From Acidiphilium sp. 37-60-79 (GTDB lineage Bacteria > Pseudomonadota > Alphaproteobacteria > Acetobacterales > Acetobacteraceae): DNA of 64,000 nucleotides. The position numbers were made by a program, and so were the translations under genes. Shown here one piece after another: positions 1 through 64,000 of this stretch; position 1 is the stretch's first letter; each line of letters opens with the position of its first letter. Location of the stretch: NCBI GenBank assembly GCA_002279355.1, contig NCBV01000003.1, forward strand, positions 1 to 64,000, written 5' to 3'. The notes below the pieces were generated by a model. It was not told the origin of the DNA, did no database searches, and saw only the letters and a list, made by a program, of their open reading frames with translations.

Positions 1-110
1 TCGATGGCGCGGGATTGAGGGTGGGTGCCGAGGATTTGGCGGAGGAGGAGCAGAATCGCGGAGAGACGGTCGGTGAGGGATGGTGCAGAAATGTTAATAT
101 CACTCGCCAT
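1..110 (-). CDS. Partial hypothetical protein, N-terminus only
   Basis: An open frame reads leftwards from an ATG at 110 and leaves the window without a stop, giving about 36 residues that begin MASDINISAPSL and continue with a leucine-rich helix. I recognise no family. There is no clear Shine-Dalgarno sequence before the ATG. The frame is divergent from purB, so 111-230 would be a shared upstream region. It is too short to name, and could be spurious. Confidence 0.35.
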   Translation of the reverse strand, partial: MASDINISAPSLTDRLSAILLLLRQILGTHPQSRAI

Positions 111-230
111 GCGTTAATATTGCATAGGAGCGGAAGGGTGCGCAAGGCGAAAAAAGGGGGGTGGGTTGTCAGGGGCGGCGGGGCGGGTCAAAACGGATGG
201 GTTTGGTGGGTTTCAGCTTAGGAGTTATGC

Positions 231-1583
231 ATGGTTCCGCGTTATTCTCGTCCGGCGATGGTGTCGATTTGGCAGGATTTGAATCGGTATCGGATTTGGT
301 TTGACATTGAGGCGCATGCGGCTGAGGCGATGGCGGAGATTGGCGATATTCCGGAGGCGGCGGCGCGGGTGATTCGCACCAAGGGTGGTGCGAAGGTGGC
401 GGCGATGACGGAGGCGGATGTTGAGCGGATTGCCGCGATTGAGCGGGAGACGCGGCATGATGTGATTGCGTTTCTGACCTGGCTGGCGGAGGGGATTGGG
501 GCGGAGTCGCGTTATGTGCATTTGGGCATGACGTCATCGGATGTGTTGGATACGTGTTTGGCGGTGCAGCTCACTCAAGCGACGGATTTGTTGTTGCAGG
601 GGATTGATGCGGTGATGGCTGCGCTGAAGCGTCGGGCGATTGAGCACAAGCATACGCCGACGATTGGCCGCAGCCATGGGATTCATGCGGAGCCGACCAG
701 TTTTGGCCTCAAGTTGGCGGGGCATTATGCGGAGTTTGCGCGCAATCGGCTGCGGTTGGAGGCGGCGCGGCGGGAGATTGCGACCTGTGCGATTTCGGGT
801 GCGGTGGGAACGTTTGCGCATCTTGATCCGGCGATTGAGGCGCATGTGGCGGCGCAATTGGGGTTGGCGGTTGAGCCGGTTTCGACCCAAATAATTCCGC
901 GCGATCGGCATGCGGCGTATTTTACCACGCTTGCAGTGATTGCGACGGGCATTGAGCGGCTGGCGACGGAGGTTAGGCATTTGCAGCGCAGCGAAGTGCG
1001 CGAGGCGGAGGAGTTTTTCCATCCGGGGCAGAAGGGCTCATCGGCGATGCCGCATAAGCGCAATCCGGTATTGTCAGAAAATTTAACTGGGTTAGCGCGA
1101 GTGGTGCGCGGCTATGCGGTGCCAGCACTCGAGAATGTGGCGCTGTGGCATGAGCGCGATATTAGCCATTCGTCGGTTGAGCGGTTTGTGGGGCCGGATG
1201 CGACGATAACGCTAGATTTTGCCTTGCACCGGTTAGCGGGGATGATTGAGCAATTGACGATTTATCCTGAGCGGATGGCGGAGAATTTGGAGAGTTTGGG
1301 CGGCGTGGTGCATTCGGGCGAGGTGTTGTTATTGTTAGCACGCGCCGGGATTAGCCGCGAGGATGCGTATAAGATTATTCAGCGCAATGCGATGGCGACG
1401 TGGAGCGGGCTGGGGGGCGCGCAGGCGGGTGAGGTGCGGGCGAAGAATTTTCGTGATCATTTGATGGCTGATCCAGAAATTGTCGGGCGGATTAGCCCGG
1501 AGGCGTTGGATGTGGCGATGGATGCGCGGCTGCATCTGGCACGGGTGGAGACAATTTTTGCGCGGGTCTTTGGCCCGGGATGA
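231..1583 (+). CDS. purB: Adenylosuccinate lyase
   Basis: Adenylosuccinate lyase acts twice in purine synthesis, releasing fumarate from SAICAR and from adenylosuccinate in the cytosol. The 450-residue product has normal family length. The fumarase/aspartase-superfamily signature GSSAMPHKRNP is at residues 269-279 and a histidine-bearing SHGIHAEP motif at about 148-155. An N-terminal segment reading RYSRPAMVSIW is typical of PurB. The ATG is preceded by TTAGGAG at about 225-229, which supports this start. The next gene follows after 10 bases on the same strand. A second member of the superfamily (32188-33558) lacks the KRNP ending, so this copy is the better PurB candidate. Confidence 0.96.
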   Translation: MVPRYSRPAMVSIWQDLNRYRIWFDIEAHAAEAMAEIGDIPEAAARVIRTKGGAKVAAMTEADVERIAAIERETRHDVIAFLTWLAEGIGAESRYVHLGMTSSDVLDTCLAVQLTQATDLLLQGIDAVMAALKRRAIEHKHTPTIGRSHGIHAEPTSFGLKLAGHYAEFARNRLRLEAARREIATCAISGAVGTFAHLDPAIEAHVAAQLGLAVEPVSTQIIPRDRHAAYFTTLAVIATGIERLATEVRHLQRSEVREAEEFFHPGQKGSSAMPHKRNPVLSENLTGLARVVRGYAVPALENVALWHERDISHSSVERFVGPDATITLDFALHRLAGMIEQLTIYPERMAENLESLGGVVHSGEVLLLLARAGISREDAYKIIQRNAMATWSGLGGAQAGEVRAKNFRDHLMADPEIVGRISPEALDVAMDARLHLARVETIFARVFGPG

Positions 1584-1593
1584 TTGCTGGGCG

Positions 1594-2340
1594 ATGTGTT
1601 CGATTATTTTATCGTTGGTGCCCGGAGATCGCTGGCCGCTGTTAGTGGGGGCTAATCGCGATGAAATGCTGGATCGGCCATGGGATGCGCCGGGCCGGTT
1701 TTGGCCGGTGCGCGGGATTGTTGCCGGACGCGATCGCTTGGCCGGAGGGACGTGGCTGGGGCTGAATGATGATGGGGTGATGGCGGCGTTGCTGAACCGT
1801 GCGGGGAGCTTGGGGCCGACGGTGGGGCGGCGCAGCCGGGGTGAATTGGCGTTGCTCGCGTTGCGCGAGCGCAGCGCTGATGCGGCTTGTGCGCGGATTA
1901 TGGCGCTGGATTCTGGGGATTATCGCACTTTCAATATGGTGATTGCTGATGCGGCGGGCGGGTTTTTGCTGCGCGGGCTGGAGGCGGGGCCGCCAGAGGC
2001 GACGCCGCTCGCGGCGGGGGTGACGATGCTGACAGCGTATGAGCCGAATGATCCGACCTGTCCGCGGATTGCGCGCTATCGGCCACAGTTTGAGCGGGTG
2101 GCGCGGCCGATGCCGGGGGAGGTTGCACGGGTTGAGGATTGGGCGGCGTGGGCTGATTTGCTGGCGGATGAGGCGCCGCCGAAGGATTCGGCGATTCATA
2201 TCAAGCCGCGCGGTGGGTTTGGGACGATTTGTTCGAGCTTGATCGCGTTGGCGCCGGGGGCGCAGCAGTTTTTATTCGGCGCGGGGACACCCTTGATCTA
2301 CCATGACGTATATGGCAAGGTTTCGCTCCAATCGTCATAA
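1594..2340 (+). CDS. NRDE family protein (TANGO2-like)
   Basis: The 248-residue protein starts MCSII and carries ANRDEMLDRP near residue 20, the hallmark of the NRDE (DUF833) family that includes eukaryotic TANGO2. A cysteine directly after the initiator Met is the expected N-terminal nucleophile of this Ntn-hydrolase-like fold. This is why the start is placed at 1594 rather than at earlier in-frame codons inside purB. The biochemical role of bacterial members is not settled; TANGO2 has been linked to haem and lipid handling. It sits 10 bases after purB, possibly co-transcribed. Confidence 0.88.
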   Translation: MCSIILSLVPGDRWPLLVGANRDEMLDRPWDAPGRFWPVRGIVAGRDRLAGGTWLGLNDDGVMAALLNRAGSLGPTVGRRSRGELALLALRERSADAACARIMALDSGDYRTFNMVIADAAGGFLLRGLEAGPPEATPLAAGVTMLTAYEPNDPTCPRIARYRPQFERVARPMPGEVARVEDWAAWADLLADEAPPKDSAIHIKPRGGFGTICSSLIALAPGAQQFLFGAGTPLIYHDVYGKVSLQSS

Positions 2341-2351
2341 GGGAGCCTGTC

Positions 2352-2927
2352 ATGAAACGTCGGACTCAACGCTCGATCATTGCGGCGGCGGCTGGAGTGG
2401 CGCTTGCCTCTTGCTGTGCGACCGCCTTCGCCGCGCCTGAGACCTTGCAACTAACGCCGGGGAATATGCTGGCGCAGACACGGTCGTCTGCGATTTTATT
2501 CGATGTCACCGGCCGATATCGGCAATTGTCCGGGACGCTGAATTTCGACCCGGTTACGCATAGCTGCGACATTGACGTGACGTTTCAGACCCGCAGCTTG
2601 GCATTGCCGAATGCGATTGTACGGGCGCGCGTGATGTCAAAAAGCTTTCTTGATCCAGACCAATATCCGACCACCCAATTCAAAGGGGCCTGTGCCGATA
2701 ATGGCACCAAGCTGGTGGGGCAACTCACGATGCATGGGCAAACCCATCCCTTCACCATGGATGTCACAAACCAGATGCAGGGGGGCACGCTGGTTGGGTT
2801 TTATACCAAGGGCAAGCTTGATCGCTATCATTGGGGTTTGGACGGGCAGCAGATGACTGTTGGCAAAATTATTACGGTGATGAATGACATTTCGCTGAAC
2901 GGGCAGCCCCCAAAGGCGCCGCGCTAA
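2352..2927 (+). CDS. YceI family periplasmic lipid-binding protein
   Basis: The 191-residue protein has an N-terminal signal peptide with a basic start (MKRRTQR), a hydrophobic stretch and a likely cleavage after AFA at about residue 27. The mature part is a YceI-type lipocalin-like domain, recognisable by the segments ILFDVTGRYRQLSGTLNFDP and TMHGQTHPFTM. Family members bind isoprenoids or other amphiphiles in the periplasm. GGGAG 5 bases upstream supports the ATG at 2352. It follows the NRDE gene after 11 bases and meets the acyl-CoA synthetase gene tail to tail with a 4-base overlap. Confidence 0.9.
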   Translation: MKRRTQRSIIAAAAGVALASCCATAFAAPETLQLTPGNMLAQTRSSAILFDVTGRYRQLSGTLNFDPVTHSCDIDVTFQTRSLALPNAIVRARVMSKSFLDPDQYPTTQFKGACADNGTKLVGQLTMHGQTHPFTMDVTNQMQGGTLVGFYTKGKLDRYHWGLDGQQMTVGKIITVMNDISLNGQPPKAPR

Positions 2928-4702
2928 CGATCCGCATAGAGCTGGTCGATCGCTGCGGCGCAGCGGTCGGCTACGACGCTCCGGCGGAGTTTTAGGGTAG
3001 GCGTTAGTTCACCGGTCTCGACCGAGAAGGTTTGGTTGAGAATGGCGAAGCGGCGGATTTGCGCAACGCGAGCTTGGCTTTCGTTGATTTTATCAATGCC
3101 GCTTTGGATTTCTGCGCGCACCAGCGGGTTGTTTGCGGCATCATCGGGGTTGAGGTTATGGGCGGTGGCGAAGTGGGTTAGGGCCTCGCGTGAAAGTGTG
3201 ACGACAGCGACCAGGAACGGCCGCCGATCACCGACGACGATGCCGTGTTCGACCAAGGGGAGTGTTTCTAACTCTGCTTCGATGCCGGAGGGGGCGATGT
3301 TTTTGCCGCCTGCTGTGATAATCAGGTCTTTTTTACGCCCGGTGATGAAAAGATACCCGTCTTGATCGATCCGGCCGAGATCACCAGAGAGCAGCCAGCC
3401 ATTGATGAGGGTTTCTGCTGTTGCATCAGGCCGACCGACATATTCGGTGAATAATTTGCCGTCGCGCACCAGCACTTCGCCATCATCGCCGACTTTGATT
3501 TCGGTTCCCGGAATGGCGCGACCGACCGAGCCTAGGCGGTTGGCGCCGGGCAAATTGCTTGTGGTAGGGCCGCAGGTTTCCGATTGGCCGTAAAGTTCGT
3601 AAACCACCATATCGAGGCCGGTGAGGAATTCGAGGGTTTCTGGTGCAATCGGGGCGGCGCCGGAGATGAGCATGCGTGCGCCATCGAAGCCCAGCGCGGC
3701 TTTGACTTTGCGATAGACGAGGCGGTTGGCCAGATTATATTGGATCCGCAGCGTTAGGGGGCGGGGCAGCGCTTCACGGTCACGGCGATGCCATTCGCGG
3801 CCGATTTGTTGCGCCCAGGCGGCAATTTGGCCAGAGAGCCCTGATGATTGGGCCAGTTTTTGTTGCAGGCCTCCAGCCATTTTTTCCCAAACGCGCGGCA
3901 CGCCAAAAAATACGGTTGGACGCACTTGCGGCAAATGGGCTGCTAAATCTTGAACGGACTTGGCAAAATAGAGCGAAAATCCGAAGGCAGCGAAGCTGTG
4001 GACCGATAACATGCGCTCGGCGATATGGGCGAGCGGCAGATAGGAGATGGCGCGATCTGCGCGGGTTTGATGAAACATCAATTGCAGTACCCCGAGGCAT
4101 TGCGAGAGTGCGCCGTGCGATAGACCAACGGCTTTGGGCTGCCCCGTGGTGCCGGAGGTGTAAATCAGTGTGCCGAGGTCATCGGGCATGATTGCGGCCA
4201 ATCGAGATTGCCGTTCGTCATCGGGTAGATTGCGTCCTTGATCGAGCATGTTGGACCAGGAGGTGGCGGCTAGATTTTCACCATCGATCATCACGACCCG
4301 TGTTAGTGATGGTACGGTTGGCAAGATGGCGCTGAGTTTATCGAGTTGGGCCCTATTTTCGACGAATAATATCACCGATCCGCTATCCTGGAGAATAAAC
4401 TCCACCTCACTTGGGGCCGCCGTGAAATAGATGCCCACACTCACCGCGCCGATCATCATGATTGCTAAATCAGCCATCACCCATTCGCGCCGATTATAAG
4501 CGAAGATTGCCACGCGATCCTGGGGCTTGATACCAGCGGCAATCAGACTGCGCGCTAACGCGTTGACATTTTTTGCCAAATCACCCCAAGAGGTGGGGGC
4601 CCAGGCGTCGCCATTGCGGTGGTAGCATGCGGCGTCGGATTCGTGGCCGGAAGCGGTTGCGAGCAAGCGCTGCGGCGTTGGGACGAAGGGAAGATCAAGC
4701 AT
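2924..4702 (-). CDS. AMP-forming long-chain acyl-CoA synthetase
   Basis: This enzyme activates a fatty or branched carboxylic acid to its CoA thioester with ATP. The ANL-family AMP-binding motif YTSGTTGQPKAVGLSHG lies in the first third, and the motif around YGQSETCGP, the hinge LSGDLGRIDQDGYLFITGR and KDLIITAGGKNIAP follow in order. The roughly 590-residue length fits the FadD15/FACL subgroup. The start at 4702 has GAGG 7 bases upstream; an in-frame ATG at 4720 is possible. It overlaps the end of the BKACE gene and is the last gene of the branched acyl-CoA cluster, matching the place of AtuH-type synthetases. The true substrate is not visible from sequence. Confidence 0.9.
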   Translation of the reverse strand: MLDLPFVPTPQRLLATASGHESDAACYHRNGDAWAPTSWGDLAKNVNALARSLIAAGIKPQDRVAIFAYNRREWVMADLAIMMIGAVSVGIYFTAAPSEVEFILQDSGSVILFVENRAQLDKLSAILPTVPSLTRVVMIDGENLAATSWSNMLDQGRNLPDDERQSRLAAIMPDDLGTLIYTSGTTGQPKAVGLSHGALSQCLGVLQLMFHQTRADRAISYLPLAHIAERMLSVHSFAAFGFSLYFAKSVQDLAAHLPQVRPTVFFGVPRVWEKMAGGLQQKLAQSSGLSGQIAAWAQQIGREWHRRDREALPRPLTLRIQYNLANRLVYRKVKAALGFDGARMLISGAAPIAPETLEFLTGLDMVVYELYGQSETCGPTTSNLPGANRLGSVGRAIPGTEIKVGDDGEVLVRDGKLFTEYVGRPDATAETLINGWLLSGDLGRIDQDGYLFITGRKKDLIITAGGKNIAPSGIEAELETLPLVEHGIVVGDRRPFLVAVVTLSREALTHFATAHNLNPDDAANNPLVRAEIQSGIDKINESQARVAQIRRFAILNQTFSVETGELTPTLKLRRSVVADRCAAAIDQLYADR

Positions 4703-5579
4703 GAGCGACCTCGCTGTCATGGGCTGACAATCCTAAGAGCGCACGCGCCTCGTCAGGCGAAGCGATGACGCGACCTGCCTGTTTGGCACAGGTCGCAAGC
4801 GCCGCGATCAGGTCGCCATTGCCACGGGCGCGACCGCCATCGGGCAGGAAAAAACTATCTTCGAGGCCGGCGCGCAGCATGCCACCCATCTCGGCGACCT
4901 TTTGATGGACCGGCCATATTTCAGCGCGTCCGATCAGGGTGGCTTGCCAATGGGCTGAGGCTGGCATGAAGCGGCGGCAGAGTGCTAACACGTCATGATC
5001 GACAGGCATGCCGGATGCAACACCCATAACCAGGTTATACAACCCGGTGCGCATCATCCCGGCGCGACGGTATAGCTCGACAGATCGAACGATGCCGAGG
5101 TCAAAACACTCAAATTCCGGGCGGGTGCCCAGCTTTGCGCCCGCCTCTAACATTTTTGTAATTTTATTGACCGGATTATCGAACAGCATTGGTGGCCAAG
5201 CCCAACTGCCATCCTCGCGGGATTTAAGATAATTCAAGCTGCCCGCATTACAGGCCGCGATTTCCGGATGAATGCGCTCCATGCAGGCAACGGGCCCGCT
5301 GACATCGGCTCCGATCACGCCGGTGGATTGATTGATGATGACGCCAGGGCAGGCGGCGCGGATGGCCGACGCGATGGACGCAGCGATTTCCGGCTCCCAG
5401 GTGGGGAGATGGCCGAAATTCGGCCGTTGGTCGCGAAAATGGATGTGCATGATCGCGGCCCCTTGTTCGAACGCTTCACGCGCTGAACGGGCCATTTCGG
5501 CGGGCGTTACTGGCACGGGATGGGTTCGCGGGTCAGTGAGGACGCCGTTGACCGAGCAGGTCAGGATGACTTTATCCAT
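4695..5579 (-). CDS. Beta-keto acid cleavage enzyme (BKACE, DUF849)
   Basis: BKACE enzymes (the 3-keto-5-aminohexanoate cleavage family) exchange the acetate end of a beta-keto acid with acetyl-CoA, giving acetoacetate and an acyl-CoA, using a zinc-bound TIM barrel. The 294-residue length is normal. The start VILTCSVNG, the metal-ligand motif MHIHFRD and the NAGSLNYLKS segment are family features. The ATG at 5579 has GGAGGTGA just upstream and overlaps the preceding carboxylase gene by 8 bases, indicating translational coupling. Its placement where liuE-type HMG-CoA lyase genes usually sit suggests it handles the last carbon-carbon cleavage here; that role is inference. Confidence 0.88.
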   Translation of the reverse strand: MDKVILTCSVNGVLTDPRTHPVPVTPAEMARSAREAFEQGAAIMHIHFRDQRPNFGHLPTWEPEIAASIASAIRAACPGVIINQSTGVIGADVSGPVACMERIHPEIAACNAGSLNYLKSREDGSWAWPPMLFDNPVNKITKMLEAGAKLGTRPEFECFDLGIVRSVELYRRAGMMRTGLYNLVMGVASGMPVDHDVLALCRRFMPASAHWQATLIGRAEIWPVHQKVAEMGGMLRAGLEDSFFLPDGGRARGNGDLIAALATCAKQAGRVIASPDEARALLGLSAHDSEVAHA

Positions 5580-7536
5580 CAATCACCTCCGGTTCGTTGA
5601 GATACTCCACGATGATCATCACCACGCCACCGGCGATTTGGGTGCCCAGGTCGCACTCCAGACGGGTCACGCGACATGCGGCCGATGCAGTGACAACGGT
5701 TTCCATTTTCATCGCCTCAATAACAGCGAGTTTGCCACCTACTTCGAGCCGATCGCCTTCGCTCACGCACATGATCAGGCGGCCTGATAACGGCGCAAGT
5801 ATATGCGGATCGCGGCGGTTTTTGCGCGTAACTTGCGCCGCGTTGATGTCCTGAAATTCGTGGGTTTGACCGTCTATCGAGAGTGCGATTATGCCGCCAT
5901 GCTCGAGGGCTATGGCCGATCCACCGACGCCGTTTGCGATATAGCGGAGGGTTTGACCGTTTCGGGTTAGCGCGCTGATTGTGATGACTGGGTTTTGCGC
6001 GACCGAGATTTCCCATTGGCGTTCGACCGCGACGATTTGGCAATCGCGTTGATGCTCGGCGCAAGTTAAGGTTAGTTCAACAGGTGCGGCAGGGCGATTG
6101 AATAGGCCGTGATGGTCAATGCCCGCGCAAATTGCGGCGGCCAGCGCCCAGGCAAGTGTGGTTGCGTGCGCGGCATCATCGGTTTGTGGCGGACGCCAGC
6201 CATCAAGTGTGTCGATCCGCAGGCGATTGGCTCGGAACTCGGCGCTTTCTAACAGATCGATCAAGAAGCTGGCATTGGTTGTCACGCCCAAGATTGGTGA
6301 TTCGGCGAGGGCGGATTGCAGGCGGCGAATGGATTCGGCGCGGTTGCGCCCATGAGCAATGATTTTGGCTAACATCGAATCATAATATGGGGTGACGATG
6401 GCGCCTTCGGAGATGCCGGAATCGATTCTGATGCCGGGGGATGTTGGCGCTGGCCGCCAATAGCGGATGATTCCGGTTTGCGGTGCGAATTGCCGATCAG
6501 GGTTTTCGGCGCATAGCCTTGCTTCGATTGCGTGGCCACTGGTGACGATGTCGTCCTGCCCACAGGGCAAGGCTTCGCCGGCAGCGATGCGCAATTGCCA
6601 ATCCACCAAGTCGATGCCGGTGATGGCTTCGGTTACGGTATGCTCCACTTGGATGCGGGTATTCATTTCCAGAAAGTAAAATTGATCGGATTGATCGAGA
6701 ATGAATTCGACCGTTCCAACGCCGAGATAATTCACGCTGCATGCGGCTTTCACTGCCGCCATATGCAAGGCGGTTCGGACTTGCATTGGGAGCGAGGACG
6801 CGGGTGCTTCCTCGATGATCTTTTGGCGACGGCGCTGGGCGGTGCAATCGCGATCGCTCAAATGGAGGATCGTACCGAATGCATCACCGCAAATCTGAAC
6901 TTCGATATGACGGCCGTTGTTGATGAGTTTTTCTAACATCAGCCGGTCATCACCAAAGCTTGATTTGGCTTCGCGCCGTGCGGCTGCCAAGGCATCGTTG
7001 AGATCATCGAGATGATTGACGATCCGCATGCCGCGACCACCGCCACCCGCGACGGCTTTGATGAGGAGTGGCGTTCCGAGTGCAGCGGCCTCCGCTGTTA
7101 GGGTTGTATTGGATTGATCGGCGCCGTCATAGCCAGGCACGACGGGAACGCCGTGCCTGCGCAGATGGGCTTTGGCTTGGCCTTTATCGCCCATCAGAGT
7201 GATGGTTTCAGGGCGTGGGCCGATGAAGATGATGTCGGCTGTTTGGCAGGCTTCGGCGAATGCGGCGCGCTCGGCGAGGAATCCATAGCCGGGATGGATG
7301 GCATCGGCGCCGGAGGCGATGGCGGCGGCGATGAGTTTGGGAATATCGAGATAGGTCGCTGCGGGGTCGCCCGCGCCTAACGCGACTGAACGATCCGCGA
7401 GAGCCACAAAGGGAGCATTTTGATCGGCCTCGCTATAGACGGCGACTGTTCGGTATCCTGCGCTACGGGCAGAGCGGATGATCCGGCTGGCGATTTCGCC
7501 ACGGTTTGCCACCATGATTGTCTGCATTGGGCGCAT
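5572..7536 (-). CDS. Acyl-CoA carboxylase biotin-containing alpha subunit (methylcrotonyl/geranyl-CoA type)
   Basis: This subunit carboxylates biotin with ATP and bicarbonate and passes the carboxyl group to the beta subunit encoded at 9493-11100. The 654-residue protein starts with the biotin carboxylase motif IMVANRGEIASRIIRSA, has the ATP-grasp motif KAVAGGGGRGMRI and ends with a biotinyl domain whose lysine is in EAMKME. Length and layout match LiuD/AtuF. The ATG at 7536 overlaps the hydratase stop by one base (TAATG); an in-frame ATG at 7527 is the alternative. Whether the substrate is methylcrotonyl-CoA or geranyl-CoA cannot be fixed from this subunit; the beta-subunit ending and the dehydrogenase favour the geranyl-CoA type. 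Confidence 0.93.
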   Translation of the reverse strand: MRPMQTIMVANRGEIASRIIRSARSAGYRTVAVYSEADQNAPFVALADRSVALGAGDPAATYLDIPKLIAAAIASGADAIHPGYGFLAERAAFAEACQTADIIFIGPRPETITLMGDKGQAKAHLRRHGVPVVPGYDGADQSNTTLTAEAAALGTPLLIKAVAGGGGRGMRIVNHLDDLNDALAAARREAKSSFGDDRLMLEKLINNGRHIEVQICGDAFGTILHLSDRDCTAQRRRQKIIEEAPASSLPMQVRTALHMAAVKAACSVNYLGVGTVEFILDQSDQFYFLEMNTRIQVEHTVTEAITGIDLVDWQLRIAAGEALPCGQDDIVTSGHAIEARLCAENPDRQFAPQTGIIRYWRPAPTSPGIRIDSGISEGAIVTPYYDSMLAKIIAHGRNRAESIRRLQSALAESPILGVTTNASFLIDLLESAEFRANRLRIDTLDGWRPPQTDDAAHATTLAWALAAAICAGIDHHGLFNRPAAPVELTLTCAEHQRDCQIVAVERQWEISVAQNPVITISALTRNGQTLRYIANGVGGSAIALEHGGIIALSIDGQTHEFQDINAAQVTRKNRRDPHILAPLSGRLIMCVSEGDRLEVGGKLAVIEAMKMETVVTASAACRVTRLECDLGTQIAGGVVMIIVEYLNEPEVIDG

Positions 7537-8330
7537 TAGGCGGGGTTACCCGACCAGCTCGGCGGGCGCCGGGCGAGAAAGGCGGCGATGCCTTCTTCGG
7601 CCTCAGCACCGCGTGCAGCGGCGATGAAAAGATCAGCCGCGTGTTGGATGTAGCAATCCGGTGTTAGGGTTCGAGCGTCACGGGCGAGGGATTTGGTGGC
7701 TGCGATGGCGGCGGGGGCCGCGGCGCGGAGTGTGGCGATGGTTTGCGCGAGTGCAACCTCAAGGGCAGCATGGTCTTCGCATAGGATATCGAGCAGGCTG
7801 AGGTTTTTTGCCTCATCCGCGGTGAGCGATTGGGCGGTGATGGCGAGGCGTTTGGCGGTGACATAGCCGGTGCGGGCGATAACGAAGGGGAGAATTTGCG
7901 CGGGGATGAGGCCGAGCGTGACTTCGCTTAGGCGAAAGCGGGTTTGGCCGGTTGCTAACACGATGTCCGCTGCGCAGGCGAGACCGATGCCGCCACCGAT
8001 CACGCTGCCTTGCACGCAGGCGATGATGGGTTTGGGATGTGCTGCGATTTGTGCGCAGAGCGCGCCGAATTGTTGGTTGGCGGCGCGGAGTGCTGCATCG
8101 TCAGGATTGGCGCGGGCGGCGGCGGATTCGGCGAGGTCAGCGCCGGCGCAGAAATGATCGCCCGCACCACGCAGGACTATGATCCGGTCTGGCGCATGAT
8201 CGGCGGCTTTGGTGAGTGCGGTTTCGAGCGCGCTGATCATGCGCGCGGTCAGGGCGTTGCGCGCCTGGGGGCGGTTGAGCGTGATGGTCACCACGCCCGA
8301 ATCGCGTCCGATAACAACCAGAGGCTCCAT
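7536..8330 (-). CDS. Enoyl-CoA hydratase family (methylglutaconyl / isohexenylglutaconyl-CoA hydratase type)
   Basis: A crotonase-fold protein of about 264 residues with the oxyanion-hole motif FCAGADLAE and the segment GSVIGGGIGLACAADIVLA. The C-terminal AFLARRPPSW ending resembles hydratases of the leucine and acyclic terpene pathways (LiuC, AtuE). It would hydrate the unsaturated glutaconyl-CoA made by the neighbouring carboxylase. The ATG at 8330 overlaps the stop of the acyl-CoA dehydrogenase (GTGATG); the preceding GTG at 8333 is an alternative start. The tight packing makes co-translation likely. Confidence 0.9.
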   Translation of the reverse strand: MEPLVVIGRDSGVVTITLNRPQARNALTARMISALETALTKAADHAPDRIIVLRGAGDHFCAGADLAESAAARANPDDAALRAANQQFGALCAQIAAHPKPIIACVQGSVIGGGIGLACAADIVLATGQTRFRLSEVTLGLIPAQILPFVIARTGYVTAKRLAITAQSLTADEAKNLSLLDILCEDHAALEVALAQTIATLRAAAPAAIAATKSLARDARTLTPDCYIQHAADLFIAAARGAEAEEGIAAFLARRPPSWSGNPA

Positions 8331-9484
8331 CACCCTGCCCTGCCCGGCAATGTCCCTTCGAGTTTGGCGATGATCCCTAACATGATTTCATCCGCGCCGC
8401 CGCCGATCGAGACAAGGCGGCCATCACGGTAGGCGCGCGAGATCGGGTTGTCCCAGGTATAGCCCATGCCGCCCCAATATTGCAGGCAGGAATCCGCGAC
8501 TTCGCGGCTGAGGCGACCGCATTTGAGTTTGGCCATCGAGGCGAGGCGGGTGACATCTTGACCGGAGACATAGCCTTCCACCGCACGGTAGGTTAGGGCG
8601 CGCAGGGCTTCGACTTCGGTGCGGAGTTCGGCGAGGCGGAAATGCACGACTTGGTTATCGAGGATGGGTTTGCCGAACGTTTTACGGTCACGGGTGTAGA
8701 CGATGGTTTGATCGATGAGGCGATCAAGCATGATCAGCGAGTTTGCAGCGGCCCAGAGGCGTTCTTCTTGAAATTGCAGCATTTGAAAGGTGAAGCCGAG
8801 ACCTTCCTGGCCGATCAGGTTGCGTTGGGGCACGCGCACGTCATCGAAGAAAATTTGGGCGGTGTCCGACGAATTCATGCCGATTTTGTGGATTTTTTGC
8901 CGCACGATGCCGCGCAACGCGGTGGGCACGATGATCAGGGATTTGTTTTTATGGGGCTTATCATCAGAGGTATTGGCGAGTAGGCAGATCCAATCGGCTT
9001 GCAGACCGTTGGTGATCCACATTTTTGAGCCATTGATGATGTAGTCGCTGCCGTCTTTGCGGGCGGTGGTTTTGACCGCCGCGACATCTGAGCCGCCGCC
9101 GGGTTCACTGACGGCGACGCAGCCGACCATGTCACCAGCGATGGCGGGGGTGAGAAATTCGCGTCGGAGGGCATCCGAGCCGAAGCGTGCAAGCGCCGGG
9201 GTGCACATATCGGTATGCACACCAATGGCCATCGGCACGCCGCCGCAATCGCACGCGCCGAGCGCTTCGGCGACCACGGCGGAATAACTAAAATCGAGGC
9301 CGAGGCCGCCATACGCCTCTGGATATTTTACCCCGAGCAGGCCGAGATTGCCCATTTTTTTGAACAGATGGTGGGCGGGAAACGCGCCGGCTTCCTCCCA
9401 TTCATGGATGTGGGGATTGATTTCCTGGGCGACGAATTTCAACACCGTGTCGCGCAGTTGGTGATGTTCGGTGGTGAGTTGCAT
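8330..9484 (-). CDS. Acyl-CoA dehydrogenase (citronellyl-CoA or isovaleryl-CoA type)
   Basis: An FAD-dependent dehydrogenase of about 384 residues that makes the alpha-beta double bond in an acyl-CoA. FAD- and substrate-loop motifs appear as VAVSEPGGGSD and KMWITNG, and the C-terminal domain has YWGGMGYTWDNPISRAYRD. The N-terminal part, with EINPHIHEWEEAG and GLLGVKYPEAYGGLGLD, looks to me closer to citronellyl-CoA dehydrogenase (AtuD) than to isovaleryl-CoA dehydrogenase. The start at 9484 is chosen because AGGAG stands 7 bases upstream and the coding match begins there. It lies 8 bases after the carboxyltransferase stop. Confidence 0.9.
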   Translation of the reverse strand: MQLTTEHHQLRDTVLKFVAQEINPHIHEWEEAGAFPAHHLFKKMGNLGLLGVKYPEAYGGLGLDFSYSAVVAEALGACDCGGVPMAIGVHTDMCTPALARFGSDALRREFLTPAIAGDMVGCVAVSEPGGGSDVAAVKTTARKDGSDYIINGSKMWITNGLQADWICLLANTSDDKPHKNKSLIIVPTALRGIVRQKIHKIGMNSSDTAQIFFDDVRVPQRNLIGQEGLGFTFQMLQFQEERLWAAANSLIMLDRLIDQTIVYTRDRKTFGKPILDNQVVHFRLAELRTEVEALRALTYRAVEGYVSGQDVTRLASMAKLKCGRLSREVADSCLQYWGGMGYTWDNPISRAYRDGRLVSIGGGADEIMLGIIAKLEGTLPGRAG

Positions 9485-9492
9485 GATGGCTC

Positions 9493-11100
9493 CTAGAACC
9501 GTTGAACGCCGAAGCTGTTGGGGCGCAAGGGGCGCTGGGCGGCTTCGGCAATGGTGGCGAGGCAAAATCCGAGAATGGCGCGGGTGTCACGCGGGTCGAT
9601 GATGCCATCATCCCAAAGGCGGGCCGTGCCGAACAGGACGCTCGACTCGGCATCGAGCCGTTGTTTGATGCCGTCAGACATTTGGCTTAACGCTTGTTCG
9701 TTGACGGTGGCGCCAGCGCGTTCGAGTTTGGCGCGGCTGATGATTTGCATCACCATGGCGGCTTGCGCGCCGCCCATGACGGCGGTGCGTGCGGTGGGCC
9801 AGGAGAAGATGAAATGCGGATCGAACCCGCGCCCGCACATGCCGTAATTGCCGGCACCGAATGAGCCCCCGATGACGATGGTCAGTTTAGGCACGCCGGC
9901 ATTCGCGACGGCTTGGATCATTTTCGAGCCGTGCTTGATGGCGCCTGCGTGTTCGGCAGCACTGCCAACCATGTAGCCGGTGGTGTTTTGCAAGAATAGC
10001 AGTGGCAGGCCGACTTGATCGCAGGCTTGGATGAATTGCGCGGTTTTCATCGAGCCTTGTGGCTGGATCGGCGCGTTATTGGCGATGATGCCGATGCGAT
10101 GGCCATCGATGGCGGCGTGGCCGCAGACCGTATCGGCACCAAATTCGGCTTTAAATTCGAGAAAAGCTGCGTCATCCGTGATATGGGCGATAATCGCCCT
10201 GATATCGAACGGGGTGCGGTCATCACTGGGGACGATGCCGAGAAGATTCTCGGGATTATAAGCGGGATTCGAACGCTCGGGTGTTTGCGATGCGGAGAGG
10301 CCGAGATTTTGCACAAGATCGCGCACCAGCGCGAGGGCGGCGCGGTCATCATCGGCGATATATTCACCAAGGCCGGTGATTTGGGCATGGAGGGTGGCGC
10401 CACCGAGCTGTTCTTCGAGCACCTGTTCACCGATGGCGGCTTCGACCAGCGGCGGGCCGGCAAGAAAGATTTTTGAGCGATCGCGCACCAGCACGATATA
10501 ATCCGAGAGGCCAGGCAGGTAGGCGCCACCCGCCGTGGCCGAGCCGTGGACCACCGCGATTTGCGGAATGCCCATGGCGGACAGGCGGGCTTGGTTGGCA
10601 AAGCTGCGCCCGCCTTCGATAAAAATTTCACTTTGGTAGAGCAGGTTGGCGCCGCCGCTTTCGACCAGATAAATGAGCGGGAGTTTGTTGATGCGCGCAA
10701 TTTCCTGGGCGCGCAGGGTTTTGCGCAGGCCCATGGGGGCAACGGTGCCGCCTTTGATCGCGCTGTCATTGGCGACCACCATCACCCGCACGCCGCTGAC
10801 AAAGCCGATGCCCGCAATGCCGCCGCCGCCCATGATGCTGCGCTTGGCGTCATCATCATGCATGCCAAGGCCGGCGAGGCTGGATAATTCGAGGAACGAT
10901 GCGCCACGATCCAGCAAATGGCTTAGCCTTTGCCGAGGGGTGAGTTGGCCGCGCTTGGCAAATTTGGGGCGGGCGGCGATGTCTTGCTCGATCACGGCGG
11001 CCTCTAACGCGCGAAAAGCGGATATTTTCTCGAGCATTGCCGTTTCGTTTGCCTTAAAGGCGGGCGTGTTCGGATTCACGCCTGCTGCGAGAACGGGCAT
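9493..11100 (-). CDS. Acyl-CoA carboxylase carboxyltransferase beta subunit (methylcrotonyl/geranyl-CoA type)
   Basis: The 535-residue protein is the carboxyltransferase partner of the biotin subunit at 5572-7536. It has the paired crotonase-like domains of the family, with LTPRQRLSHLLDRG near the N-terminus, GSATAGGAYLPGLSDY in the middle, and GGSFGAGNYGMCGRGFDP and WDDGIIDPRDTR in the C-terminal half. The ending NSFGVQRF and the GFDPHFIFSWP segment resemble geranyl-CoA carboxylase (AtuC) more than LiuB as I remember them, which is a weak argument. It starts one base inside the end of the SDR gene. Confidence 0.93.
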   Translation of the reverse strand: MPVLAAGVNPNTPAFKANETAMLEKISAFRALEAAVIEQDIAARPKFAKRGQLTPRQRLSHLLDRGASFLELSSLAGLGMHDDDAKRSIMGGGGIAGIGFVSGVRVMVVANDSAIKGGTVAPMGLRKTLRAQEIARINKLPLIYLVESGGANLLYQSEIFIEGGRSFANQARLSAMGIPQIAVVHGSATAGGAYLPGLSDYIVLVRDRSKIFLAGPPLVEAAIGEQVLEEQLGGATLHAQITGLGEYIADDDRAALALVRDLVQNLGLSASQTPERSNPAYNPENLLGIVPSDDRTPFDIRAIIAHITDDAAFLEFKAEFGADTVCGHAAIDGHRIGIIANNAPIQPQGSMKTAQFIQACDQVGLPLLFLQNTTGYMVGSAAEHAGAIKHGSKMIQAVANAGVPKLTIVIGGSFGAGNYGMCGRGFDPHFIFSWPTARTAVMGGAQAAMVMQIISRAKLERAGATVNEQALSQMSDGIKQRLDAESSVLFGTARLWDDGIIDPRDTRAILGFCLATIAEAAQRPLRPNSFGVQRF

Positions 11101-11990
11101 CAGCGATCCTCTCCGGCAAGCACGGCGACCGGTTGGGCGCGGTGAAAGCCTTCGAATTTTACTGTGCCGCCTTCCGGGGGGAGCGGAAACGCGCGGTGAC
11201 CGAGCGGGGCGCCGCCATCGATTTGGATCACTGTGCCGGTGATGAAGGATGCTGCCGGGGACAGCAAGAAGCAGATGGCGGCACTGACCTCGGCCTCGGT
11301 GCCGAGCCGGTGCAGCGGGACGCTGCGGTGAAGGGCTTTGATCATCGGTTTCATTGCCTCACCATATTGATCAAGGCCCGATGACGCGATCCAGCCGGGG
11401 GCGACGGCGTTGACGCGGACGCCGAACGAGGCCCATTCGAAGGCGGCCGTTTTGGTGAGATTGACCATGCCGGCACGCGCCGCACCCGAATGGCCCATGC
11501 CGGGCATGCCGTTCCACATATCAGCGACGATATTCACGATCGCGCCGCCATGCTGTTTCATGCTGGCATTAAAACAGGCTTTGGCGAGCAAAAAGCCGCC
11601 GGTCAGATTGGTTGCCACCACGGCTTCGAAGCCTTTTTTTGAGATAGCGGCAAGAGGGGCGGGAAATTGACCCCCGGCGTTATTGACCAGCGCATTGATG
11701 CGACCATGGCGGGTGAGGATGGCGGCGATCGTGGTTTCGACCGCTGGTTCGTCGCGAATATCAAGGCTAATGGCCTCGCCGCTCAACCCGTCCTCGGAGA
11801 GTTCGGCCAGCACCGCATCGAGCCGGTCTTGGCGGCGACCGAGCAGCACCACATGCGCGCCCAAGGCGGCGAGTTCATGCGCGGTGCAGCGACCGATGCC
11901 GCTGCCGCCGCCGGTGACCAGGATGACCGATCCGGCAAACAGGCCATGGCGAAAAATGCTGTGATACCCGTGATCGGTTGGCGTTGGCAC
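11100..11990 (-). CDS. SDR-family oxidoreductase (trans-2-enoyl-CoA reductase / AtuG-like)
   Basis: A short-chain dehydrogenase of about 296 residues with the NAD(P) motif VTGGGSGIGR, the NNAGG segment and a GFGVRVNAVAPGWI-like region after the active-site area. The usual Tyr-x-x-x-Lys is not obvious: the position reads GHSGAARAGMVNLTK, so catalysis may depart from the classical scheme, as in peroxisomal 2-enoyl-CoA reductase relatives. A GTG start at 11990 is preferred because AGGAGG is placed 6 bases upstream; an ATG exists at 12074 without such a site, and it would run through the operator. It is the promoter-proximal gene of the cluster. Confidence 0.85.
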   Translation of the reverse strand: MPTPTDHGYHSIFRHGLFAGSVILVTGGGSGIGRCTAHELAALGAHVVLLGRRQDRLDAVLAELSEDGLSGEAISLDIRDEPAVETTIAAILTRHGRINALVNNAGGQFPAPLAAISKKGFEAVVATNLTGGFLLAKACFNASMKQHGGAIVNIVADMWNGMPGMGHSGAARAGMVNLTKTAAFEWASFGVRVNAVAPGWIASSGLDQYGEAMKPMIKALHRSVPLHRLGTEAEVSAAICFLLSPAASFITGTVIQIDGGAPLGHRAFPLPPEGGTVKFEGFHRAQPVAVLAGEDR

Positions 11991-12039
11991 ATCATCCTCC
12001 TGACCGGTGTTCCGGCTTATTGACTTAGTATGACGCCAA

Positions 12040-12055
12040 TTGACGCGCACGTCAA
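12040..12055. promoter_or_regulatory. Palindromic operator candidate for the MerR/LiuR-like regulator
   Basis: The divergent gap between the SDR and SCP2 genes contains TTGACGCGCACGTCAA, with perfect 6-base arms TTGACG/CGTCAA around a 4-base centre. Read on the minus strand, the same TTGACG could be a -35 box with ATACTA 18 bases further as a -10. Long spacers with an internal or overlapping palindrome are typical of promoters bound by MerR-family activators, and a MerR gene lies 350 bases away. The binding partner is inferred. Confidence 0.5.
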
Positions 12056-12097
12056 TCAGACTTAAGCTGCCCACATCTCATCAAGAGGAGCGAAAAA

Positions 12098-12394
12098 ATG
12101 GATTTTGCGGAATGCACGCGCCGGATTACCGAGAAGGTTGGCGCTGATAGCGGGCTCGGCGCGAAGCTGAAATTCGATTGCGGCGCTGATGGGCAAATTT
12201 TTATCGATGGCACAGCGATGCCGAACGTTGTGAGCAATCGCGATGAGGCAGCCGATTGCACGATCAAAATTGCCCTGGCGGATTTAACCGCTTTGTTGGA
12301 GGGGACATTAGAGCCAACCACGGGATTTATGACCGGACGCTTCACCGTGGAAGGTGATATCGGGGTGGCGCTGAAATTGCAGCGGGTTATTTAA
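12098..12394 (+). CDS. SCP2 sterol-binding domain protein
   Basis: A 98-residue stand-alone SCP2 domain, with the segments DGQIFIDG, ADCTIKIALADLTALLEG and GRFTVEGDIGVALKLQ that are characteristic of the fold. Such proteins bind lipids or acyl-CoAs in a hydrophobic tunnel. The AGAGGAG about 7 bases before the ATG supports the start. It is divergent from the branched acyl-CoA cluster and 6 bases upstream of the MerR regulator, so it probably works as an accessory acyl-CoA carrier for that pathway. This role is inferred from position. Confidence 0.88.
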   Translation: MDFAECTRRITEKVGADSGLGAKLKFDCGADGQIFIDGTAMPNVVSNRDEAADCTIKIALADLTALLEGTLEPTTGFMTGRFTVEGDIGVALKLQRVI

Positions 12395-12400
12395 CGCGCG

Positions 12401-12886
12401 ATGCTGCATAATTCGGATAAGCCGGCCGATAGTTACCTGCGCCATCACACGGCGGCACGGCCAAAAGCGGGATCGCATGACGGGCTGGACGCGGATGAGG
12501 GACTGTTTGGCATTGCTGAAGTGGCTGCGGAGCTTGGCATTACCACCCGCACGATCCGGTTTTATGAACAAAAAGGCCTGATCTCGCTCCAACGGATCAA
12601 TCGGGCGCGGGCTTTGACCAAGCGCGATCGGGCGCGGTTGGCGTTGATTTTGCGCGCTCGGGCGATTGGGTCATCCCTCGAAGAGATTGCGCATTATCTG
12701 GAACTCTATGGGCAACATGGCGAAGGGCGTTCGCGGCAATTGCGCTATGTGATTGATCGGACGCAGGACGCCATTGCCGATTTGGAAAGCCGACGCGCAA
12801 AAATCGACTCGCTGCTGGCTGATTTGCGTGAAATCCATCAAACCAGTGTCGCTCAATTGACGGCACTCCAGGCGAAACCACAATGA
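12401..12886 (+). CDS. MerR-family transcriptional regulator (LiuR-like)
   Basis: The 161-residue protein has a MerR winged helix starting at about residue 37: [30 protein letters not shown]. It continues with a dimerising coiled coil. No cysteine cluster for metal sensing is visible, in line with metabolite-sensing members such as LiuR, which controls leucine and branched acyl-CoA degradation. An unstructured stretch of about 35 residues precedes the DNA-binding domain, so a later start is possible. The gene is next to the pathway cluster and to a palindrome at 12040-12055 that it may bind. Confidence 0.85.
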
Positions 12887-12920
12887 AATAACGCTCGGTC
12901 AGGGCGCTCAGGAGGATGCG

Positions 12921-14126
12921 ATGAATGATGCGTTGATTTTTGATGCTGTGCGCACGCCCCGTGGCAAGGGCAAGGGCGATGGCAGCCTCAATGAGGTCAA
13001 GCCGGTCACGCTGCTGGCTGATTTACTCAGCGGATTGCAACAACGGCTCGATTTCGACAGCGCAATGATCGATGACGTGGTGATTGGGTGCGTAACGCCG
13101 ATTGGCGATCAGGGCTCGTGCATTGCCAAAACGGCTGCGTTGGCTGCTGGTTGGAATTGGAATGCATCGGGCGTGCAGATCAACCGGTTTTGTGCGTCTG
13201 GGCTTGATGCGGTCAATCAGGCGGCGCAGCGTGTGCGCTCGGGCTGGGAGGATTTGATTGTTGCGGGTGGGGTTGAATCGATGTCACGGGTGTCGATTGG
13301 GTCGGATGGCGGCCCTTGGGCGCTTGATCCGGCGACCAGCCTCGCCACAAATTTTGTGCCGCAGGGCATTGGGGCGGATTTGATTGCGACGCTTGATGGC
13401 TATAGCCGCAACGATGTTGATCAATTCGCGTTGACCTCGCAGCAACGGGCAGCGGCGGCGCGTGATGCGGGGTTGTTTGATCGGTCGGTGATCGCGGTGC
13501 GTGATGCCAATGGCCAGATTATTTTGGCGCGTGATGAATTTATCAAGCCAAAAACGACGTTAGAGGGACTGGCTGGGTTGCCATCTGCGTTTGAGCAGGC
13601 GGGGCGGATTGGCTTTGATGACGTTGCGCTGCGGGTTTATCCGCAGGTCGAGGCGATCAATCATGTGCATACGGCAGGAAATTCATCCGGGATTGTTGAT
13701 GGGGCGGCGGCGGTGCTGGTTGGCACGGCGGCGCGCGGGCGTGAATTGGGTTTGGAGCCGCGCGGCCGGGTATTGGCGACGGCGTTAGTGGGGACTGATC
13801 CGACGATTATGCTCACCGGGCCTGCGCCGGCGGCGCGCAAGGCGCTTGCGAAAGCGGGGATGACGATTGAGCAAATCGATTTGTTTGAGGTGAATGAAGC
13901 GTTTGCGGCGGTGCCGATGCGCTTTATGCGCGAGCTGGGTGTGCCGCATGAAAAAGTCAATGTGAATGGCGGGGCGATTGCGATGGGGCATCCGCTTGGG
14001 GCGACCGGTGCGATGTTGATTGGCACGATTATTGACGAATTGCAGCGCCGCAAACAGCGATTTGGCTTGGTGACGTTGTGTGTGGGCGGCGGCATGGGCA
14101 TTGCAACGATTGTTGAAGCGTTCTGA
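12921..14126 (+). CDS. Acetyl-CoA C-acyltransferase (thiolase)
   Basis: A 401-residue thiolase that cleaves 3-ketoacyl-CoA with CoA, or runs the reverse condensation. The nucleophile Cys91 is in [12 protein letters not shown], the histidine motif is [15 protein letters not shown] and the second cysteine is in [10 protein letters not shown], all in the expected order. AGGAGG lies 5 bases before the ATG. The gene begins a beta-oxidation trio with the FadJ-like protein and CaiB-family transferase. The sequence does not tell acetoacetyl-CoA thiolase from a longer-chain enzyme. Confidence 0.93.
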
Positions 14127-14136
14127 GGGTTTTATC

Positions 14137-16263
14137 ATGAGCAGCGTTCGTTTTGAGATTAAGGATCGGATTGGGCTGATTCGGTTCGATGATCCACAAG
14201 CGCCGGTTAACACGATGAGTGTGGCATGGCAGCACGCCTTTGGTGAAGTGTTAGATCAGATATCGGGCGCGTTGGGCGCGCTGGATGGGGTGATTGTGAC
14301 CTCGGCCAAGCCGCGGCATTTTTTTGCGGGTGCGGATGTTAAATCATTGTTGAGCCTGACGCCGGCCGATGCGGGGGCTGTGTTTACGCAGGTCGAGGCG
14401 ATCAAGGCGATGCTGCATCGGCTTGAGACCTTGCCGATTCCCGTGGTGGCCGCGATCAATGGCGCGGCGTTGGGCGGTGGGTTTGAGATTGCGTTGGCCT
14501 GCCATCAGCGTTTTTGTGTGGCGGAGCCGACGGTGCAGCTTGGCTTGCCGGAAGTTTCGCTGGGATTGCTGCCCGGTGGGGGCGGCTTGACCAAGCTGGT
14601 GCGGCTGCTCGGCTTGGTGAAGGCGTTGCCGATCCTCACCGAAGGGACTTTGTTCACGCCCGATGAGGCGGCTGCTTTGGGGTTGGTGCAGTGCGTGGCG
14701 GACGAGGCGACGTTATTGGATGCGGCGCGAGATTGGATTTTGAGCAAGCCACAGGCGGTGCAGCCTTGGCATGTTAAAGGGCATAAAATCCCCGGTGGCA
14801 CGCCGAGTTCGCCGGGGGTTGCGGCAGCGTTGTTCGTCGCGCCTGCGATGTTGCGGCAAAAGACGCGAGGCTGCTATCCGGCACCGGAGGCGATTTTGGC
14901 CTGTGCGGTGGAAGGCGCGCAGGTGGGGTTTGATGCTGCGCTGCGCTTGGAATCGCGGCATTTTGCCACGCTCGCGACCGGAGCGGTGGCGCAGAATTTG
15001 ATCCGGCTGTTTTTAGAACGCACGGCGGCAAAATCATCGCACGCCAAATCGGCCACACGCAAATCCTTCAAGCCGCGCAAGGTGGGGATTTTGGGCGCTG
15101 GCATGATGGGGGGCGGCATTGCCTATGCCAATGCGGTGCGGGGCATTGACTGCGTGCTGAAAGATGTCAGCCTGGAGGCCGCTGAACGGGGCAAGGCTTA
15201 TTCAAAAAATGTCGCGGAGAAGCGGATTAAACGCAAGCGGATGAGCGAGGCTGAGCGGGATGCGCTGCTGGGACGGATTACCCCGACCGCGCAACGCGAT
15301 GATCTGGCGGGCTGTGATTTGATCATTGAGGCGGTGTTTGAAAATGCGGCGCTCAAGGGGCAGGTAACGGCGGAGAGCGCTGGGTATGTTGGGGCGGATG
15401 GGGTGTTTGCCTCGAACAGTTCGACCTTGCCGATCACGGAACTTGCACGGTCATTTTCTGATCCGTCACGGTTCATTGGCCTGCATTTTTTCTCGCCGGT
15501 TGAGCGGATGGAGTTGCTGGAGATTATTCGCGGCACGGAAACCAGCGATGAGACGGTGGCCAAGGCGCTCGATTATGCCAGGCTGATCGGGAAATTACCA
15601 ATTGTGGTCAATGATCGGCGGGGGTTTTATACCAGCCGGACCTTTGGCACTTTCGTGATGGAAGGTGCGACGATGTTGGCGGAGGGGGTTCCAGCGCCCG
15701 CGATTGAGCGGGCGGCGTTGATGGTGGGGATGCCGATCGGGCCGCTTGCGGTGCTGGATGAAACATCGCTCTCGCTATCGGTGCATGTGCTTGAGGAGAC
15801 GCGCCGTGCGGCGGAGGCTGAAGGGCATGATTATGCGCCGAGCGAAGGTGAATTGTTAGTGGAGCGGATGGTGCGCGACTTCAACCGGCCAGGACGGGCG
15901 GGGGGGGGTGGTTTTTATGATTATCCGGCGGGCGGGGCAAAGCATCTTTGGCCGGGATTGGCCGCGCATTTTGGCAAGACCGGGATGGCGTTTGAGGTTG
16001 CACATTTGGGCGAGCGATTCCTCTATCGGCAGGCCTTGGAGACGCTGCGTTGTTTGCAGGAGAAGGTGCTGATTTCGGGGCGGGATGCGAATTTGGGCTC
16101 GATTTTTGGGATTGGGTTTCCGGCTTGGACCGGGGGCGCGTGGCGCTTCATTGAGGCGCAGGGGCTTGAGACTTTTCGGGCGCGATGCGCGGCGCTTGCG
16201 GCCCTGCATGGGGCACGGTTTGCGCCGCCGGATTTGCCGGCTGATTGGCGGATTGGCGCATGA
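14137..16263 (+). CDS. Bifunctional enoyl-CoA hydratase / 3-hydroxyacyl-CoA dehydrogenase (FadJ/FadB-like)
   Basis: The protein of about 708 residues joins an N-terminal crotonase domain (FFAGADVKSLL, GAALGGGFEIALACHQR) to a C-terminal 3-hydroxyacyl-CoA dehydrogenase domain. The latter starts near residue 310 with the Rossmann motif GILGAGMMGGGIAY and contains FFSPVERMELLEII. It catalyses two steps of beta-oxidation. The start at 14137 follows GAGGG and lies 10 bases after the thiolase stop; earlier in-frame codons would lie inside the thiolase gene. Its last base overlaps the next gene (ATGA). Confidence 0.93.
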   Translation: MSSVRFEIKDRIGLIRFDDPQAPVNTMSVAWQHAFGEVLDQISGALGALDGVIVTSAKPRHFFAGADVKSLLSLTPADAGAVFTQVEAIKAMLHRLETLPIPVVAAINGAALGGGFEIALACHQRFCVAEPTVQLGLPEVSLGLLPGGGGLTKLVRLLGLVKALPILTEGTLFTPDEAAALGLVQCVADEATLLDAARDWILSKPQAVQPWHVKGHKIPGGTPSSPGVAAALFVAPAMLRQKTRGCYPAPEAILACAVEGAQVGFDAALRLESRHFATLATGAVAQNLIRLFLERTAAKSSHAKSATRKSFKPRKVGILGAGMMGGGIAYANAVRGIDCVLKDVSLEAAERGKAYSKNVAEKRIKRKRMSEAERDALLGRITPTAQRDDLAGCDLIIEAVFENAALKGQVTAESAGYVGADGVFASNSSTLPITELARSFSDPSRFIGLHFFSPVERMELLEIIRGTETSDETVAKALDYARLIGKLPIVVNDRRGFYTSRTFGTFVMEGATMLAEGVPAPAIERAALMVGMPIGPLAVLDETSLSLSVHVLEETRRAAEAEGHDYAPSEGELLVERMVRDFNRPGRAGGGGFYDYPAGGAKHLWPGLAAHFGKTGMAFEVAHLGERFLYRQALETLRCLQEKVLISGRDANLGSIFGIGFPAWTGGAWRFIEAQGLETFRARCAALAALHGARFAPPDLPADWRIGA

Positions 16264-17288
16264 GGGCGCAGCGCCCGCTGGCGGGGGTGCGGGTTATCGA
16301 GATCGAGGCGCTGGGGCCGGTGCCGTTTTGTGCGATGATGCTGGCGGATTTGGGGGCTGAGATTGTGCAAATTCGCAGGCCCGATAAGCCACAATTGATT
16401 GCGGTGCCGCCTGAGCGCGACCCGGTGCAGCGCGGGCGGACGGTGGTGGTGCTTGATTTGAAATCAGAGGTGGGGCGCGCGGCGGTTCAGCCTTATTTGG
16501 CTCGCGCGGATATATTGATCGAGGGGTTTCGCCCTGGCGTGATGGAGCGGCTTGGGTTGGGGCCGGAGCCGGTGCGTGCGGCCTATCCGAGGCTGATTTA
16601 TGGGCGGATGACGGGTTTTGGGCAGAGCGGGCCGTTGGCAGCGCGCGCGGGGCATGATTTGACCTATTTGGCGCTGACCGGCGCGTTGCATGCCATTGGT
16701 CGGGCCGGCGAGCGACCGGTGCCGCCGTTGAATTTGGTCGCGGATTATGGCGGCGGGGCGATGCTGCTGGCGGTGGGGCTGCTGGCGGCGCTGGTGCAGC
16801 GCGGGGTGAGCGGGCGCGGCTGTGTGGTGGATGCGGCGATGATTGATGGGGCGTCGTTATTAATGACGCCATGTTATGCGATGTTGGCCAATCATGTGTG
16901 GGCCGACCAGCGCGGGGTTAATTTGCTCGATGGTGGCGCGCCGTTTTATGATACGTATGAGACGGCGGATGGCCGCTATGTGGCGGTGGCGGCGTTAGAG
17001 CCACAATTTTTTGCGCGGTTGGCAACGACGCTGGCGCTTGATCAGGATTTGGCGGGGCGGCAATATGATCGGCAGAGCTGGCCGGGGTTGCGGGCCGCGC
17101 TGACGGCGAAATTTCGCAGCGAAACGCGCGATTATTGGGCGGCGCTGTTTGAGCCGTTGGATGCGTGCGTGGCGCCGGTGCTGAGCCTGCAAGAGGCGGT
17201 GCTGCATCCGCATAATCAGGCGCGGGGGGTGCATGTGCGCGAGGATGCGGGGGTTCGGCCTGCTGCTGCGCCGCGATTTGCGGATTAG
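16260..17288 (+). CDS. CaiB/BaiF-family CoA transferase (alpha-methylacyl-CoA racemase type)
   Basis: A 342-residue family III CoA-transferase protein starting MRAQRPLAGVRVIEIEALGP. It has the DLKSEVGR and RPGVMERLGLGPE segments, then GFGQSGPLAARAGHDLTYLALTGAL. This arrangement fits alpha-methylacyl-CoA racemases, which flip the 2-methyl centre of branched acyl-CoAs before beta-oxidation. The start at 16260 gives a 4-base ATGA overlap with the FadJ-like gene. A racemase would suit a cell that degrades methyl-branched chains through the neighbouring cluster, but a true CoA-transferase cannot be excluded. It ends overlapping the nitroreductase tail to tail. Confidence 0.85.
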   Translation: MRAQRPLAGVRVIEIEALGPVPFCAMMLADLGAEIVQIRRPDKPQLIAVPPERDPVQRGRTVVVLDLKSEVGRAAVQPYLARADILIEGFRPGVMERLGLGPEPVRAAYPRLIYGRMTGFGQSGPLAARAGHDLTYLALTGALHAIGRAGERPVPPLNLVADYGGGAMLLAVGLLAALVQRGVSGRGCVVDAAMIDGASLLMTPCYAMLANHVWADQRGVNLLDGGAPFYDTYETADGRYVAVAALEPQFFARLATTLALDQDLAGRQYDRQSWPGLRAALTAKFRSETRDYWAALFEPLDACVAPVLSLQEAVLHPHNQARGVHVREDAGVRPAAAPRFAD

Positions 17289-18010
17289 TCGGAAAAACCC
17301 TCGAAGCGGGCGAATTCCTCGAGGCCCGCGCGTTTGGAGCGCAGCGCGTTGACCGGTGCTTGGTCATCGCGATAGCCGATGGCCATGCCGCAAAACAGCA
17401 TGAGGTTGGGCGGTGTGGCGAGGGCTTGGTAGAGGGTGGGGGCGAACATGGCCCAGGCTTCTTGTGCGCAGGAATCGAGTCCAGCCTCGCGGAGCAGGAG
17501 CATGATGGTTTGCAGCATCATGCCGAGATCGGAGAATTGCGCGGCGCCCATGCCGCGATCGATGAAGCAGAACAGGCCGACCGGGGCGCCGAATAATTGG
17601 AAATTGCGGGCAAACCAGGCGCGGCGGCCGACACGGTCCTCGCGGGCGATGCCGAGCAGGGCGTACATATCCTCGCCGATTTCGGCGCGGCGGGCGCGGT
17701 AGGGCTCGCGGATCGGGCTGGGATAGATTGGGTATTCGCTGGCTTCGCCGTTTGGCTGGGCGGCGGCGCGGGCGCTGACTTGGGCGAGCAGCGATTGCAG
17801 GGGCGCGCCGGTGAGCAGCACCAATTGCCAGGGCTGCAAATTGCCGCCGGAGGGGGCGCGGGCGGCTTTTTGGAGAATTTGGCGCAAGAGCGCGCCGGGA
17901 ACCGGGTCAGGCCGGAAGGCGCGGACCGAGAGGCGGGAATTCACGGCATCGCTGACGGACAGCGCTGGTGATGGGGGATCAGCCACGGATGCGGGCGCAG
18001 GGTTTGTCAT
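17285..18010 (-). CDS. Nitroreductase family protein
   Basis: A 241-residue FMN-dependent nitroreductase-fold protein. The FMN-binding RLSVRAFRPDPVP near residue 27 and ARAPSGGNLQPWQ near residue 70 are clear, as is the DLGMMLQTIMLLLREAGLDSC helix that packs at the dimer interface. Members reduce nitro compounds, quinones or enones with NAD(P)H; the substrate cannot be told. It is transcribed away from aroC and shares 4 bases with the end of the CaiB-family gene. Confidence 0.88.
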   Translation of the reverse strand: MTNPAPASVADPPSPALSVSDAVNSRLSVRAFRPDPVPGALLRQILQKAARAPSGGNLQPWQLVLLTGAPLQSLLAQVSARAAAQPNGEASEYPIYPSPIREPYRARRAEIGEDMYALLGIAREDRVGRRAWFARNFQLFGAPVGLFCFIDRGMGAAQFSDLGMMLQTIMLLLREAGLDSCAQEAWAMFAPTLYQALATPPNLMLFCGMAIGYRDDQAPVNALRSKRAGLEEFARFEGFSD

Positions 18011-18120
18011 TGGGGTGATGCGTATCGGCTCCTGGGATTGGGAGCAAGGTGGGGGCGATCCAGTGTTGGCCCTGCCCTGCCCTCTTTGGCAGGAGCGGCA
18101 AACCGGGTAAGGGAGCGAAC

Positions 18121-19215
18121 ATGTCGCATAATAGTTTTGGTCATATGTTCCGGGTTACCAGTTGGGGCGAGAGCCACGGCCCGGCGATTGGGTGTGTGGT
18201 TGATGGCGTGCCGCCGGGCATTGCCCTGAGTGAGGCGGATATTCAGCCGTTTCTGGATCGGCGGCGCCCTGGGCAATCGCGCTTTACCACCCAGCGGCGC
18301 GAGGCGGATGAGGTGCGAATTCTCTCCGGCGTCTATCAGGGCCAGACGACGGGCACGCCAATTGCGTTGCAGATTGAGAATACCGATCAGCGCTCGAAGG
18401 ATTATGCCAATATCGCCGAGCGGTTTCGGCCGGGCCATGCGGATATTGCCTATCATTGGAAATACGGCATTCGTGACCCGCGCGGCGGCGGGCGATCTTC
18501 GGCGCGGGAAACCGCGATGCGGGTGGCGGCGGGGGCGATTGCGCGGAAAATTATCGGCGATGGGGTGATGATCCGCGGGGCGCTGGTGCAGATGGGGCCG
18601 CACGGCATTGATCGGTCGCGGTTTGATTGGTCTGAGGTGGAGCGCAACCCGTTTTTTTGCCCGGATGCGCAGGCGGCGGTCGCATGGGCTGAGGCGCTCG
18701 ATGCGGTGCGGCGCGATGGCTCCTCACTCGGCGCGGTGGTTGAGGTGGTGGCCGAGGGTGTGCCGCCCGGGTTGGGTGCGCCGGTTTATGCCAAGCTCGA
18801 TGCCGATTTGGCTCAGGCGATGATCAGCATCAATGCGGTGAAGGCGGTGGAAATTGGCGATGGGTTCGCGGCGGCGGCTTTACGCGGCGAGCAGAATGCC
18901 GATGAAATGCGGATGAACCCGGATGGGACAATTCGGTTTTTGGCGAACCATGCTGGTGGGATTTTAGGGGGGATTGCGACCGGCCAGCCGATTGTGGTGC
19001 GGTTTGCGGTCAAGCCGACCAGCTCGATTTTGACGCCGGTGCGTAGCGTGGATGCGGAGGGCAACGATATTATGATTGAGACCAAGGGTCGGCATGATCC
19101 GTGTGTGGGGATCCGGGCGGTGCCGGTGGGTGAGGCGATGATGGCCTGTGTGCTGGCCGATCATTGGTTGCGCCATCGGGGGCAAATCGGGGCGATGGGC
19201 ACGCCAACGCTGTAG
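18121..19215 (+). CDS. aroC: Chorismate synthase
   Basis: Chorismate synthase makes chorismate from EPSP using reduced FMN, the last shikimate pathway step. The 364-residue protein has all three family signatures: [18 protein letters not shown] near residue 17, [20 protein letters not shown] near 125, and [18 protein letters not shown] near 320. The ATG at 18121 is preceded by GGGAG and the family N-terminus [20 protein letters not shown] begins there. The gene stands alone, divergent from the nitroreductase. Confidence 0.97.
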
Positions 19216-19297
19216 GCGCGGACTCTGCATTAAGGCTGTCTCATTCATCGATTATCCGATAGTAATTGATCGGGATATCCCCTATAACACCGGCATC

Positions 19298-20521
19298 ATG
19301 GAATATATGCCGCCAAAGTCCCGCCCCGTGTCGCGCTCATTGACCGATACGCATCGTGTTTGTTCGATCCTGGGGATCAAACGCTGGCGCGCCCGTATGG
19401 GCGAATTGAATGACATGATTGCGCGGGGTGCGCGCATCGGCGCGCTGATCGCGCAGCGCCATGCGGCGGAATTGGCTGCGGAAAAATGCCGCCAAGGGCT
19501 GGCCCTCAATCCGACCGAGGCGGTGCTGGCGCAGCGGGTCGGGACGTTGTTTACCTTGTATAAATCCCTGTCAGAAGCAGGGCGCGTGCGGTTTGAAGCG
19601 CAGCTGGACGCGGCGCTGCGTGGTGCTGAGACGCTGATTCCGCTGCTGCATGTTGCGCGCACAGCGGCGCTGCATGCGGCGCTCGGGTTCGAGGTGCGCA
19701 ATAGCGGGCTGGAGGATGGCACGCCGTTTGACCTGCTGATTTCCCGCGAGGGATGCGAGGCGGAAATTGCTTGTGATACGCTATCCGCCGAAGAGGGGCG
19801 CACGGTGCATCGGGCGGCTTGGATGCGGCTGATGGACCGGATTGATCCGGATTTGCAGAGCTGGCTGGCGACCCATCCGGGCCGGTATTTGTTGAAAATG
19901 ACACTGCCCCAGGGATTGCGCAGTGCCGATGTGGCGGGCGGCGAAACCGACGCGCTCGCCGCGCTGCATCAGCGGATTAGCAGCATGCTCACCCAATCGC
20001 GCCGCGCTGATCATGATGAGGCGGCGGTGCTACGACTGGACCCGCTGATGTTGGCGGCGGCGCAGGCCAATGAAAACGGCTTGATGGGACAGTTGCGCCG
20101 CGAGTTTGGCCCGGAGGCGCATTTGGCGGTGACCGGCTCTGGCCAAGCGGTGTTTGTGTTGGCGGCGCGGGCGGCGAGTGAAAATGAGGTGGCGATTGCG
20201 ATGCGCCGCCGCTTGGCTGCCCTCGCGCCCGCACGGCTGAGCGGCACGCGGCCCGGCATTTTAGCGATGTTTATTGAGGATACTGATCGGGTTGAGTGGC
20301 AGTTATTGCGCGATCATTTGACGCTGGAGGGCGAGGCGCGGCAATTTCTGACCTTCCCTGAGGCGCGGCCGGTGGTGGCGGTGACCTGCACCTCGCGCTT
20401 AGAGTTGGGGGTGGAATTGGCGCAAACCGGGCTGGAACGGGCAGCGATGCGGTTTCGCAACCCATCGCACCCGGCGGCCAAATGGCCTGCGCTGGCGCCG
20501 GCGGTGTTATCCACCGTTTAG
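19298..20521 (+). CDS. Protein of unknown function (about 407 residues)
   Basis: I do not recognise this protein. It has no signal peptide and no convincing membrane segment, and looks soluble and alpha-rich. There is a basic, arginine-rich N-terminus, an acidic middle with FDLLISREGCEAEIACDTLSAEEGRTVHRA (a nuclease-like or recombination-endonuclease-like beta strand pattern is conceivable), and a C-terminal domain ending in RNPSHPAAKWP. The ATG at 19298 has no good Shine-Dalgarno site; ATGs at 19307 and 19397 are alternatives. Its TAG stop is the first triplet of the palindromic repeat at 20519-20589. Confidence 0.6.
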   Translation: MEYMPPKSRPVSRSLTDTHRVCSILGIKRWRARMGELNDMIARGARIGALIAQRHAAELAAEKCRQGLALNPTEAVLAQRVGTLFTLYKSLSEAGRVRFEAQLDAALRGAETLIPLLHVARTAALHAALGFEVRNSGLEDGTPFDLLISREGCEAEIACDTLSAEEGRTVHRAAWMRLMDRIDPDLQSWLATHPGRYLLKMTLPQGLRSADVAGGETDALAALHQRISSMLTQSRRADHDEAAVLRLDPLMLAAAQANENGLMGQLRREFGPEAHLAVTGSGQAVFVLAARAASENEVAIAMRRRLAALAPARLSGTRPGILAMFIEDTDRVEWQLLRDHLTLEGEARQFLTFPEARPVVAVTCTSRLELGVELAQTGLERAAMRFRNPSHPAAKWPALAPAVLSTV

Positions 20522-20589
20522 ACCAATATTGGTTGAGGTTGAATCGAGAGATTCGACCTCAACCATTGAAATTGATCGGCAAACAAAGG
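20519..20589 (-). repeat. Palindromic intergenic repeat, copy 1 (terminator-like)
   Basis: A stem with arms at 20531-20545 and 20550-20564 (15 bases, one mismatch) around the loop GAGA lies between two convergent genes. On the minus strand the element reads TTTGTTTGCCGATCAATTTC followed by the stem and CCAATATTGGTCTA. This is nearly the same as 30581-30654 on the plus strand. The arms differ between copies by a paired T-A to G-C change, which points to selection for the hairpin. A bidirectional terminator or REP-like element is likely. Confidence 0.75.
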
Positions 20590-20610
20590 AAATGCGCAGG
20601 CGGGTTTTGC

Positions 20611-20937
20611 TTATTTGATCGCGGAAAATGGGGTTGGGACAAGGATTCGGTTGCTGATTGATTCCACGATCTGACCATCGCGCTCGGTGGCGGCGCGGCC
20701 TTTTATCCAGTCCGGGTCGGATTGGAAGGCATTCCATTTCTCTTCGCGCTCGGCGAGCGATTCCCATTCGAGCAGATAGTGCAAATCTTGGTTGGATTCG
20801 CCGATGAGGGTGGTCCAGAACCCGACTTGGCGAATGCCGTGCTTTTGCCACATCGACAAGGTGAGGGTTTCGAAACGCTGAAGCAGGGCCGGTAGGCGCC
20901 CTGGCAGACAGCGATAGATACGCAATTCATGGATCAT
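20611..20937 (-). CDS. NIPSNAP family protein
   Basis: A 108-residue dimeric alpha/beta-barrel protein of the NIPSNAP family. The start MIHELRIYRCLPGRLPALLQRFE and the segment VGFWTTLIGESNQDLHYLLEW are characteristic. No enzymatic function is established for the family. The ATG at 20937 is preceded by CAGGAG. The gene is convergent with the unknown gene at 19298-20521, with repeat copy 1 in between. Confidence 0.88.
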   Translation of the reverse strand: MIHELRIYRCLPGRLPALLQRFETLTLSMWQKHGIRQVGFWTTLIGESNQDLHYLLEWESLAEREEKWNAFQSDPDWIKGRAATERDGQIVESISNRILVPTPFSAIK

Positions 20938-20964
20938 GGTTTTGCTCCTGGTGAGGGGGACGAC

Positions 20965-20981
20965 CGATAACGCCGTTATCG
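20965..20981. promoter_or_regulatory. Short palindrome upstream of the NIPSNAP gene
   Basis: CGATAACGCCGTTATCG is an inverted repeat of 7-base arms around GCC, 28 bases before the NIPSNAP start codon. A related half-site, GCGTTATCGG, appears at about 21085. It could be an operator, but no regulator is nearby. Confidence 0.3.
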
Positions 20982-20987
20982 CGCCCC

Positions 20988-21078
20988 GGTCAACGCGGGG
21001 GTCAACGCGGGGGTCAACGCGGGCGGTGATTGCGGCGAGGACAAGGTGATCAGGATTAGGTGATCAGGATTAGGTGAT
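20988..21078. repeat. Two short tandem repeat arrays
   Basis: GGTCAACGCGGG occurs three times in direct succession (20988-21023), and AGGTGATCAGGATT occurs twice plus a 7-base remnant (21044-21078). Both lie in the divergent gap of about 300 bases (20938-21240) between the NIPSNAP and OprB genes. The rest of that gap holds the palindrome at 20965, about 80 bases without visible structure, and a hairpin repeat at 21159. I see no gene in it. Confidence 0.85.
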
Positions 21079-21158
21079 TGGGGCGCGTTATCGGTTTACC
21101 GGCCCTGGCAGAAATGCAATGCACATCGAGTTTGGTTGGCAATGCTGGCCGATAATTT

Positions 21159-21222
21159 TAGAGCGCGATCGTTTTACAACGACGCGCTCTAAGTTTGTTT
21201 TTCGATCAATTTCAATAATTTA
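21159..21222. repeat. Palindromic intergenic repeat, copy 2
   Basis: TAGAGCGCGATCGTT pairs with AACGACGCGCTCTA across the loop TTAC (21159-21191, one bulged base). It is followed by a T-rich stretch and CGATCAATTTCAATAATTTAG. The same sequence recurs at 24155-24216. It lies just upstream of the OprB-type porin gene, in an orientation that would put the T-rich side towards that gene. Confidence 0.75.
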
Positions 21223-21240
21223 GTGTCCGATTGGAGATTG

Positions 21241-22635
21241 ATGATGCGCCTATCTGTTGCGAGCAAGCCGCGCCTGCGGGCGATGATACGGTGCGGGGCC
21301 TTGCTGGCATTGATGATGGATGGCGGGATTGGGCACGCGCAATCGATGAGCGGGCCGCTCTTGAGCCGGAGCGTATTATTCGGTGATCCGGCTGGGGTGC
21401 GCACCAGGCTGGCCAATGATGGCATCACGCTGAGTGGCAATGATGATGAAACCTTGCTGGGGGCTGCCGTGGGGGGGATTAAGCACGGGGCGACGCTGCA
21501 GGGGCTGACCACGGTGAATTTGCAGATCGATACCGGCAAGGCGTTTGGTTGGCCCAACGGCACCGTAAATGTGAGTGCGTTGCAAATTCATGGCCGCAGC
21601 CTGAGCCCGTATTATCTGGGCGATTTGCAGACCGCGAGCGGCACCGAGGCGGAGACTTCCACGCGCTTATGGGAGCTTTGGTATGATCAGAAATTTGATC
21701 ATGGGCGGCTGGATGTCAAAATCGGCCAGCAGAGCATCGATCAAGAATTCATTGTGAGCCAATATTCCGGCTTGTTCGTCAACACCATGGCGGGCTGGCC
21801 GCTCCTGCCCTCGGCGGATCTCTATGCCGGGGGGCCGGCCTATCCGCTTTCGTCCTTGGGCGCGCGGGTGCGGTTCAAGCCGCGTGCCAACATGATTGTT
21901 TTGCTGGGTGGGTTTGATGATAATCCGCCGGGCGGGGCGTTCAATAACGATCCGCAGTCGCGCGATGCTGGGGGGACGCGGTTCAACACCAATACCGGCG
22001 CGCTGGTGATTGGCGAGGTGCAATATGCGATTAATCAGGCGGGACGGCCAGCGGAATTGCCGGGCACCTATAGGCTGGGCTTTTGGTATGATACCGGCCG
22101 GTTTCCCGACCCTGCGATTGCGAGCAACGGCGTTTCGCTCGCGAGCCCGGCTAGTTCGGGCGTGGCCGCGCTCAAGCGTGATAATTATAGCCTGTATGCG
22201 GTGGCCGATCAGACGGTTTGGGCCTCGGCGCGACAACCTGCGCGCACGATCAATATATTTGCGCGGGTGATGGGGGCGCCCGGCGATCGCAACTTGATTG
22301 GGTTTTCGTTCAATGGCGGGGTGACGATGACGGACCCGCTGCCGGGGCGGCCGCAGGATAGTGCGGGGGTTTATATCGGCGTGGGTGTCGTGGGGTCGGC
22401 GGTGGCGGCGTATGATCGGGCCGAGAGCACCTATGGCGGTGGCTTTTATCCGGTGCAGAGCGCAGAGACGCTGATTGAGGCGACGTATCAGCTGCAGGTG
22501 ACGCCGTGGTGGCAGGTGCAGCCGGATATTCAATATGTGATCAATCCGGGTGCCGGGATTTTGAATCCGGCCCATCCGACGCGGCTTTTGCGGAACGCGT
22601 TGGTGCTGGGGGTGCGGACCAGCCTGGTGTTTTAG
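21241..22635 (+). CDS. OprB-type carbohydrate-selective porin
   Basis: The product of about 464 residues has a signal peptide (basic start, hydrophobic core GALLALMMDGGIG, cleavage near AHAQ) and then an OprB/carbohydrate porin barrel. Typical segments are TTVNLQIDTGKAFGWPNGTVNVSALQIHG, split here as TTVNLQIDTGKAFGWP and GTVNVSALQIHG, ELWYDQKF, KIGQQSIDQEF and YRLGFWYDTGRF. The last residue of the protein is Phe, usual for outer-membrane barrels. It would let sugars or other small solutes across the outer membrane. The ATG at 21241 has GGAG 5 bases upstream. No sugar operon is attached. Confidence 0.9.
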   Translation: MMRLSVASKPRLRAMIRCGALLALMMDGGIGHAQSMSGPLLSRSVLFGDPAGVRTRLANDGITLSGNDDETLLGAAVGGIKHGATLQGLTTVNLQIDTGKAFGWPNGTVNVSALQIHGRSLSPYYLGDLQTASGTEAETSTRLWELWYDQKFDHGRLDVKIGQQSIDQEFIVSQYSGLFVNTMAGWPLLPSADLYAGGPAYPLSSLGARVRFKPRANMIVLLGGFDDNPPGGAFNNDPQSRDAGGTRFNTNTGALVIGEVQYAINQAGRPAELPGTYRLGFWYDTGRFPDPAIASNGVSLASPASSGVAALKRDNYSLYAVADQTVWASARQPARTINIFARVMGAPGDRNLIGFSFNGGVTMTDPLPGRPQDSAGVYIGVGVVGSAVAAYDRAESTYGGGFYPVQSAETLIEATYQLQVTPWWQVQPDIQYVINPGAGILNPAHPTRLLRNALVLGVRTSLVF

Positions 22636-22714
22636 CGGTGCCTGGGTATCGGACCGGGCGCGATGGGCCGATCGCGTTGATCCAACGATCCGAGCGCGGG
22701 TGCGTGGCACAACG

Positions 22715-22730
22715 CTGGCACAATTATTGC
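22715..22730 (+). promoter_or_regulatory. Sigma-54 promoter of amtB
   Basis: The sequence TGGCACAATTATTGC matches the -24/-12 sigma-54 consensus TGGCAC-N5-TTGC with exact GG-N10-GC spacing (GG at 22717, GC at 22729). It lies 86 bases before the amtB start codon. RpoN-dependent, NtrC-activated expression under nitrogen limitation is the normal control of amtB genes, so the site fits its gene. Confidence 0.8.
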
Positions 22731-22815
22731 GGTGTTGGTGGGTTCGCACGGAGTATCGTGCAGGTCACACGGTCACCGCACCGGCAAACGGGCGGAATAA
22801 TAAGGAGTTGTCGCA

Positions 22816-24135
22816 ATGGCGCGACGTTTTGGGCTGGCGGGAGCCATGGCGCTTCCGCTTGTTGGTTTTGCTTTGCCTGCAAAAGCGGCAGAGTCTGGCT
22901 TAAATTCGGGCGATACTGCTTGGATGTTGGTCAGTTCGGTCTTGGTCTTGTTGATGACGATTCCGGGTCTGGTGCTGTTTTATGGCGGCATGGTGCGCAA
23001 GAAGAATGTGCTTGCGATCATGATGCAGAGCGTGATCATCTGTGCGTTGGTCAGCCTGTTATGGATGATCGTGGGGTATAGCCTCGCGTTTTCCAATGGG
23101 AATGGCTTTGTCGGCGATTTGTCCGACATCATGCTGCGCACATTAGCGCGGAATTGGCAGTCGGCGTTCGTGTTGGGGGCTGGCTTGCCGAATGCGGTGC
23201 CGATGCATGTGCCGGCGAGCGTGTTCATTATGTTTCAGATGACTTTTGCGATCATTACGCCTGCGGTGATTACCGGCAGTTTTGCCGAGCGGATGAAATT
23301 TTCGTCGCTGTTGGTGTTGATGGCAGCATGGTCGGTGCTGGTTTATGCGCCGGTTGCCCATTGGGTGTGGAGTCCGGGCGGCTGGTTGTATCGGCTGGGT
23401 ATCGCCGATTACGCCGGGGGGACGGTGGTGGAGATCAATTCGGGTATCGCCGGGCTGATTTGTGCTTTGTATATGGGGAAACGCTTGGGATTTGGCCACG
23501 ATAATATGATGCCGTGGAACCTGTCCTATGCGGTGATGGGGGCTTCGCTGCTTTGGGTGGGTTGGCTGGGCTTTAATTCGGGGGGCGCGGGCGGCGCCAA
23601 TCCGAATGCGGGCATGGCGGTGTTGGTGACGCAAATTGCGGCGGCGGCAGCGACGTTGGCCTGGACCGGCATTGAATGGTTGAGCCATGGCAAACCGACG
23701 GTGCTGGGGGCTATTTCCGGGGCGGTTGCTGGGTTGGTCGCGATTACGCCCGCTGCGGGCTTTGTGTTGCCGGGGGCGGCCATGGTGATTGGCATTGCGG
23801 CGGGGTTGCTCTCATTCTGGGTGGTGACGATTGTGAAGCCGAAACTCGGATTTGATGACACGCTCGACGCGTTTGGTGTGCATGGGGTTGCGGGCATTCT
23901 CGGCACGCTGGCCACCGGGTTGCTGGCTTTCGCGCCGCTGTCAGGCGGGGCGGTGCGCGGCGGGTGGCATCAATTGTCGATTCAGGCGCTGGGGGTTGGC
24001 GCGACGGCGCTTTATTGCGGGGTGGTGACCGGGGCGATTTTGTTGGTGCTGGATCGGACGATGGGGCTGCGGGTCAGCCGTGATGAGGAACGCCAGGGGC
24101 TGGATGAAGTGCTGCATGGTGAGTCGATCGCGTAA
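22816..24135 (+). CDS. amtB: Ammonium transporter with Glu at the first twin-His position
   Basis: An Amt/Mep/Rh channel of 439 residues with a signal-like N-terminus (AKAAESGLNSGDTAWML) and about 11 membrane helices. It has GLVLFYGGMVRKKN near residue 51, GSFAERMKF near 154 and VHGVAGILGTLATG near 355. The conserved pore histidine pair is broken: His356 is present, but the first position reads GGTVVEINSG, with Glu206 where E. coli AmtB has His168. The same replacement occurs in yeast Mep1 and Mep3. AAGGAG precedes the ATG, a sigma-54 promoter lies at 22715, and a terminator follows at 24155. No glnK (PII) gene is adjacent, which is unusual. Confidence 0.95.
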   Translation: MARRFGLAGAMALPLVGFALPAKAAESGLNSGDTAWMLVSSVLVLLMTIPGLVLFYGGMVRKKNVLAIMMQSVIICALVSLLWMIVGYSLAFSNGNGFVGDLSDIMLRTLARNWQSAFVLGAGLPNAVPMHVPASVFIMFQMTFAIITPAVITGSFAERMKFSSLLVLMAAWSVLVYAPVAHWVWSPGGWLYRLGIADYAGGTVVEINSGIAGLICALYMGKRLGFGHDNMMPWNLSYAVMGASLLWVGWLGFNSGGAGGANPNAGMAVLVTQIAAAAATLAWTGIEWLSHGKPTVLGAISGAVAGLVAITPAAGFVLPGAAMVIGIAAGLLSFWVVTIVKPKLGFDDTLDAFGVHGVAGILGTLATGLLAFAPLSGGAVRGGWHQLSIQALGVGATALYCGVVTGAILLVLDRTMGLRVSRDEERQGLDEVLHGESIA

Positions 24136-24154
24136 TCGCGCGCGCGAATCGTGT

Positions 24155-24198
24155 TAGAGCGCAATCGTTTTACAACGACGCGCTCTCAGTTTTTTTTT
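24155..24198 (+). terminator. Terminator of amtB (repeat copy 3)
   Basis: The hairpin TAGAGCGCAATCGTT / AACGACGCGCTCT around TTAC is followed by nine consecutive T residues at 24190-24198. This is a textbook intrinsic terminator shape 20 bases after amtB. The sequence is also a copy of the repeat at 21159-21222, and the flanking CGATCAATTCAATGATTTAG is shared. Confidence 0.8.
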
Positions 24199-24230
24199 CG
24201 ATCAATTCAATGATTTAGTACCCTGCTTAT

Positions 24231-24259
24231 CCCTGAAATTCATCTCATGAATTTCAGGG
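24231..24259. repeat. Perfect palindrome, copy 1 of the CCTGAAATTCAT element
   Basis: CCCTGAAATTCAT and ATGAATTTCAGGG form a perfect 13-base stem around CTC. The right side continues GGCAGGACAC, shared with the second copy at 50566-50610. It sits between amtB and era, next to two other palindromes. Confidence 0.75.
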
Positions 24260-24268
24260 GCAGGACAC

Positions 24269-24334
24269 TAGAGCATTGTTTTGGCGAGCAACTTTATCCG
24301 ATCAGGTGATTCCACCTGATCGGATGTTGCTCTA
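24269..24334. repeat. TAGAGC-bounded palindromic element overlapping the era stop codon
   Basis: The element starts TAGAGCA and ends TGCTCTA, with an inner perfect 11-base stem CCGATCAGGTG / CACCTGATCGG (24298-24308 and 24313-24323). Its last three bases, CTA, are the TAG stop codon of era on the minus strand. It probably ends transcription of the lepB-rnc-era group. Confidence 0.7.
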
Positions 24335-25219
24335 GCCATCGAGGCCCAAAGCGCGGAGGCGGGCGGTTTCTTCGTCCCAGCCGGGGCGGTCTTTGACGTG
24401 GAGGAAGAGATGCACCCGGCGTTCGAGCAGGCGCTCCAGTTCGGCGCGGGCTTTGGAGCCGATGGATTTGATCCGCGCACCCGATTCGCCCAGGATGATC
24501 ATTTTATGGCCGGTGCGAGCGACATAGATGGTGACATCGATGCGGGCGGCGCCATCGCTCAAATCTTTGAAGCTTTCGGTTTCCACCGAGGCGCCGTAGG
24601 GGATTTCTTCGCGGGTTTGTAGGAAAATTTGTTCGCGCACCAACTCGGCGGCGAGCATGCGGTCGGTCTGGTCGGTTAGCTCGTCGGGCGGGTAGAGGAA
24701 CGGCCCTTCGGGCATGGCGCGGCCCATCGCGTCGAGCATGCTGTCCACCCCGTCGCGTTTGAGTGCGCTGATCATGAAGACTTCGTCGAACTGGCCCATT
24801 TTACCGAGCGTATCGGCCAGCGGGAGCAGCTTGTCGCGGGGCAGCAAATCGATTTTGTTCAGCACCAGCCAGCGGGTGCGGCCGGTTTTGGCTAAGGCGG
24901 TGAGCGGCTCGGCGAGATCATCCGGGCGGGCGCGAAATGCATCGACCAGCATGCAAGCGAGATCGGCGCCGGCGACTGAATCCCAGGCACTTTGCACCAT
25001 CGCGCGGTCGAGCCGGCGTTTGGGGGCGAACAGGCCGGGCGTGTCCACCAGGATGATCTGCGCTTGGTCGCGGAGCAAAATGCCGCTGACGCGAAAGCGA
25101 GTGGTTTGCGCTTTGGGTGTTACGATCGACACTTTGGCGCCAACCGCCTGATTGAGCAGGGTTGATTTGCCGGCATTGGGCCGGCCGAGCAAGGCGACAT
25201 AGCCGCATCGTGTGTTCAT
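24332..25219 (-). CDS. era: GTPase Era
   Basis: Era is an essential GTPase that binds 16S rRNA near its 3' end during 30S assembly. The 295-residue protein has GRPNAGKST at residues 12-20, DTPGLF in the switch II area, NKIDLL as the guanine-specificity motif and a C-terminal KH domain with GESGARIKSIGSKARAELE. It starts within the end of rnc (4-base overlap), the usual gene pair. The stop codon is furnished by a palindromic repeat. Confidence 0.96.
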   Translation of the reverse strand: MNTRCGYVALLGRPNAGKSTLLNQAVGAKVSIVTPKAQTTRFRVSGILLRDQAQIILVDTPGLFAPKRRLDRAMVQSAWDSVAGADLACMLVDAFRARPDDLAEPLTALAKTGRTRWLVLNKIDLLPRDKLLPLADTLGKMGQFDEVFMISALKRDGVDSMLDAMGRAMPEGPFLYPPDELTDQTDRMLAAELVREQIFLQTREEIPYGASVETESFKDLSDGAARIDVTIYVARTGHKMIILGESGARIKSIGSKARAELERLLERRVHLFLHVKDRPGWDEETARLRALGLDG

Positions 25220-25929
25220 TCGCCTAATCGCTCCAGTAATCGTTGTGCTGCGGCTTGTTCGGCGGCGCGTTTGCTGCCCGCCTCGGCTTCCGCTGAGACG
25301 TCCCCGACCATCACCCGCACGCGGAATTTCGGCGCGTGAGCGGGGCCGGACTGCGCGATGATTTGATAATCCGGTAAAATCGGTGAGCGGCTTAGGGCAA
25401 TTTCTTGCAGGGTGGTTTTGGCGTCTTTGGGGGGTTCGAATTGGTCTTGCGCGTCGATCCGGCTGGCGAAGCGCGCCCGAATGAAGCGCTGCGCGGGGGC
25501 CAAGCCACCATCGAGATAGAGAGCGCCGAGCAGGGCTTCCAACGCATCGGCCAGCACCGAGGCGTTATGGCGCACGCCACGCCTGGTTTCGCCGGGTGAC
25601 ACATCGAGCAGATCGGCAAGGCCGACCTCTTCGGCGATGGCGGCGAGGGAGGTGCGCGATACCAGATGGGCGAGGCGCGGGCCGAGGCCGCCTTCGCGCT
25701 CATCGGGGAATCGTTCGATCAGCCATTCGGCGATAACGAGGCCGAGCACCCGATCGCCGATGAATTCCAGCCGCTCATTCGAGCTAAAGCCCCCTGCCCC
25801 GGCGGCGGAGCGATGGGTCAGGGCTTGGGCCAAGCGCTCCGGTGCGGCGAAGTGATGGCCGAGCAAGGCGGCGGCCCGCTTGGCGCGTTCGGCTTGGCGC
25901 TCGGCTTGACGCTCGGGCTCGTGATTCAC
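25216..25929 (-). CDS. rnc: Ribonuclease III
   Basis: RNase III cuts double-stranded RNA, including the rRNA precursor. The 237-residue protein has the signature NERLEFIGDRV at residues 51-61, the second acidic cluster ALEALLGALYLDGG in the catalytic domain, and a C-terminal double-stranded RNA-binding domain from about residue 165 ending AEQAAAQRLLERLGE. It lies between lepB and era, the standard lepB-rnc-era order. The first 16 residues are rich in Arg and Glu, an extension with low complexity. Confidence 0.96.
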   Translation of the reverse strand: MNHEPERQAERQAERAKRAAALLGHHFAAPERLAQALTHRSAAGAGGFSSNERLEFIGDRVLGLVIAEWLIERFPDEREGGLGPRLAHLVSRTSLAAIAEEVGLADLLDVSPGETRRGVRHNASVLADALEALLGALYLDGGLAPAQRFIRARFASRIDAQDQFEPPKDAKTTLQEIALSRSPILPDYQIIAQSGPAHAPKFRVRVMVGDVSAEAEAGSKRAAEQAAAQRLLERLGE

Positions 25930-25939
25930 CGGCTACGGC

Positions 25940-26719
25940 TCAATGCAATACCGTGAACATACGGTCCCAGCGAATATCGGTCGGCCAGTCCCAGAATTTC
26001 CAGAACGGGTGATCAAGCCGCGCGGAAATCATGATCATCCGGCCACGCCCGACGACATTGGCCAACGGGACATAGCCGACGGCGTTGAGAAAGCGGGAAT
26101 CTTCGCTGAAATCGCGATTATCGCCCATCATGAAGAGATGGCCGGGCGGCACGGTGTAGAGCGGTGTGTTGTTGGCAAAGCCTTGGTTGGTGGCCTTCAA
26201 AATAACGTGATTCACCCCATCGGGCAGGTGCTCGATATATTTGCGCACTTTGATCGGCACCGCTTCGCCGGAATCGATCGGGGTTTCGACATAGGAGCCA
26301 TCGCGCGTGCGGGGCACTTCTTTGCCATTAATATAAAGCTGACCGTTGGTGACTTGCACGGTATCGCCGGGGAGGCCGATGACGCGCTTGATATAATCGA
26401 CGCCGGGATCACGTGGCAGGGCGAACACGGCGATTTGGCCCATTTTTGGCACTGAGCCGAAAATGCGGCCGTTGAAATCGGGTTCGCCGAACGGGAAGGA
26501 CCAGCGCGAATAGCCGTAATTATATTTGGTCACCAGCACGAAATCACCGGCGAGCAGCGTGGGGGTTAGGCTGCCTGAGGGGATGAAGAACGGCTCGGCG
26601 ATTAATGAGCGCAGCCCGACCGCGATCACCACCACGTAAATGATGGTGAGAATGGTCTCGGCGAACGCGCCGCGCTGCGCGGGTGCTGCGCTCGGGTTGG
26701 GGGCTTTGGAATTGGCCAT
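25940..26719 (-). CDS. lepB: Signal peptidase I
   Basis: This membrane protease removes signal peptides from exported proteins. The 259-residue protein has one N-terminal membrane helix (ETILTIIYVVVIAVGLRSLI). The nucleophile motif is IPSGSLTPTLLAGDFVLV, with the catalytic Ser at about residue 50 and Leu where most enzymes have Met. The general-base Lys is in YIKRVIGLPGD, and GDNRDFSEDSR is near the C-terminus. The ATG at 26719 follows AAGGTGA, which decides it over an upstream TTG at 26740. It heads the lepB-rnc-era operon. The 266 bases between lepB and the next divergent gene hold no feature I can name. Confidence 0.95.
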   Translation of the reverse strand: MANSKAPNPSAAPAQRGAFAETILTIIYVVVIAVGLRSLIAEPFFIPSGSLTPTLLAGDFVLVTKYNYGYSRWSFPFGEPDFNGRIFGSVPKMGQIAVFALPRDPGVDYIKRVIGLPGDTVQVTNGQLYINGKEVPRTRDGSYVETPIDSGEAVPIKVRKYIEHLPDGVNHVILKATNQGFANNTPLYTVPPGHLFMMGDNRDFSEDSRFLNAVGYVPLANVVGRGRMIMISARLDHPFWKFWDWPTDIRWDRMFTVLH

Positions 26720-26985
26720 GCGGGTCACCTTGTCAATCAATTCGCATCAAGCCTGCAACCAGCGCGCTGTCAAGGAAATGGCAGCTCCGCGCACAATTGA
26801 GTGTTGGGGCGGCGGTGGGGCCACTGGCGCGCTTTGGACGCAGGGCGGTGCGCAGAGTTTCCATCGCGGGGGGCGGGTCACGAATCGGCGAGAAACACGG
26901 CGCTGTGATGCGGCGTTCTGGCATCGGCCGGCGTTTTGGGGCAGAGAAAGCAGGCGAATCGCGCGCCTTGATAAGGATGACTGCC

Positions 26986-28251
26986 ATGATTGTTGCTGCC
27001 CGTATTTCTCTCCTCTCGTTGATCGCTGCTGGGCTGCTGGTCGGCGCGGTTCCTGGCATGGGCCAGGCGCGCGTTGTGCCGCATCATCCGATCGCGCATA
27101 AAATCAGTAAAAAGCCTGGCAAAGCCAAGCCGACGACGCCGGTGGCGCCGGTGGGGCCGCCGCCGGTGGCGCCGCTCGCTTTTGCCAATACGCCAGCACC
27201 GCCGGAACTGCCGAATAGCCCAAGCTATATTTTGATTGATGATCAGACCGGCGCGGTGATTGCCGAAAAATCACCCAACACGTCGTGGCCGCCGGCGAGC
27301 CTGACCAAATTAATGACCGCCTATTTGACCTATCAGGCGATTGCCCATGGCACCATCAAGCTGGGTCAGACGGTGCCGGTGAGCGTGGCGGCTTGGCACA
27401 CGGGCGGCTCACGGATGTTCATTTCGCCGAGCATGCAGCCGACGATTGATCAGCTCTTGCACGGGTTGATTATCGATTCGGGGAATGATGCGGCGGTGGC
27501 CCTCGCGCAGGCGGTTGCTGGCAATCGTTCGGCGTTTGTGGGGTTGATGAACCATGCGGCGGCGCAGCTGCACATGACTGGCACACATTATACCAATGTG
27601 GATGGGCTGCCCGACCCTGATTTGCACACGACGGCGACCGATCTTGGGATATTGTCGCGCGCGATCATTGCGAAATATCCGCAATTCCTGACGATATCGG
27701 CCAAAAAACACTATGTTTTCGATAAAATTCGTCAGCGCAGCTGGAATCCGGTGCTGTTTCGCGACAAAACCGTGGATGGGCTGAAAACCGGCCGGACCCA
27801 GGCGGCGGGGCGCTGCATTGATGCGACGGCGTTGCGCAATGGCCGCCGGTTGATTGCGATTGTGCTGGGCGGGCCGAGCTTCAAAGCCAGCACCAATGAT
27901 ATCGAGGCACTGCTCGATTATGGCTATCAATTTTATGCCGATCAGACGGTTGTCAGCGCGGGCAAGATATTGGCGACTGCGCAGGCGCCAACGCTCGAAC
28001 CGGCCTCGTTTCCGGTAGGCGCGGCCAAATCGCTGGTGATGACGTTGCCGGTGAATGCGCAATCGGTGCTGAAAACCACCGTCGCGCTCAACGGCCCGTT
28101 CAAGAGCGCGATTGCGCAAGGGGCGGTTGTGGGCACCATCACGATTAGTGCCAATGGCAAGACGATTGCGACGGTGCCAGCGGTGGCGCTGGCGGCGGCG
28201 AAGCGGGCTGGATTTTTCACCATGTTGATGCGGCGGCTTCATCATTTGTAA
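26986..28251 (+). CDS. Serine-type D-alanyl-D-alanine carboxypeptidase (PBP5/6 family)
   Basis: A periplasmic penicillin-binding protein that trims the terminal D-Ala of peptidoglycan stem peptides. The 421-residue product has a signal peptide ending near GMGQA, a Pro/Ala-rich linker at about 40-75, then the S11 peptidase motifs SLTK, SGN (DSGNDAAVAL) and KTG (DGLKTGRTQAAG). A C-terminal beta-rich domain ends in a short amphipathic tail FFTMLMRRLHHL, which may anchor it to the membrane. The ATG at 26986 has AAGGA 9 bases upstream. Confidence 0.92.
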   Translation: MIVAARISLLSLIAAGLLVGAVPGMGQARVVPHHPIAHKISKKPGKAKPTTPVAPVGPPPVAPLAFANTPAPPELPNSPSYILIDDQTGAVIAEKSPNTSWPPASLTKLMTAYLTYQAIAHGTIKLGQTVPVSVAAWHTGGSRMFISPSMQPTIDQLLHGLIIDSGNDAAVALAQAVAGNRSAFVGLMNHAAAQLHMTGTHYTNVDGLPDPDLHTTATDLGILSRAIIAKYPQFLTISAKKHYVFDKIRQRSWNPVLFRDKTVDGLKTGRTQAAGRCIDATALRNGRRLIAIVLGGPSFKASTNDIEALLDYGYQFYADQTVVSAGKILATAQAPTLEPASFPVGAAKSLVMTLPVNAQSVLKTTVALNGPFKSAIAQGAVVGTITISANGKTIATVPAVALAAAKRAGFFTMLMRRLHHL

Positions 28252-28443
28252 GGATTTCCCGGCTATGACCGGGACTCGCGCTTGCCAATCGGGCTGGGCC
28301 GTCGCATAAGCCGTTCGACGGTTGGCATGGTGCCAGCCACTCGGGTGCGACACCGGTTTTCTGCGCCGGTGAGCGCGCCTGTTCTGTTATGCCCGTGGTG
28401 AAATTCACCCGGGTGATCCACCGCTGAGCCTGGAGTTACCCGC

Positions 28444-30525
28444 ATGTCCAGCACGCCGCTCGACAAGATTCGCAATATTGGCATCACCGCGCATATCGAC
28501 GCGGGCAAAACCACCACCACCGAGCGGATCCTGTATTATACAGGCGTGTCGCACCGGATTGGCGAAGTTCATGATGGCAACACCACAACCGACTATATGG
28601 ACCAGGAGCGTGAGCGCGGCATCACCATCACCTCCGCTGCGGTGACCTGCGAGTGGAAAGATTATCGCATCAACATCATCGATACGCCGGGCCATATCGA
28701 TTTCAATATCGAGGTGAACCGCTCGCTGCGCGTGCTTGATGGCGCGATTTTCATTATCGAAGGTGTGGCTGGCGTGCAGCCGCAATCGGAAACCAACTGG
28801 CGCTTGGCGGACCGGTATAATGTGCCGCGGGTTATTTTCATCAACAAGCTTGACCGCACGGGGGCTGATTTTTATCGGGCGTTCGACACGTTGAAAGAGA
28901 AGCTCGATATTGTGGCATTGCCGTTGCAACTGCCGATCGGGATCGAAGACAAGTTCATCGGCGTGGTCGATCTGGTCGAGATGAAGGCGATCGTCTGGGA
29001 AGGTGGCGAACTCGGCGCGAAATTCCACGATGAGCCGATTCCGGCGGACATGTTGGAAAAGGCTAAGGAGCATCGCCAGACCCTGCTCGATACGGCGCTT
29101 GCCGTCGATGATGCGGGCATGGAAGAATATTTCGAGAAGGGCGATGTTTCGGTCGAGACGCTGAAGCGCGCGATCAAGACCGGCACCATCACCGGCGCGT
29201 TCCGCCCGGTGCTGTGCGGCACGGCGTTCAAGAACAAGGGCGTGCAGCCTTTGCTCGATGCGGTGTTGGATTATTTGCCGAGCCCGATTGACGTGCCGGG
29301 CATTAAGGTTGCGGTTGAAGAAGGCGAGGAAGAGGGCGATCATCAGCGCCGGATCAAGGCTGATCCGTCGGCGCCGTTTGCCGGGCTCGCCTTCAAGATT
29401 ATCAACGATAAATACGGCACCCTGACATTTGTGCGGGTTTATGCCGGCACGCTGAAATCCGGCGATACCGTGATGAACACGACCAAGGGCGAGAAAGAGC
29501 GCATTGGCCGGATGTTCCAGATGCACGCGGATAAGCGTGCGGAAATTAAGGAAGTGATCGCGGGCGATATTGCGGCCTTTGTTGGGCTGAAAGATACCGG
29601 CACGGGCGATACGCTGGCGGCGGCGGAAGACCCGGTGGTGTTGGAGCGCATGGCGTTCCCGGTGCCGGTGATCGATATTTCGGTCGAGCCGAAAACCAAG
29701 GACTCGGTTGAGAAAATGACGCTCGCGCTGCAAAAGCTCGCTGGCGAAGACCCGTCGCTGCGGTTGAAAACCGACCAGGAAACCGGCCAGACCATTTTGT
29801 CGGGCATGGGCGAGTTGCACCTGGAAATCATCATCGACCGGCTGAAGCGCGAATATGGCGTGGAGGCGAATATCGGCGCACCGCAGGTGGCGTATCGCGA
29901 AACCATCGCGCGCAGCCATACCGAGACCTATACCCACAAGAAGCAGTCGGGCGGTTCGGGCCAATATGCCGAGGTCAAGATCATTTTCGAGCCGCTGGAG
30001 CGCAACCAGGGCGTGGTGTTCGAGAACAAGGTGGTTGGCGGTTCGGTGCCGAAGGAATATATCCCGGCGGTCGAAAAGGGCATTCGGGTGCAGGCCGATA
30101 CCGGCGTGCTGGCGGGCTTCCAGACGGTCGATTTCAAATACACGCTGGTCGACGGCAAGTATCATGATGTCGATTCCAGCGCGCTGGCGTTCGAAATTGC
30201 GGCCAAGGCCTGTTTCCGCGAGGGGATGAAGAAAGCCAATCCGATCATCCTCGAGCCGATTATGGATGTGGAAATCACCACACCGCAAGATCACGTGGGC
30301 GATGTGGTGGGCGATTTGAATCGCCGACGGGGCATGATCCAGAATCAGGAAAGTGCCGGTAGCACCGTGACGGTGCGCGCCTTGGTGCCGCTGAAGGAGA
30401 TGTTTGGCTATATTTCGCATCTGCGCAGCATGACCAAAGGCCGTGCGTCGTTCACCATGCAGTTCCATCATTACGAGCCGGTGCCGCGCAATATCGCTGA
30501 CGAAATTATGGCGAAGAGCGCCTGA
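28444..30525 (+). CDS. fusA: Elongation factor G
   Basis: EF-G drives ribosomal translocation and recycling with GTP. The 693-residue protein has the P-loop AHIDAGKTT at 16-24, the RGITITSAA switch I segment, DTPGHIDF and NKLD. All downstream EF-G domains follow, for example PQVAYRETI and [10 protein letters not shown]. It is separate from rpsL, rpsG and tuf, so it is either a displaced main copy or a second EF-G. Codons end in C far more than in most neighbours (AAC, ATC, AAG), as expected for a highly expressed gene. TGGAG precedes the ATG. The 192-base gap before it contains small GC-rich inverted repeats but no gene. Confidence 0.95.
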
Positions 30526-30548
30526 TGGTTCGCTGGGAACAGCGAGAC

Positions 30549-30654
30549 TAGAGCGTGATTGCTTATCATCAATCTCGCTCTGGCCTTTGTTTGCCGATCA
30601 ATTTCATTGGTTTAGGTCGAATCTTTCGATTCGCCCTAAACCAATATTGATCTA
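30549..30654 (+). repeat. Composite palindromic repeat, copy 4
   Basis: Two stems follow fusA. The first is AGAGCGTGATTG / CAATCTCGCTCT (30550-30561 and 30570-30581, one mismatch), the equivalent of the hairpins at 21159 and 24155. The second has arms at 30609-30623 and 30628-30642, the equivalent of copy 1 at 20519. Between them is TTTGTTTGCCGATCAATTTC, shared with copies 1 to 3. So one complete element joins two hairpins seen separately elsewhere. It probably terminates fusA. Confidence 0.75.
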
Positions 30655-30701
30655 AACGCATGCGGCTTCGCTGGGCGCGCGGCCGCGGGACGATTGAGAC
30701 A

Positions 30702-30962
30702 ATGACGGGGCCGCGCGCGAGCGAATGGCTAGGATTGGATGACGCGGGCAACCCCATTGCCCGCGTTATTCATTTGGACGGTCCGATGCATACCGAGCGC
30801 GGGGTGTTTCGGGCGGTGGCGTTGGATGCCGAGCAAAAATTGATCCGGCTGCTGCCCCTCCCGCCGAATGATGGGGATTGGCTCGCGGTGATTGGCGGGC
30901 GCGTGGTTGGCCGAGCGGCAGCGCCACTCGCGGCGGTGCGGCGGGTGGAAGCGGCGTTATAG
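30702..30962 (+). CDS. Small hypothetical protein
   Basis: A reading frame of about 86 residues beginning MTGPRASEWLGLDDAGNP, with no family I recognise. It has a compact alpha/beta look without membrane segments or cysteines. An ATG at 30660, right after repeat copy 4, would lengthen it by 14 arginine-rich residues; neither start has a clear ribosome binding site. It is followed 22 bases later by the Sel1 gene on the same strand. Confidence 0.5.
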   Translation: MTGPRASEWLGLDDAGNPIARVIHLDGPMHTERGVFRAVALDAEQKLIRLLPLPPNDGDWLAVIGGRVVGRAAAPLAAVRRVEAAL

Positions 30963-30984
30963 GCGTGGCGGGAGACGGCTCGTT

Positions 30985-32172
30985 ATGACGACGAAATTTG
31001 AGGCGTTCTGGGCGCGGCTGACCGGTGGGCATGCGCTTATTCATATTTTGACCCATCCGCTGGAAAGCTATCGGCATTGGTTGATGACGGTGTTTGCGGT
31101 GATCAGCGGCCTTATGTTTCCATCGCCATTGCCAAAGCCGTATTCGGTGGCGACTTGGCATCGCAGCGGATTATATGCCCCATCGATCAGTGGGAAGCAG
31201 GCGTTGCGGTTAGCGCAGTCGCCCGATCCGCAGACCCGCGATTTGGCGCAGATTTTTATCGCCATGGAACAGGCCTATGGTGGGCGCAAGGCGATTGCGA
31301 CCACGCCTGATATCGGCGTAGCGGCCCTTGGTCATAGTTGTGATACCGATACGAACCGTCCCGCACGGGCTTTTGCGTGTTATTGGCTGGGTATTTTGCG
31401 CAGCCAAGGGGGCGAGCACGACCCAGCATTGATCGATTATGGAGCCGCGCAAACCGCTTTTGCCAAGGGCATCGAGGCTGGCTCGGCGCAAAGCGCGTTC
31501 CAGGCCGGGATTATGTTGAAGTTTCATCATTATGGGCCGACGCTGCCGATCATGCGTCAAGCTCTGGCGCACGCGCAGGCAGCGATCCGCGAGCCGGTTC
31601 GCCCTGGCATGCCGACCGGCCAAGCGCTGATCCGGCTTTCGGCAGCGATGGGCTATCATACCGGTTGTTTTCAGTATGGGCTCGATTTGATTGCCGATTA
31701 TGCGCGGCTGCGCCATACCCACCCTGCGGCGGCCAGGCGGTTGCATCAACGCGGGGCGCGCTGGATGGTGACGGCGGCGACGCTGCCCTACCCATCGGAA
31801 AGTGCTGAGCGGTATGTGGGTGATGCGTGGGCCAATGGGTATTGGCATTTGCAAGATTCCAAACGCAAGGCGAAGATCTGGTATACCAAGGCGCTGCATA
31901 ATGGCAGTCCGCGTGCGGCGATTGCGCTGGCGATGCTGTATGGCGCTCGAGAGATTACGCCGCCATCAGCTCCTTCGGCACCGGTGCGCGCTTACGCCGA
32001 TGCGGCCATTGCCGCTGCACTAACACAGCCCGGTCGTTCGGTGCATCAGCGCGCCAAGCGCGTGCTCAGCATGGTTGGTGCGCCGCTCGATGCTGCACAG
32101 CGTCATCTGGCGATGGCTTATGCACACCGGTTGGTGGCGCAATATCCGCGCCTGCGCGAGGCCATCGAATAA
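30985..32172 (+). CDS. Sel1/TPR-like repeat protein with one membrane segment
   Basis: A protein of about 395 residues. A hydrophobic stretch at about 31-50 (HWLMTVFAVISGLMFPSPLP) could be a signal anchor. The rest consists of helical repeats, the clearest being ANGYWHLQDSKRKAKIWYTKALHNGSPRAAIALAMLYG, quoted here as HLQDSKRKAKIWYTKALHNG and AAIALAMLYG, a Sel1-type unit. Such proteins act as protein-interaction scaffolds in the envelope. GGGAG lies 9 bases before the ATG at 30985. The function is not predictable from context. Confidence 0.65.
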   Translation: MTTKFEAFWARLTGGHALIHILTHPLESYRHWLMTVFAVISGLMFPSPLPKPYSVATWHRSGLYAPSISGKQALRLAQSPDPQTRDLAQIFIAMEQAYGGRKAIATTPDIGVAALGHSCDTDTNRPARAFACYWLGILRSQGGEHDPALIDYGAAQTAFAKGIEAGSAQSAFQAGIMLKFHHYGPTLPIMRQALAHAQAAIREPVRPGMPTGQALIRLSAAMGYHTGCFQYGLDLIADYARLRHTHPAAARRLHQRGARWMVTAATLPYPSESAERYVGDAWANGYWHLQDSKRKAKIWYTKALHNGSPRAAIALAMLYGAREITPPSAPSAPVRAYADAAIAAALTQPGRSVHQRAKRVLSMVGAPLDAAQRHLAMAYAHRLVAQYPRLREAIE

Positions 32173-32187
32173 GTGCTTGCTCGCCTG

Positions 32188-33558
32188 TTATCCGATGGGC
32201 TGGGCTAGGACAGTGCGCGCAATGCGGGCCATCTCTAACGCGAGACTATGACTCAGGCCGGTATAGCGGGCGGGGTCGAGCGCGTTGCGCACCAGATCGG
32301 GCGTGACGCTGGGGGGAAGTGATGGATCCGCCATCACCGCATCGGTGAGCGAGATATGCTGTTCGAGGGCGGTGCTCACCGCGTGATGCACGAGATCATG
32401 TGCGCGGGTGCGCCCGAGCAAGGGGGCGAGCGCCATCATGGCGTTCTCCGAGGCCAGAAATTCGCCGGAGCGGGTGAGGTTTTCATGCATGCGTTCGGGA
32501 TATAACACGATGCCGCTGATCAGCTCGTCCATCATGGTGATCAACTCATAGGCGAGTGGGCAGGCTTGATCGACCATTGCCGATATCATTTGGTTATGCG
32601 CGCCATCGCCTTCAAAGCTGGGCTGCATCGCTTCGAGCGCGAGCGGCACTTGGGTGCGCAGGCGTGCCGCCAAGGAGATGACATGCACGGCGATTTTGGA
32701 ATTGACCTTATGGGGCATGGTGCTTGAGCCGACCACCTCATCGCCGAGGGTTTCGGTGACTTCGCCGAGTTCATCGGCCATCATGCTGTAGAGATCGCGG
32801 GCGATTTTTGAGCAGGTGGCGCTGAACAGGCCGAGGAGCAGGATATATTCGGCGAAATAATCGAGCCCAGCGCGCGAGGGCACGGTGAAATGCCCGAGCC
32901 CGAGGCGCGCGGCGAGGTTGCGGTTCAGCTCGGGGCCGAGCGGGCCGATGGCGTGCATGGCACCGACCGCACCGCCCCATTGCGCACAAAAAACCCGCGG
33001 CGCTGCTTGGGCGAAACGCTCGCGGTGGCGCAGCCATTCCTCGATCCAGCCGGCCATTTTGAAGCCGAACGTGATGGGCAAAGCGTGGCGCAGATTGGTG
33101 CGTGCGACAATAACCGTGTCGGCTTCGCGCTCGGCACCATCGGCGAGTTTCAGCAAAATATCATCAAAACGCTGCATGAAGGCGTGATGGGCGCGCTGCA
33201 TCAACAGGGTGCGGCCGGTTTGCACGACATTTTGCGTGGTGGCACCCCAATGCACATAGCCCCCGGCCTCGCCCGCGCAGGCGGCCGCGAGACTGCGGGT
33301 GAGCGAGACGATGGGGGCGCGGGTGCGCGCGATATCGGCGGCGAGGGCGGCTTCATCGAGATGGTCAACCCGCGCTTTGGCGCGGATTTCGCGTGCGGCC
33401 TCGACCGGAATGATCCCGAGTTCGGCTTGGCTTTCGGCTAATGCGGCTTCGACATCCAACCAAGATTGCCACAGCGAGCGCCGGGCGAACAAATCGCGGA
33501 TTTGGGCCACGCTGGCGCGAGGTGAGGCGGGAGAGCGGGGCATGATTTGTCCAGACAT
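32188..33558 (-). CDS. Fumarase/aspartase-superfamily lyase of uncertain substrate
   Basis: The 456-residue protein belongs with adenylosuccinate lyase and 3-carboxy-cis,cis-muconate cycloisomerase (PcaB). It has YVHWGATTQNVVQTG near residue 105 and the signature GSSTMPHKVNSK, in which the usual KxNP ending is changed to VNSK. A true purB is at 231-1583, and no protocatechuate genes are nearby, so neither PurB nor PcaB is a comfortable call. It starts 2 bases after an amino-acid ABC transporter ATPase gene. It may therefore release fumarate or a related unsaturated acid from an imported amino-acid conjugate; this is inference. Confidence 0.8.
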   Translation of the reverse strand: MSGQIMPRSPASPRASVAQIRDLFARRSLWQSWLDVEAALAESQAELGIIPVEAAREIRAKARVDHLDEAALAADIARTRAPIVSLTRSLAAACAGEAGGYVHWGATTQNVVQTGRTLLMQRAHHAFMQRFDDILLKLADGAEREADTVIVARTNLRHALPITFGFKMAGWIEEWLRHRERFAQAAPRVFCAQWGGAVGAMHAIGPLGPELNRNLAARLGLGHFTVPSRAGLDYFAEYILLLGLFSATCSKIARDLYSMMADELGEVTETLGDEVVGSSTMPHKVNSKIAVHVISLAARLRTQVPLALEAMQPSFEGDGAHNQMISAMVDQACPLAYELITMMDELISGIVLYPERMHENLTRSGEFLASENAMMALAPLLGRTRAHDLVHHAVSTALEQHISLTDAVMADPSLPPSVTPDLVRNALDPARYTGLSHSLALEMARIARTVLAQPIG

Positions 33559-33560
33559 GG

Positions 33561-34310
33561 TTAGAGAACCTGATCGAGAAATTGTTGCAAACGCGGGCTT
33601 TGTGGATGATCGAAGAGCTGCGCGGGGGGCGCGGTTTCGACGATTTTTCCCTGATCCATGAAAATGACCTGACCCGCGGCCTCGCGGGCGAAGCGCATTT
33701 CATGGGTGACGACCAGCATGGTCATGCCGGAGGTGGCGAGGTCGCGCATGATGGCGAGCACGCCTTTGACCAATTCGGGATCGAGGGCTGACGTTGCTTC
33801 ATCAAACAGCATGATTGCCGGTTCCATTGCCAAGGCGCGGGCGATGGCGACGCGCTGTTGCTGACCGCCCGAGAGATCGGTAGGGCGGCGACGCTCAAGG
33901 CCGCGCAGCCCGACCTCGTTCAGCTTGGCCAAAGCGCGATCTTCCGCTTCGGCACGCGGCAAGCGGCGGACTTTGCGGAGTGCCAATGCGACATTATCGA
34001 GCACGCTGAGATGACCGAACAGGTGAAAATGTTGAAATACCATACCGACTCGGCTGCGGATCGCGTCGATATTCACGTCAGGATCGGTGATGGTGATGCC
34101 ATCGACGATGATGCGCCCCGCTTCGGGGCGTTCGAGCAGGTTGGCGCAGCGCAGCAAAGTTGATTTGCCTGAGCCGGAGGGGCCGATGATGCACGTGGTC
34201 ATAGCGCGGGGAACATCGAGGGTGATGTCATCGAGAACCCTAACCGGGCCATACGATTTCATGATATGCTCAAAGCGCACGCCGCCGGTTGAAGGGTGCA
34301 TCGGGGGCAT
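33561..34310 (-). CDS. Polar amino acid ABC transporter, ATP-binding subunit
   Basis: A 249-residue ABC ATPase of the GlnQ/HisP group. Walker A reads GPSGSGKSTLLRC, the Q-loop region is VFQHFHLFGHLSVLDN, the signature is LSGGQQQRVAIARAL, and Walker B is LFDEATSALDPE. It energises import through the permease encoded 3 bases upstream. The operon order is hydrolase, binding protein, permease, ATPase, lyase. Confidence 0.93.
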   Translation of the reverse strand: MPPMHPSTGGVRFEHIMKSYGPVRVLDDITLDVPRAMTTCIIGPSGSGKSTLLRCANLLERPEAGRIIVDGITITDPDVNIDAIRSRVGMVFQHFHLFGHLSVLDNVALALRKVRRLPRAEAEDRALAKLNEVGLRGLERRRPTDLSGGQQQRVAIARALAMEPAIMLFDEATSALDPELVKGVLAIMRDLATSGMTMLVVTHEMRFAREAAGQVIFMDQGKIVETAPPAQLFDHPQSPRLQQFLDQVL

Positions 34311-34313
34311 ATC

Positions 34314-35045
34314 CTACAAGGCCGTGCGTCGTTGCGGGGTGGGGCCGAGGCGCAGGCGGCGCTCCCAGGCATTCACCGCATAGGTCATGGGCACGGTGAG
34401 GGCGAGATAGATAAAGCCTGCGGCGGTGAGCGGCGAGAGATTGGCATTATTGATTGCGGAATCTTGGGCGATTGAGAACAGGTCGCGCTGGGAGGCGGTC
34501 AACCCCAACAGGAACACCAAGGCGGTGCCTTTGATCACCAAGATGAATTGGCCGGTGAGGGGCGGCAGGACGCGCCGGATGCCCTGCGGCACGATGATGA
34601 AGAGCATGGTTTGCGCACGGGTCATGCCGAGGGTGCGGGCGGCTTCGATTTGGCCGCGCTCCACCGATTGCAGGCCGGCGCGGAAAATTTCCGCCATATA
34701 GGCCCCTTCGATCAGCCCGATGGCGAGCGCGGCATAGGCATAGGTGTTATCGCCGAACAGGCTGAGGCCGGCGAGCGGCAGCCCTTGGCCGATCAGATAG
34801 ATGGTCAAAATATGGGGCAGGCCGCGCAAGATATCGACATAGAACCGACAGAGTATGCCGATCGGGCGGCGGCTTGAGATCAACCCGATGGCGATGATCA
34901 GGCCGAGCGCGATGCCGATGAGTGTTGCTAACAGAGCGAGGATGAAGGTATTGGGCAGACCCACGCGCAGTAGGTTGGGCATCACCCGCACGATCAGGTG
35001 CAGATCGAAAAATGTCTGCTGGATGCGGAGAAGACCTTTGAGCAT
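34314..35045 (-). CDS. Polar amino acid ABC transporter, permease subunit
   Basis: A 243-residue inner-membrane permease of the HisM/GlnP family with about five membrane helices. The EAA loop, which docks on the ATPase, is EAARTLGMTRAQTMLFIIVPQGIRRVLPP in sequence; its core here is EAARTLGMTRAQ and PQGIRRVLPP. Only one permease gene is present, so the channel is probably a homodimer. It lies 23 bases after the binding-protein gene. Confidence 0.92.
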   Translation of the reverse strand: MLKGLLRIQQTFFDLHLIVRVMPNLLRVGLPNTFILALLATLIGIALGLIIAIGLISSRRPIGILCRFYVDILRGLPHILTIYLIGQGLPLAGLSLFGDNTYAYAALAIGLIEGAYMAEIFRAGLQSVERGQIEAARTLGMTRAQTMLFIIVPQGIRRVLPPLTGQFILVIKGTALVFLLGLTASQRDLFSIAQDSAINNANLSPLTAAGFIYLALTVPMTYAVNAWERRLRLGPTPQRRTAL

Positions 35046-35068
35046 GGATCTGCCTTGATCAGCTGCGG

Positions 35069-35896
35069 TTAGTGTTTGGCGGGCTGTTCATGCGGCATGC
35101 CGGGATATCGGGCATAGAGCGCGTTCGGGATGGTCACATTGGCGGGGTTCCATTTCTGAAACAGCTTGGTGTAGGTGCCATTTTTCATCAAGGTGGCGAT
35201 GGCGGTATTCAGGGCGGCGCGCAATTTTGGGTTAGATTTGGCCACCGGGAAGGCGGCTTCGCCGCTATTGACGATTTGCGAGGCGGCGAGGCCGTGATGT
35301 TGGGCGACCAGATGATCGGCGGTGGCGAGGCCGGTGAACAGGCCATCGACCTGATGGGCGATGAGCGCATTGGTGCTTGCGGCGATGTTCGGGAATTGCT
35401 TGACCTTGACGCCGGGGGCGATGCGCTGGAGCAGCGGGATCAGGGCGCTGCCTTGGGTGACGGCGATGGTTTTTTTCTCAGCGCCATCAACCTTGGTGAT
35501 CGGCGCGTCGGTGCGGCTGACCAGCCGTGCCTGGGCATAGCCGATCGGGGTGGTGAAATCGACGATTTTGCGGCGCGGCGGCGTGACCAGGACCGGGAAG
35601 GCGGCGCTGTCATAGACATGGTTTTTCACCGAGGGCAGCATGCTCGCGAAATCGGTAGAGACGAATTCGACTTTCAGGCCGAGTTGGGCGCCGACGGCTT
35701 GTTCGAAGGCGACCAGAAAGCCGCTGGGTTTGCCGTTTGCGATGAAGGAAATCGGTTTGTCATCGGTGCGGTAGGCAACGGTGAGACGCCCAGGATGCAC
35801 GGTGGGGATGGGTTGGCTGGCTTTTGCGGTCAGGGTGGTGCTCGCGAGCAGGGCGGCTAAGGCGGTGATCGGCAGTGCGCGTGATTTGATTGTCAT
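35069..35896 (-). CDS. Polar amino acid ABC transporter, periplasmic binding protein
   Basis: The product of about 275 residues has a signal peptide (MTIKSRALPITALAALLAST, cleavage near TAKA) and a family 3 solute-binding domain. That domain has GKPSGFLVAFEQAVGAQLGL near residue 60 and VVDFTTPIGYAQARLV-like text near 120. The ligand cannot be read from sequence. The ATG at 35896 has AGGAGG 8 bases upstream, which decides it over an earlier in-frame codon at 35944 that would overlap the preceding gene. Confidence 0.92.
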   Translation of the reverse strand: MTIKSRALPITALAALLASTTLTAKASQPIPTVHPGRLTVAYRTDDKPISFIANGKPSGFLVAFEQAVGAQLGLKVEFVSTDFASMLPSVKNHVYDSAAFPVLVTPPRRKIVDFTTPIGYAQARLVSRTDAPITKVDGAEKKTIAVTQGSALIPLLQRIAPGVKVKQFPNIAASTNALIAHQVDGLFTGLATADHLVAQHHGLAASQIVNSGEAAFPVAKSNPKLRAALNTAIATLMKNGTYTKLFQKWNPANVTIPNALYARYPGMPHEQPAKH

Positions 35897-35936
35897 GGTA
35901 ACGTCCTCCTGATTTTGATTTTGGTGGATCGGCTGA

Positions 35937-36878
35937 TTAGGCACCCGGCCAGAAAATTGGTTTGGCGGCCGGATCGGCGAATAGTTTGGCCGGTTCGTGG
36001 GCGATATTGGGGATTTCGAGATAGTGATGGCGTAGGGCCGCGCCGTGGCGTTGGCGCAGGTTGGCCCAGAAATTCCGGCCGCGCGCCAGCCGGTTGGCGC
36101 CTTGGCTCATGGCAGCGGGCGAGCGATCCAGCATCGCGTGGTGTGGATCGCAATCGAGCATGCCGAGCAGATAATGCACATCGCGAGCGATGTAACGCTG
36201 TTCGAGGGCGGCATCATCGAGCGGCGCGCCGTAGGCCGGGCGCGCATCAAGGCCATATTTCCAACGGGTTGGGTGTGTGTTAGCGGGGTCGCTGTGCGGG
36301 CGATCCGAACCGAACCAAGTATAGGATGAGGGGTTGGCGACCACAAAGCGAACTGGGCGGCTTGTGTTGGAGAGAATAGCGAAGCGTTGCACCAATTGGC
36401 CGCCGCCGGAATGGCCTGCGATGATGATGTGCTCAAGGGCGGGATACTGGGTTGGATCGGCCAGCGTGTCGATCAGGTCATCGAGTGCAGCGAAGGAACT
36501 GATCGGCCGATCGCCATGCGCCGGATCAGGCTCGGCGAAATCACCTTGCATCCAACCGGTCTCGCTCCAATGGAGGCTGTTGGCGGCGAGCTGGTGGTGG
36601 GCAATATCGGCGGCGGTAAGAAATTGCGGCGCAATGACGATGACATCGGCGGCATCATCGCAGAAGGCGGCGGCGGCGAGATCGGCGTAAAATGGCGCAT
36701 CACGACGGCGGCCATGGATAATGACGATGGCACGACGCGCCTGGGTTGGATGCGCGCCCCGCACCGCGAGCGGGATTGTTGCGGTTGGCGCATGGGGCGG
36801 TGTCGTGCCGGTGCGGAGCGCGAAATGGGTCTCGCCGATTTCGGCGGTATGGGCGGTGATCAGTTGCGTTTCGGCCAT
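35937..36878 (-). CDS. Alpha/beta-hydrolase-fold protein
   Basis: A 313-residue protein with an alpha/beta-hydrolase core: AIVIIHGRRRD as the oxyanion strand region, the nucleophile elbow AGHSGGGQLVQ, and a late IAHEPAKLF histidine that may complete the triad. It has no signal peptide. It opens the transporter-lyase operon, which suggests hydrolysis of an ester or amide in the imported compound. The exact substrate is unknown. Confidence 0.82.
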   Translation of the reverse strand: MAETQLITAHTAEIGETHFALRTGTTPPHAPTATIPLAVRGAHPTQARRAIVIIHGRRRDAPFYADLAAAAFCDDAADVIVIAPQFLTAADIAHHQLAANSLHWSETGWMQGDFAEPDPAHGDRPISSFAALDDLIDTLADPTQYPALEHIIIAGHSGGGQLVQRFAILSNTSRPVRFVVANPSSYTWFGSDRPHSDPANTHPTRWKYGLDARPAYGAPLDDAALEQRYIARDVHYLLGMLDCDPHHAMLDRSPAAMSQGANRLARGRNFWANLRQRHGAALRHHYLEIPNIAHEPAKLFADPAAKPIFWPGA

Positions 36879-36931
36879 GGGTTAAGCATAGCGCGTCGCC
36901 GCGCCGGGCCAAGAGCGGCTTGTGCAAAAAT

Positions 36932-37837
36932 TCATAAGCTGGGCTTATTGATCAGCGGGCGGGCCAGGCGCAAGGTTTGGCGCAAGGCGGGTGCCGTGTC
37001 GCTCCGGCGGTAGAGCAGCGTCAATTCGGTGGTGAAATGCTGGGTCATCGGCCGATAGGTGACGCCGGGGACGCCGAAGCGGGCCATGGTTTCGGGCACC
37101 AAGGCGACGCCGACGCCCGCGCCGACGAGGCAGAGCATGGTTGCGATTTGCGGCACGGTATGGGCGATTTTTGGCTCGAACCCGGCTTTGGCGCAAGCCG
37201 CATTGACCCATTCGCGCAGGCCGCCGCTGGGCTGCTGTAAATATTGGATGAAGGGAGCCTCGCGTAGTTTGGCGAGGCTACAGCGCGGCGCTTTGGCGAG
37301 CGGGTTGGTGTCGGCGAGGGCGATGATCATGCGCTCGCGCGCCAAGGTCAGGCTGGTGAGGCGCGCGCCGAGATCGGGCAACGGCGAGCGGGCGATGCCG
37401 AGATCGAGCGTGTAGTTGGTGAGTTGCTCGATCTGGCTGGTGGCGGAGAATTGATCGAGATGGAGGGAGATGGCGGGCTGATCGGCGCTGATTGCGGCGA
37501 TCAGGGCGGCAAAGGCCGGGTGAAAGGCGGCGGAGCCGACATAGCCGGCGGCTAGGGTTTGCGCGCCGCTACGCCCGTTGGCTCGGGCCAGCCCGCCGAG
37601 CCGATCGGCTTGTTCGATCAGCAAACGCGCATCGGTAAGGAGTTTGGTGCCGGCCTCGGTCAAGCGGGCGCGACGGCCGGTGCGGTCAAATAGGCTGGTG
37701 TGCAGGCTGGCTTCGAGCGATTGGATTAATTGGCTCAGCGCGGGCTGGGACAGGCCGAGCTGGCTCGCGGCTTGGGTGAAATCACGGGCTTGGGCGGCGG
37801 CGGCAAAGGCACGCCAGTGGCGGAGTTCGGCACTCAT
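36932..37837 (-). CDS. LysR-family transcriptional regulator
   Basis: A 301-residue LysR-type regulator. The winged helix lies near the N-terminus (FTQAASQLGLSQPALSQLIQ, then FDRTGRRARLTEAG), and the rest is the effector-binding domain. It precedes the hydrolase-transporter-lyase operon on the same strand, 53 bases away, so it is the likely regulator of that operon, sensing its substrate. LysR genes are more often divergent from their target, so this assignment is moderate. Confidence 0.9.
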   Translation of the reverse strand: MSAELRHWRAFAAAAQARDFTQAASQLGLSQPALSQLIQSLEASLHTSLFDRTGRRARLTEAGTKLLTDARLLIEQADRLGGLARANGRSGAQTLAAGYVGSAAFHPAFAALIAAISADQPAISLHLDQFSATSQIEQLTNYTLDLGIARSPLPDLGARLTSLTLARERMIIALADTNPLAKAPRCSLAKLREAPFIQYLQQPSGGLREWVNAACAKAGFEPKIAHTVPQIATMLCLVGAGVGVALVPETMARFGVPGVTYRPMTQHFTTELTLLYRRSDTAPALRQTLRLARPLINKPSL

Positions 37838-37934
37838 GGCGGCTCCAAGGATACGGGCGGTGCGCGTATGGGGCGGCGTTGATGCGCCGTCAATGCGGCG
37901 GCGGCGCTGGTATGGTCGGGTGGGAGAAAAAAGC

Positions 37935-38771
37935 TTAGCCGCCGACCGCGATGATCCCGCCGATGATCAGGAGAAAAATTGCGAAACTGCGTTTGAGCGC
38001 CTGGCCGGATAGGCGGTTGGCGACCCGCACGCCCGCGCGCGCGGTGAGGGTTGAGGCGAAGGCGGCGATGACGGCGGCGGGGAGATAGACCGTGCCGATC
38101 AGGCCCCAGGGCTGGGCTTGGCCGACGGCATGGGTGCCGGGGTGGCGGAGCAACATGTTCAAAGCGGCGGCGGCGCAGGCGATTACGAGGCCACAGGCTG
38201 CGCTGGTGGCGACGGCGCGGACGGGCTTGACGCCGAGGCTGATGAGCAAAGGCACGGTGAGCGAGCCACCGCCGATGCCGACAATCGATGAGACCGTCGC
38301 GATGCCGATTCCTGAAGGGAATAGCCAATGCGAGCTGGGGGTATAGCCATGCTCGCGCTGGGTTTTTTCACCGCCGAACCCCATGCGCCAAGCCGTGATG
38401 GCGCAAAACAAGGTGATGGCGAGGCGGAGCATGACCCCGCTCATGAAACCTTCGAGTTGGGTGCCGATGAGGGTGCCGATGACCATACCGGGCGCGAGCC
38501 GGACCCAGGTGGCGGCCATGATATTGCCGGTGCGGTAATGGGCGAGGGTGGAGGCGCCGAAGGTGAGCACCATGCCCGCGAGGGAGGTGCCGACCGCGAC
38601 ATGGATGATTTCGGGACCGACGACGCCGGAGGCTGGAAGGGTCACGGTGAGGGCCGCGACGATGAGCAGCCCGCCGCCAATGCCGAGCAAGCCGCCGAGA
38701 AACCCGGCGGCGGCACCCGCGAGCGCATAGAGCACGAGGTCAGAAAGCAGAACCGCCAATGGTAAATGCAT
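37935..38771 (-). CDS. TauE/SafE-family sulfite/organic anion exporter
   Basis: A 278-residue membrane protein with about eight helices and the duplicated TauE/SafE motif: GFLGGLLGIGGGLLIVAALT near residue 23 and SIVGIGGGSLTVPLLISLGV near 165. Members export sulfite, sulfoacetate or related anions. It lies upstream of the LysR gene on the same strand, and may or may not belong to that catabolic group. Confidence 0.9.
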   Translation of the reverse strand: MHLPLAVLLSDLVLYALAGAAAGFLGGLLGIGGGLLIVAALTVTLPASGVVGPEIIHVAVGTSLAGMVLTFGASTLAHYRTGNIMAATWVRLAPGMVIGTLIGTQLEGFMSGVMLRLAITLFCAITAWRMGFGGEKTQREHGYTPSSHWLFPSGIGIATVSSIVGIGGGSLTVPLLISLGVKPVRAVATSAACGLVIACAAAALNMLLRHPGTHAVGQAQPWGLIGTVYLPAAVIAAFASTLTARAGVRVANRLSGQALKRSFAIFLLIIGGIIAVGG

Positions 38772-38818
38772 GGATTAGCGATCGGGGGTCGACATTGGGG
38801 GTCGGCTTGGGCGCAAAA

Positions 38819-39592
38819 TTAGAGGATGAACCGATCGCCGAGATAGACCCGCCGCACATCGCGATTGGCGACCACGGCGTCGGGCTCGCCTTCCATCAGC
38901 ACCTGGCCTTCGTGCAGGATGTAGGCGCGATCGATAATTTCGAGTGTTTCGCGGACATTATGATCGGTGATGATCACGCCGAGGCCGCGATCTTTGAGAT
39001 GGGCGACCAGGTCGCGGATTTCGCTCACGGCGATCGGGTCGATCCCGGCGAGGGGTTCATCGAGCAAGATATAGCGCGGGTTGGTGGCGAGGGCGCGGGC
39101 GATTTCGACGCGGCGGCGCTCGCCCCCGGATAGGGCCAAAGCGGGGGTGCGGCGCAGGTGCGAAATGCCGAATTCGGCCAGCAACTCATCGAGCAGCGCG
39201 GCGCGATGATCGCGGTCAGGTTCCACCACTTCGATGGCAGCGGCGATATTTTGCTCGACGGTTAGACCCCGGAACACGCTGGCTTCCTGCGGCAGGTAGC
39301 CAATGCCGAGCCGTGCGCGGCGATACATGGGCAGGGTGGAGATATCGACGCCATCGAGCGTGATGGTGCCGCTATCGGCCTGGATCAGCCCAACGAGCAT
39401 ATAGAACGTGGTGGTTTTGCCGGCACCGTTGGGGCCGAGCAGGCCGATGGCTTCGCCGCGCCGCAGGGTTAGCGAGACATTGCGCACAACGGTGCGTTTG
39501 CGGAAGGTTTTGCCCAGGCCCGTCGCAATCAGGCCAGCCCCCTGCCCTGCATTATCGCGATAATCCTCGGTGACGCGCAACGTCTCGTTCAT
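38819..39592 (-). CDS. lptB: LPS export ABC transporter ATPase LptB
   Basis: LptB powers extraction of lipopolysaccharide from the inner membrane through LptFG and LptC. The 257-residue protein has Walker A GPNGAGKTTTFYMLVGLI, the LPQEASVFRGLTVEQN Q-loop, signature LSGGERRRVEIARAL and LLDEPLAGIDP. The ATG at 39592 overlaps the lptA stop (ATGA). The open frame extends far upstream without a stop, but that part is the shadow of lptA. Order kdsD-lptC-lptA-lptB is the usual proteobacterial arrangement. Confidence 0.95.
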   Translation of the reverse strand: MNETLRVTEDYRDNAGQGAGLIATGLGKTFRKRTVVRNVSLTLRRGEAIGLLGPNGAGKTTTFYMLVGLIQADSGTITLDGVDISTLPMYRRARLGIGYLPQEASVFRGLTVEQNIAAAIEVVEPDRDHRAALLDELLAEFGISHLRRTPALALSGGERRRVEIARALATNPRYILLDEPLAGIDPIAVSEIRDLVAHLKDRGLGVIITDHNVRETLEIIDRAYILHEGQVLMEGEPDAVVANRDVRRVYLGDRFIL

Positions 39593-40569
39593 GGGGACGG
39601 TTTCGCGCCGGTTTGCGGCGATTTGACGGCAGGCTTGGCCGCGAGGCTGGCAGGCGGCGCCGAATTGGGCAGCACTACGCCCTGAACGCGCTGGCCGGGG
39701 GCCGCGAGCAGCGTGGCGATGCCGGTTTTCATGTTCACCCTGGCCTTGCCGCCAGCGAGTTCGTTCGGGCCGCGGGTGATATGGACATTGCCGGTCAGCA
39801 CGGCGATCCCCGTCGCGGGGTGATAGATGCCGTGATCGCCGGTGGCGAGATCGGTTGCGGTGCGGACGATGACATGGCCTTCGGCAATGACTTTTCGCAA
39901 TTTCCCAGCGGCTGCATTGGCCCCCGGAGCGGTGGCGGAAGCGACCGGCGCGCCGGACCCTGCGGTAAAATAGCCGGTGAGCTGATCGGCCTGGATCGAG
40001 CGATGATCCTTGGTGACCACTTGGGCATGGCCGATAGCGACGGCGCGATGGTCTTTGGACCAATATTGCAGCGCTTTGGCGGCGGTGATGGTGTCGGACG
40101 GCGTGATCAGACGCAGGGCCGTGCCGGTGAGCACCAATTCGCCGCTGGTCATATGATAGATCGCGCGGTCGCCAAAGGCTTGGTCGGTGGCGGTGAAAAT
40201 ATGCACCTGACCGATCGCTTCGAGGGTGGTGAGCTTGGATTGGCCTTGATCGAGGCTGGCCAGCGGGTCGCTGCTCGCGGGGGGCGATGGCGCGGCGGCG
40301 GTACTGGCGCTGTTGGCGGCGTATTGCGCGACCAATTGATTGGCGGTGACGGTAACTTTGCCCCGCACGGCCTGGGCGTTGCCATTGGCGGTGATGGTGC
40401 GGGTTTTTTGATCCCAATCCAGACCATTGGACGCGGTGATCTGGATCGGCTGCGGCGCGGCACCAGGGGCGGTGCTCTGGTCAAACCCGAGCGACTGGGC
40501 GTGGGCGGTGCCCAGGGCGAGCGTGCTGAGCAGCAGGACGGCGAGCGAGCGGCGCGGCGCGGCAATCAT
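39589..40569 (-). CDS. lptA: LPS transport periplasmic protein LptA
   Basis: LptA forms the periplasmic bridge for lipopolysaccharide. The 326-residue product has a signal peptide (SLAVLLLSTLALGTAHA) followed by OstA-type beta-jellyroll units: TITANGNAQAVRGKVTVTAN, GDRAIYHMTSGELVLTGTAL and GNVHITRGPNELAGGKARVN. It is clearly longer than the roughly 185-residue E. coli protein because of Ala/Pro-rich inserts and extra beta repeats, as often seen in Acetobacteraceae-type proteins (my recollection). It overlaps lptC and lptB by 4 bases each. Confidence 0.9.
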   Translation of the reverse strand: MIAAPRRSLAVLLLSTLALGTAHAQSLGFDQSTAPGAAPQPIQITASNGLDWDQKTRTITANGNAQAVRGKVTVTANQLVAQYAANSASTAAAPSPPASSDPLASLDQGQSKLTTLEAIGQVHIFTATDQAFGDRAIYHMTSGELVLTGTALRLITPSDTITAAKALQYWSKDHRAVAIGHAQVVTKDHRSIQADQLTGYFTAGSGAPVASATAPGANAAAGKLRKVIAEGHVIVRTATDLATGDHGIYHPATGIAVLTGNVHITRGPNELAGGKARVNMKTGIATLLAAPGQRVQGVVLPNSAPPASLAAKPAVKSPQTGAKPSP

Positions 40570-41249
40570 TTCGCCGGGCTCGCGGCCGGAGAGGATGCCC
40601 CACCGATTAGGGTCAGGGCGACGGGACCGTTGAAATGCACCACGGCGCCGCGATTTTGCACCGAAAAACCATCGGCGGCGTGCAGCGTGCCGAACGGGCC
40701 ATAAGCGAGGACTTTGTCAGTGCCGGTGGCCGTGCCCTGCTGCACATTGACCAGAGCGCGGTGGGTTTTCATGGTGGTGCCATCGGCCCGATAAAGCGTG
40801 ACGCCGCCGCCCAGCCCGAGTGCGCCGGTTTGCTGGTGATAAAGCCCGTGTTGGGCGTTCAACATGAGCCAGGCACCGGATTTGAGCAGAATATCGCCTT
40901 GCGGTCGTTGCAATTGCAGTCGGTTTTGGGTGATCTGGGTCGCGACGGCAGCGGCGATCGAGAATTTTTCGCCCTGATTGTTGATACCGTGATAGCGCGC
41001 GCCGCTGACCCGTGAGATGGGTGCGTGCGGCCCCGATGCGCTGGTTTTGCGGTAGCTAAAACGACCAAAGGCGGCGCCGGAGCGGATATCGGGCAGCACA
41101 GCGAGGGCGACCAGCAGCAGAACGGCCAGAACGGGCAGCACGCGCTTGGCAAGGGCGACGTTACGGCTGCGCGCGAGGGTGGGTAGGCTCTCCGCCGGAT
41201 CGCGGCTGACCGAGGACAATAATTGATTATTCGGGGTCAGCTTTTGCAT
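40566..41249 (-). CDS. lptC: LPS export protein LptC
   Basis: A bitopic inner-membrane protein of about 227 residues. One membrane helix (VLPVLAVLLLVALAVLP) near residue 45 is followed by a periplasmic OstA-like domain (KFSIAAAVATQITQNRLQLQ, RALVNVQQGTATGTDKVLAY). It passes lipopolysaccharide from LptBFG to LptA. The start at 41249 follows AAGGGAAG; an ATG at 41270 would add seven residues. Identity is strengthened by its place between kdsD and lptA. Confidence 0.88.
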   Translation of the reverse strand: MQKLTPNNQLLSSVSRDPAESLPTLARSRNVALAKRVLPVLAVLLLVALAVLPDIRSGAAFGRFSYRKTSASGPHAPISRVSGARYHGINNQGEKFSIAAAVATQITQNRLQLQRPQGDILLKSGAWLMLNAQHGLYHQQTGALGLGGGVTLYRADGTTMKTHRALVNVQQGTATGTDKVLAYGPFGTLHAADGFSVQNRGAVVHFNGPVALTLIGGASSPAASPAK

Positions 41250-41274
41250 CTCGCTTCCCTTCACGCCCATACCC

Positions 41275-42276
41275 TCACGCCACACCGGCACGCAGCAAAT
41301 CATGGATATGCACAATACCCACAACCAGGCGGTTGGCATCAACGACAAAAAGCGAGGTGACTTTCGGATTTTGATCGGTCATGGCGCGGAGCGCGTCCTC
41401 GGCCAGCGCATCGGGGCCGATCACCCGCGGCGAGGCCGTCATGATGTCCGCGACCGGGCGGGTCAACAAATTCGGGCCCATCGCACGGCGGAGATCGCCA
41501 TCGGTGACGACGCCGAGCAGTTGGTTCGCGTCATTGATCACGCCAAGGCAGCCGAAATGTTTTTCGGTGATCCGCAGGATTGCCTTATCCATGGTGAGAT
41601 CGCCGGGTGCGAGGGGCACGGCCTCGCCGGAATGCATCAGCTGGTGGACGCGTTTGAGGCGAGCGCCGAGCTTGCCGCCGGGATGGATTTGGCCAAAAGC
41701 GGCGCTGGTGAAGCCGCGCCGGGCGAGCAAAGCGACGGCGAGCGCATCGCCGAGGGCCATTTGCATGGTGGTGCTGGTGGTCGGAGCAAGGCCGATGGGC
41801 CCGGCTTCGCGCGCTTGCGGCAAGAGCAGGAGCATCGTCGCGGCTTGAGCGAGGGTGCTGGTCGCGCGGGCGGTGATGGCGATGAGCGGCAGGCCGATGC
41901 GCCGGGCATGGGCGATGATGTCCGCGAGTTCGGCGGCTTCGCCGGAATTGGACAAAGCGAGCACCGCATCGCCAGGGACCACCATGCCGAGATCGCCGTG
42001 GCTGGCTTCGGCGGGGTGGACGAACAAAGCGGGGGTGCCGGTGGAGGCCAAGGTGGCGGCGATTTTACGGGCGACATGGCCTGATTTGCCCATGCCGGTT
42101 ACCACCACGCGGCCGGTGACCCGCTCCAATGTTGCGACCGCTTCGGTGAAGCGCTGGTCGAGCGAGGCGGCGAGCGCGTTGAGGGCTTGGGCTTCGGTGG
42201 TCAACACGTCACGCCCGATGGCAATATCTTCGCCGTCGGTGGCCTCGGCCCGGCCTAGGGTCCGGCTTGTTGTCAT
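41275..42276 (-). CDS. kdsD: Arabinose-5-phosphate isomerase (KpsF/GutQ family)
   Basis: The enzyme turns ribulose 5-phosphate into arabinose 5-phosphate, the first step to KDO of lipopolysaccharide. The 333-residue protein has an N-terminal SIS domain with GMGKSGHVARKIAATLASTG and HPAEASHGDLGM, and two CBS domains in the C-terminal half, ending VVGIVHIHDLLRAGVA. It heads the lipopolysaccharide transport genes. Confidence 0.94.
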   Translation of the reverse strand: MTTSRTLGRAEATDGEDIAIGRDVLTTEAQALNALAASLDQRFTEAVATLERVTGRVVVTGMGKSGHVARKIAATLASTGTPALFVHPAEASHGDLGMVVPGDAVLALSNSGEAAELADIIAHARRIGLPLIAITARATSTLAQAATMLLLLPQAREAGPIGLAPTTSTTMQMALGDALAVALLARRGFTSAAFGQIHPGGKLGARLKRVHQLMHSGEAVPLAPGDLTMDKAILRITEKHFGCLGVINDANQLLGVVTDGDLRRAMGPNLLTRPVADIMTASPRVIGPDALAEDALRAMTDQNPKVTSLFVVDANRLVVGIVHIHDLLRAGVA

Positions 42277-42348
42277 GCTTCTGTATGCGTCCTGCGGCGA
42301 TGCCGGGTCAACAGACGCGGCGCAACCAATTGTAATTGGTGCTGTGCG

Positions 42349-43002
42349 TCAATGGCTGAACAGGTCAGGATCGTCATAGCCGAGCAAATCAAGGGCGCCG
42401 CGGGCGGGCAGGAAGCGAAAGCACGCTTCGGCGAGGGCGCGGCGGCCTTCACGCAGCAGCAGCGCGTCGAGCTTGGCCCACAGCGCGTGCAAATGCAGAA
42501 CATCGGACGCGGCGTAGGCGCATTGCTCGGGTGTGAGATCTTGCGCGCCCCAATCGCTGGTTTGCTGTTGTTTGGAGATTTCGACGCCGAGCAGATCCCG
42601 GCACAAATCCTTCAAACCATGCCGATCCGTATAGGTGCGCACCAGTTTTGACGCGATTTTGGTGCAAATGACCGGGGTGACCACCACGCCGAGCGAGCGC
42701 CGCAGCATGGCGACGTCAAAGCGTGCGAAATGGAAGAGTTTGGTCAGGGCGGGATCGACGAGTAGCCGTTTGAGATTGGGGCAATCATCGCCGCGCCCAC
42801 CGAGGGTGGTTGGGATGAGCTGGACCAGATGCGCGGTGCCATCGCCGGCCGAGAGCTGGACCAGGCAAAGACGGTCACGCCGGGCTTCGAGCCCCATCGT
42901 TTCAGTATCGATGGCGACCATGCCGGTAAAGGAGGCGGACTCGGGCAGGTCGTGCTTGTGCAGATGAATGGTCGCGCCGTTGGCGAATAGGGTTTCGCTC
43001 AT
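42349..43002 (-). CDS. Ribonuclease D-like 3'-5' exonuclease
   Basis: A DEDD exonuclease of about 217 residues: VAIDTETMGLEARRDRL carries the first Asp-Glu pair, FHFARFDVAML the second motif and CAYAASDVLHLHAL the third. No HRDC domain follows, so it is shorter than E. coli RNase D. Similar single-domain proteins are common in Alphaproteobacteria. The ATG at 43002 is where the family match begins; earlier in-frame codons would cross the tRNA gene. It likely trims structured RNAs. Confidence 0.88.
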   Translation of the reverse strand: MSETLFANGATIHLHKHDLPESASFTGMVAIDTETMGLEARRDRLCLVQLSAGDGTAHLVQLIPTTLGGRGDDCPNLKRLLVDPALTKLFHFARFDVAMLRRSLGVVVTPVICTKIASKLVRTYTDRHGLKDLCRDLLGVEISKQQQTSDWGAQDLTPEQCAYAASDVLHLHALWAKLDALLLREGRRALAEACFRFLPARGALDLLGYDDPDLFSH

Positions 43003-43064
43003 CGCTGTGCTGGGTCCAATCCGGTTTGCAGGGAGGCCGAATGCTGCGAGGGGTGAAGGAGGGG

Positions 43065-43150
43065 TGGTGCCCAGGAGAAGACTCGAACTTCCACAGCCTT
43101 GCGGCCACAGGTACCTGAAACCTGCGCGTCTACCATTTCGCCACCTGGGC
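43065..43150 (-). tRNA. tRNA-Leu (anticodon CAG)
   Basis: Read on the minus strand, the gene starts GCCCAGGTGGCGAAATGG and ends TCTCCTGGGCACCA. The 7-base acceptor stem GCCCAGG/CCTGGGC is perfect, and the anticodon stem CAGGT/ACCTG holds the loop TTCAGGT with anticodon CAG. A long variable arm (GTGGCCGCAAGGCTGT region) is typical of type II leucine tRNAs, GTTCGAGTC forms the T loop, and CCA is encoded. It decodes CUG. Confidence 0.95.
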
Positions 43151-43201
43151 CGGTGCATCGAATGATCGTCGCTCTAGCGAAGTGAGCCGGGCGCGTCAAT
43201 T

Positions 43202-43231
43202 GCGCCGCCCGCCGCCGCCCGCCGCCGCCCG
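43202..43231. repeat. Three GC-rich 10-base tandem units
   Basis: The unit CGCCGCCCGC is repeated about three times directly upstream of the tRNA-Leu gene, between the tRNA and the divergent NDUFA9-like gene. No regulatory meaning is evident. Confidence 0.7.
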
Positions 43232-43332
43232 TCTGGCGCGCGAGGGGGCCTGCGTGAATTATGTTCTAGATTGGCGCAGTTCTATGGTAGGAGCGAAACG
43301 TTGCTCCGCCCCTAACTGGACAAAGGATTTTT

Positions 43333-44268
43333 ATGAGCACGCATAAGATTGCGACGGTGTTTGGCGCTGCCGGATTTATTGGCCGACATGTGGTGAAGCG
43401 GTTGGCGGATCGCGGCTATGTGGTGCGGGCGGCGGGGCGCGACACGGAGCGGGCGGGGGCATTGCGACCCTTGGGGGCGGTTGGCCAAATTGTGCCACTT
43501 TATGCGCCGCTGACCAGCCCGGCTGCGGTGCGGCGGGCGGTGATGGGGGCGGAATGCGTGGTGAATTTGGTGGGCATTTTGGCCGAGAAAAAAGCGGGGG
43601 ATTTTGACCGGATTCATCATGGTGGCGCGGGGCTGATTGCGGCCCAGGCGAAGCAGGAGGGGGTGGCGCGGCTGGTGCAGGTTTCCGCGATTGGCGCGGA
43701 CCCGGCGAGCCAGAGCCTCTATGCGGAGAGCAAAGGCCGGGGCGAAGCGGCAGTGCGGGCGGGGTTTGCCGACGCAGTGATTTTGCGGCCTTCAATTGTG
43801 TTTGGGCCGGAGGATCAGTTTTTCAATCGGTTTGGCGCGATGGCGGCATCGGCGCCGGTGATGCCGGTGATTGCGGGGACGACGCGGTTTCAACCGGTTT
43901 ATGTCCATGACGTGGCGGATGCGGTGATGGCGGCGGTTGAGCGGGCGGATGCGGGACCGCTTTATGAATTGGGCGGGCCGGATATTCTCAGCTTCCGCGA
44001 ATTGCTGGTTTATATTTTGCGTGAAACGCACCGGGTGCGACCGCTATTGGCCATTCCGCGCTGGGCGGCTGGCGTGCAAGCGGCTTTGTTGGAGCGGTTA
44101 CCCGGCAAATTGCTGACCCGCGACCAGCTTCTGCTGTTGCAATCGGACAATGTGGTGGCGGCTGGGATGCCGGGGTTGCGCGATTTGGACATTACCCCGA
44201 CGCCGATTGATTTGGTGGTGCCGCATTATCTCGCCCGATATCGGCCGCCCGGGCAGCAAAAGGATTAG
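43333..44268 (+). CDS. NAD(P)-binding protein, complex I NDUFA9 family
   Basis: An atypical short-chain dehydrogenase of 311 residues with VFGAAGFIGRHVVKRLADRG at the N-terminus and VNLVGILAEK. Later segments are LYAESKGRGEAAVR, ILRPSIVFGPEDQFFNRFG and RFQPVYVHDVADAV. This set marks the NDUFA9 family, whose mitochondrial member is an accessory complex I subunit. In bacteria it may bind quinone-pathway or respiratory partners; the role is not proven. The active-site Tyr of classical SDR enzymes appears within LYAESK. Confidence 0.88.
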   Translation: MSTHKIATVFGAAGFIGRHVVKRLADRGYVVRAAGRDTERAGALRPLGAVGQIVPLYAPLTSPAAVRRAVMGAECVVNLVGILAEKKAGDFDRIHHGGAGLIAAQAKQEGVARLVQVSAIGADPASQSLYAESKGRGEAAVRAGFADAVILRPSIVFGPEDQFFNRFGAMAASAPVMPVIAGTTRFQPVYVHDVADAVMAAVERADAGPLYELGGPDILSFRELLVYILRETHRVRPLLAIPRWAAGVQAALLERLPGKLLTRDQLLLLQSDNVVAAGMPGLRDLDITPTPIDLVVPHYLARYRPPGQQKD

Positions 44269-44441
44269 GTCCGATATGTTTCATATTTTCAGGCTTTCAT
44301 GATCCATTCGGTTTGCGCACGGCTGAAAATCACGAAATTACGACATCAATAGTGTCCTAATCGCGTTTTATTGCTAGATTTTTGGGTTTATCGGCGGTAA
44401 ACGGGACAAAATCTTTCCTTTGGCCGATATGGAGTTGTGCG

Positions 44442-45938
44442 ATGGCGTCGAGCAATGAGCCGGTGAATTCCGCGACGGGTGCGCAAGCGCCGTCGGCGTT
44501 GCCGAAAATGCAGCGGTTCATTGTTCAGCCGCAGCAAACGCCGGCGAAACGGGCGGTGAATGAGCGAGCGGCGGATTTTGACGAGATTTATCGTGGGTTC
44601 GACGCCAAAGCCGCCGCGACCCAGGCGAGCCGCTGCGGGCAGTGCGGGATTCCGTTTTGCCAAATCCATTGTCCGCTCGGGAATAATATTCCCGATTGGT
44701 TGAAATTATCTGCGGAAGGACGGCTGGAGGAAGCCTATGAGATTTCCGCCGCGACCAATACGTTTCCGGAAATATGTGGCCGGATCTGCCCGCAAGATCG
44801 GCTATGCGAAGGCAATTGCGTGATCGAGAAAGGGTTTGAGAGCGTCACGATTGGCGCGATTGAGCGGCATATTACCGAAACCGCGTTTGCCGAGGGTTGG
44901 GTGCGCCCGATCCGCCCGAAGCGCGAGCGGGCGGAATCGGTCGGGATTATCGGCGCGGGGCCTGCGGGATTGGCGGCCGCCGAGGCGCTGCGGCAATTGG
45001 GGTATCAGGTGACGGTGTATGACCGGCATGATCGGGTTGGCGGATTGCTGATTTATGGGATCCCCGGCTTCAAGCTGGAAAAATCGGTGGTGGAGCGGCG
45101 GACCGCATGGCTGATTGATGGCGGGATAAAATTCCAGCTGAGCGCTGATATTGGCGGTGCGACGCCGTTTGCTGAATTGCGAGCGCGGCATCATGCGGTG
45201 TTGATTGCGACGGGCGTGTATAAGCCGCGCGATATTGGCGGGCCGGGTTCGGGCTTGGCCGGGATTGTGCCGGCGCTGGATTATTTGATTGCCTCGAACC
45301 GCAAGGGACTGGGCGATGATGTGCCGGAATTTGAGTCGGGCGCGTTGAATGCCGCGGGCAAGCATGTTGTGGTGGTTGGCGGCGGCGACACGGCGATGGA
45401 TTGTGTGCGCACGGCGGTGCGCCAAAATGCGGCGTCGGTGACCTGCTTATACCGGCGCGATCGGGCCAATATGCCGGGGTCGCTGCGCGAGGTGACGAAT
45501 GCCGAGGATGAGGGCGTTGAATTTCGCTGGTTGGCGGCGCCTGAAGCGTTTTTGGGCGATCGGCAGGTGACGGCGTTGCGCGCCCAACGGATGCGCCTCG
45601 GTCTGGCCGATGCGTCCGGGCGCCAAGCGATCGAGCCGATCGATGGCGGGAGCTTCACGCTTGATGCGGATTTGGTGATCAAGGCGTTGGGGTTTGATCC
45701 TGAGGATTTGCCGGACGCGTTCGGGCAACCGGGCCTCACCGTGACGCGGTGGGGAACCTTATCGATCAATCCGACGAGCTTCGAGACCGCTTTACCGGGC
45801 GTGTATGCGGCCGGTGATATTGTGCGTGGGGCGAGCCTCGTAGTTTGGGCGATCAAGGATGGGCGCGATGCGGCGGCCTCGATCCATCGGCGCTTGCAGG
45901 CGCAAGCGGTTTCTTCAATGGCGACGGCGGCGGAGTGA
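44442..45938 (+). CDS. gltD: Glutamate synthase (NADPH) small subunit
   Basis: The beta subunit supplies electrons from NADPH to glutamate synthase. The 498-residue protein has N-terminal [4Fe-4S] cysteine clusters, CGQCGIPFCQIHCPLGNN and CGRICPQDRLCEGNC, then an FAD motif (GIIGAGPAGLAAAEALR). An NADPH motif (VVVGGGDTAMDCVRTAVR) follows, and it ends with VYAAGDIVRGASLVVWAI. GGAG stands 8 bases before the ATG at 44442. It precedes gltB, the reverse of the enterobacterial order, with only 4 bases between them. The 173-base gap before it shows no clear promoter motif to me. Confidence 0.95.
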   Translation: MASSNEPVNSATGAQAPSALPKMQRFIVQPQQTPAKRAVNERAADFDEIYRGFDAKAAATQASRCGQCGIPFCQIHCPLGNNIPDWLKLSAEGRLEEAYEISAATNTFPEICGRICPQDRLCEGNCVIEKGFESVTIGAIERHITETAFAEGWVRPIRPKRERAESVGIIGAGPAGLAAAEALRQLGYQVTVYDRHDRVGGLLIYGIPGFKLEKSVVERRTAWLIDGGIKFQLSADIGGATPFAELRARHHAVLIATGVYKPRDIGGPGSGLAGIVPALDYLIASNRKGLGDDVPEFESGALNAAGKHVVVVGGGDTAMDCVRTAVRQNAASVTCLYRRDRANMPGSLREVTNAEDEGVEFRWLAAPEAFLGDRQVTALRAQRMRLGLADASGRQAIEPIDGGSFTLDADLVIKALGFDPEDLPDAFGQPGLTVTRWGTLSINPTSFETALPGVYAAGDIVRGASLVVWAIKDGRDAAASIHRRLQAQAVSSMATAAE

Positions 45939-45942
45939 TAGG

Positions 45943-48900
45943 ATGACCGGTGAGACAGGTGCGGAATTTGTAGCGTCGTGGCAGGCCAACGCGGCACGGC
46001 TGCAAGGAACCTATAGCGCTGAGCAGGAGCATGATGCCTGCGGCGTCGGGCTGATTGCTGCATTGGACGGGCAAAAAAGGCGCGATGTGGTGCAGGCGGG
46101 CATTGATGCGCTGCGGGCCGTTTGGCATCGGGGTGCGGTGGATGCGGATGGCAAGACCGGCGATGGCGCTGGGATTCACCTAGAAATCCCGCGTGATTTT
46201 TTTGCCGACGCCGTGGAGCGCGGTGGTGACCGGGTGCATCCCGGACCGATTGGCGTGGGCATGGTGTTTTTGCCGAAGACCGATTTGGGCGCGCAGGAAA
46301 CCTGCAGACAAATTATCGAAACCGAAATTCTCAAGCTGGGCTATCGGATTTATGGCTGGCGGCAGGTGCCGATCGATGTTGCGTGCATTGGTGAAAAGGC
46401 CAATGCAACGCGGCCGGAGATTGAGCAAATCATGATCCATAATGCGCTGCAGCGGTCTGAGGCGCAATTTGAGCTTGATTTGTATATTATCCGCAGGCGG
46501 ATTGAGAAAGCGGCGATTGGGGAGCAAATCAACGAGCTTTATATTTGTTCGTTGTCATGCCGATCGATTATCTATAAGGGCATGTTTCTGGCGCAAAGCT
46601 TGACCGATTTCTATCCGGATCTGCTTGACCCAAGGTTTGTTTCGCGATTTGCCATTTATCACCAGCGTTATTCGACGAACACGTTTCCAACTTGGCGGCT
46701 GGCACAGCCCTTTCGCATGCTCGCGCATAACGGCGAGATTAACACGCTCGCGGGTAATGTGAACTGGATGAAGAGCCATGAAACGCGCCTCGCCGCCGGG
46801 CCGCTTGATGGGCATCTTGATGATATCAAGCCGGTGATCCAGGCCGGCAGTTCCGATACGGCGACGCTTGATGCGGTGTTTGAATTACTCGTGCGGGCGG
46901 GGCGTGACGCGCCGATGGCCAAGACACTGTTAATTCCGCCGGCACCGGGGATTGATGCGATGATGCCCCAAGCGCATCGAGATTTGATCGGTTATTGCAA
47001 TGCGGTGATGGAGCCATGGGATGGTCCGGCGGCGATTACCGCAACGGATGGGCTCACGGTAATCGCGGGGCTCGACCGCAACGGGCTTCGGCCCCTGCGC
47101 TATACGATCACCACTGATGCGATGTTGATCGTCGGGTCTGAGACCGGCATGGTCAAGCGTGACGAGAGCGATATTCGCGAACGCGGCCGGGTTGGCCCTG
47201 GCGAGACGATCGCTGTCGATTTGGCGACCGGACGGTTCCACCATGCCAACGAGTTGATGGATGCGTTAGCAAGCCGCCAAGATTTTGGCGCATGGACGCG
47301 GCGCACCACCGTTATCGACCGGCTGGTGAAAACCGATGCCCCAGAGCCGGTGCGTTTCGAGGCGGCGGAGTTGCGTCAGCGCCAGCGGGCTGTTGGCTTC
47401 ACCTTGGAGGAGCTGGAGCTGCTGTTGCATCCAATGGTCGAGGAAGCCAATGAGGCCGTCGGCTCGATGGGTGATGATACGCCGATTGCGGTACTATCGT
47501 CGCGTTATCGCGCTTTGCATCATTATTTTCGCCAGAGCTTCTCCCAAGTCACCAATCCGGCGATTGATAGTTTGCGGGAATCGCAAGTGATGTCGTTGAA
47601 AACCCGGCTGGGCAACTTGGGGAATGTGCTGGATGAAGATTCGAGCCAGTGCGATTTGTTGCAGCTTGATAGTCCGGTATTATCGACGGCTGAATTTGAC
47701 GCTATGCGCACCTATATGGGTGCATCCGCTTGTGTGGTGGATTGCACCTTTGCCGCCGCCGATGGCGAGGCGGGGTTACGCGCCGCGATTGAGCGAATTC
47801 GTCGCGAGGCAGAACAAGGTGTGCGAGAGGGGTGCACGCATGTTATTTTAACCGACGAGGCGTTTGACGATCAACGAGTTCCGATCCCGATGATTTTGGC
47901 GACCGGGGCCGTTCATACGCATTTGGTTCGCCAATCGCTGCGCACTTTCACCAGCCTCAATGTCCGTGCAGCAGAGTGTATGGATGTGCATTATTTCGCG
48001 GTGCTGATTGGCGTGGGTGCCACGACAGTCAACGCCTATCTTGCCCAGGAAAGCATTGCCGACCGGCATCGGCGCGGCTTGTTTGGCGATGTTTCGCTCA
48101 AAACCTGTGTTAGTCGCTACAAGAAGGCGATTGATAAGGGATTGCTCAAGATCATGTCCAAGCTGGGCATTTCGGTGATTTCATCCTATCGCGGCGGCTA
48201 TAATTTCGAGGCGATTGGGCTCTCGCGCGCGTTGGTTGCTGAATTTTTCCCGGGCATGCCCTCGCGTATTTCCGGAATTGGTCTGCCTGGCATTGCTCAT
48301 AAAATTTTGGAACTGCATGAGGCGGCTTGGCAGGGTGATGTTATTGCACTGCCGGTTGGTGGGCTTTATCGCGTGCGGCGGAGTGGTGAGACCCATGCGT
48401 TTGAGGGCGATATGGTGCATGTGTTGCAAACCGCCGTTGCAACCGATAGCTACACGCTCTATCGCAAATATGCCGATGCGGTGCATAGCCAGCCACCGGT
48501 CGCGCTCCGCGATTTGCTCGATTTCCGCACTGAGGGGCGCGCACCGATACCGGTTGACGATGTAGAGAGCATTACTGAAATTCGTAAGCGATTGCTTGCA
48601 CCGGGCATTTCGTTAGGCGCCCTCAGCCCAGAAGCGCATGAGACTTTGTCGATTGCGATGAACCGGATTGGCGCACGCTCGGACTCTGGTGAGGGCGGCG
48701 AAGATCCTGCGCGCGCGACGCCACGAGCCAATGGGGATAACGCCTCGTCAGCGATTAAGCAAATTGCTTCTGGCCGTTTCGGGGTAACGGCAGAATATTT
48801 GAATAATTGCCGGGAAATTGAGATCAAGATTGCGCAGGGCGCTAAGCCGGGCGAAGGGGGCCAACTACCCGGACCTAAAGTGACTGAGCTGATCGCGAAA

Positions 48901-50466
48901 TTGCGCCATGCGACGCCGGGGGTGATGCTGATTAGCCCTCCGCCGCATCATGATATTTATTCGATCGAGGATTTGGCACAGCTTATTTACGATTTGAAGC
49001 AAATCAACACTGAGGCGAGCGTTTGCGTCAAGCTGGTGTCGCGCTCGGGCATCGGCACCATCGCGGCGGGAGTCGTGAAGGCCAAGGCGGATTCGATTTT
49101 GATTTCTGGCCATTCGGGAGGCACGGGAGCGAGCCCGCAAAGCTCGATTAAACATGCCGGCCTGCCTTGGGAGATGGGGCTGTCTGAGGCGCATCAAGTG
49201 CTGATGCTGAATCGGCTACGCCATCGGGTGCGGTTGCGCACCGATGGTGGCATTAAAACTGGCCGTGATGTGGTGATTGCTGCAATGTTGGGGGCCGAGG
49301 AGTTTGGTATCGGCACAGCCTCGTTAGTCGCGATGGGCTGCATCATGGTGCGGCAATGCCATTCCAATACCTGCCCCGTGGGCGTGTGCACCCAAGATGA
49401 GGCGCTGCGGGCAAAGTTCGACGGATCACCAGAGAAAGTCATTAATCTGTTCTCGTTCATCGCTGAAGATGTGCGCCAGATTCTTGCATCGCTCGGTATG
49501 CGCAGCCTGGCTGACGTGATTGGTCGGAGCGATTTGCTCCGGCAAGTTTCACGCGGTGCGGATTATTTGGACGATCTGGATTTGAATGCCATTTTGGCGC
49601 AGGCTGATCCAGGACCCTATGCGCGTTATTGCACCCGTGAAGGGCGCAACGCGGTGCCCGAATCCCTCGATGCGCAAATGATCAATGATGCGCAAGGGTT
49701 TTTTGAACGCGGTGAAAAAATGCAACTGCAATATGCCATTCGCAATACCCATCGAGCGATTGGCACCAAATTTTCTTCGCGAATTGTCCGCGAGAAGCGC
49801 GGGGCCGGATTGCAACCCGATCACGTCACGGTGCGGCTGCGTGGCTCGGCGGGCCAATCACTGGGCGCGTTCGCGGTGCGCGGATTAAAGTTGGAAGTGT
49901 TTGGCGATGCCAATGATTATGTGGGTAAAGGCCTATCCGGCGCGACGATTATTGTGCGCCCTGCCCCATCCTCTACGCTAATTAGTAATCAGAACACGAT
50001 TATTGGTAACACCGTGCTCTATGGCGCCACTTCGGGCCGACTCTTTGCCGCAGGGCAAGCGGGGGAACGTTTTGCGGTGCGCAATTCCGGCGCGACTGCG
50101 GTCATTGAAGGTGCTGGATCCAATGCCTGCGAATATATGACGGGTGGGACGGTGGTGATCCTCGGCCCCGTTGGTGGCAATTTTGGTGCAGGCTTTACCG
50201 GCGGCGTAGCGTTCATCTACGACGAGGACGAAACCTTTGAACAGCGGATCAATCCCGAGACCTTGTCGTGGCAGCGTGTGCCAACGGGCTATTGGGCAGA
50301 GCATTTGCGCGATCTGGTCAGCGAACATGCCAGCGAGACCCAAAGCCGATTTGCGGCTATGCTGCTCAATGATTGGGACCGGGTGCTGCCACGGTTCTGG
50401 GTGGTGGTGCCGCGTGACTTTGCCTCGCGGCTCCCTGTGCCGTTAAAGGCCGTTTCCGCCGCTTAA
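45943..50466 (+). CDS. gltB: Glutamate synthase (NADPH) large subunit
   Basis: The alpha subunit takes the amide of glutamine and makes glutamate from 2-oxoglutarate. The 1507-residue protein has a short propeptide before the nucleophile Cys33 (EQEHDACGVGLIAAL), a class II amidotransferase domain and a central domain. The FMN domain has GTGASPQSSIKHAG and the [3Fe-4S] cysteines in CHSNTCPVGVC. A C-terminal beta-helix domain (MTGGTVVILGPVGGNFGAGF) follows. GGAG lies 8 bases before the ATG. A strong hairpin follows the gene at 50477. Together with amtB it forms the nitrogen-assimilation content of the window. Confidence 0.97.
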   Translation: MTGETGAEFVASWQANAARLQGTYSAEQEHDACGVGLIAALDGQKRRDVVQAGIDALRAVWHRGAVDADGKTGDGAGIHLEIPRDFFADAVERGGDRVHPGPIGVGMVFLPKTDLGAQETCRQIIETEILKLGYRIYGWRQVPIDVACIGEKANATRPEIEQIMIHNALQRSEAQFELDLYIIRRRIEKAAIGEQINELYICSLSCRSIIYKGMFLAQSLTDFYPDLLDPRFVSRFAIYHQRYSTNTFPTWRLAQPFRMLAHNGEINTLAGNVNWMKSHETRLAAGPLDGHLDDIKPVIQAGSSDTATLDAVFELLVRAGRDAPMAKTLLIPPAPGIDAMMPQAHRDLIGYCNAVMEPWDGPAAITATDGLTVIAGLDRNGLRPLRYTITTDAMLIVGSETGMVKRDESDIRERGRVGPGETIAVDLATGRFHHANELMDALASRQDFGAWTRRTTVIDRLVKTDAPEPVRFEAAELRQRQRAVGFTLEELELLLHPMVEEANEAVGSMGDDTPIAVLSSRYRALHHYFRQSFSQVTNPAIDSLRESQVMSLKTRLGNLGNVLDEDSSQCDLLQLDSPVLSTAEFDAMRTYMGASACVVDCTFAAADGEAGLRAAIERIRREAEQGVREGCTHVILTDEAFDDQRVPIPMILATGAVHTHLVRQSLRTFTSLNVRAAECMDVHYFAVLIGVGATTVNAYLAQESIADRHRRGLFGDVSLKTCVSRYKKAIDKGLLKIMSKLGISVISSYRGGYNFEAIGLSRALVAEFFPGMPSRISGIGLPGIAHKILELHEAAWQGDVIALPVGGLYRVRRSGETHAFEGDMVHVLQTAVATDSYTLYRKYADAVHSQPPVALRDLLDFRTEGRAPIPVDDVESITEIRKRLLAPGISLGALSPEAHETLSIAMNRIGARSDSGEGGEDPARATPRANGDNASSAIKQIASGRFGVTAEYLNNCREIEIKIAQGAKPGEGGQLPGPKVTELIAKLRHATPGVMLISPPPHHDIYSIEDLAQLIYDLKQINTEASVCVKLVSRSGIGTIAAGVVKAKADSILISGHSGGTGASPQSSIKHAGLPWEMGLSEAHQVLMLNRLRHRVRLRTDGGIKTGRDVVIAAMLGAEEFGIGTASLVAMGCIMVRQCHSNTCPVGVCTQDEALRAKFDGSPEKVINLFSFIAEDVRQILASLGMRSLADVIGRSDLLRQVSRGADYLDDLDLNAILAQADPGPYARYCTREGRNAVPESLDAQMINDAQGFFERGEKMQLQYAIRNTHRAIGTKFSSRIVREKRGAGLQPDHVTVRLRGSAGQSLGAFAVRGLKLEVFGDANDYVGKGLSGATIIVRPAPSSTLISNQNTIIGNTVLYGATSGRLFAAGQAGERFAVRNSGATAVIEGAGSNACEYMTGGTVVILGPVGGNFGAGFTGGVAFIYDEDETFEQRINPETLSWQRVPTGYWAEHLRDLVSEHASETQSRFAAMLLNDWDRVLPRFWVVVPRDFASRLPVPLKAVSAA

Positions 50467-50476
50467 GGTGCGATCA

Positions 50477-50519
50477 TCCGCATCGACACGATCAACTGGT
50501 CTGATCGTGTCGATGCGGA
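50477..50519. terminator. Strong hairpin after gltB
   Basis: An 18-base perfect stem (50477-50494 with 50502-50519; core CGCATCGACACGATCA) around the loop ACTGGTC lies 11 bases after the gltB stop. It has no T-tract, so it may act as a bidirectional RNA-stabilising hairpin or terminate with help. It separates gltB from the convergent photosynthesis operon. Confidence 0.65.
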
Positions 50520-50565
50520 GATCGCCCCCAGAGCGTTATTGTTGCGCGCTTGTTCAAGGATTAAG

Positions 50566-50610
50566 TGTTCTGCCCCTGAAATTCATCTCATGAATTTCAG
50601 GGGCAGGACA
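50566..50610. repeat. Palindrome, copy 2 of the CCTGAAATTCAT element
   Basis: Arms of 21 bases at 50566-50586 and 50590-50610, one mismatch, around the loop CTC. The core CCCCTGAAATTCAT is identical to the copy at 24231, and the flank GGCAGGACA is shared too. It sits 14 bases beyond the hemA stop, where the photosynthesis operon ends, so it may terminate it. Confidence 0.75.
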
Positions 50611-50623
50611 TTAGCGGGCCAAA

Positions 50624-51835
50624 TCAGGCGGCACGACGGATCGACAGTTCGCGCCAGATGGTGGCGAGAGAGTCGACCAGATGGTCCATATCGGCATCGC
50701 TATGCAAGGGTGACGGGGTTAGCCGCAGGCGCTCAGTGCCGCGCGGCACCGTCGGGTAGTTGATTGGCTGGACGTAAACGCCGAACCGTTCTAACAGCGT
50801 GTCGCTGATCTCTTTACATAGGGCCGCGTCCCATACCATGACGGGAACGATGTGGCTTGGGTTATGCAGGTGAGGGACGTCCGCTTGGTCCAACTTGGCG
50901 CGCAGCCGGGCCACGCGCTCATGCATGCGGGTGCGTTCGGCATCGCTTGATTTCAAATGGCGGATGCTCGCAATGGCGCCGGCAGCGACGGTGGGCGGCA
51001 GCGCTGTGGTGAAGATAAAGCCTGACGCGTAAGAGCGGACAAAATCGCACAGCGCGTGCGATCCGGTGATATAGCCACCGATGACGCCGAAGCCCTTGGC
51101 GAGCGTACCTTCGATTACACTGATGCGATGGGCGAGACCGTCACGCTCGGATATGCCGCCACCGTGCGGACCGTATAATCCCACTGCGTGAACCTCATCG
51201 AGATAAGTCATGGCACCGAAACGATCGGCAACATCGCAAATGGCTTCAATCGGTGCGACATCGCCATCCATCGAATAAACGCTCTCGAACGCGACGAGTT
51301 TGGGACGCGCCGGATCGATTGCGGCTAGTTTGCGGGCGAGATCGGACGGGTCGTTATGCTCAAACACCACGCATTCGGCCCGACTATGGCGGATGCCTTC
51401 GATCATTGACGCATGGTTCAGCGCATCCGACACGACAACGCATTGCGGCATTTTAGCGGCCAGGGTGCAGAGTGACGCCCAGTTCGACATATAGCCCGAA
51501 TTGAACAGCAGCGCTGAGTCTTTGCCGTGCAGGCCAGCGAGTTCGTGTTCCAACACCGTATGAAAGTGATTGGTGCCTGCGATATTGCGCGTACCACCGG
51601 CTCCTGCCCCGCACCGATCCAGCGCCTCATGCATGGCCGCGAGGACAGTTGGATGTTGGCCCATGCCCAGATAATCGTTCGAGCACCAGACTGTCACTTG
51701 CCGTTCGCCGCCGGCGCCATATTGGGTGGCGTGGGGGAAGTTGCCAGCATGGCGCTCAATATCGGCAAATACCCGGTAACGACCTTCCCGGCGCAATTGA
51801 TCGAGTTGAGCGGTGAAAAAGTTTTCGTAATTCAT
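50624..51835 (-). CDS. hemA: 5-aminolevulinate synthase
   Basis: A PLP enzyme joining glycine and succinyl-CoA to 5-aminolevulinate, the first step of haem and bacteriochlorophyll synthesis in Alphaproteobacteria. The 403-residue protein has [10 protein letters not shown] near residue 53, [17 protein letters not shown] near 211 and the PLP lysine Lys247 in GTLAKGFG. The start at 51835 gives the family N-terminus MNYENFF. It is the last gene of the photosynthesis operon, 26 bases after puhE, its usual position. Confidence 0.97.
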
Positions 51836-51861
51836 CGGACGCACTCTCCCGGTTAAGTCGG

Positions 51862-53706
51862 TTATTCGGCGGCTAGGCGTAAGGCGCACCCGGCGAATGC
51901 CAGGGACAGCCCGGCTTCATCCAAATTACGCCCGATCGCGATCACCCGAGGTTGCTCGCCATCGGGAGCGGCAAAAGCGGCAACGCTGGCGCGATGCCCG
52001 GCGACGTCAAACTGCACCCAGCCACGCCCCGAACGGGCGAGCCCTTTGAGACGGGCGATTGTGCCGAAATGCCCTTCGGCGGCAGCATCGAGCACACGGC
52101 GTAACGCATCGAGATCGCAAATTGTATCGAGTGTGCCTGCCCATGAAGCGAAGCCCAGAGCGTCCTCATGCGCATGATCGTGAGCGTGATCATGGTTGTG
52201 GTGATGATCGGGATGGGTGCAGGTGACATCGATGCATCCATCATCGTCATGCTCGTGCTCGTGCGCGTGCGCGTGCTCGTGCGCGTGCTCATGACCATGT
52301 TCTTGCGCCTCTTGCGCCTGTGACGCCGGCGAGGGTTGAGCTGTTCCGCCCGCAAAAATCTCGGCCGGAACCGATCCGTAGCGTGCTGCGATGATGCGGG
52401 CTGCGGGGTTGAGGCGGCTCAAGGTCGCCTCGACGGCCCGGCGCTCGGCCAGGCTCACCAAATCTGTCTTGTTGATCACGATCACACCGGCGAGCCGTGC
52501 CTGGGCAGTGAAATGTGCCTGCATCTCCGCATAGTCACCTAAAAAAGCCCCCGCATCGATCATGGTAATGACCGACAGGCTGCGCTTGAACGGCGCGATT
52601 TGTGGACGTTCTAACACGCCGATCAGTGACGCAAGATCGGCCACGCCAGACGGTTCGATCAACACCCGATCCGGCGCATAGCGGCCAACGACCTCTTCGA
52701 GCTGACTCGCGAGATCATTTTTGAGCGTGCAGCAAATGCAACCGTTGGGCAGTTCGACCACATCAGCGCCCTGGCCACGAAGCAGCGATCCATCGATGCC
52801 GACGGAGCTAAAATCATTGACCAAGACGACAGTTTTTTCGCGCTTCTCGGCAGGAACGGCGCCGAGCATGTCGAGACGGCGGCGCATGAAGGTCGTTTTG
52901 CCCGCTCCAAGAAAGCCCGCGATGATTTCGACATCGAACGCACGCACAGGCTTACGGGATTTAAGGCCCCAGCTCCAAAGTTTAGCCGCCGGCAACGGCA
53001 CCACCAGGAACCAATGTTCGAGAATGGCCAACGCCATCATCACACCGATGAACGTGTCACCGGCGCGCGCAAAGCTGGTCGTGGCGGTGGCCGCATGCTC
53101 AAACATGATCGTGCCGATCACGGTGGAGACGGTGATCGAGATTGGGAATAATAGGTTCATCGGCTCGCGACGCAGGAAGCTTTTCAGAAAGTTCAGATGT
53201 TCCGGCAAAAATTCTTCATTCAGATTGCGCACGCCGAGAAACACATTGAGCTTGGCGCTTTGATGCATCCACCAGAGCACCATGAAGGTCCAAACACCGA
53301 TTTGATTGGGTTGGCCCCATGTGAGCGCGATGATGAGCGCGGCCGAGATGATGATCGCGAGTTCATGCCAGAGGCTCGTCTGGATCGCATGGCCGAAATG
53401 TTTCCAGCCGCGGCAATTTTCGGGGCAGGCATCCTGCCGGGGGCCGGTGACAAAGCCCATATAGAAGCTAATTTCCTGCCAACCCCAGGCGAATAATCCA
53501 AATCCGAACGCCCAATAGGCCGCACTCACAGTTGTCTCACCACTGACCCGCACGAGCCCGATCACGCAAATGGCAAAGACGGCACTGGCGCCGAGCATGC
53601 TCCATTTGAAGGTGGGGCGCGGCAAGCCATCGAGAAAAATGATGGCACCGGTGCTGAACCACCAAACGAACAAGGCAAACAGGCCTGGAATGATGTAACT
53701 GCTCAT
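51862..53706 (-). CDS. puhE: PuhE photosynthetic assembly protein fused to a CobW-type metallochaperone GTPase
   Basis: One uninterrupted 614-residue frame joins two proteins. Residues 1-250 are PuhE (DUF3623), with about seven membrane helices starting [18 protein letters not shown], known as a helper of reaction-centre and pigment-complex assembly. Residues from about 258 form a complete COG0523/CobW GTPase. Walker [10 protein letters not shown] is at 264-272, the metal motif GCICCTL at 322-328 and the guanine motif NKTD at 412-415. A metal-binding loop at 470-513 holds 18 His in HX repeats and two Cys (CIDVTC), and a CobW C-terminal domain ends the protein. PuhE proteins are normally about 270 residues. 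The gene lies between acsF and hemA, the standard puhE position. The GTPase would face the cytoplasm next to the membrane; metal delivery is inferred. Confidence 0.93.
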
Positions 53707-53729
53707 GATTTTTCCTCTATATCCTTACG

Positions 53730-54821
53730 TTACCAGGTCGGCTGAAGGCGAATTTCCGCAGGCAGCGGATGCGATTTTGTGCGCATAAAATAGAGACGCC
53801 CAAATGCGAGAGCGGCTTGAGCGGCGTGACTAACACGTTTGAGCTTTGCCCCGAGACCCGTTTGATCGCGGAGCGCTAAGTTTGCGACGTCGATTTTGCG
53901 CAAGCGCTCAAGCCCTTCGAGGAATTTCGGATTCTCCAGATCGAGCGTCACAGGAAAAACCTGTTCGCTGATCGCTGAGGTGATGCGGAACACCTGCATG
54001 TCATAGTCCGTGGGATCGAGGCCGAGTGCTGCGTGGAAATGCGGCCGAGCATGGTCACGCACATACATGGTGGCAAACACCGCAAGTTGGAAAAACCGCA
54101 CCCAGAGCCGGTTAGTGCCCTTCAGCATCCACGGATTGGCCCGCATGAGCAGCGCGAAGGCTTCACCGTGACGAAATTCATCATTGCACCATTCCCGGAA
54201 CCATTTGAAAATTGGATGAATGCGCAATTCGGGGTGCTTTTCCAGCTGGCGATAAATCGAAATATAGCGGGCGTAGCCGATTTTTTCGGAAAGATAGGTC
54301 GCATAGAAAATGAATTTCGGTTTGAAGAAATGGTATTTTTTCGCACGGGTGAGGAATCCCAAATCGACCTTCATATTCAAATCATGGAGCGCCTCATTGA
54401 TGAAACCGGCGTGACGCGCTTCATCGCGGCTCATATAACCGAACAGGGCTTTCAAATCGGGGTTTTGCACGCGCTTTTTGATCTCGGCATAGAGCACGCA
54501 GCCGGAGAATTCGGCGGTGACGGAACTGACCAAGAAATCGAGAAATTCCCGGCGTAATTCGGCTGGCATGCTGGAAATATCAACCGCGAATTCATCGGTG
54601 CGGGCGAAGTGACCTTTGTTCGGGTCCGCGCGAAACTCCTCCATCAGCGCGTCCCATTGGGCGCGAATTGGTTCCACATTGATATTGTTCAACGCCTCGA
54701 AATCGGTGGTGTAAAAGCGCGGGCTGAGCATAGTGCTCGCTTGCGCCGAGGCCGTCTGTTCGTTGGGGGCAGCGTGATCATGCGCGGTGTTGACGGCATG
54801 AATCGGGCTAACAGCGTTCAT
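53730..54821 (-). CDS. acsF: Aerobic magnesium-protoporphyrin IX monomethyl ester cyclase
   Basis: The oxygen-dependent cyclase forms the fifth ring of bacteriochlorophyll. The 363-residue protein has the diiron ligand motifs of the family, [14 protein letters not shown] and DEARH in the first half and [10 protein letters not shown] after them. An N-terminal tail of about 30 residues, rich in His and Ala ([16 protein letters not shown]), is poorly conserved. Its presence shows the ring is made with oxygen, fitting an aerobic phototroph. It starts 3 bases after orf103 and ends 23 bases before puhE. Confidence 0.96.
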
Positions 54822-54824
54822 GGC

Positions 54825-55136
54825 TCAGGCTCCGATATGCGAGAGGGAGGGTTGAATATCGGCCAGTGGTTGGAAGCCGACTTCATAGAGTTCGGATATC
54901 TCGACGATGGAGCTTACGCGGGTCCAGAGCCGCGCGAGCAGGCCAGCGCGGATCAGCACACCAGGGCGCTCGCAAATGACATGCTCACCGAACAGGATTT
55001 CGTAGGGTGCATCGAGCACCATCACCACATCGCCTGCGCGGATCTCGACATTTTCGGGGATCGCGTGCGCGTGGAAGCTGGCGGGCGTTTGCTCGATATC
55101 AATGGAGCAACGGAGCGGAATATGTTCGCCAGCCAT
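54825..55136 (-). CDS. Small conserved-looking protein between puhC and acsF
   Basis: A 103-residue soluble protein (MAGEHIPLRCSIDIEQTPAS...) with mixed beta strands such as AGDVVMVLDAPYEILFGEHV and a helix ending SSIVEISELYEVGFQP. No known domain or enzyme motif is visible. Its stop is 3 bases before acsF and its ATG overlaps the puhC stop by one base, so it is coupled to both. Many photosynthesis clusters carry a small gene of this kind at this place, so a role in assembly or the cyclase step is likely but unproven. Confidence 0.8.
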   Translation of the reverse strand: MAGEHIPLRCSIDIEQTPASFHAHAIPENVEIRAGDVVMVLDAPYEILFGEHVICERPGVLIRAGLLARLWTRVSSIVEISELYEVGFQPLADIQPSLSHIGA

Positions 55137-55612
55137 TATAAACTCCTTTTCGGTTGGAGAAGAGCGGAAAATTGCGCTTGGTTCGACGGGCCAAAGGCTT
55201 GCAGGAAGATTTTTCGACCAGTAAGCGGATCATCCAAGAGCAACGCGCCGCCTCGTTGCGGGATGAGCAGAAACGGCGCGGTCCGCGGCTGACCTTCGCG
55301 TGCGCGGGCTTGCAGCATGGTGCGCATGGTGGTCCGCAGAAACGCATCTTGGGTTGGCGCGATGGTCGCAATTGGCGCGCCCGCGCCTGTGGTGACGGTA
55401 ATTGCATCCTGAGCTTGTTGGCGAAAAACCACAGCCACAGCATCGGCTTTCCAATTCACCGGGTGGCCGCCCGCATGGTTGATCCGGGCGACGGCGGCGA
55501 GGGCGATGGTGCCAATCATCAGTGATCCAGCCGCAATCAGCGCCCAGCGCGGCACATGCGGCGCTTCGTCACGCATGTTTGGTCCACCGCGCTGGGTTTG
55601 GACGCCACTCAT
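55136..55612 (-). CDS. puhC: Photosynthetic complex assembly protein PuhC
   Basis: A 158-residue bitopic membrane protein: a cytoplasmic N-terminus, one helix (WALIAAGSLMIGTIALAAVA) near residue 25, then a periplasmic domain with FLLIPQRGGALLLDDPLTGR. PuhC supports reaction-centre and light-harvesting complex accumulation in purple bacteria. It overlaps puhB by 4 bases and the following small gene by one. Confidence 0.9.
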   Translation of the reverse strand: MSGVQTQRGGPNMRDEAPHVPRWALIAAGSLMIGTIALAAVARINHAGGHPVNWKADAVAVVFRQQAQDAITVTTGAGAPIATIAPTQDAFLRTTMRTMLQARAREGQPRTAPFLLIPQRGGALLLDDPLTGRKIFLQAFGPSNQAQFSALLQPKRSL

Positions 55613-56268
55613 GCCGCGCGCGCTTGACCCAGGGCCGGCTGCTTGGCCCGCACTGGCGAGGGCTGGTCGCGCAGCACAAAGCCAGCGGCTTCACCTTGAT
55701 GCGCGGCCCAGGCATCGGCGAGAAGTTTGGCCACCGGTTCTGCATCACGCACGGCGCGCAGCATCGGCTCGGTGCCCGCCTTTTTGCCCGCTTTGACGTG
55801 AGGCCACAGCAAAATATAGGACAGGCGAGAGCGGTCATCGAGCGTGAGAGGAATATCGCCAATACCATCGGCGCCAATCCGGATTCCTGCCGCCTCGATT
55901 TTTGCAAAGGGTAAGTTGAGATGTTTGCGAATGCTTGCACCGTGGGCAATCACCACGCGGCGAGACGTGATTGTGTAGATGGTGCTGCGGGCCGTCAACC
56001 AAGCCATCAGCGTAACCAGTGCCAGGGCTAACGCACCGAGGCCAATCGCCCAGACGGCGGAGGCCAATATTTCGCGCAGGCCATAGCCAGCGAATGTCGC
56101 ACTCACCAAGCTCCACACCACGATGACGCCGACATAGATGCTCAGCATGCGCAGGCGGAACGCGCCCATCAGTAAGCTGCGAAAGCCGGGCTTGCCCTGC
56201 CAGAGCAGGGTTTCGCCCATCGGCAGGCCGTGCGGCAGGCCATCCGGCGTGATTGAGGGATTGCTCAT
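55609..56268 (-). CDS. puhB: Photosynthetic complex assembly protein PuhB
   Basis: A 219-residue membrane protein with about two or three helices and a PH-like domain, seen in LLWQGKPGFRSLLMGAFRLR and TARSTIYTITSRRVVIAHG. PuhB assists assembly of the reaction centre and the RC-LH1 complex. It overlaps puhA and puhC by 4 bases each, as in other purple bacteria. Confidence 0.92.
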   Translation of the reverse strand: MSNPSITPDGLPHGLPMGETLLWQGKPGFRSLLMGAFRLRMLSIYVGVIVVWSLVSATFAGYGLREILASAVWAIGLGALALALVTLMAWLTARSTIYTITSRRVVIAHGASIRKHLNLPFAKIEAAGIRIGADGIGDIPLTLDDRSRLSYILLWPHVKAGKKAGTEPMLRAVRDAEPVAKLLADAWAAHQGEAAGFVLRDQPSPVRAKQPALGQARAA

Positions 56269-57038
56269 AGGTAGGGCTCCGAACGCTGTGGTGTCGCGTA
56301 GAGATGGCCGGAGGCAAAATAGGCCATCAGCCGGTCCTCTTCGCGCGGGGAGATGCGGTTAGGCTCAGCAAGAGAAGGTGCCTCGGCGAATTGTTGTGCG
56401 GTAACTGACGCGACTTTAACTTTGATCGCGCTACCCGAGCCTTGCACGCAAACCAAGGTGGCAGGAAACATCACGCGGCGGGTTGGGGTGGTGGCGGCGT
56501 CCGCTTCGTACCAAACCAACTGCTGGTCTGCGAGATCAACCCAAAGATCGACGACGGTGCCTGCCGTTTTGCCATCCAGTGTGATCACCGGGGCGCCGCG
56601 AGGATCAGGATCTTCGCTGGCGACACTATAGCCGTGCGCGATGCGAATGGGCACGATGCGATCCTCGCCTTCGGGCATTTTTTCGGGTTCGTTATCGCGC
56701 TGGGTGTACGAGGCGGGGCCAAGCCCATCTTGCATCGGGTTGCCGAGCGGGATAATCGGTGCGCCTTCCCACGGCGCTGACTGCCGGGCATTGAGCACCT
56801 CGAGCGGTTCATTCCACGGCACCGATTTGGTTTTGCCGTTTGGCAGCAGGAATGTTTTTGGAGACGGCACCGGAACCAAGCCGGTCGGGCGTTCGCCGGG
56901 GCGGTTGGTGACCAGCGGATAGCCTTCGCGCTTATTTTCTTTGATCAGATACCAGATCAACGCAGCAAAGAATATCCAGAACGCATAGAGCACGAGCTGG
57001 GCTACATCGATATAAGGGGTTATGGCGCCGGTTTGCAT
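56265..57038 (-). CDS. puhA: Photosynthetic reaction centre H subunit
   Basis: The H subunit caps the L and M subunits on the cytoplasmic side. The 257-residue protein has one membrane helix (AQLVLYAFWIFFAALIWYLI) followed by NKREGYPLVTNRPGERP, the classic H-subunit junction, and a cytoplasmic PRC-barrel domain containing GAPVITLDGKTAGTVVDLWV. GAGGT precedes the ATG at 57038. Other reaction-centre genes (pufLM) are outside the window. Confidence 0.96.
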   Translation of the reverse strand: MQTGAITPYIDVAQLVLYAFWIFFAALIWYLIKENKREGYPLVTNRPGERPTGLVPVPSPKTFLLPNGKTKSVPWNEPLEVLNARQSAPWEGAPIIPLGNPMQDGLGPASYTQRDNEPEKMPEGEDRIVPIRIAHGYSVASEDPDPRGAPVITLDGKTAGTVVDLWVDLADQQLVWYEADAATTPTRRVMFPATLVCVQGSGSAIKVKVASVTAQQFAEAPSLAEPNRISPREEDRLMAYFASGHLYATPQRSEPYL

Positions 57039-57051
57039 GACAGACCTCGTG

Positions 57052-58512
57052 TTAGAGTTGTGCTGATAAAGATCGAGCGGGTCGGCTGGTCTTAGCGATG
57101 ATTTGACCTGGTTCGTCGCGGCGGACCAACGGGCCAATGGCGATAAGTGTGATGAAGAGGAGCAAGAGTTCGACTTCGTAGACAGCCAGATATCCTGAAG
57201 CTTGCCCGTTGATCGCCGGTCCTAACGCGCCGGATTGCGCAAGCGCGCCGACGAGGTGACGCAGGAGGCCCGCGGTCGCGATTGCGCAGCCGGCGGCGAG
57301 GGCTTGCACAGCACCCCAAGCGCCGAGTGCGAGGCCGCTCATACCGCCCACCACGCGGCCCATCGCGTCCGACAGGGTGCTGAGCAGGAACAGGCCGCCG
57401 CCAAGACCCACCAGGAATACGCCAGCCGCAAATAATGGTGGTAAATTCAGCGGGCTTGAGAAAATTACGGCACAGAATGCAAACAGGCCGATGATCGCCC
57501 CGAGGGCCGCGAGCCGATACGGATCGGCGCCGCGTGCGAGACGTTTGCCGCCAAATACGAAGGCGATGCCAGCGCCCACGGCAAGCATGGCCGTCAGTGC
57601 TGTGGTTTGGCCGACCGCGAGATGCAGAATTTGGCCGCCATAGGGCTCCAATAAAATATCCTGCATCGAGAAAGCAAGCGTGCCAAGACCGATGGTGACC
57701 AAACGGCGGATTGCGCGGGGTTGGGTGCGAAACAGTGTCCAGGCATGGCGCAAGGTGCGCTCACCGGCGGTGGCGGTAAGGACCGCAACCTGGGCATCGC
57801 TGCGGCGGGGCTCTTGCTTCCACATGGCCACACCGTTCAAAATCATGGTGATCGCGGCGGTCCCTTGCAAAACCTGGATCAGCCGCACAAGGCTGAAGGG
57901 GGTGAGCAGAGCGCCATAGATCAACGCGCCGCCAATCATGCCGACCAGGAGGCCCGAGGATAGCATGGCTACGACTTTCGGACGTGCGGCTTCGGGGGCT
58001 AGATCGGTCGCGAGCGCAAGCCCCGCCGTTTGCACCGTGTGCATGCCAAGCCCAACCATCAAAAACGCCAAAGCGGCACCGATATCGCCGATCGCCGGAC
58101 CGATATGGGTGCGCACATGACCCGATAGCACGATCAGCGCGAACGGCATGATTGCGAAGCCACCAAATTGGCCCATCGTGCCAAACCAGATGAATGGCAC
58201 GCGGCGCCAACCGAATGCCGAGCGGTGATGATCCGACCGAAAGCCAATGATCGCGCGGGCGGGCGCTAACAAGAGTGGGACGGCGATCATGAGTGAAACC
58301 AACGCCGCCGAGACGCGCAGCTCCACAATCATGACCCGGTTTAGCGTGCCGATCATCAGCGCCAAAGCCAGGCCGACCGTGACCTGGAATAAGGAGAGAC
58401 GCAGCAAACGGCGCATCGGCAATTCTGGCGTTGCCGCGTCAGCAAAGGGAAGCCAGCTCGCATCAAGCCGCATCCAAAATGGTGCCATTTTGCTGGGGCT
58501 GTTGAGTTTCAC
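57052..58512 (-). CDS. lhaA: LhaA, bacteriochlorophyll delivery (BCD/PucC) family transporter
   Basis: A 486-residue 12-helix membrane protein of the PucC/LhaA branch of the major facilitator superfamily. It includes LLRLSLFQVTVGLALALMIG, the conserved GFRSDHHRSAFGWRRVPFIW and GLGMHTVQTAGLALATDLAP. LhaA promotes assembly of the LH1 antenna, presumably by handling bacteriochlorophyll. It lies between bchM and puhA, the canonical place, and overlaps bchM by 4 bases. Confidence 0.95.
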   Translation of the reverse strand: MKLNSPSKMAPFWMRLDASWLPFADAATPELPMRRLLRLSLFQVTVGLALALMIGTLNRVMIVELRVSAALVSLMIAVPLLLAPARAIIGFRSDHHRSAFGWRRVPFIWFGTMGQFGGFAIMPFALIVLSGHVRTHIGPAIGDIGAALAFLMVGLGMHTVQTAGLALATDLAPEAARPKVVAMLSSGLLVGMIGGALIYGALLTPFSLVRLIQVLQGTAAITMILNGVAMWKQEPRRSDAQVAVLTATAGERTLRHAWTLFRTQPRAIRRLVTIGLGTLAFSMQDILLEPYGGQILHLAVGQTTALTAMLAVGAGIAFVFGGKRLARGADPYRLAALGAIIGLFAFCAVIFSSPLNLPPLFAAGVFLVGLGGGLFLLSTLSDAMGRVVGGMSGLALGAWGAVQALAAGCAIATAGLLRHLVGALAQSGALGPAINGQASGYLAVYEVELLLLFITLIAIGPLVRRDEPGQIIAKTSRPARSLSAQL

Positions 58513-59206
58513 CGTTTCAACTCCAGGGCTTTGGAGAAATAAAATCCACTAGTAATTTTTTCAGTGCGCCCGATCGAGAATGCGGCAAGGTTCGGGGTGG
58601 CGCGGATGGCCTGATGCAGCGCGCCCTCGCGGAGCGGCTCGATCATGGGGGCACGGTCCCCACGGGGGAATTGCCGGCCGACGGCGCGCATCGTCGCAAG
58701 CAGCGGCGTGCTCGGTGCGAAGGTGAATAAAATCGCGCGATCAACGCGAGGCGCAAGGCCGGCTAACGCGGCAACCACCATCGGCGCGGAATAATGGATT
58801 AGAGAGTCCATTGCGACTACATAATCGAAACGACCATGCGCGGGATCGAGCATGTCGCCCGCACTGAATTGGATGCGCGCCATCGCCATGTCATTGGTTG
58901 CGCGGTCACGGGCAATGCCGATCAATTGCGGCGAAATGTCGATACCGACCACATCCGCGCCCCTTCGTGCGGCTTCCAGCGCAAGGGCGCCGGTTCCGCA
59001 CCCGGCATCGAGCAGGCGAGCACCGGTCAAATCATCGGGCAGCATGGAAAGCAAGGTTGCGCGCATTGCCTCGCGCCCGGCCCGGACGGTGGCGCGGATA
59101 CGGCCCAGCGGCGCATCCGAGGTCATCCGCGCCCAAGCCGCCAACGCGGTGCGATCGAAATAGGTTTCGATTTCGCTCCGCCGACGCTCGTAAGTCGAGG
59201 TGCTCA

Positions 59207-59207
<1 letters not shown>
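58509..59207 (-). CDS. bchM: Magnesium-protoporphyrin IX methyltransferase
   Basis: BchM methylates the metallated protoporphyrin made by the BchHID chelatase, using S-adenosylmethionine. The 232-residue protein has the methyltransferase motif LLDAGCGTGALALEAARRGA near residue 64, VVGIDISPQLIGIAR next, and DYVVAMDSLIHY later. It overlaps bchL by one base and lhaA by four. Confidence 0.95.
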
Positions 59208-63736
<4,529 letters not shown>

Positions 63737-63762
<26 letters not shown>

Positions 63763-64000
63763 TGTATAAAGTCTCAATGGTTATAACGCTCACGCCTTGT
63801 TCGGCGGCAAAAGTCTCGGTGTTTCGGCGGGCTTTACCCCGCACGAAGAACGGGATTTTTTTCAACTCGGCCTCAGCGGCTTGATCCCAGCCCGAGAAGG
63901 TGGTGGCGGGGCGGACCGCAACTTCACCGCCCAGATGGGAGGGGGCGGCATCGGCGTGAAACTCGAAATCCTCTCGGAACATGCCGATCAAATGTTCCTC
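63737..64000 (-). CDS. bchB: Light-independent protochlorophyllide reductase subunit B, C-terminal part
   Basis: The last 87 or so residues of BchB are present and the frame continues beyond the window edge. The start codon-like ATG at 63991 lies inside the gene: the preceding codons read EEHLI, and [14 protein letters not shown] is typical of BchB. The end has the C-terminal helical part with [25 protein letters not shown], quoted as [19 protein letters not shown], which contributes to substrate binding. It is followed by bchH with a 26-base overlap, as expected in a bchFNBHLM operon. Confidence 0.93.

Follow-up and report, generated by a model that had tools for sequence, protein, structure and literature searches.

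A COG0523 GTPase fused to the photosynthesis protein PuhE in dozens of species: a candidate metallochaperone for its own membrane partner

In the photosynthesis operon of Acidiphilium sp. 37-60-79, the reading frame of PuhE, a protein kept beside acsF in purple bacteria and long without a known mechanism, continues into a COG0523 GTPase. The locus raises the question of whether such a fusion is genuine and, if so, on what the attached GTPase might act. The window, which is the whole stretch of DNA that was analysed, comprises 64,000 nucleotides, and within it the fused gene and its parts are located as follows.

51862..53706 (-): puhE-cobW fusion gene, 614 aa, stop codon included, ATG start; a single open frame, supported by Pfam and NCBIfam
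52951..53706 (-): PuhE/DUF3623 membrane domain with seven helices, residues 1-252; Pfam and AlphaFold2 helices, mostly pLDDT 70-97
52351..52935 (-): G3E/COG0523 GTPase domain, residues ~258-452; Pfam cobW, AlphaFold2 (mostly pLDDT 84-96) and Foldseek
52894..52917 (-): P-loop GFLGAGKT, residues 264-271; GxGAGKT core in 30/30 aligned fused proteins
52729..52740 (-): CxCC metal motif C323-I-C325-C326, present in 25/30 aligned fused proteins
52462..52473 (-): NKTD guanine-specificity motif; NKxD in all aligned fused proteins
52150..52350 (-): His-rich loop with 18 His and 2 Cys, predicted to be disordered (pLDDT <50 at 455-514)
51886..52149 (-): CobW C-terminal domain (CobW_C), residues 520-607; Pfam PF07683, AlphaFold2 mostly pLDDT 89-96

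An earlier sequence-only reading had described one stop-free frame joining PuhE to a COG0523 GTPase with an intact CxCC motif, a loop of 18 histidines and two cysteines and a CobW C-terminal domain, and each of these elements was confirmed. Pfam assigns residues 1-252 to DUF3623 (E 1.7e-110; 368.7 bits vs a cut-off of 27), residues 259-439 to cobW (E 2.1e-41) and residues 520-607 to CobW_C (E 9.9e-9), all three scoring over their cut-offs, while NCBIfam places the protein in the PuhE family (TIGR03055) with 329.7 bits, the curated cut-off being 164. The PuhE and GTPase parts are separated by a linker of only ~5-8 residues, and the His-rich loop connects the GTPase core to CobW_C. All hallmarks of the COG0523/G3E family are found in the fusion, namely the P-loop, NKxD, the cobW domain, a CxCC between the switch regions, and CobW_C. 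In the AlphaFold2 model (mean pLDDT 79, with a disordered loop at 455-514), the GTPase and C-terminal domain together match E. coli YjiA best in Foldseek searches (4ixn, 4ixm, 1nij), whereas Foldseek/PDB and VIA searches gave no clear match to PuhE alone among solved structures. DUF3623 has been reported as a seven-helix family and was removed from the acyltransferase clan (PMC12423673).

A frameshift or assembly artefact near position 52953 can be ruled out, as the junction is continuous, in the identical frame, in dozens of independently sequenced genomes, and the GTPase part of CxCC-bearing copies shows pairwise dN/dS values of about 0.05-0.15. The PuhE-COG0523 fusion is real, ancient and common to dozens of species. 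In Jiella pelagia (L077) the fused gene is frameshifted, probably owing to sequence error, since bchH and puhA are each split at the same locus as well.

PuhE is encoded in 95 of 299 genomes of the family to which the source genome belongs, and a GTPase is attached to 58 of the 183 distinct PuhE domains collected; several puhE genes with ends cut by contigs were set aside. The fusion occurs in Acetobacteraceae, in the Aurantimonas/Jiella/Fulvimarina group, and in Lichenibacterium, Roseospira and Caenispirillum, named carriers being Acidiphilium rubrum, Acidocella MAGs, Lichenicoccus roseus, Lichenibacterium minor, Aurantimonas, Jiella, Fulvimarina, Pararhizobium mangrovi, Caenispirillum salinarum and Roseospira. 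When the class (385 genomes) and the phylum (299) were sampled evenly, PuhE proved mostly unfused, so that the fusion is a feature of a clade, neither universal nor a one-off. None of the plasmid records searched has it. One assembly (G128, contigs C3 and C182) encodes PuhE twice, in copies that differ from each other and are both unfused.

In the tree, the fused GTPases group together as a single clade (support 99), separate from 47 standalone COG0523 proteins, and on these sequences the fused GTPase has one origin. Three reduced states are found. In Roseospira, in L066/L070 and in L183 the CxCC is gone while the P-loop and NKxD are kept. In ten Acetobacteraceae loci (L165, L168, L170, L172, L175, L178, L179, L187, L203, L204) the GTPase is gone and CobW_C is joined straight to PuhE; every such tail hits all 52 CobW_C domains of the fused proteins (best 53-90 bits), while standalone ones reach at most 20 bits, which indicates that the tails descend from the same fusion. 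In the third state nothing remains, or only a decayed tail, as in Pelagibius (L079/L080) and in L189. On a tree of seven proteins (FastTree, midpoint root) the GTPase must have been lost at least 5 or 6 times and the CxCC three times; all trees are quick or FastTree reconstructions, and many loci stem from MAGs. We interpret the direction as loss rather than stepwise gain, because CobW_C normally accompanies its GTPase. Copies without CxCC evolve faster, under relaxed but still purifying selection (dN/dS 0.15-0.47), and as three lineages dropped the CxCC yet kept both the GTPase and the PuhE ligands described below, thiol metal binding is not required in every case. The His-rich loop is nearly absent in L055, L057 and L061. 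CobW_C-only tails are likewise under purifying selection (dN/dS 0.07-0.42), which makes it possible that CobW_C works by itself as a partner-binding domain. The alternative cyclase BchE was rejected as a simple correlate of the fusion, as it gave no clean pattern (7/26 fused, 5/6 CxCC-less, 5/10 CobW_C-only and 10/26 unfused).

The fused gene lies where PuhE is expected, in the context puhABC-acsF-puhE-hemA, and the full order is bchH-bchL-bchM-lhaA-puhA-puhB-puhC-bciE-acsF-[puhE-cobW]-hemA, with bciE named by position only. The closest neighbours are these:

54825..55136 (-): 103-aa ORF at the position of bciE (AcsF accessory), conserved across clusters
53730..54821 (-): acsF, oxygen-dependent Mg-protoporphyrin ester cyclase (diiron), directly upstream of the fusion; TIGR02029, 480 bits; a possible client
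50624..51889 (-): hemA, 5-aminolevulinate synthase, downstream, with a listed start that overlaps the fusion gene; aminotransferase I/II domain; the name follows cluster homology, in line with the annotated plasmid record H2

The order puhBC-bciE-acsF-puhE has been described (PMC10576062). The downstream neighbours hemA and bchI-bchD occur after puhE whether or not it is fused. A role of the GTPase as replacement for BciE was rejected, as a bciE-like ORF exists in both fused and unfused clusters, and no standalone COG0523 gene that might take the place of the fused GTPase was seen near unfused puhE, COG0523 genes as such being present in all but one of the genomes searched, fused or not. A second fused copy in G053 (L046, contig C107) lies outside the photosynthesis cluster and adjoins an SNF2 helicase gene.

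A search for positions that vary with the GTPase covered 3521 alignment columns from ten cluster proteins, and the 12 columns most strongly associated with it all lie in PuhE, including W146, H148, Y82, H103, S194, H106 and E96, with C98 close behind. Several of these belong to a set of potential metal ligands, given here with the conserved acidic and histidine residues of PuhE.

53473..53475 (-): E78, invariant in all PuhE
53413..53427 (-): C94-x3-C98, a motif of the TM3-TM4 loop, which is predicted to be cytoplasmic; all fused proteins have it
53389..53400 (-): H103 and H106, in every fused protein; most unfused PuhE have Arg at 103
53362..53367 (-): H114-E115; E115 invariant, H114 nearly invariant in all PuhE
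53263..53265 (-): H148 in TM5, shared by all fused proteins; mostly Arg in unfused PuhE
53014..53019 (-): E230-H231, invariant in all PuhE

The complete set C94/C98/H103/H106/H148 is present in 58 of 58 fused PuhE, and none of the 106 PuhE without the full set is fused; three fused sequences found later all carry it. The reverse does not apply, as 19 unfused PuhE also have the set. The stronger association seen in a first scan was weakened once new genomes showed unfused PuhE that keep the set, and on the tree, where the set changed independently only 4 times and the GTPase 7 times, the association is not significant because these changes are few; what stands instead is a one-way rule without exception. 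The C94/C98 pair is missing from all ten CobW_C-only proteins. Some unfused Rhizobiaceae-type PuhE (L317-L322) retain the full set, several with short His-rich tails (RHDGGHRHGH, RHEHTKHQHTH). Most PuhE without the set have Arg at both 103 and 148, so that most sequences fall into two types, with either His or Arg at both sites (53398-53400 and 53263-53265), and this shared state suggests that the two sites touch. From the seven predicted helices, the helix ends and the cytoplasmic C-terminal GTPase, the set and the universal E78, H114, E115, E230 and H231 are predicted to lie together on the cytoplasmic half of PuhE. The evolutionary rate of the GTPase, expressed as a residual correlation, follows its own PuhE domain (0.41) and neither AcsF (0.03) nor BchH (-0.15); a similar value for BchL (0.45) is without explanation. 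In mirror-tree comparisons AcsF and BchH gave no signal as partners.

Of the possible explanations we favour, at somewhat less than an even chance, a chaperone that acts in cis on the cytoplasmic-face ligand cluster of PuhE itself. A G3E/COG0523 GTPase, joined once to PuhE, would thereafter have worked on PuhE in cis. Upon GTP binding, a divalent metal with a preference for thiols, most likely zinc or ferrous iron, would be bound at the CxCC site of the GTPase, which the His-rich loop would supply; CobW, for comparison, binds metal far tighter in its GTP form, via a thiol site that includes CxCC (PMC7689651). GTP hydrolysis would then pass the metal, or a nucleotide-dependent change of shape, to C94, C98, H103, H106 and H148 beside the universal E78, H114, E115, E230 and H231, and the outcome would be a tuned modulation by PuhE of bacteriochlorophyll supply at the acsF/hemA step. 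In favour of this model we count the 58 fused PuhE sequences, their monophyly, the purifying selection, the YjiA-like fold, the ligand rule, the rate residual with PuhE and the gene of a ZIP-family metal transporter ~50 bases downstream of one fused gene (L076:1466-2315, in a Thiodictyon-labelled MAG). Against it stand the association that is not significant, the 19 unfused PuhE with the set, the losses of CxCC and the near absence of the His loop in three loci.

The main rival, which we consider unlikely but serious, is that the tethered metallochaperone supplies iron to AcsF or guards its diiron site. The acsF gene directly precedes puhE, and the fate of the CxCC fits to a degree: it is kept in nearly all fused genomes with AcsF, it is lost from all fusions of the three Roseospira genomes searched, from which AcsF is missing, and no acsF lies beside two more CxCC-less Rhodospirillales copies (L333, L334). 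Loss of the CxCC is also commoner where BchE is present (5/6 vs 7/26, raw p 0.018, uncorrected for kinship), and Nha3, which activates an iron nitrile hydratase, offers a precedent (PMC7689651). However, L066/L070 and L183 are without CxCC though acsF is present, acsF adjoins unfused puhE too, where AcsF manages without a fused GTPase, and the rates of AcsF and the GTPase show no excess correlation. Scarcely credible, by contrast, is delivery of a metal to the Mg chelatase BchHID, or of zinc for Zn-bacteriochlorophyll. CobW serves the homologous CobNST (PMC7689651), Acidiphilium makes Zn-bacteriochlorophyll (PMC12654162), the operon is shared with bchH, and in L045, L055 and L057 bchI-bchD come next after the fusion. 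Yet bchH and bchI-bchD are found near unfused puhE as well, and the rate residual of BchH gives no sign of an excess correlation with the GTPase, so that BchHID as a client, one of the proposals of the sequence-only reading, was not borne out. A thiol CxCC site suits Co, Zn or Fe and not Mg. The same reading had linked the fusion to zinc pigments and called for a comparison with pigment type. Glu at PufL L168, which we take to be the marker of a Zn-type reaction centre, occurs in only 7 of the 31 fused genomes checked (five Acidiphilium-type and two Acidocella-like), the other 24 having His, and a restriction of the fusion to Zn-bacteriochlorophyll genomes is thereby rejected. Of the membrane-tethered metal chaperone that had been proposed, a COG0523 protein with intact metal motif, under purifying selection in a bacteriochlorophyll/reaction-centre operon, has stood, while the versions with the chelatase and the zinc pigment are disfavoured. 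As an observation apart, Glu-L168 is found in the source genome as well as in Acidocella-like MAGs (G000:C38 (L302), G023, G283), which suggests that the Zn-type reaction centre extends beyond Acidiphilium.

The remaining alternatives concern the GTPase and PuhE themselves. The GTPase could be a nucleotide switch that regulates PuhE, for which metal binding would be a dispensable input, either accessory or sensory, and CxCC-less lineages do keep the P-loop, EPxG and NKxD under purifying selection; we nevertheless hold this to be distinctly unlikely, as the CxCC and the His-rich loop are present in the large majority of fused proteins and copies without CxCC evolve faster. A neutral relic, retained for a time and decaying with no specific role, would account for the repeated losses of the GTPase, the decayed tails in L079/L080/L189 and the CobW_C-only remnants, but is very improbable given the low dN/dS (0.05-0.15) over deep divergences and the strict conservation of motifs. 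FeoB, a GTPase-gated metal transporter, provides a loose analogy for a further reading, to which we give little credence, in which PuhE would be a conduit for a divalent metal, gated by the GTPase. A GTPase on a polytopic membrane protein with conserved Glu, His and Cys, and the ZIP gene beside one copy, would agree with it; the absence of a clear PuhE match among solved structures, and of the extra ligands and the GTPase from most PuhE, does not.

Returning to the chaperone acting in cis, a wider reading, which is rather doubtful in our judgement, would make PuhE of this clade a membrane metalloprotein or metal conduit with its own GTP-driven metallochaperone, whose metal loading licenses or tunes bacteriochlorophyll and reaction-centre assembly. 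The fusion points to a step in assembling the photosynthetic apparatus that involves a metal and has gone undescribed, and if the wider reading were true, the loading of PuhE would constitute a metal-dependent checkpoint of anoxygenic photosynthesis, likewise undescribed. The literature searched, which left out most subscription papers, held no mention of a PuhE-COG0523 fusion and no tested function for any fused protein. The fusion, with the split between His-type and Arg-type PuhE that tracks it, yields a concrete and mutable hypothesis, namely a role of PuhE in metal handling. To COG0523 it contributes a subfamily whose partner is built in, which helps to ask what these GTPases serve.

Among known systems, E. 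coli YjiA (COG0523; PDB 1NIJ, 4IXM, 4IXN) is the best PDB sequence match to the fusion GTPase (E 1.4e-15), and resembles it as a G3E GTPase with CxCC and CobW_C, but YjiA is a soluble, single protein, whereas the fusion has seven membrane helices, a His-rich loop and a place in a photosynthesis operon. CobW and ZigA share the order GTPase-CobW_C and the CxCC and provide the metal-chaperone precedent, although the fusion GTPase scores well below the equivalog cut-offs of CobW proper (TIGR02475; 120 of 332 bits) and ZigA (NF038288; 98 of 600 bits) and belongs to a clade separate from the standalone COG0523 proteins sampled. Nha3, the activator of Fe nitrile hydratase, is likewise a COG0523 protein dedicated to one metalloprotein (PMC7689651), but is unfused, soluble and part of a different pathway. 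With the PuhE of other purple bacteria (TIGR03055) the fusion has in common DUF3623, the place after acsF and E78/H114/E115/E230/H231, while those proteins are without a GTPase and most have Arg instead of His at 103 and 148.
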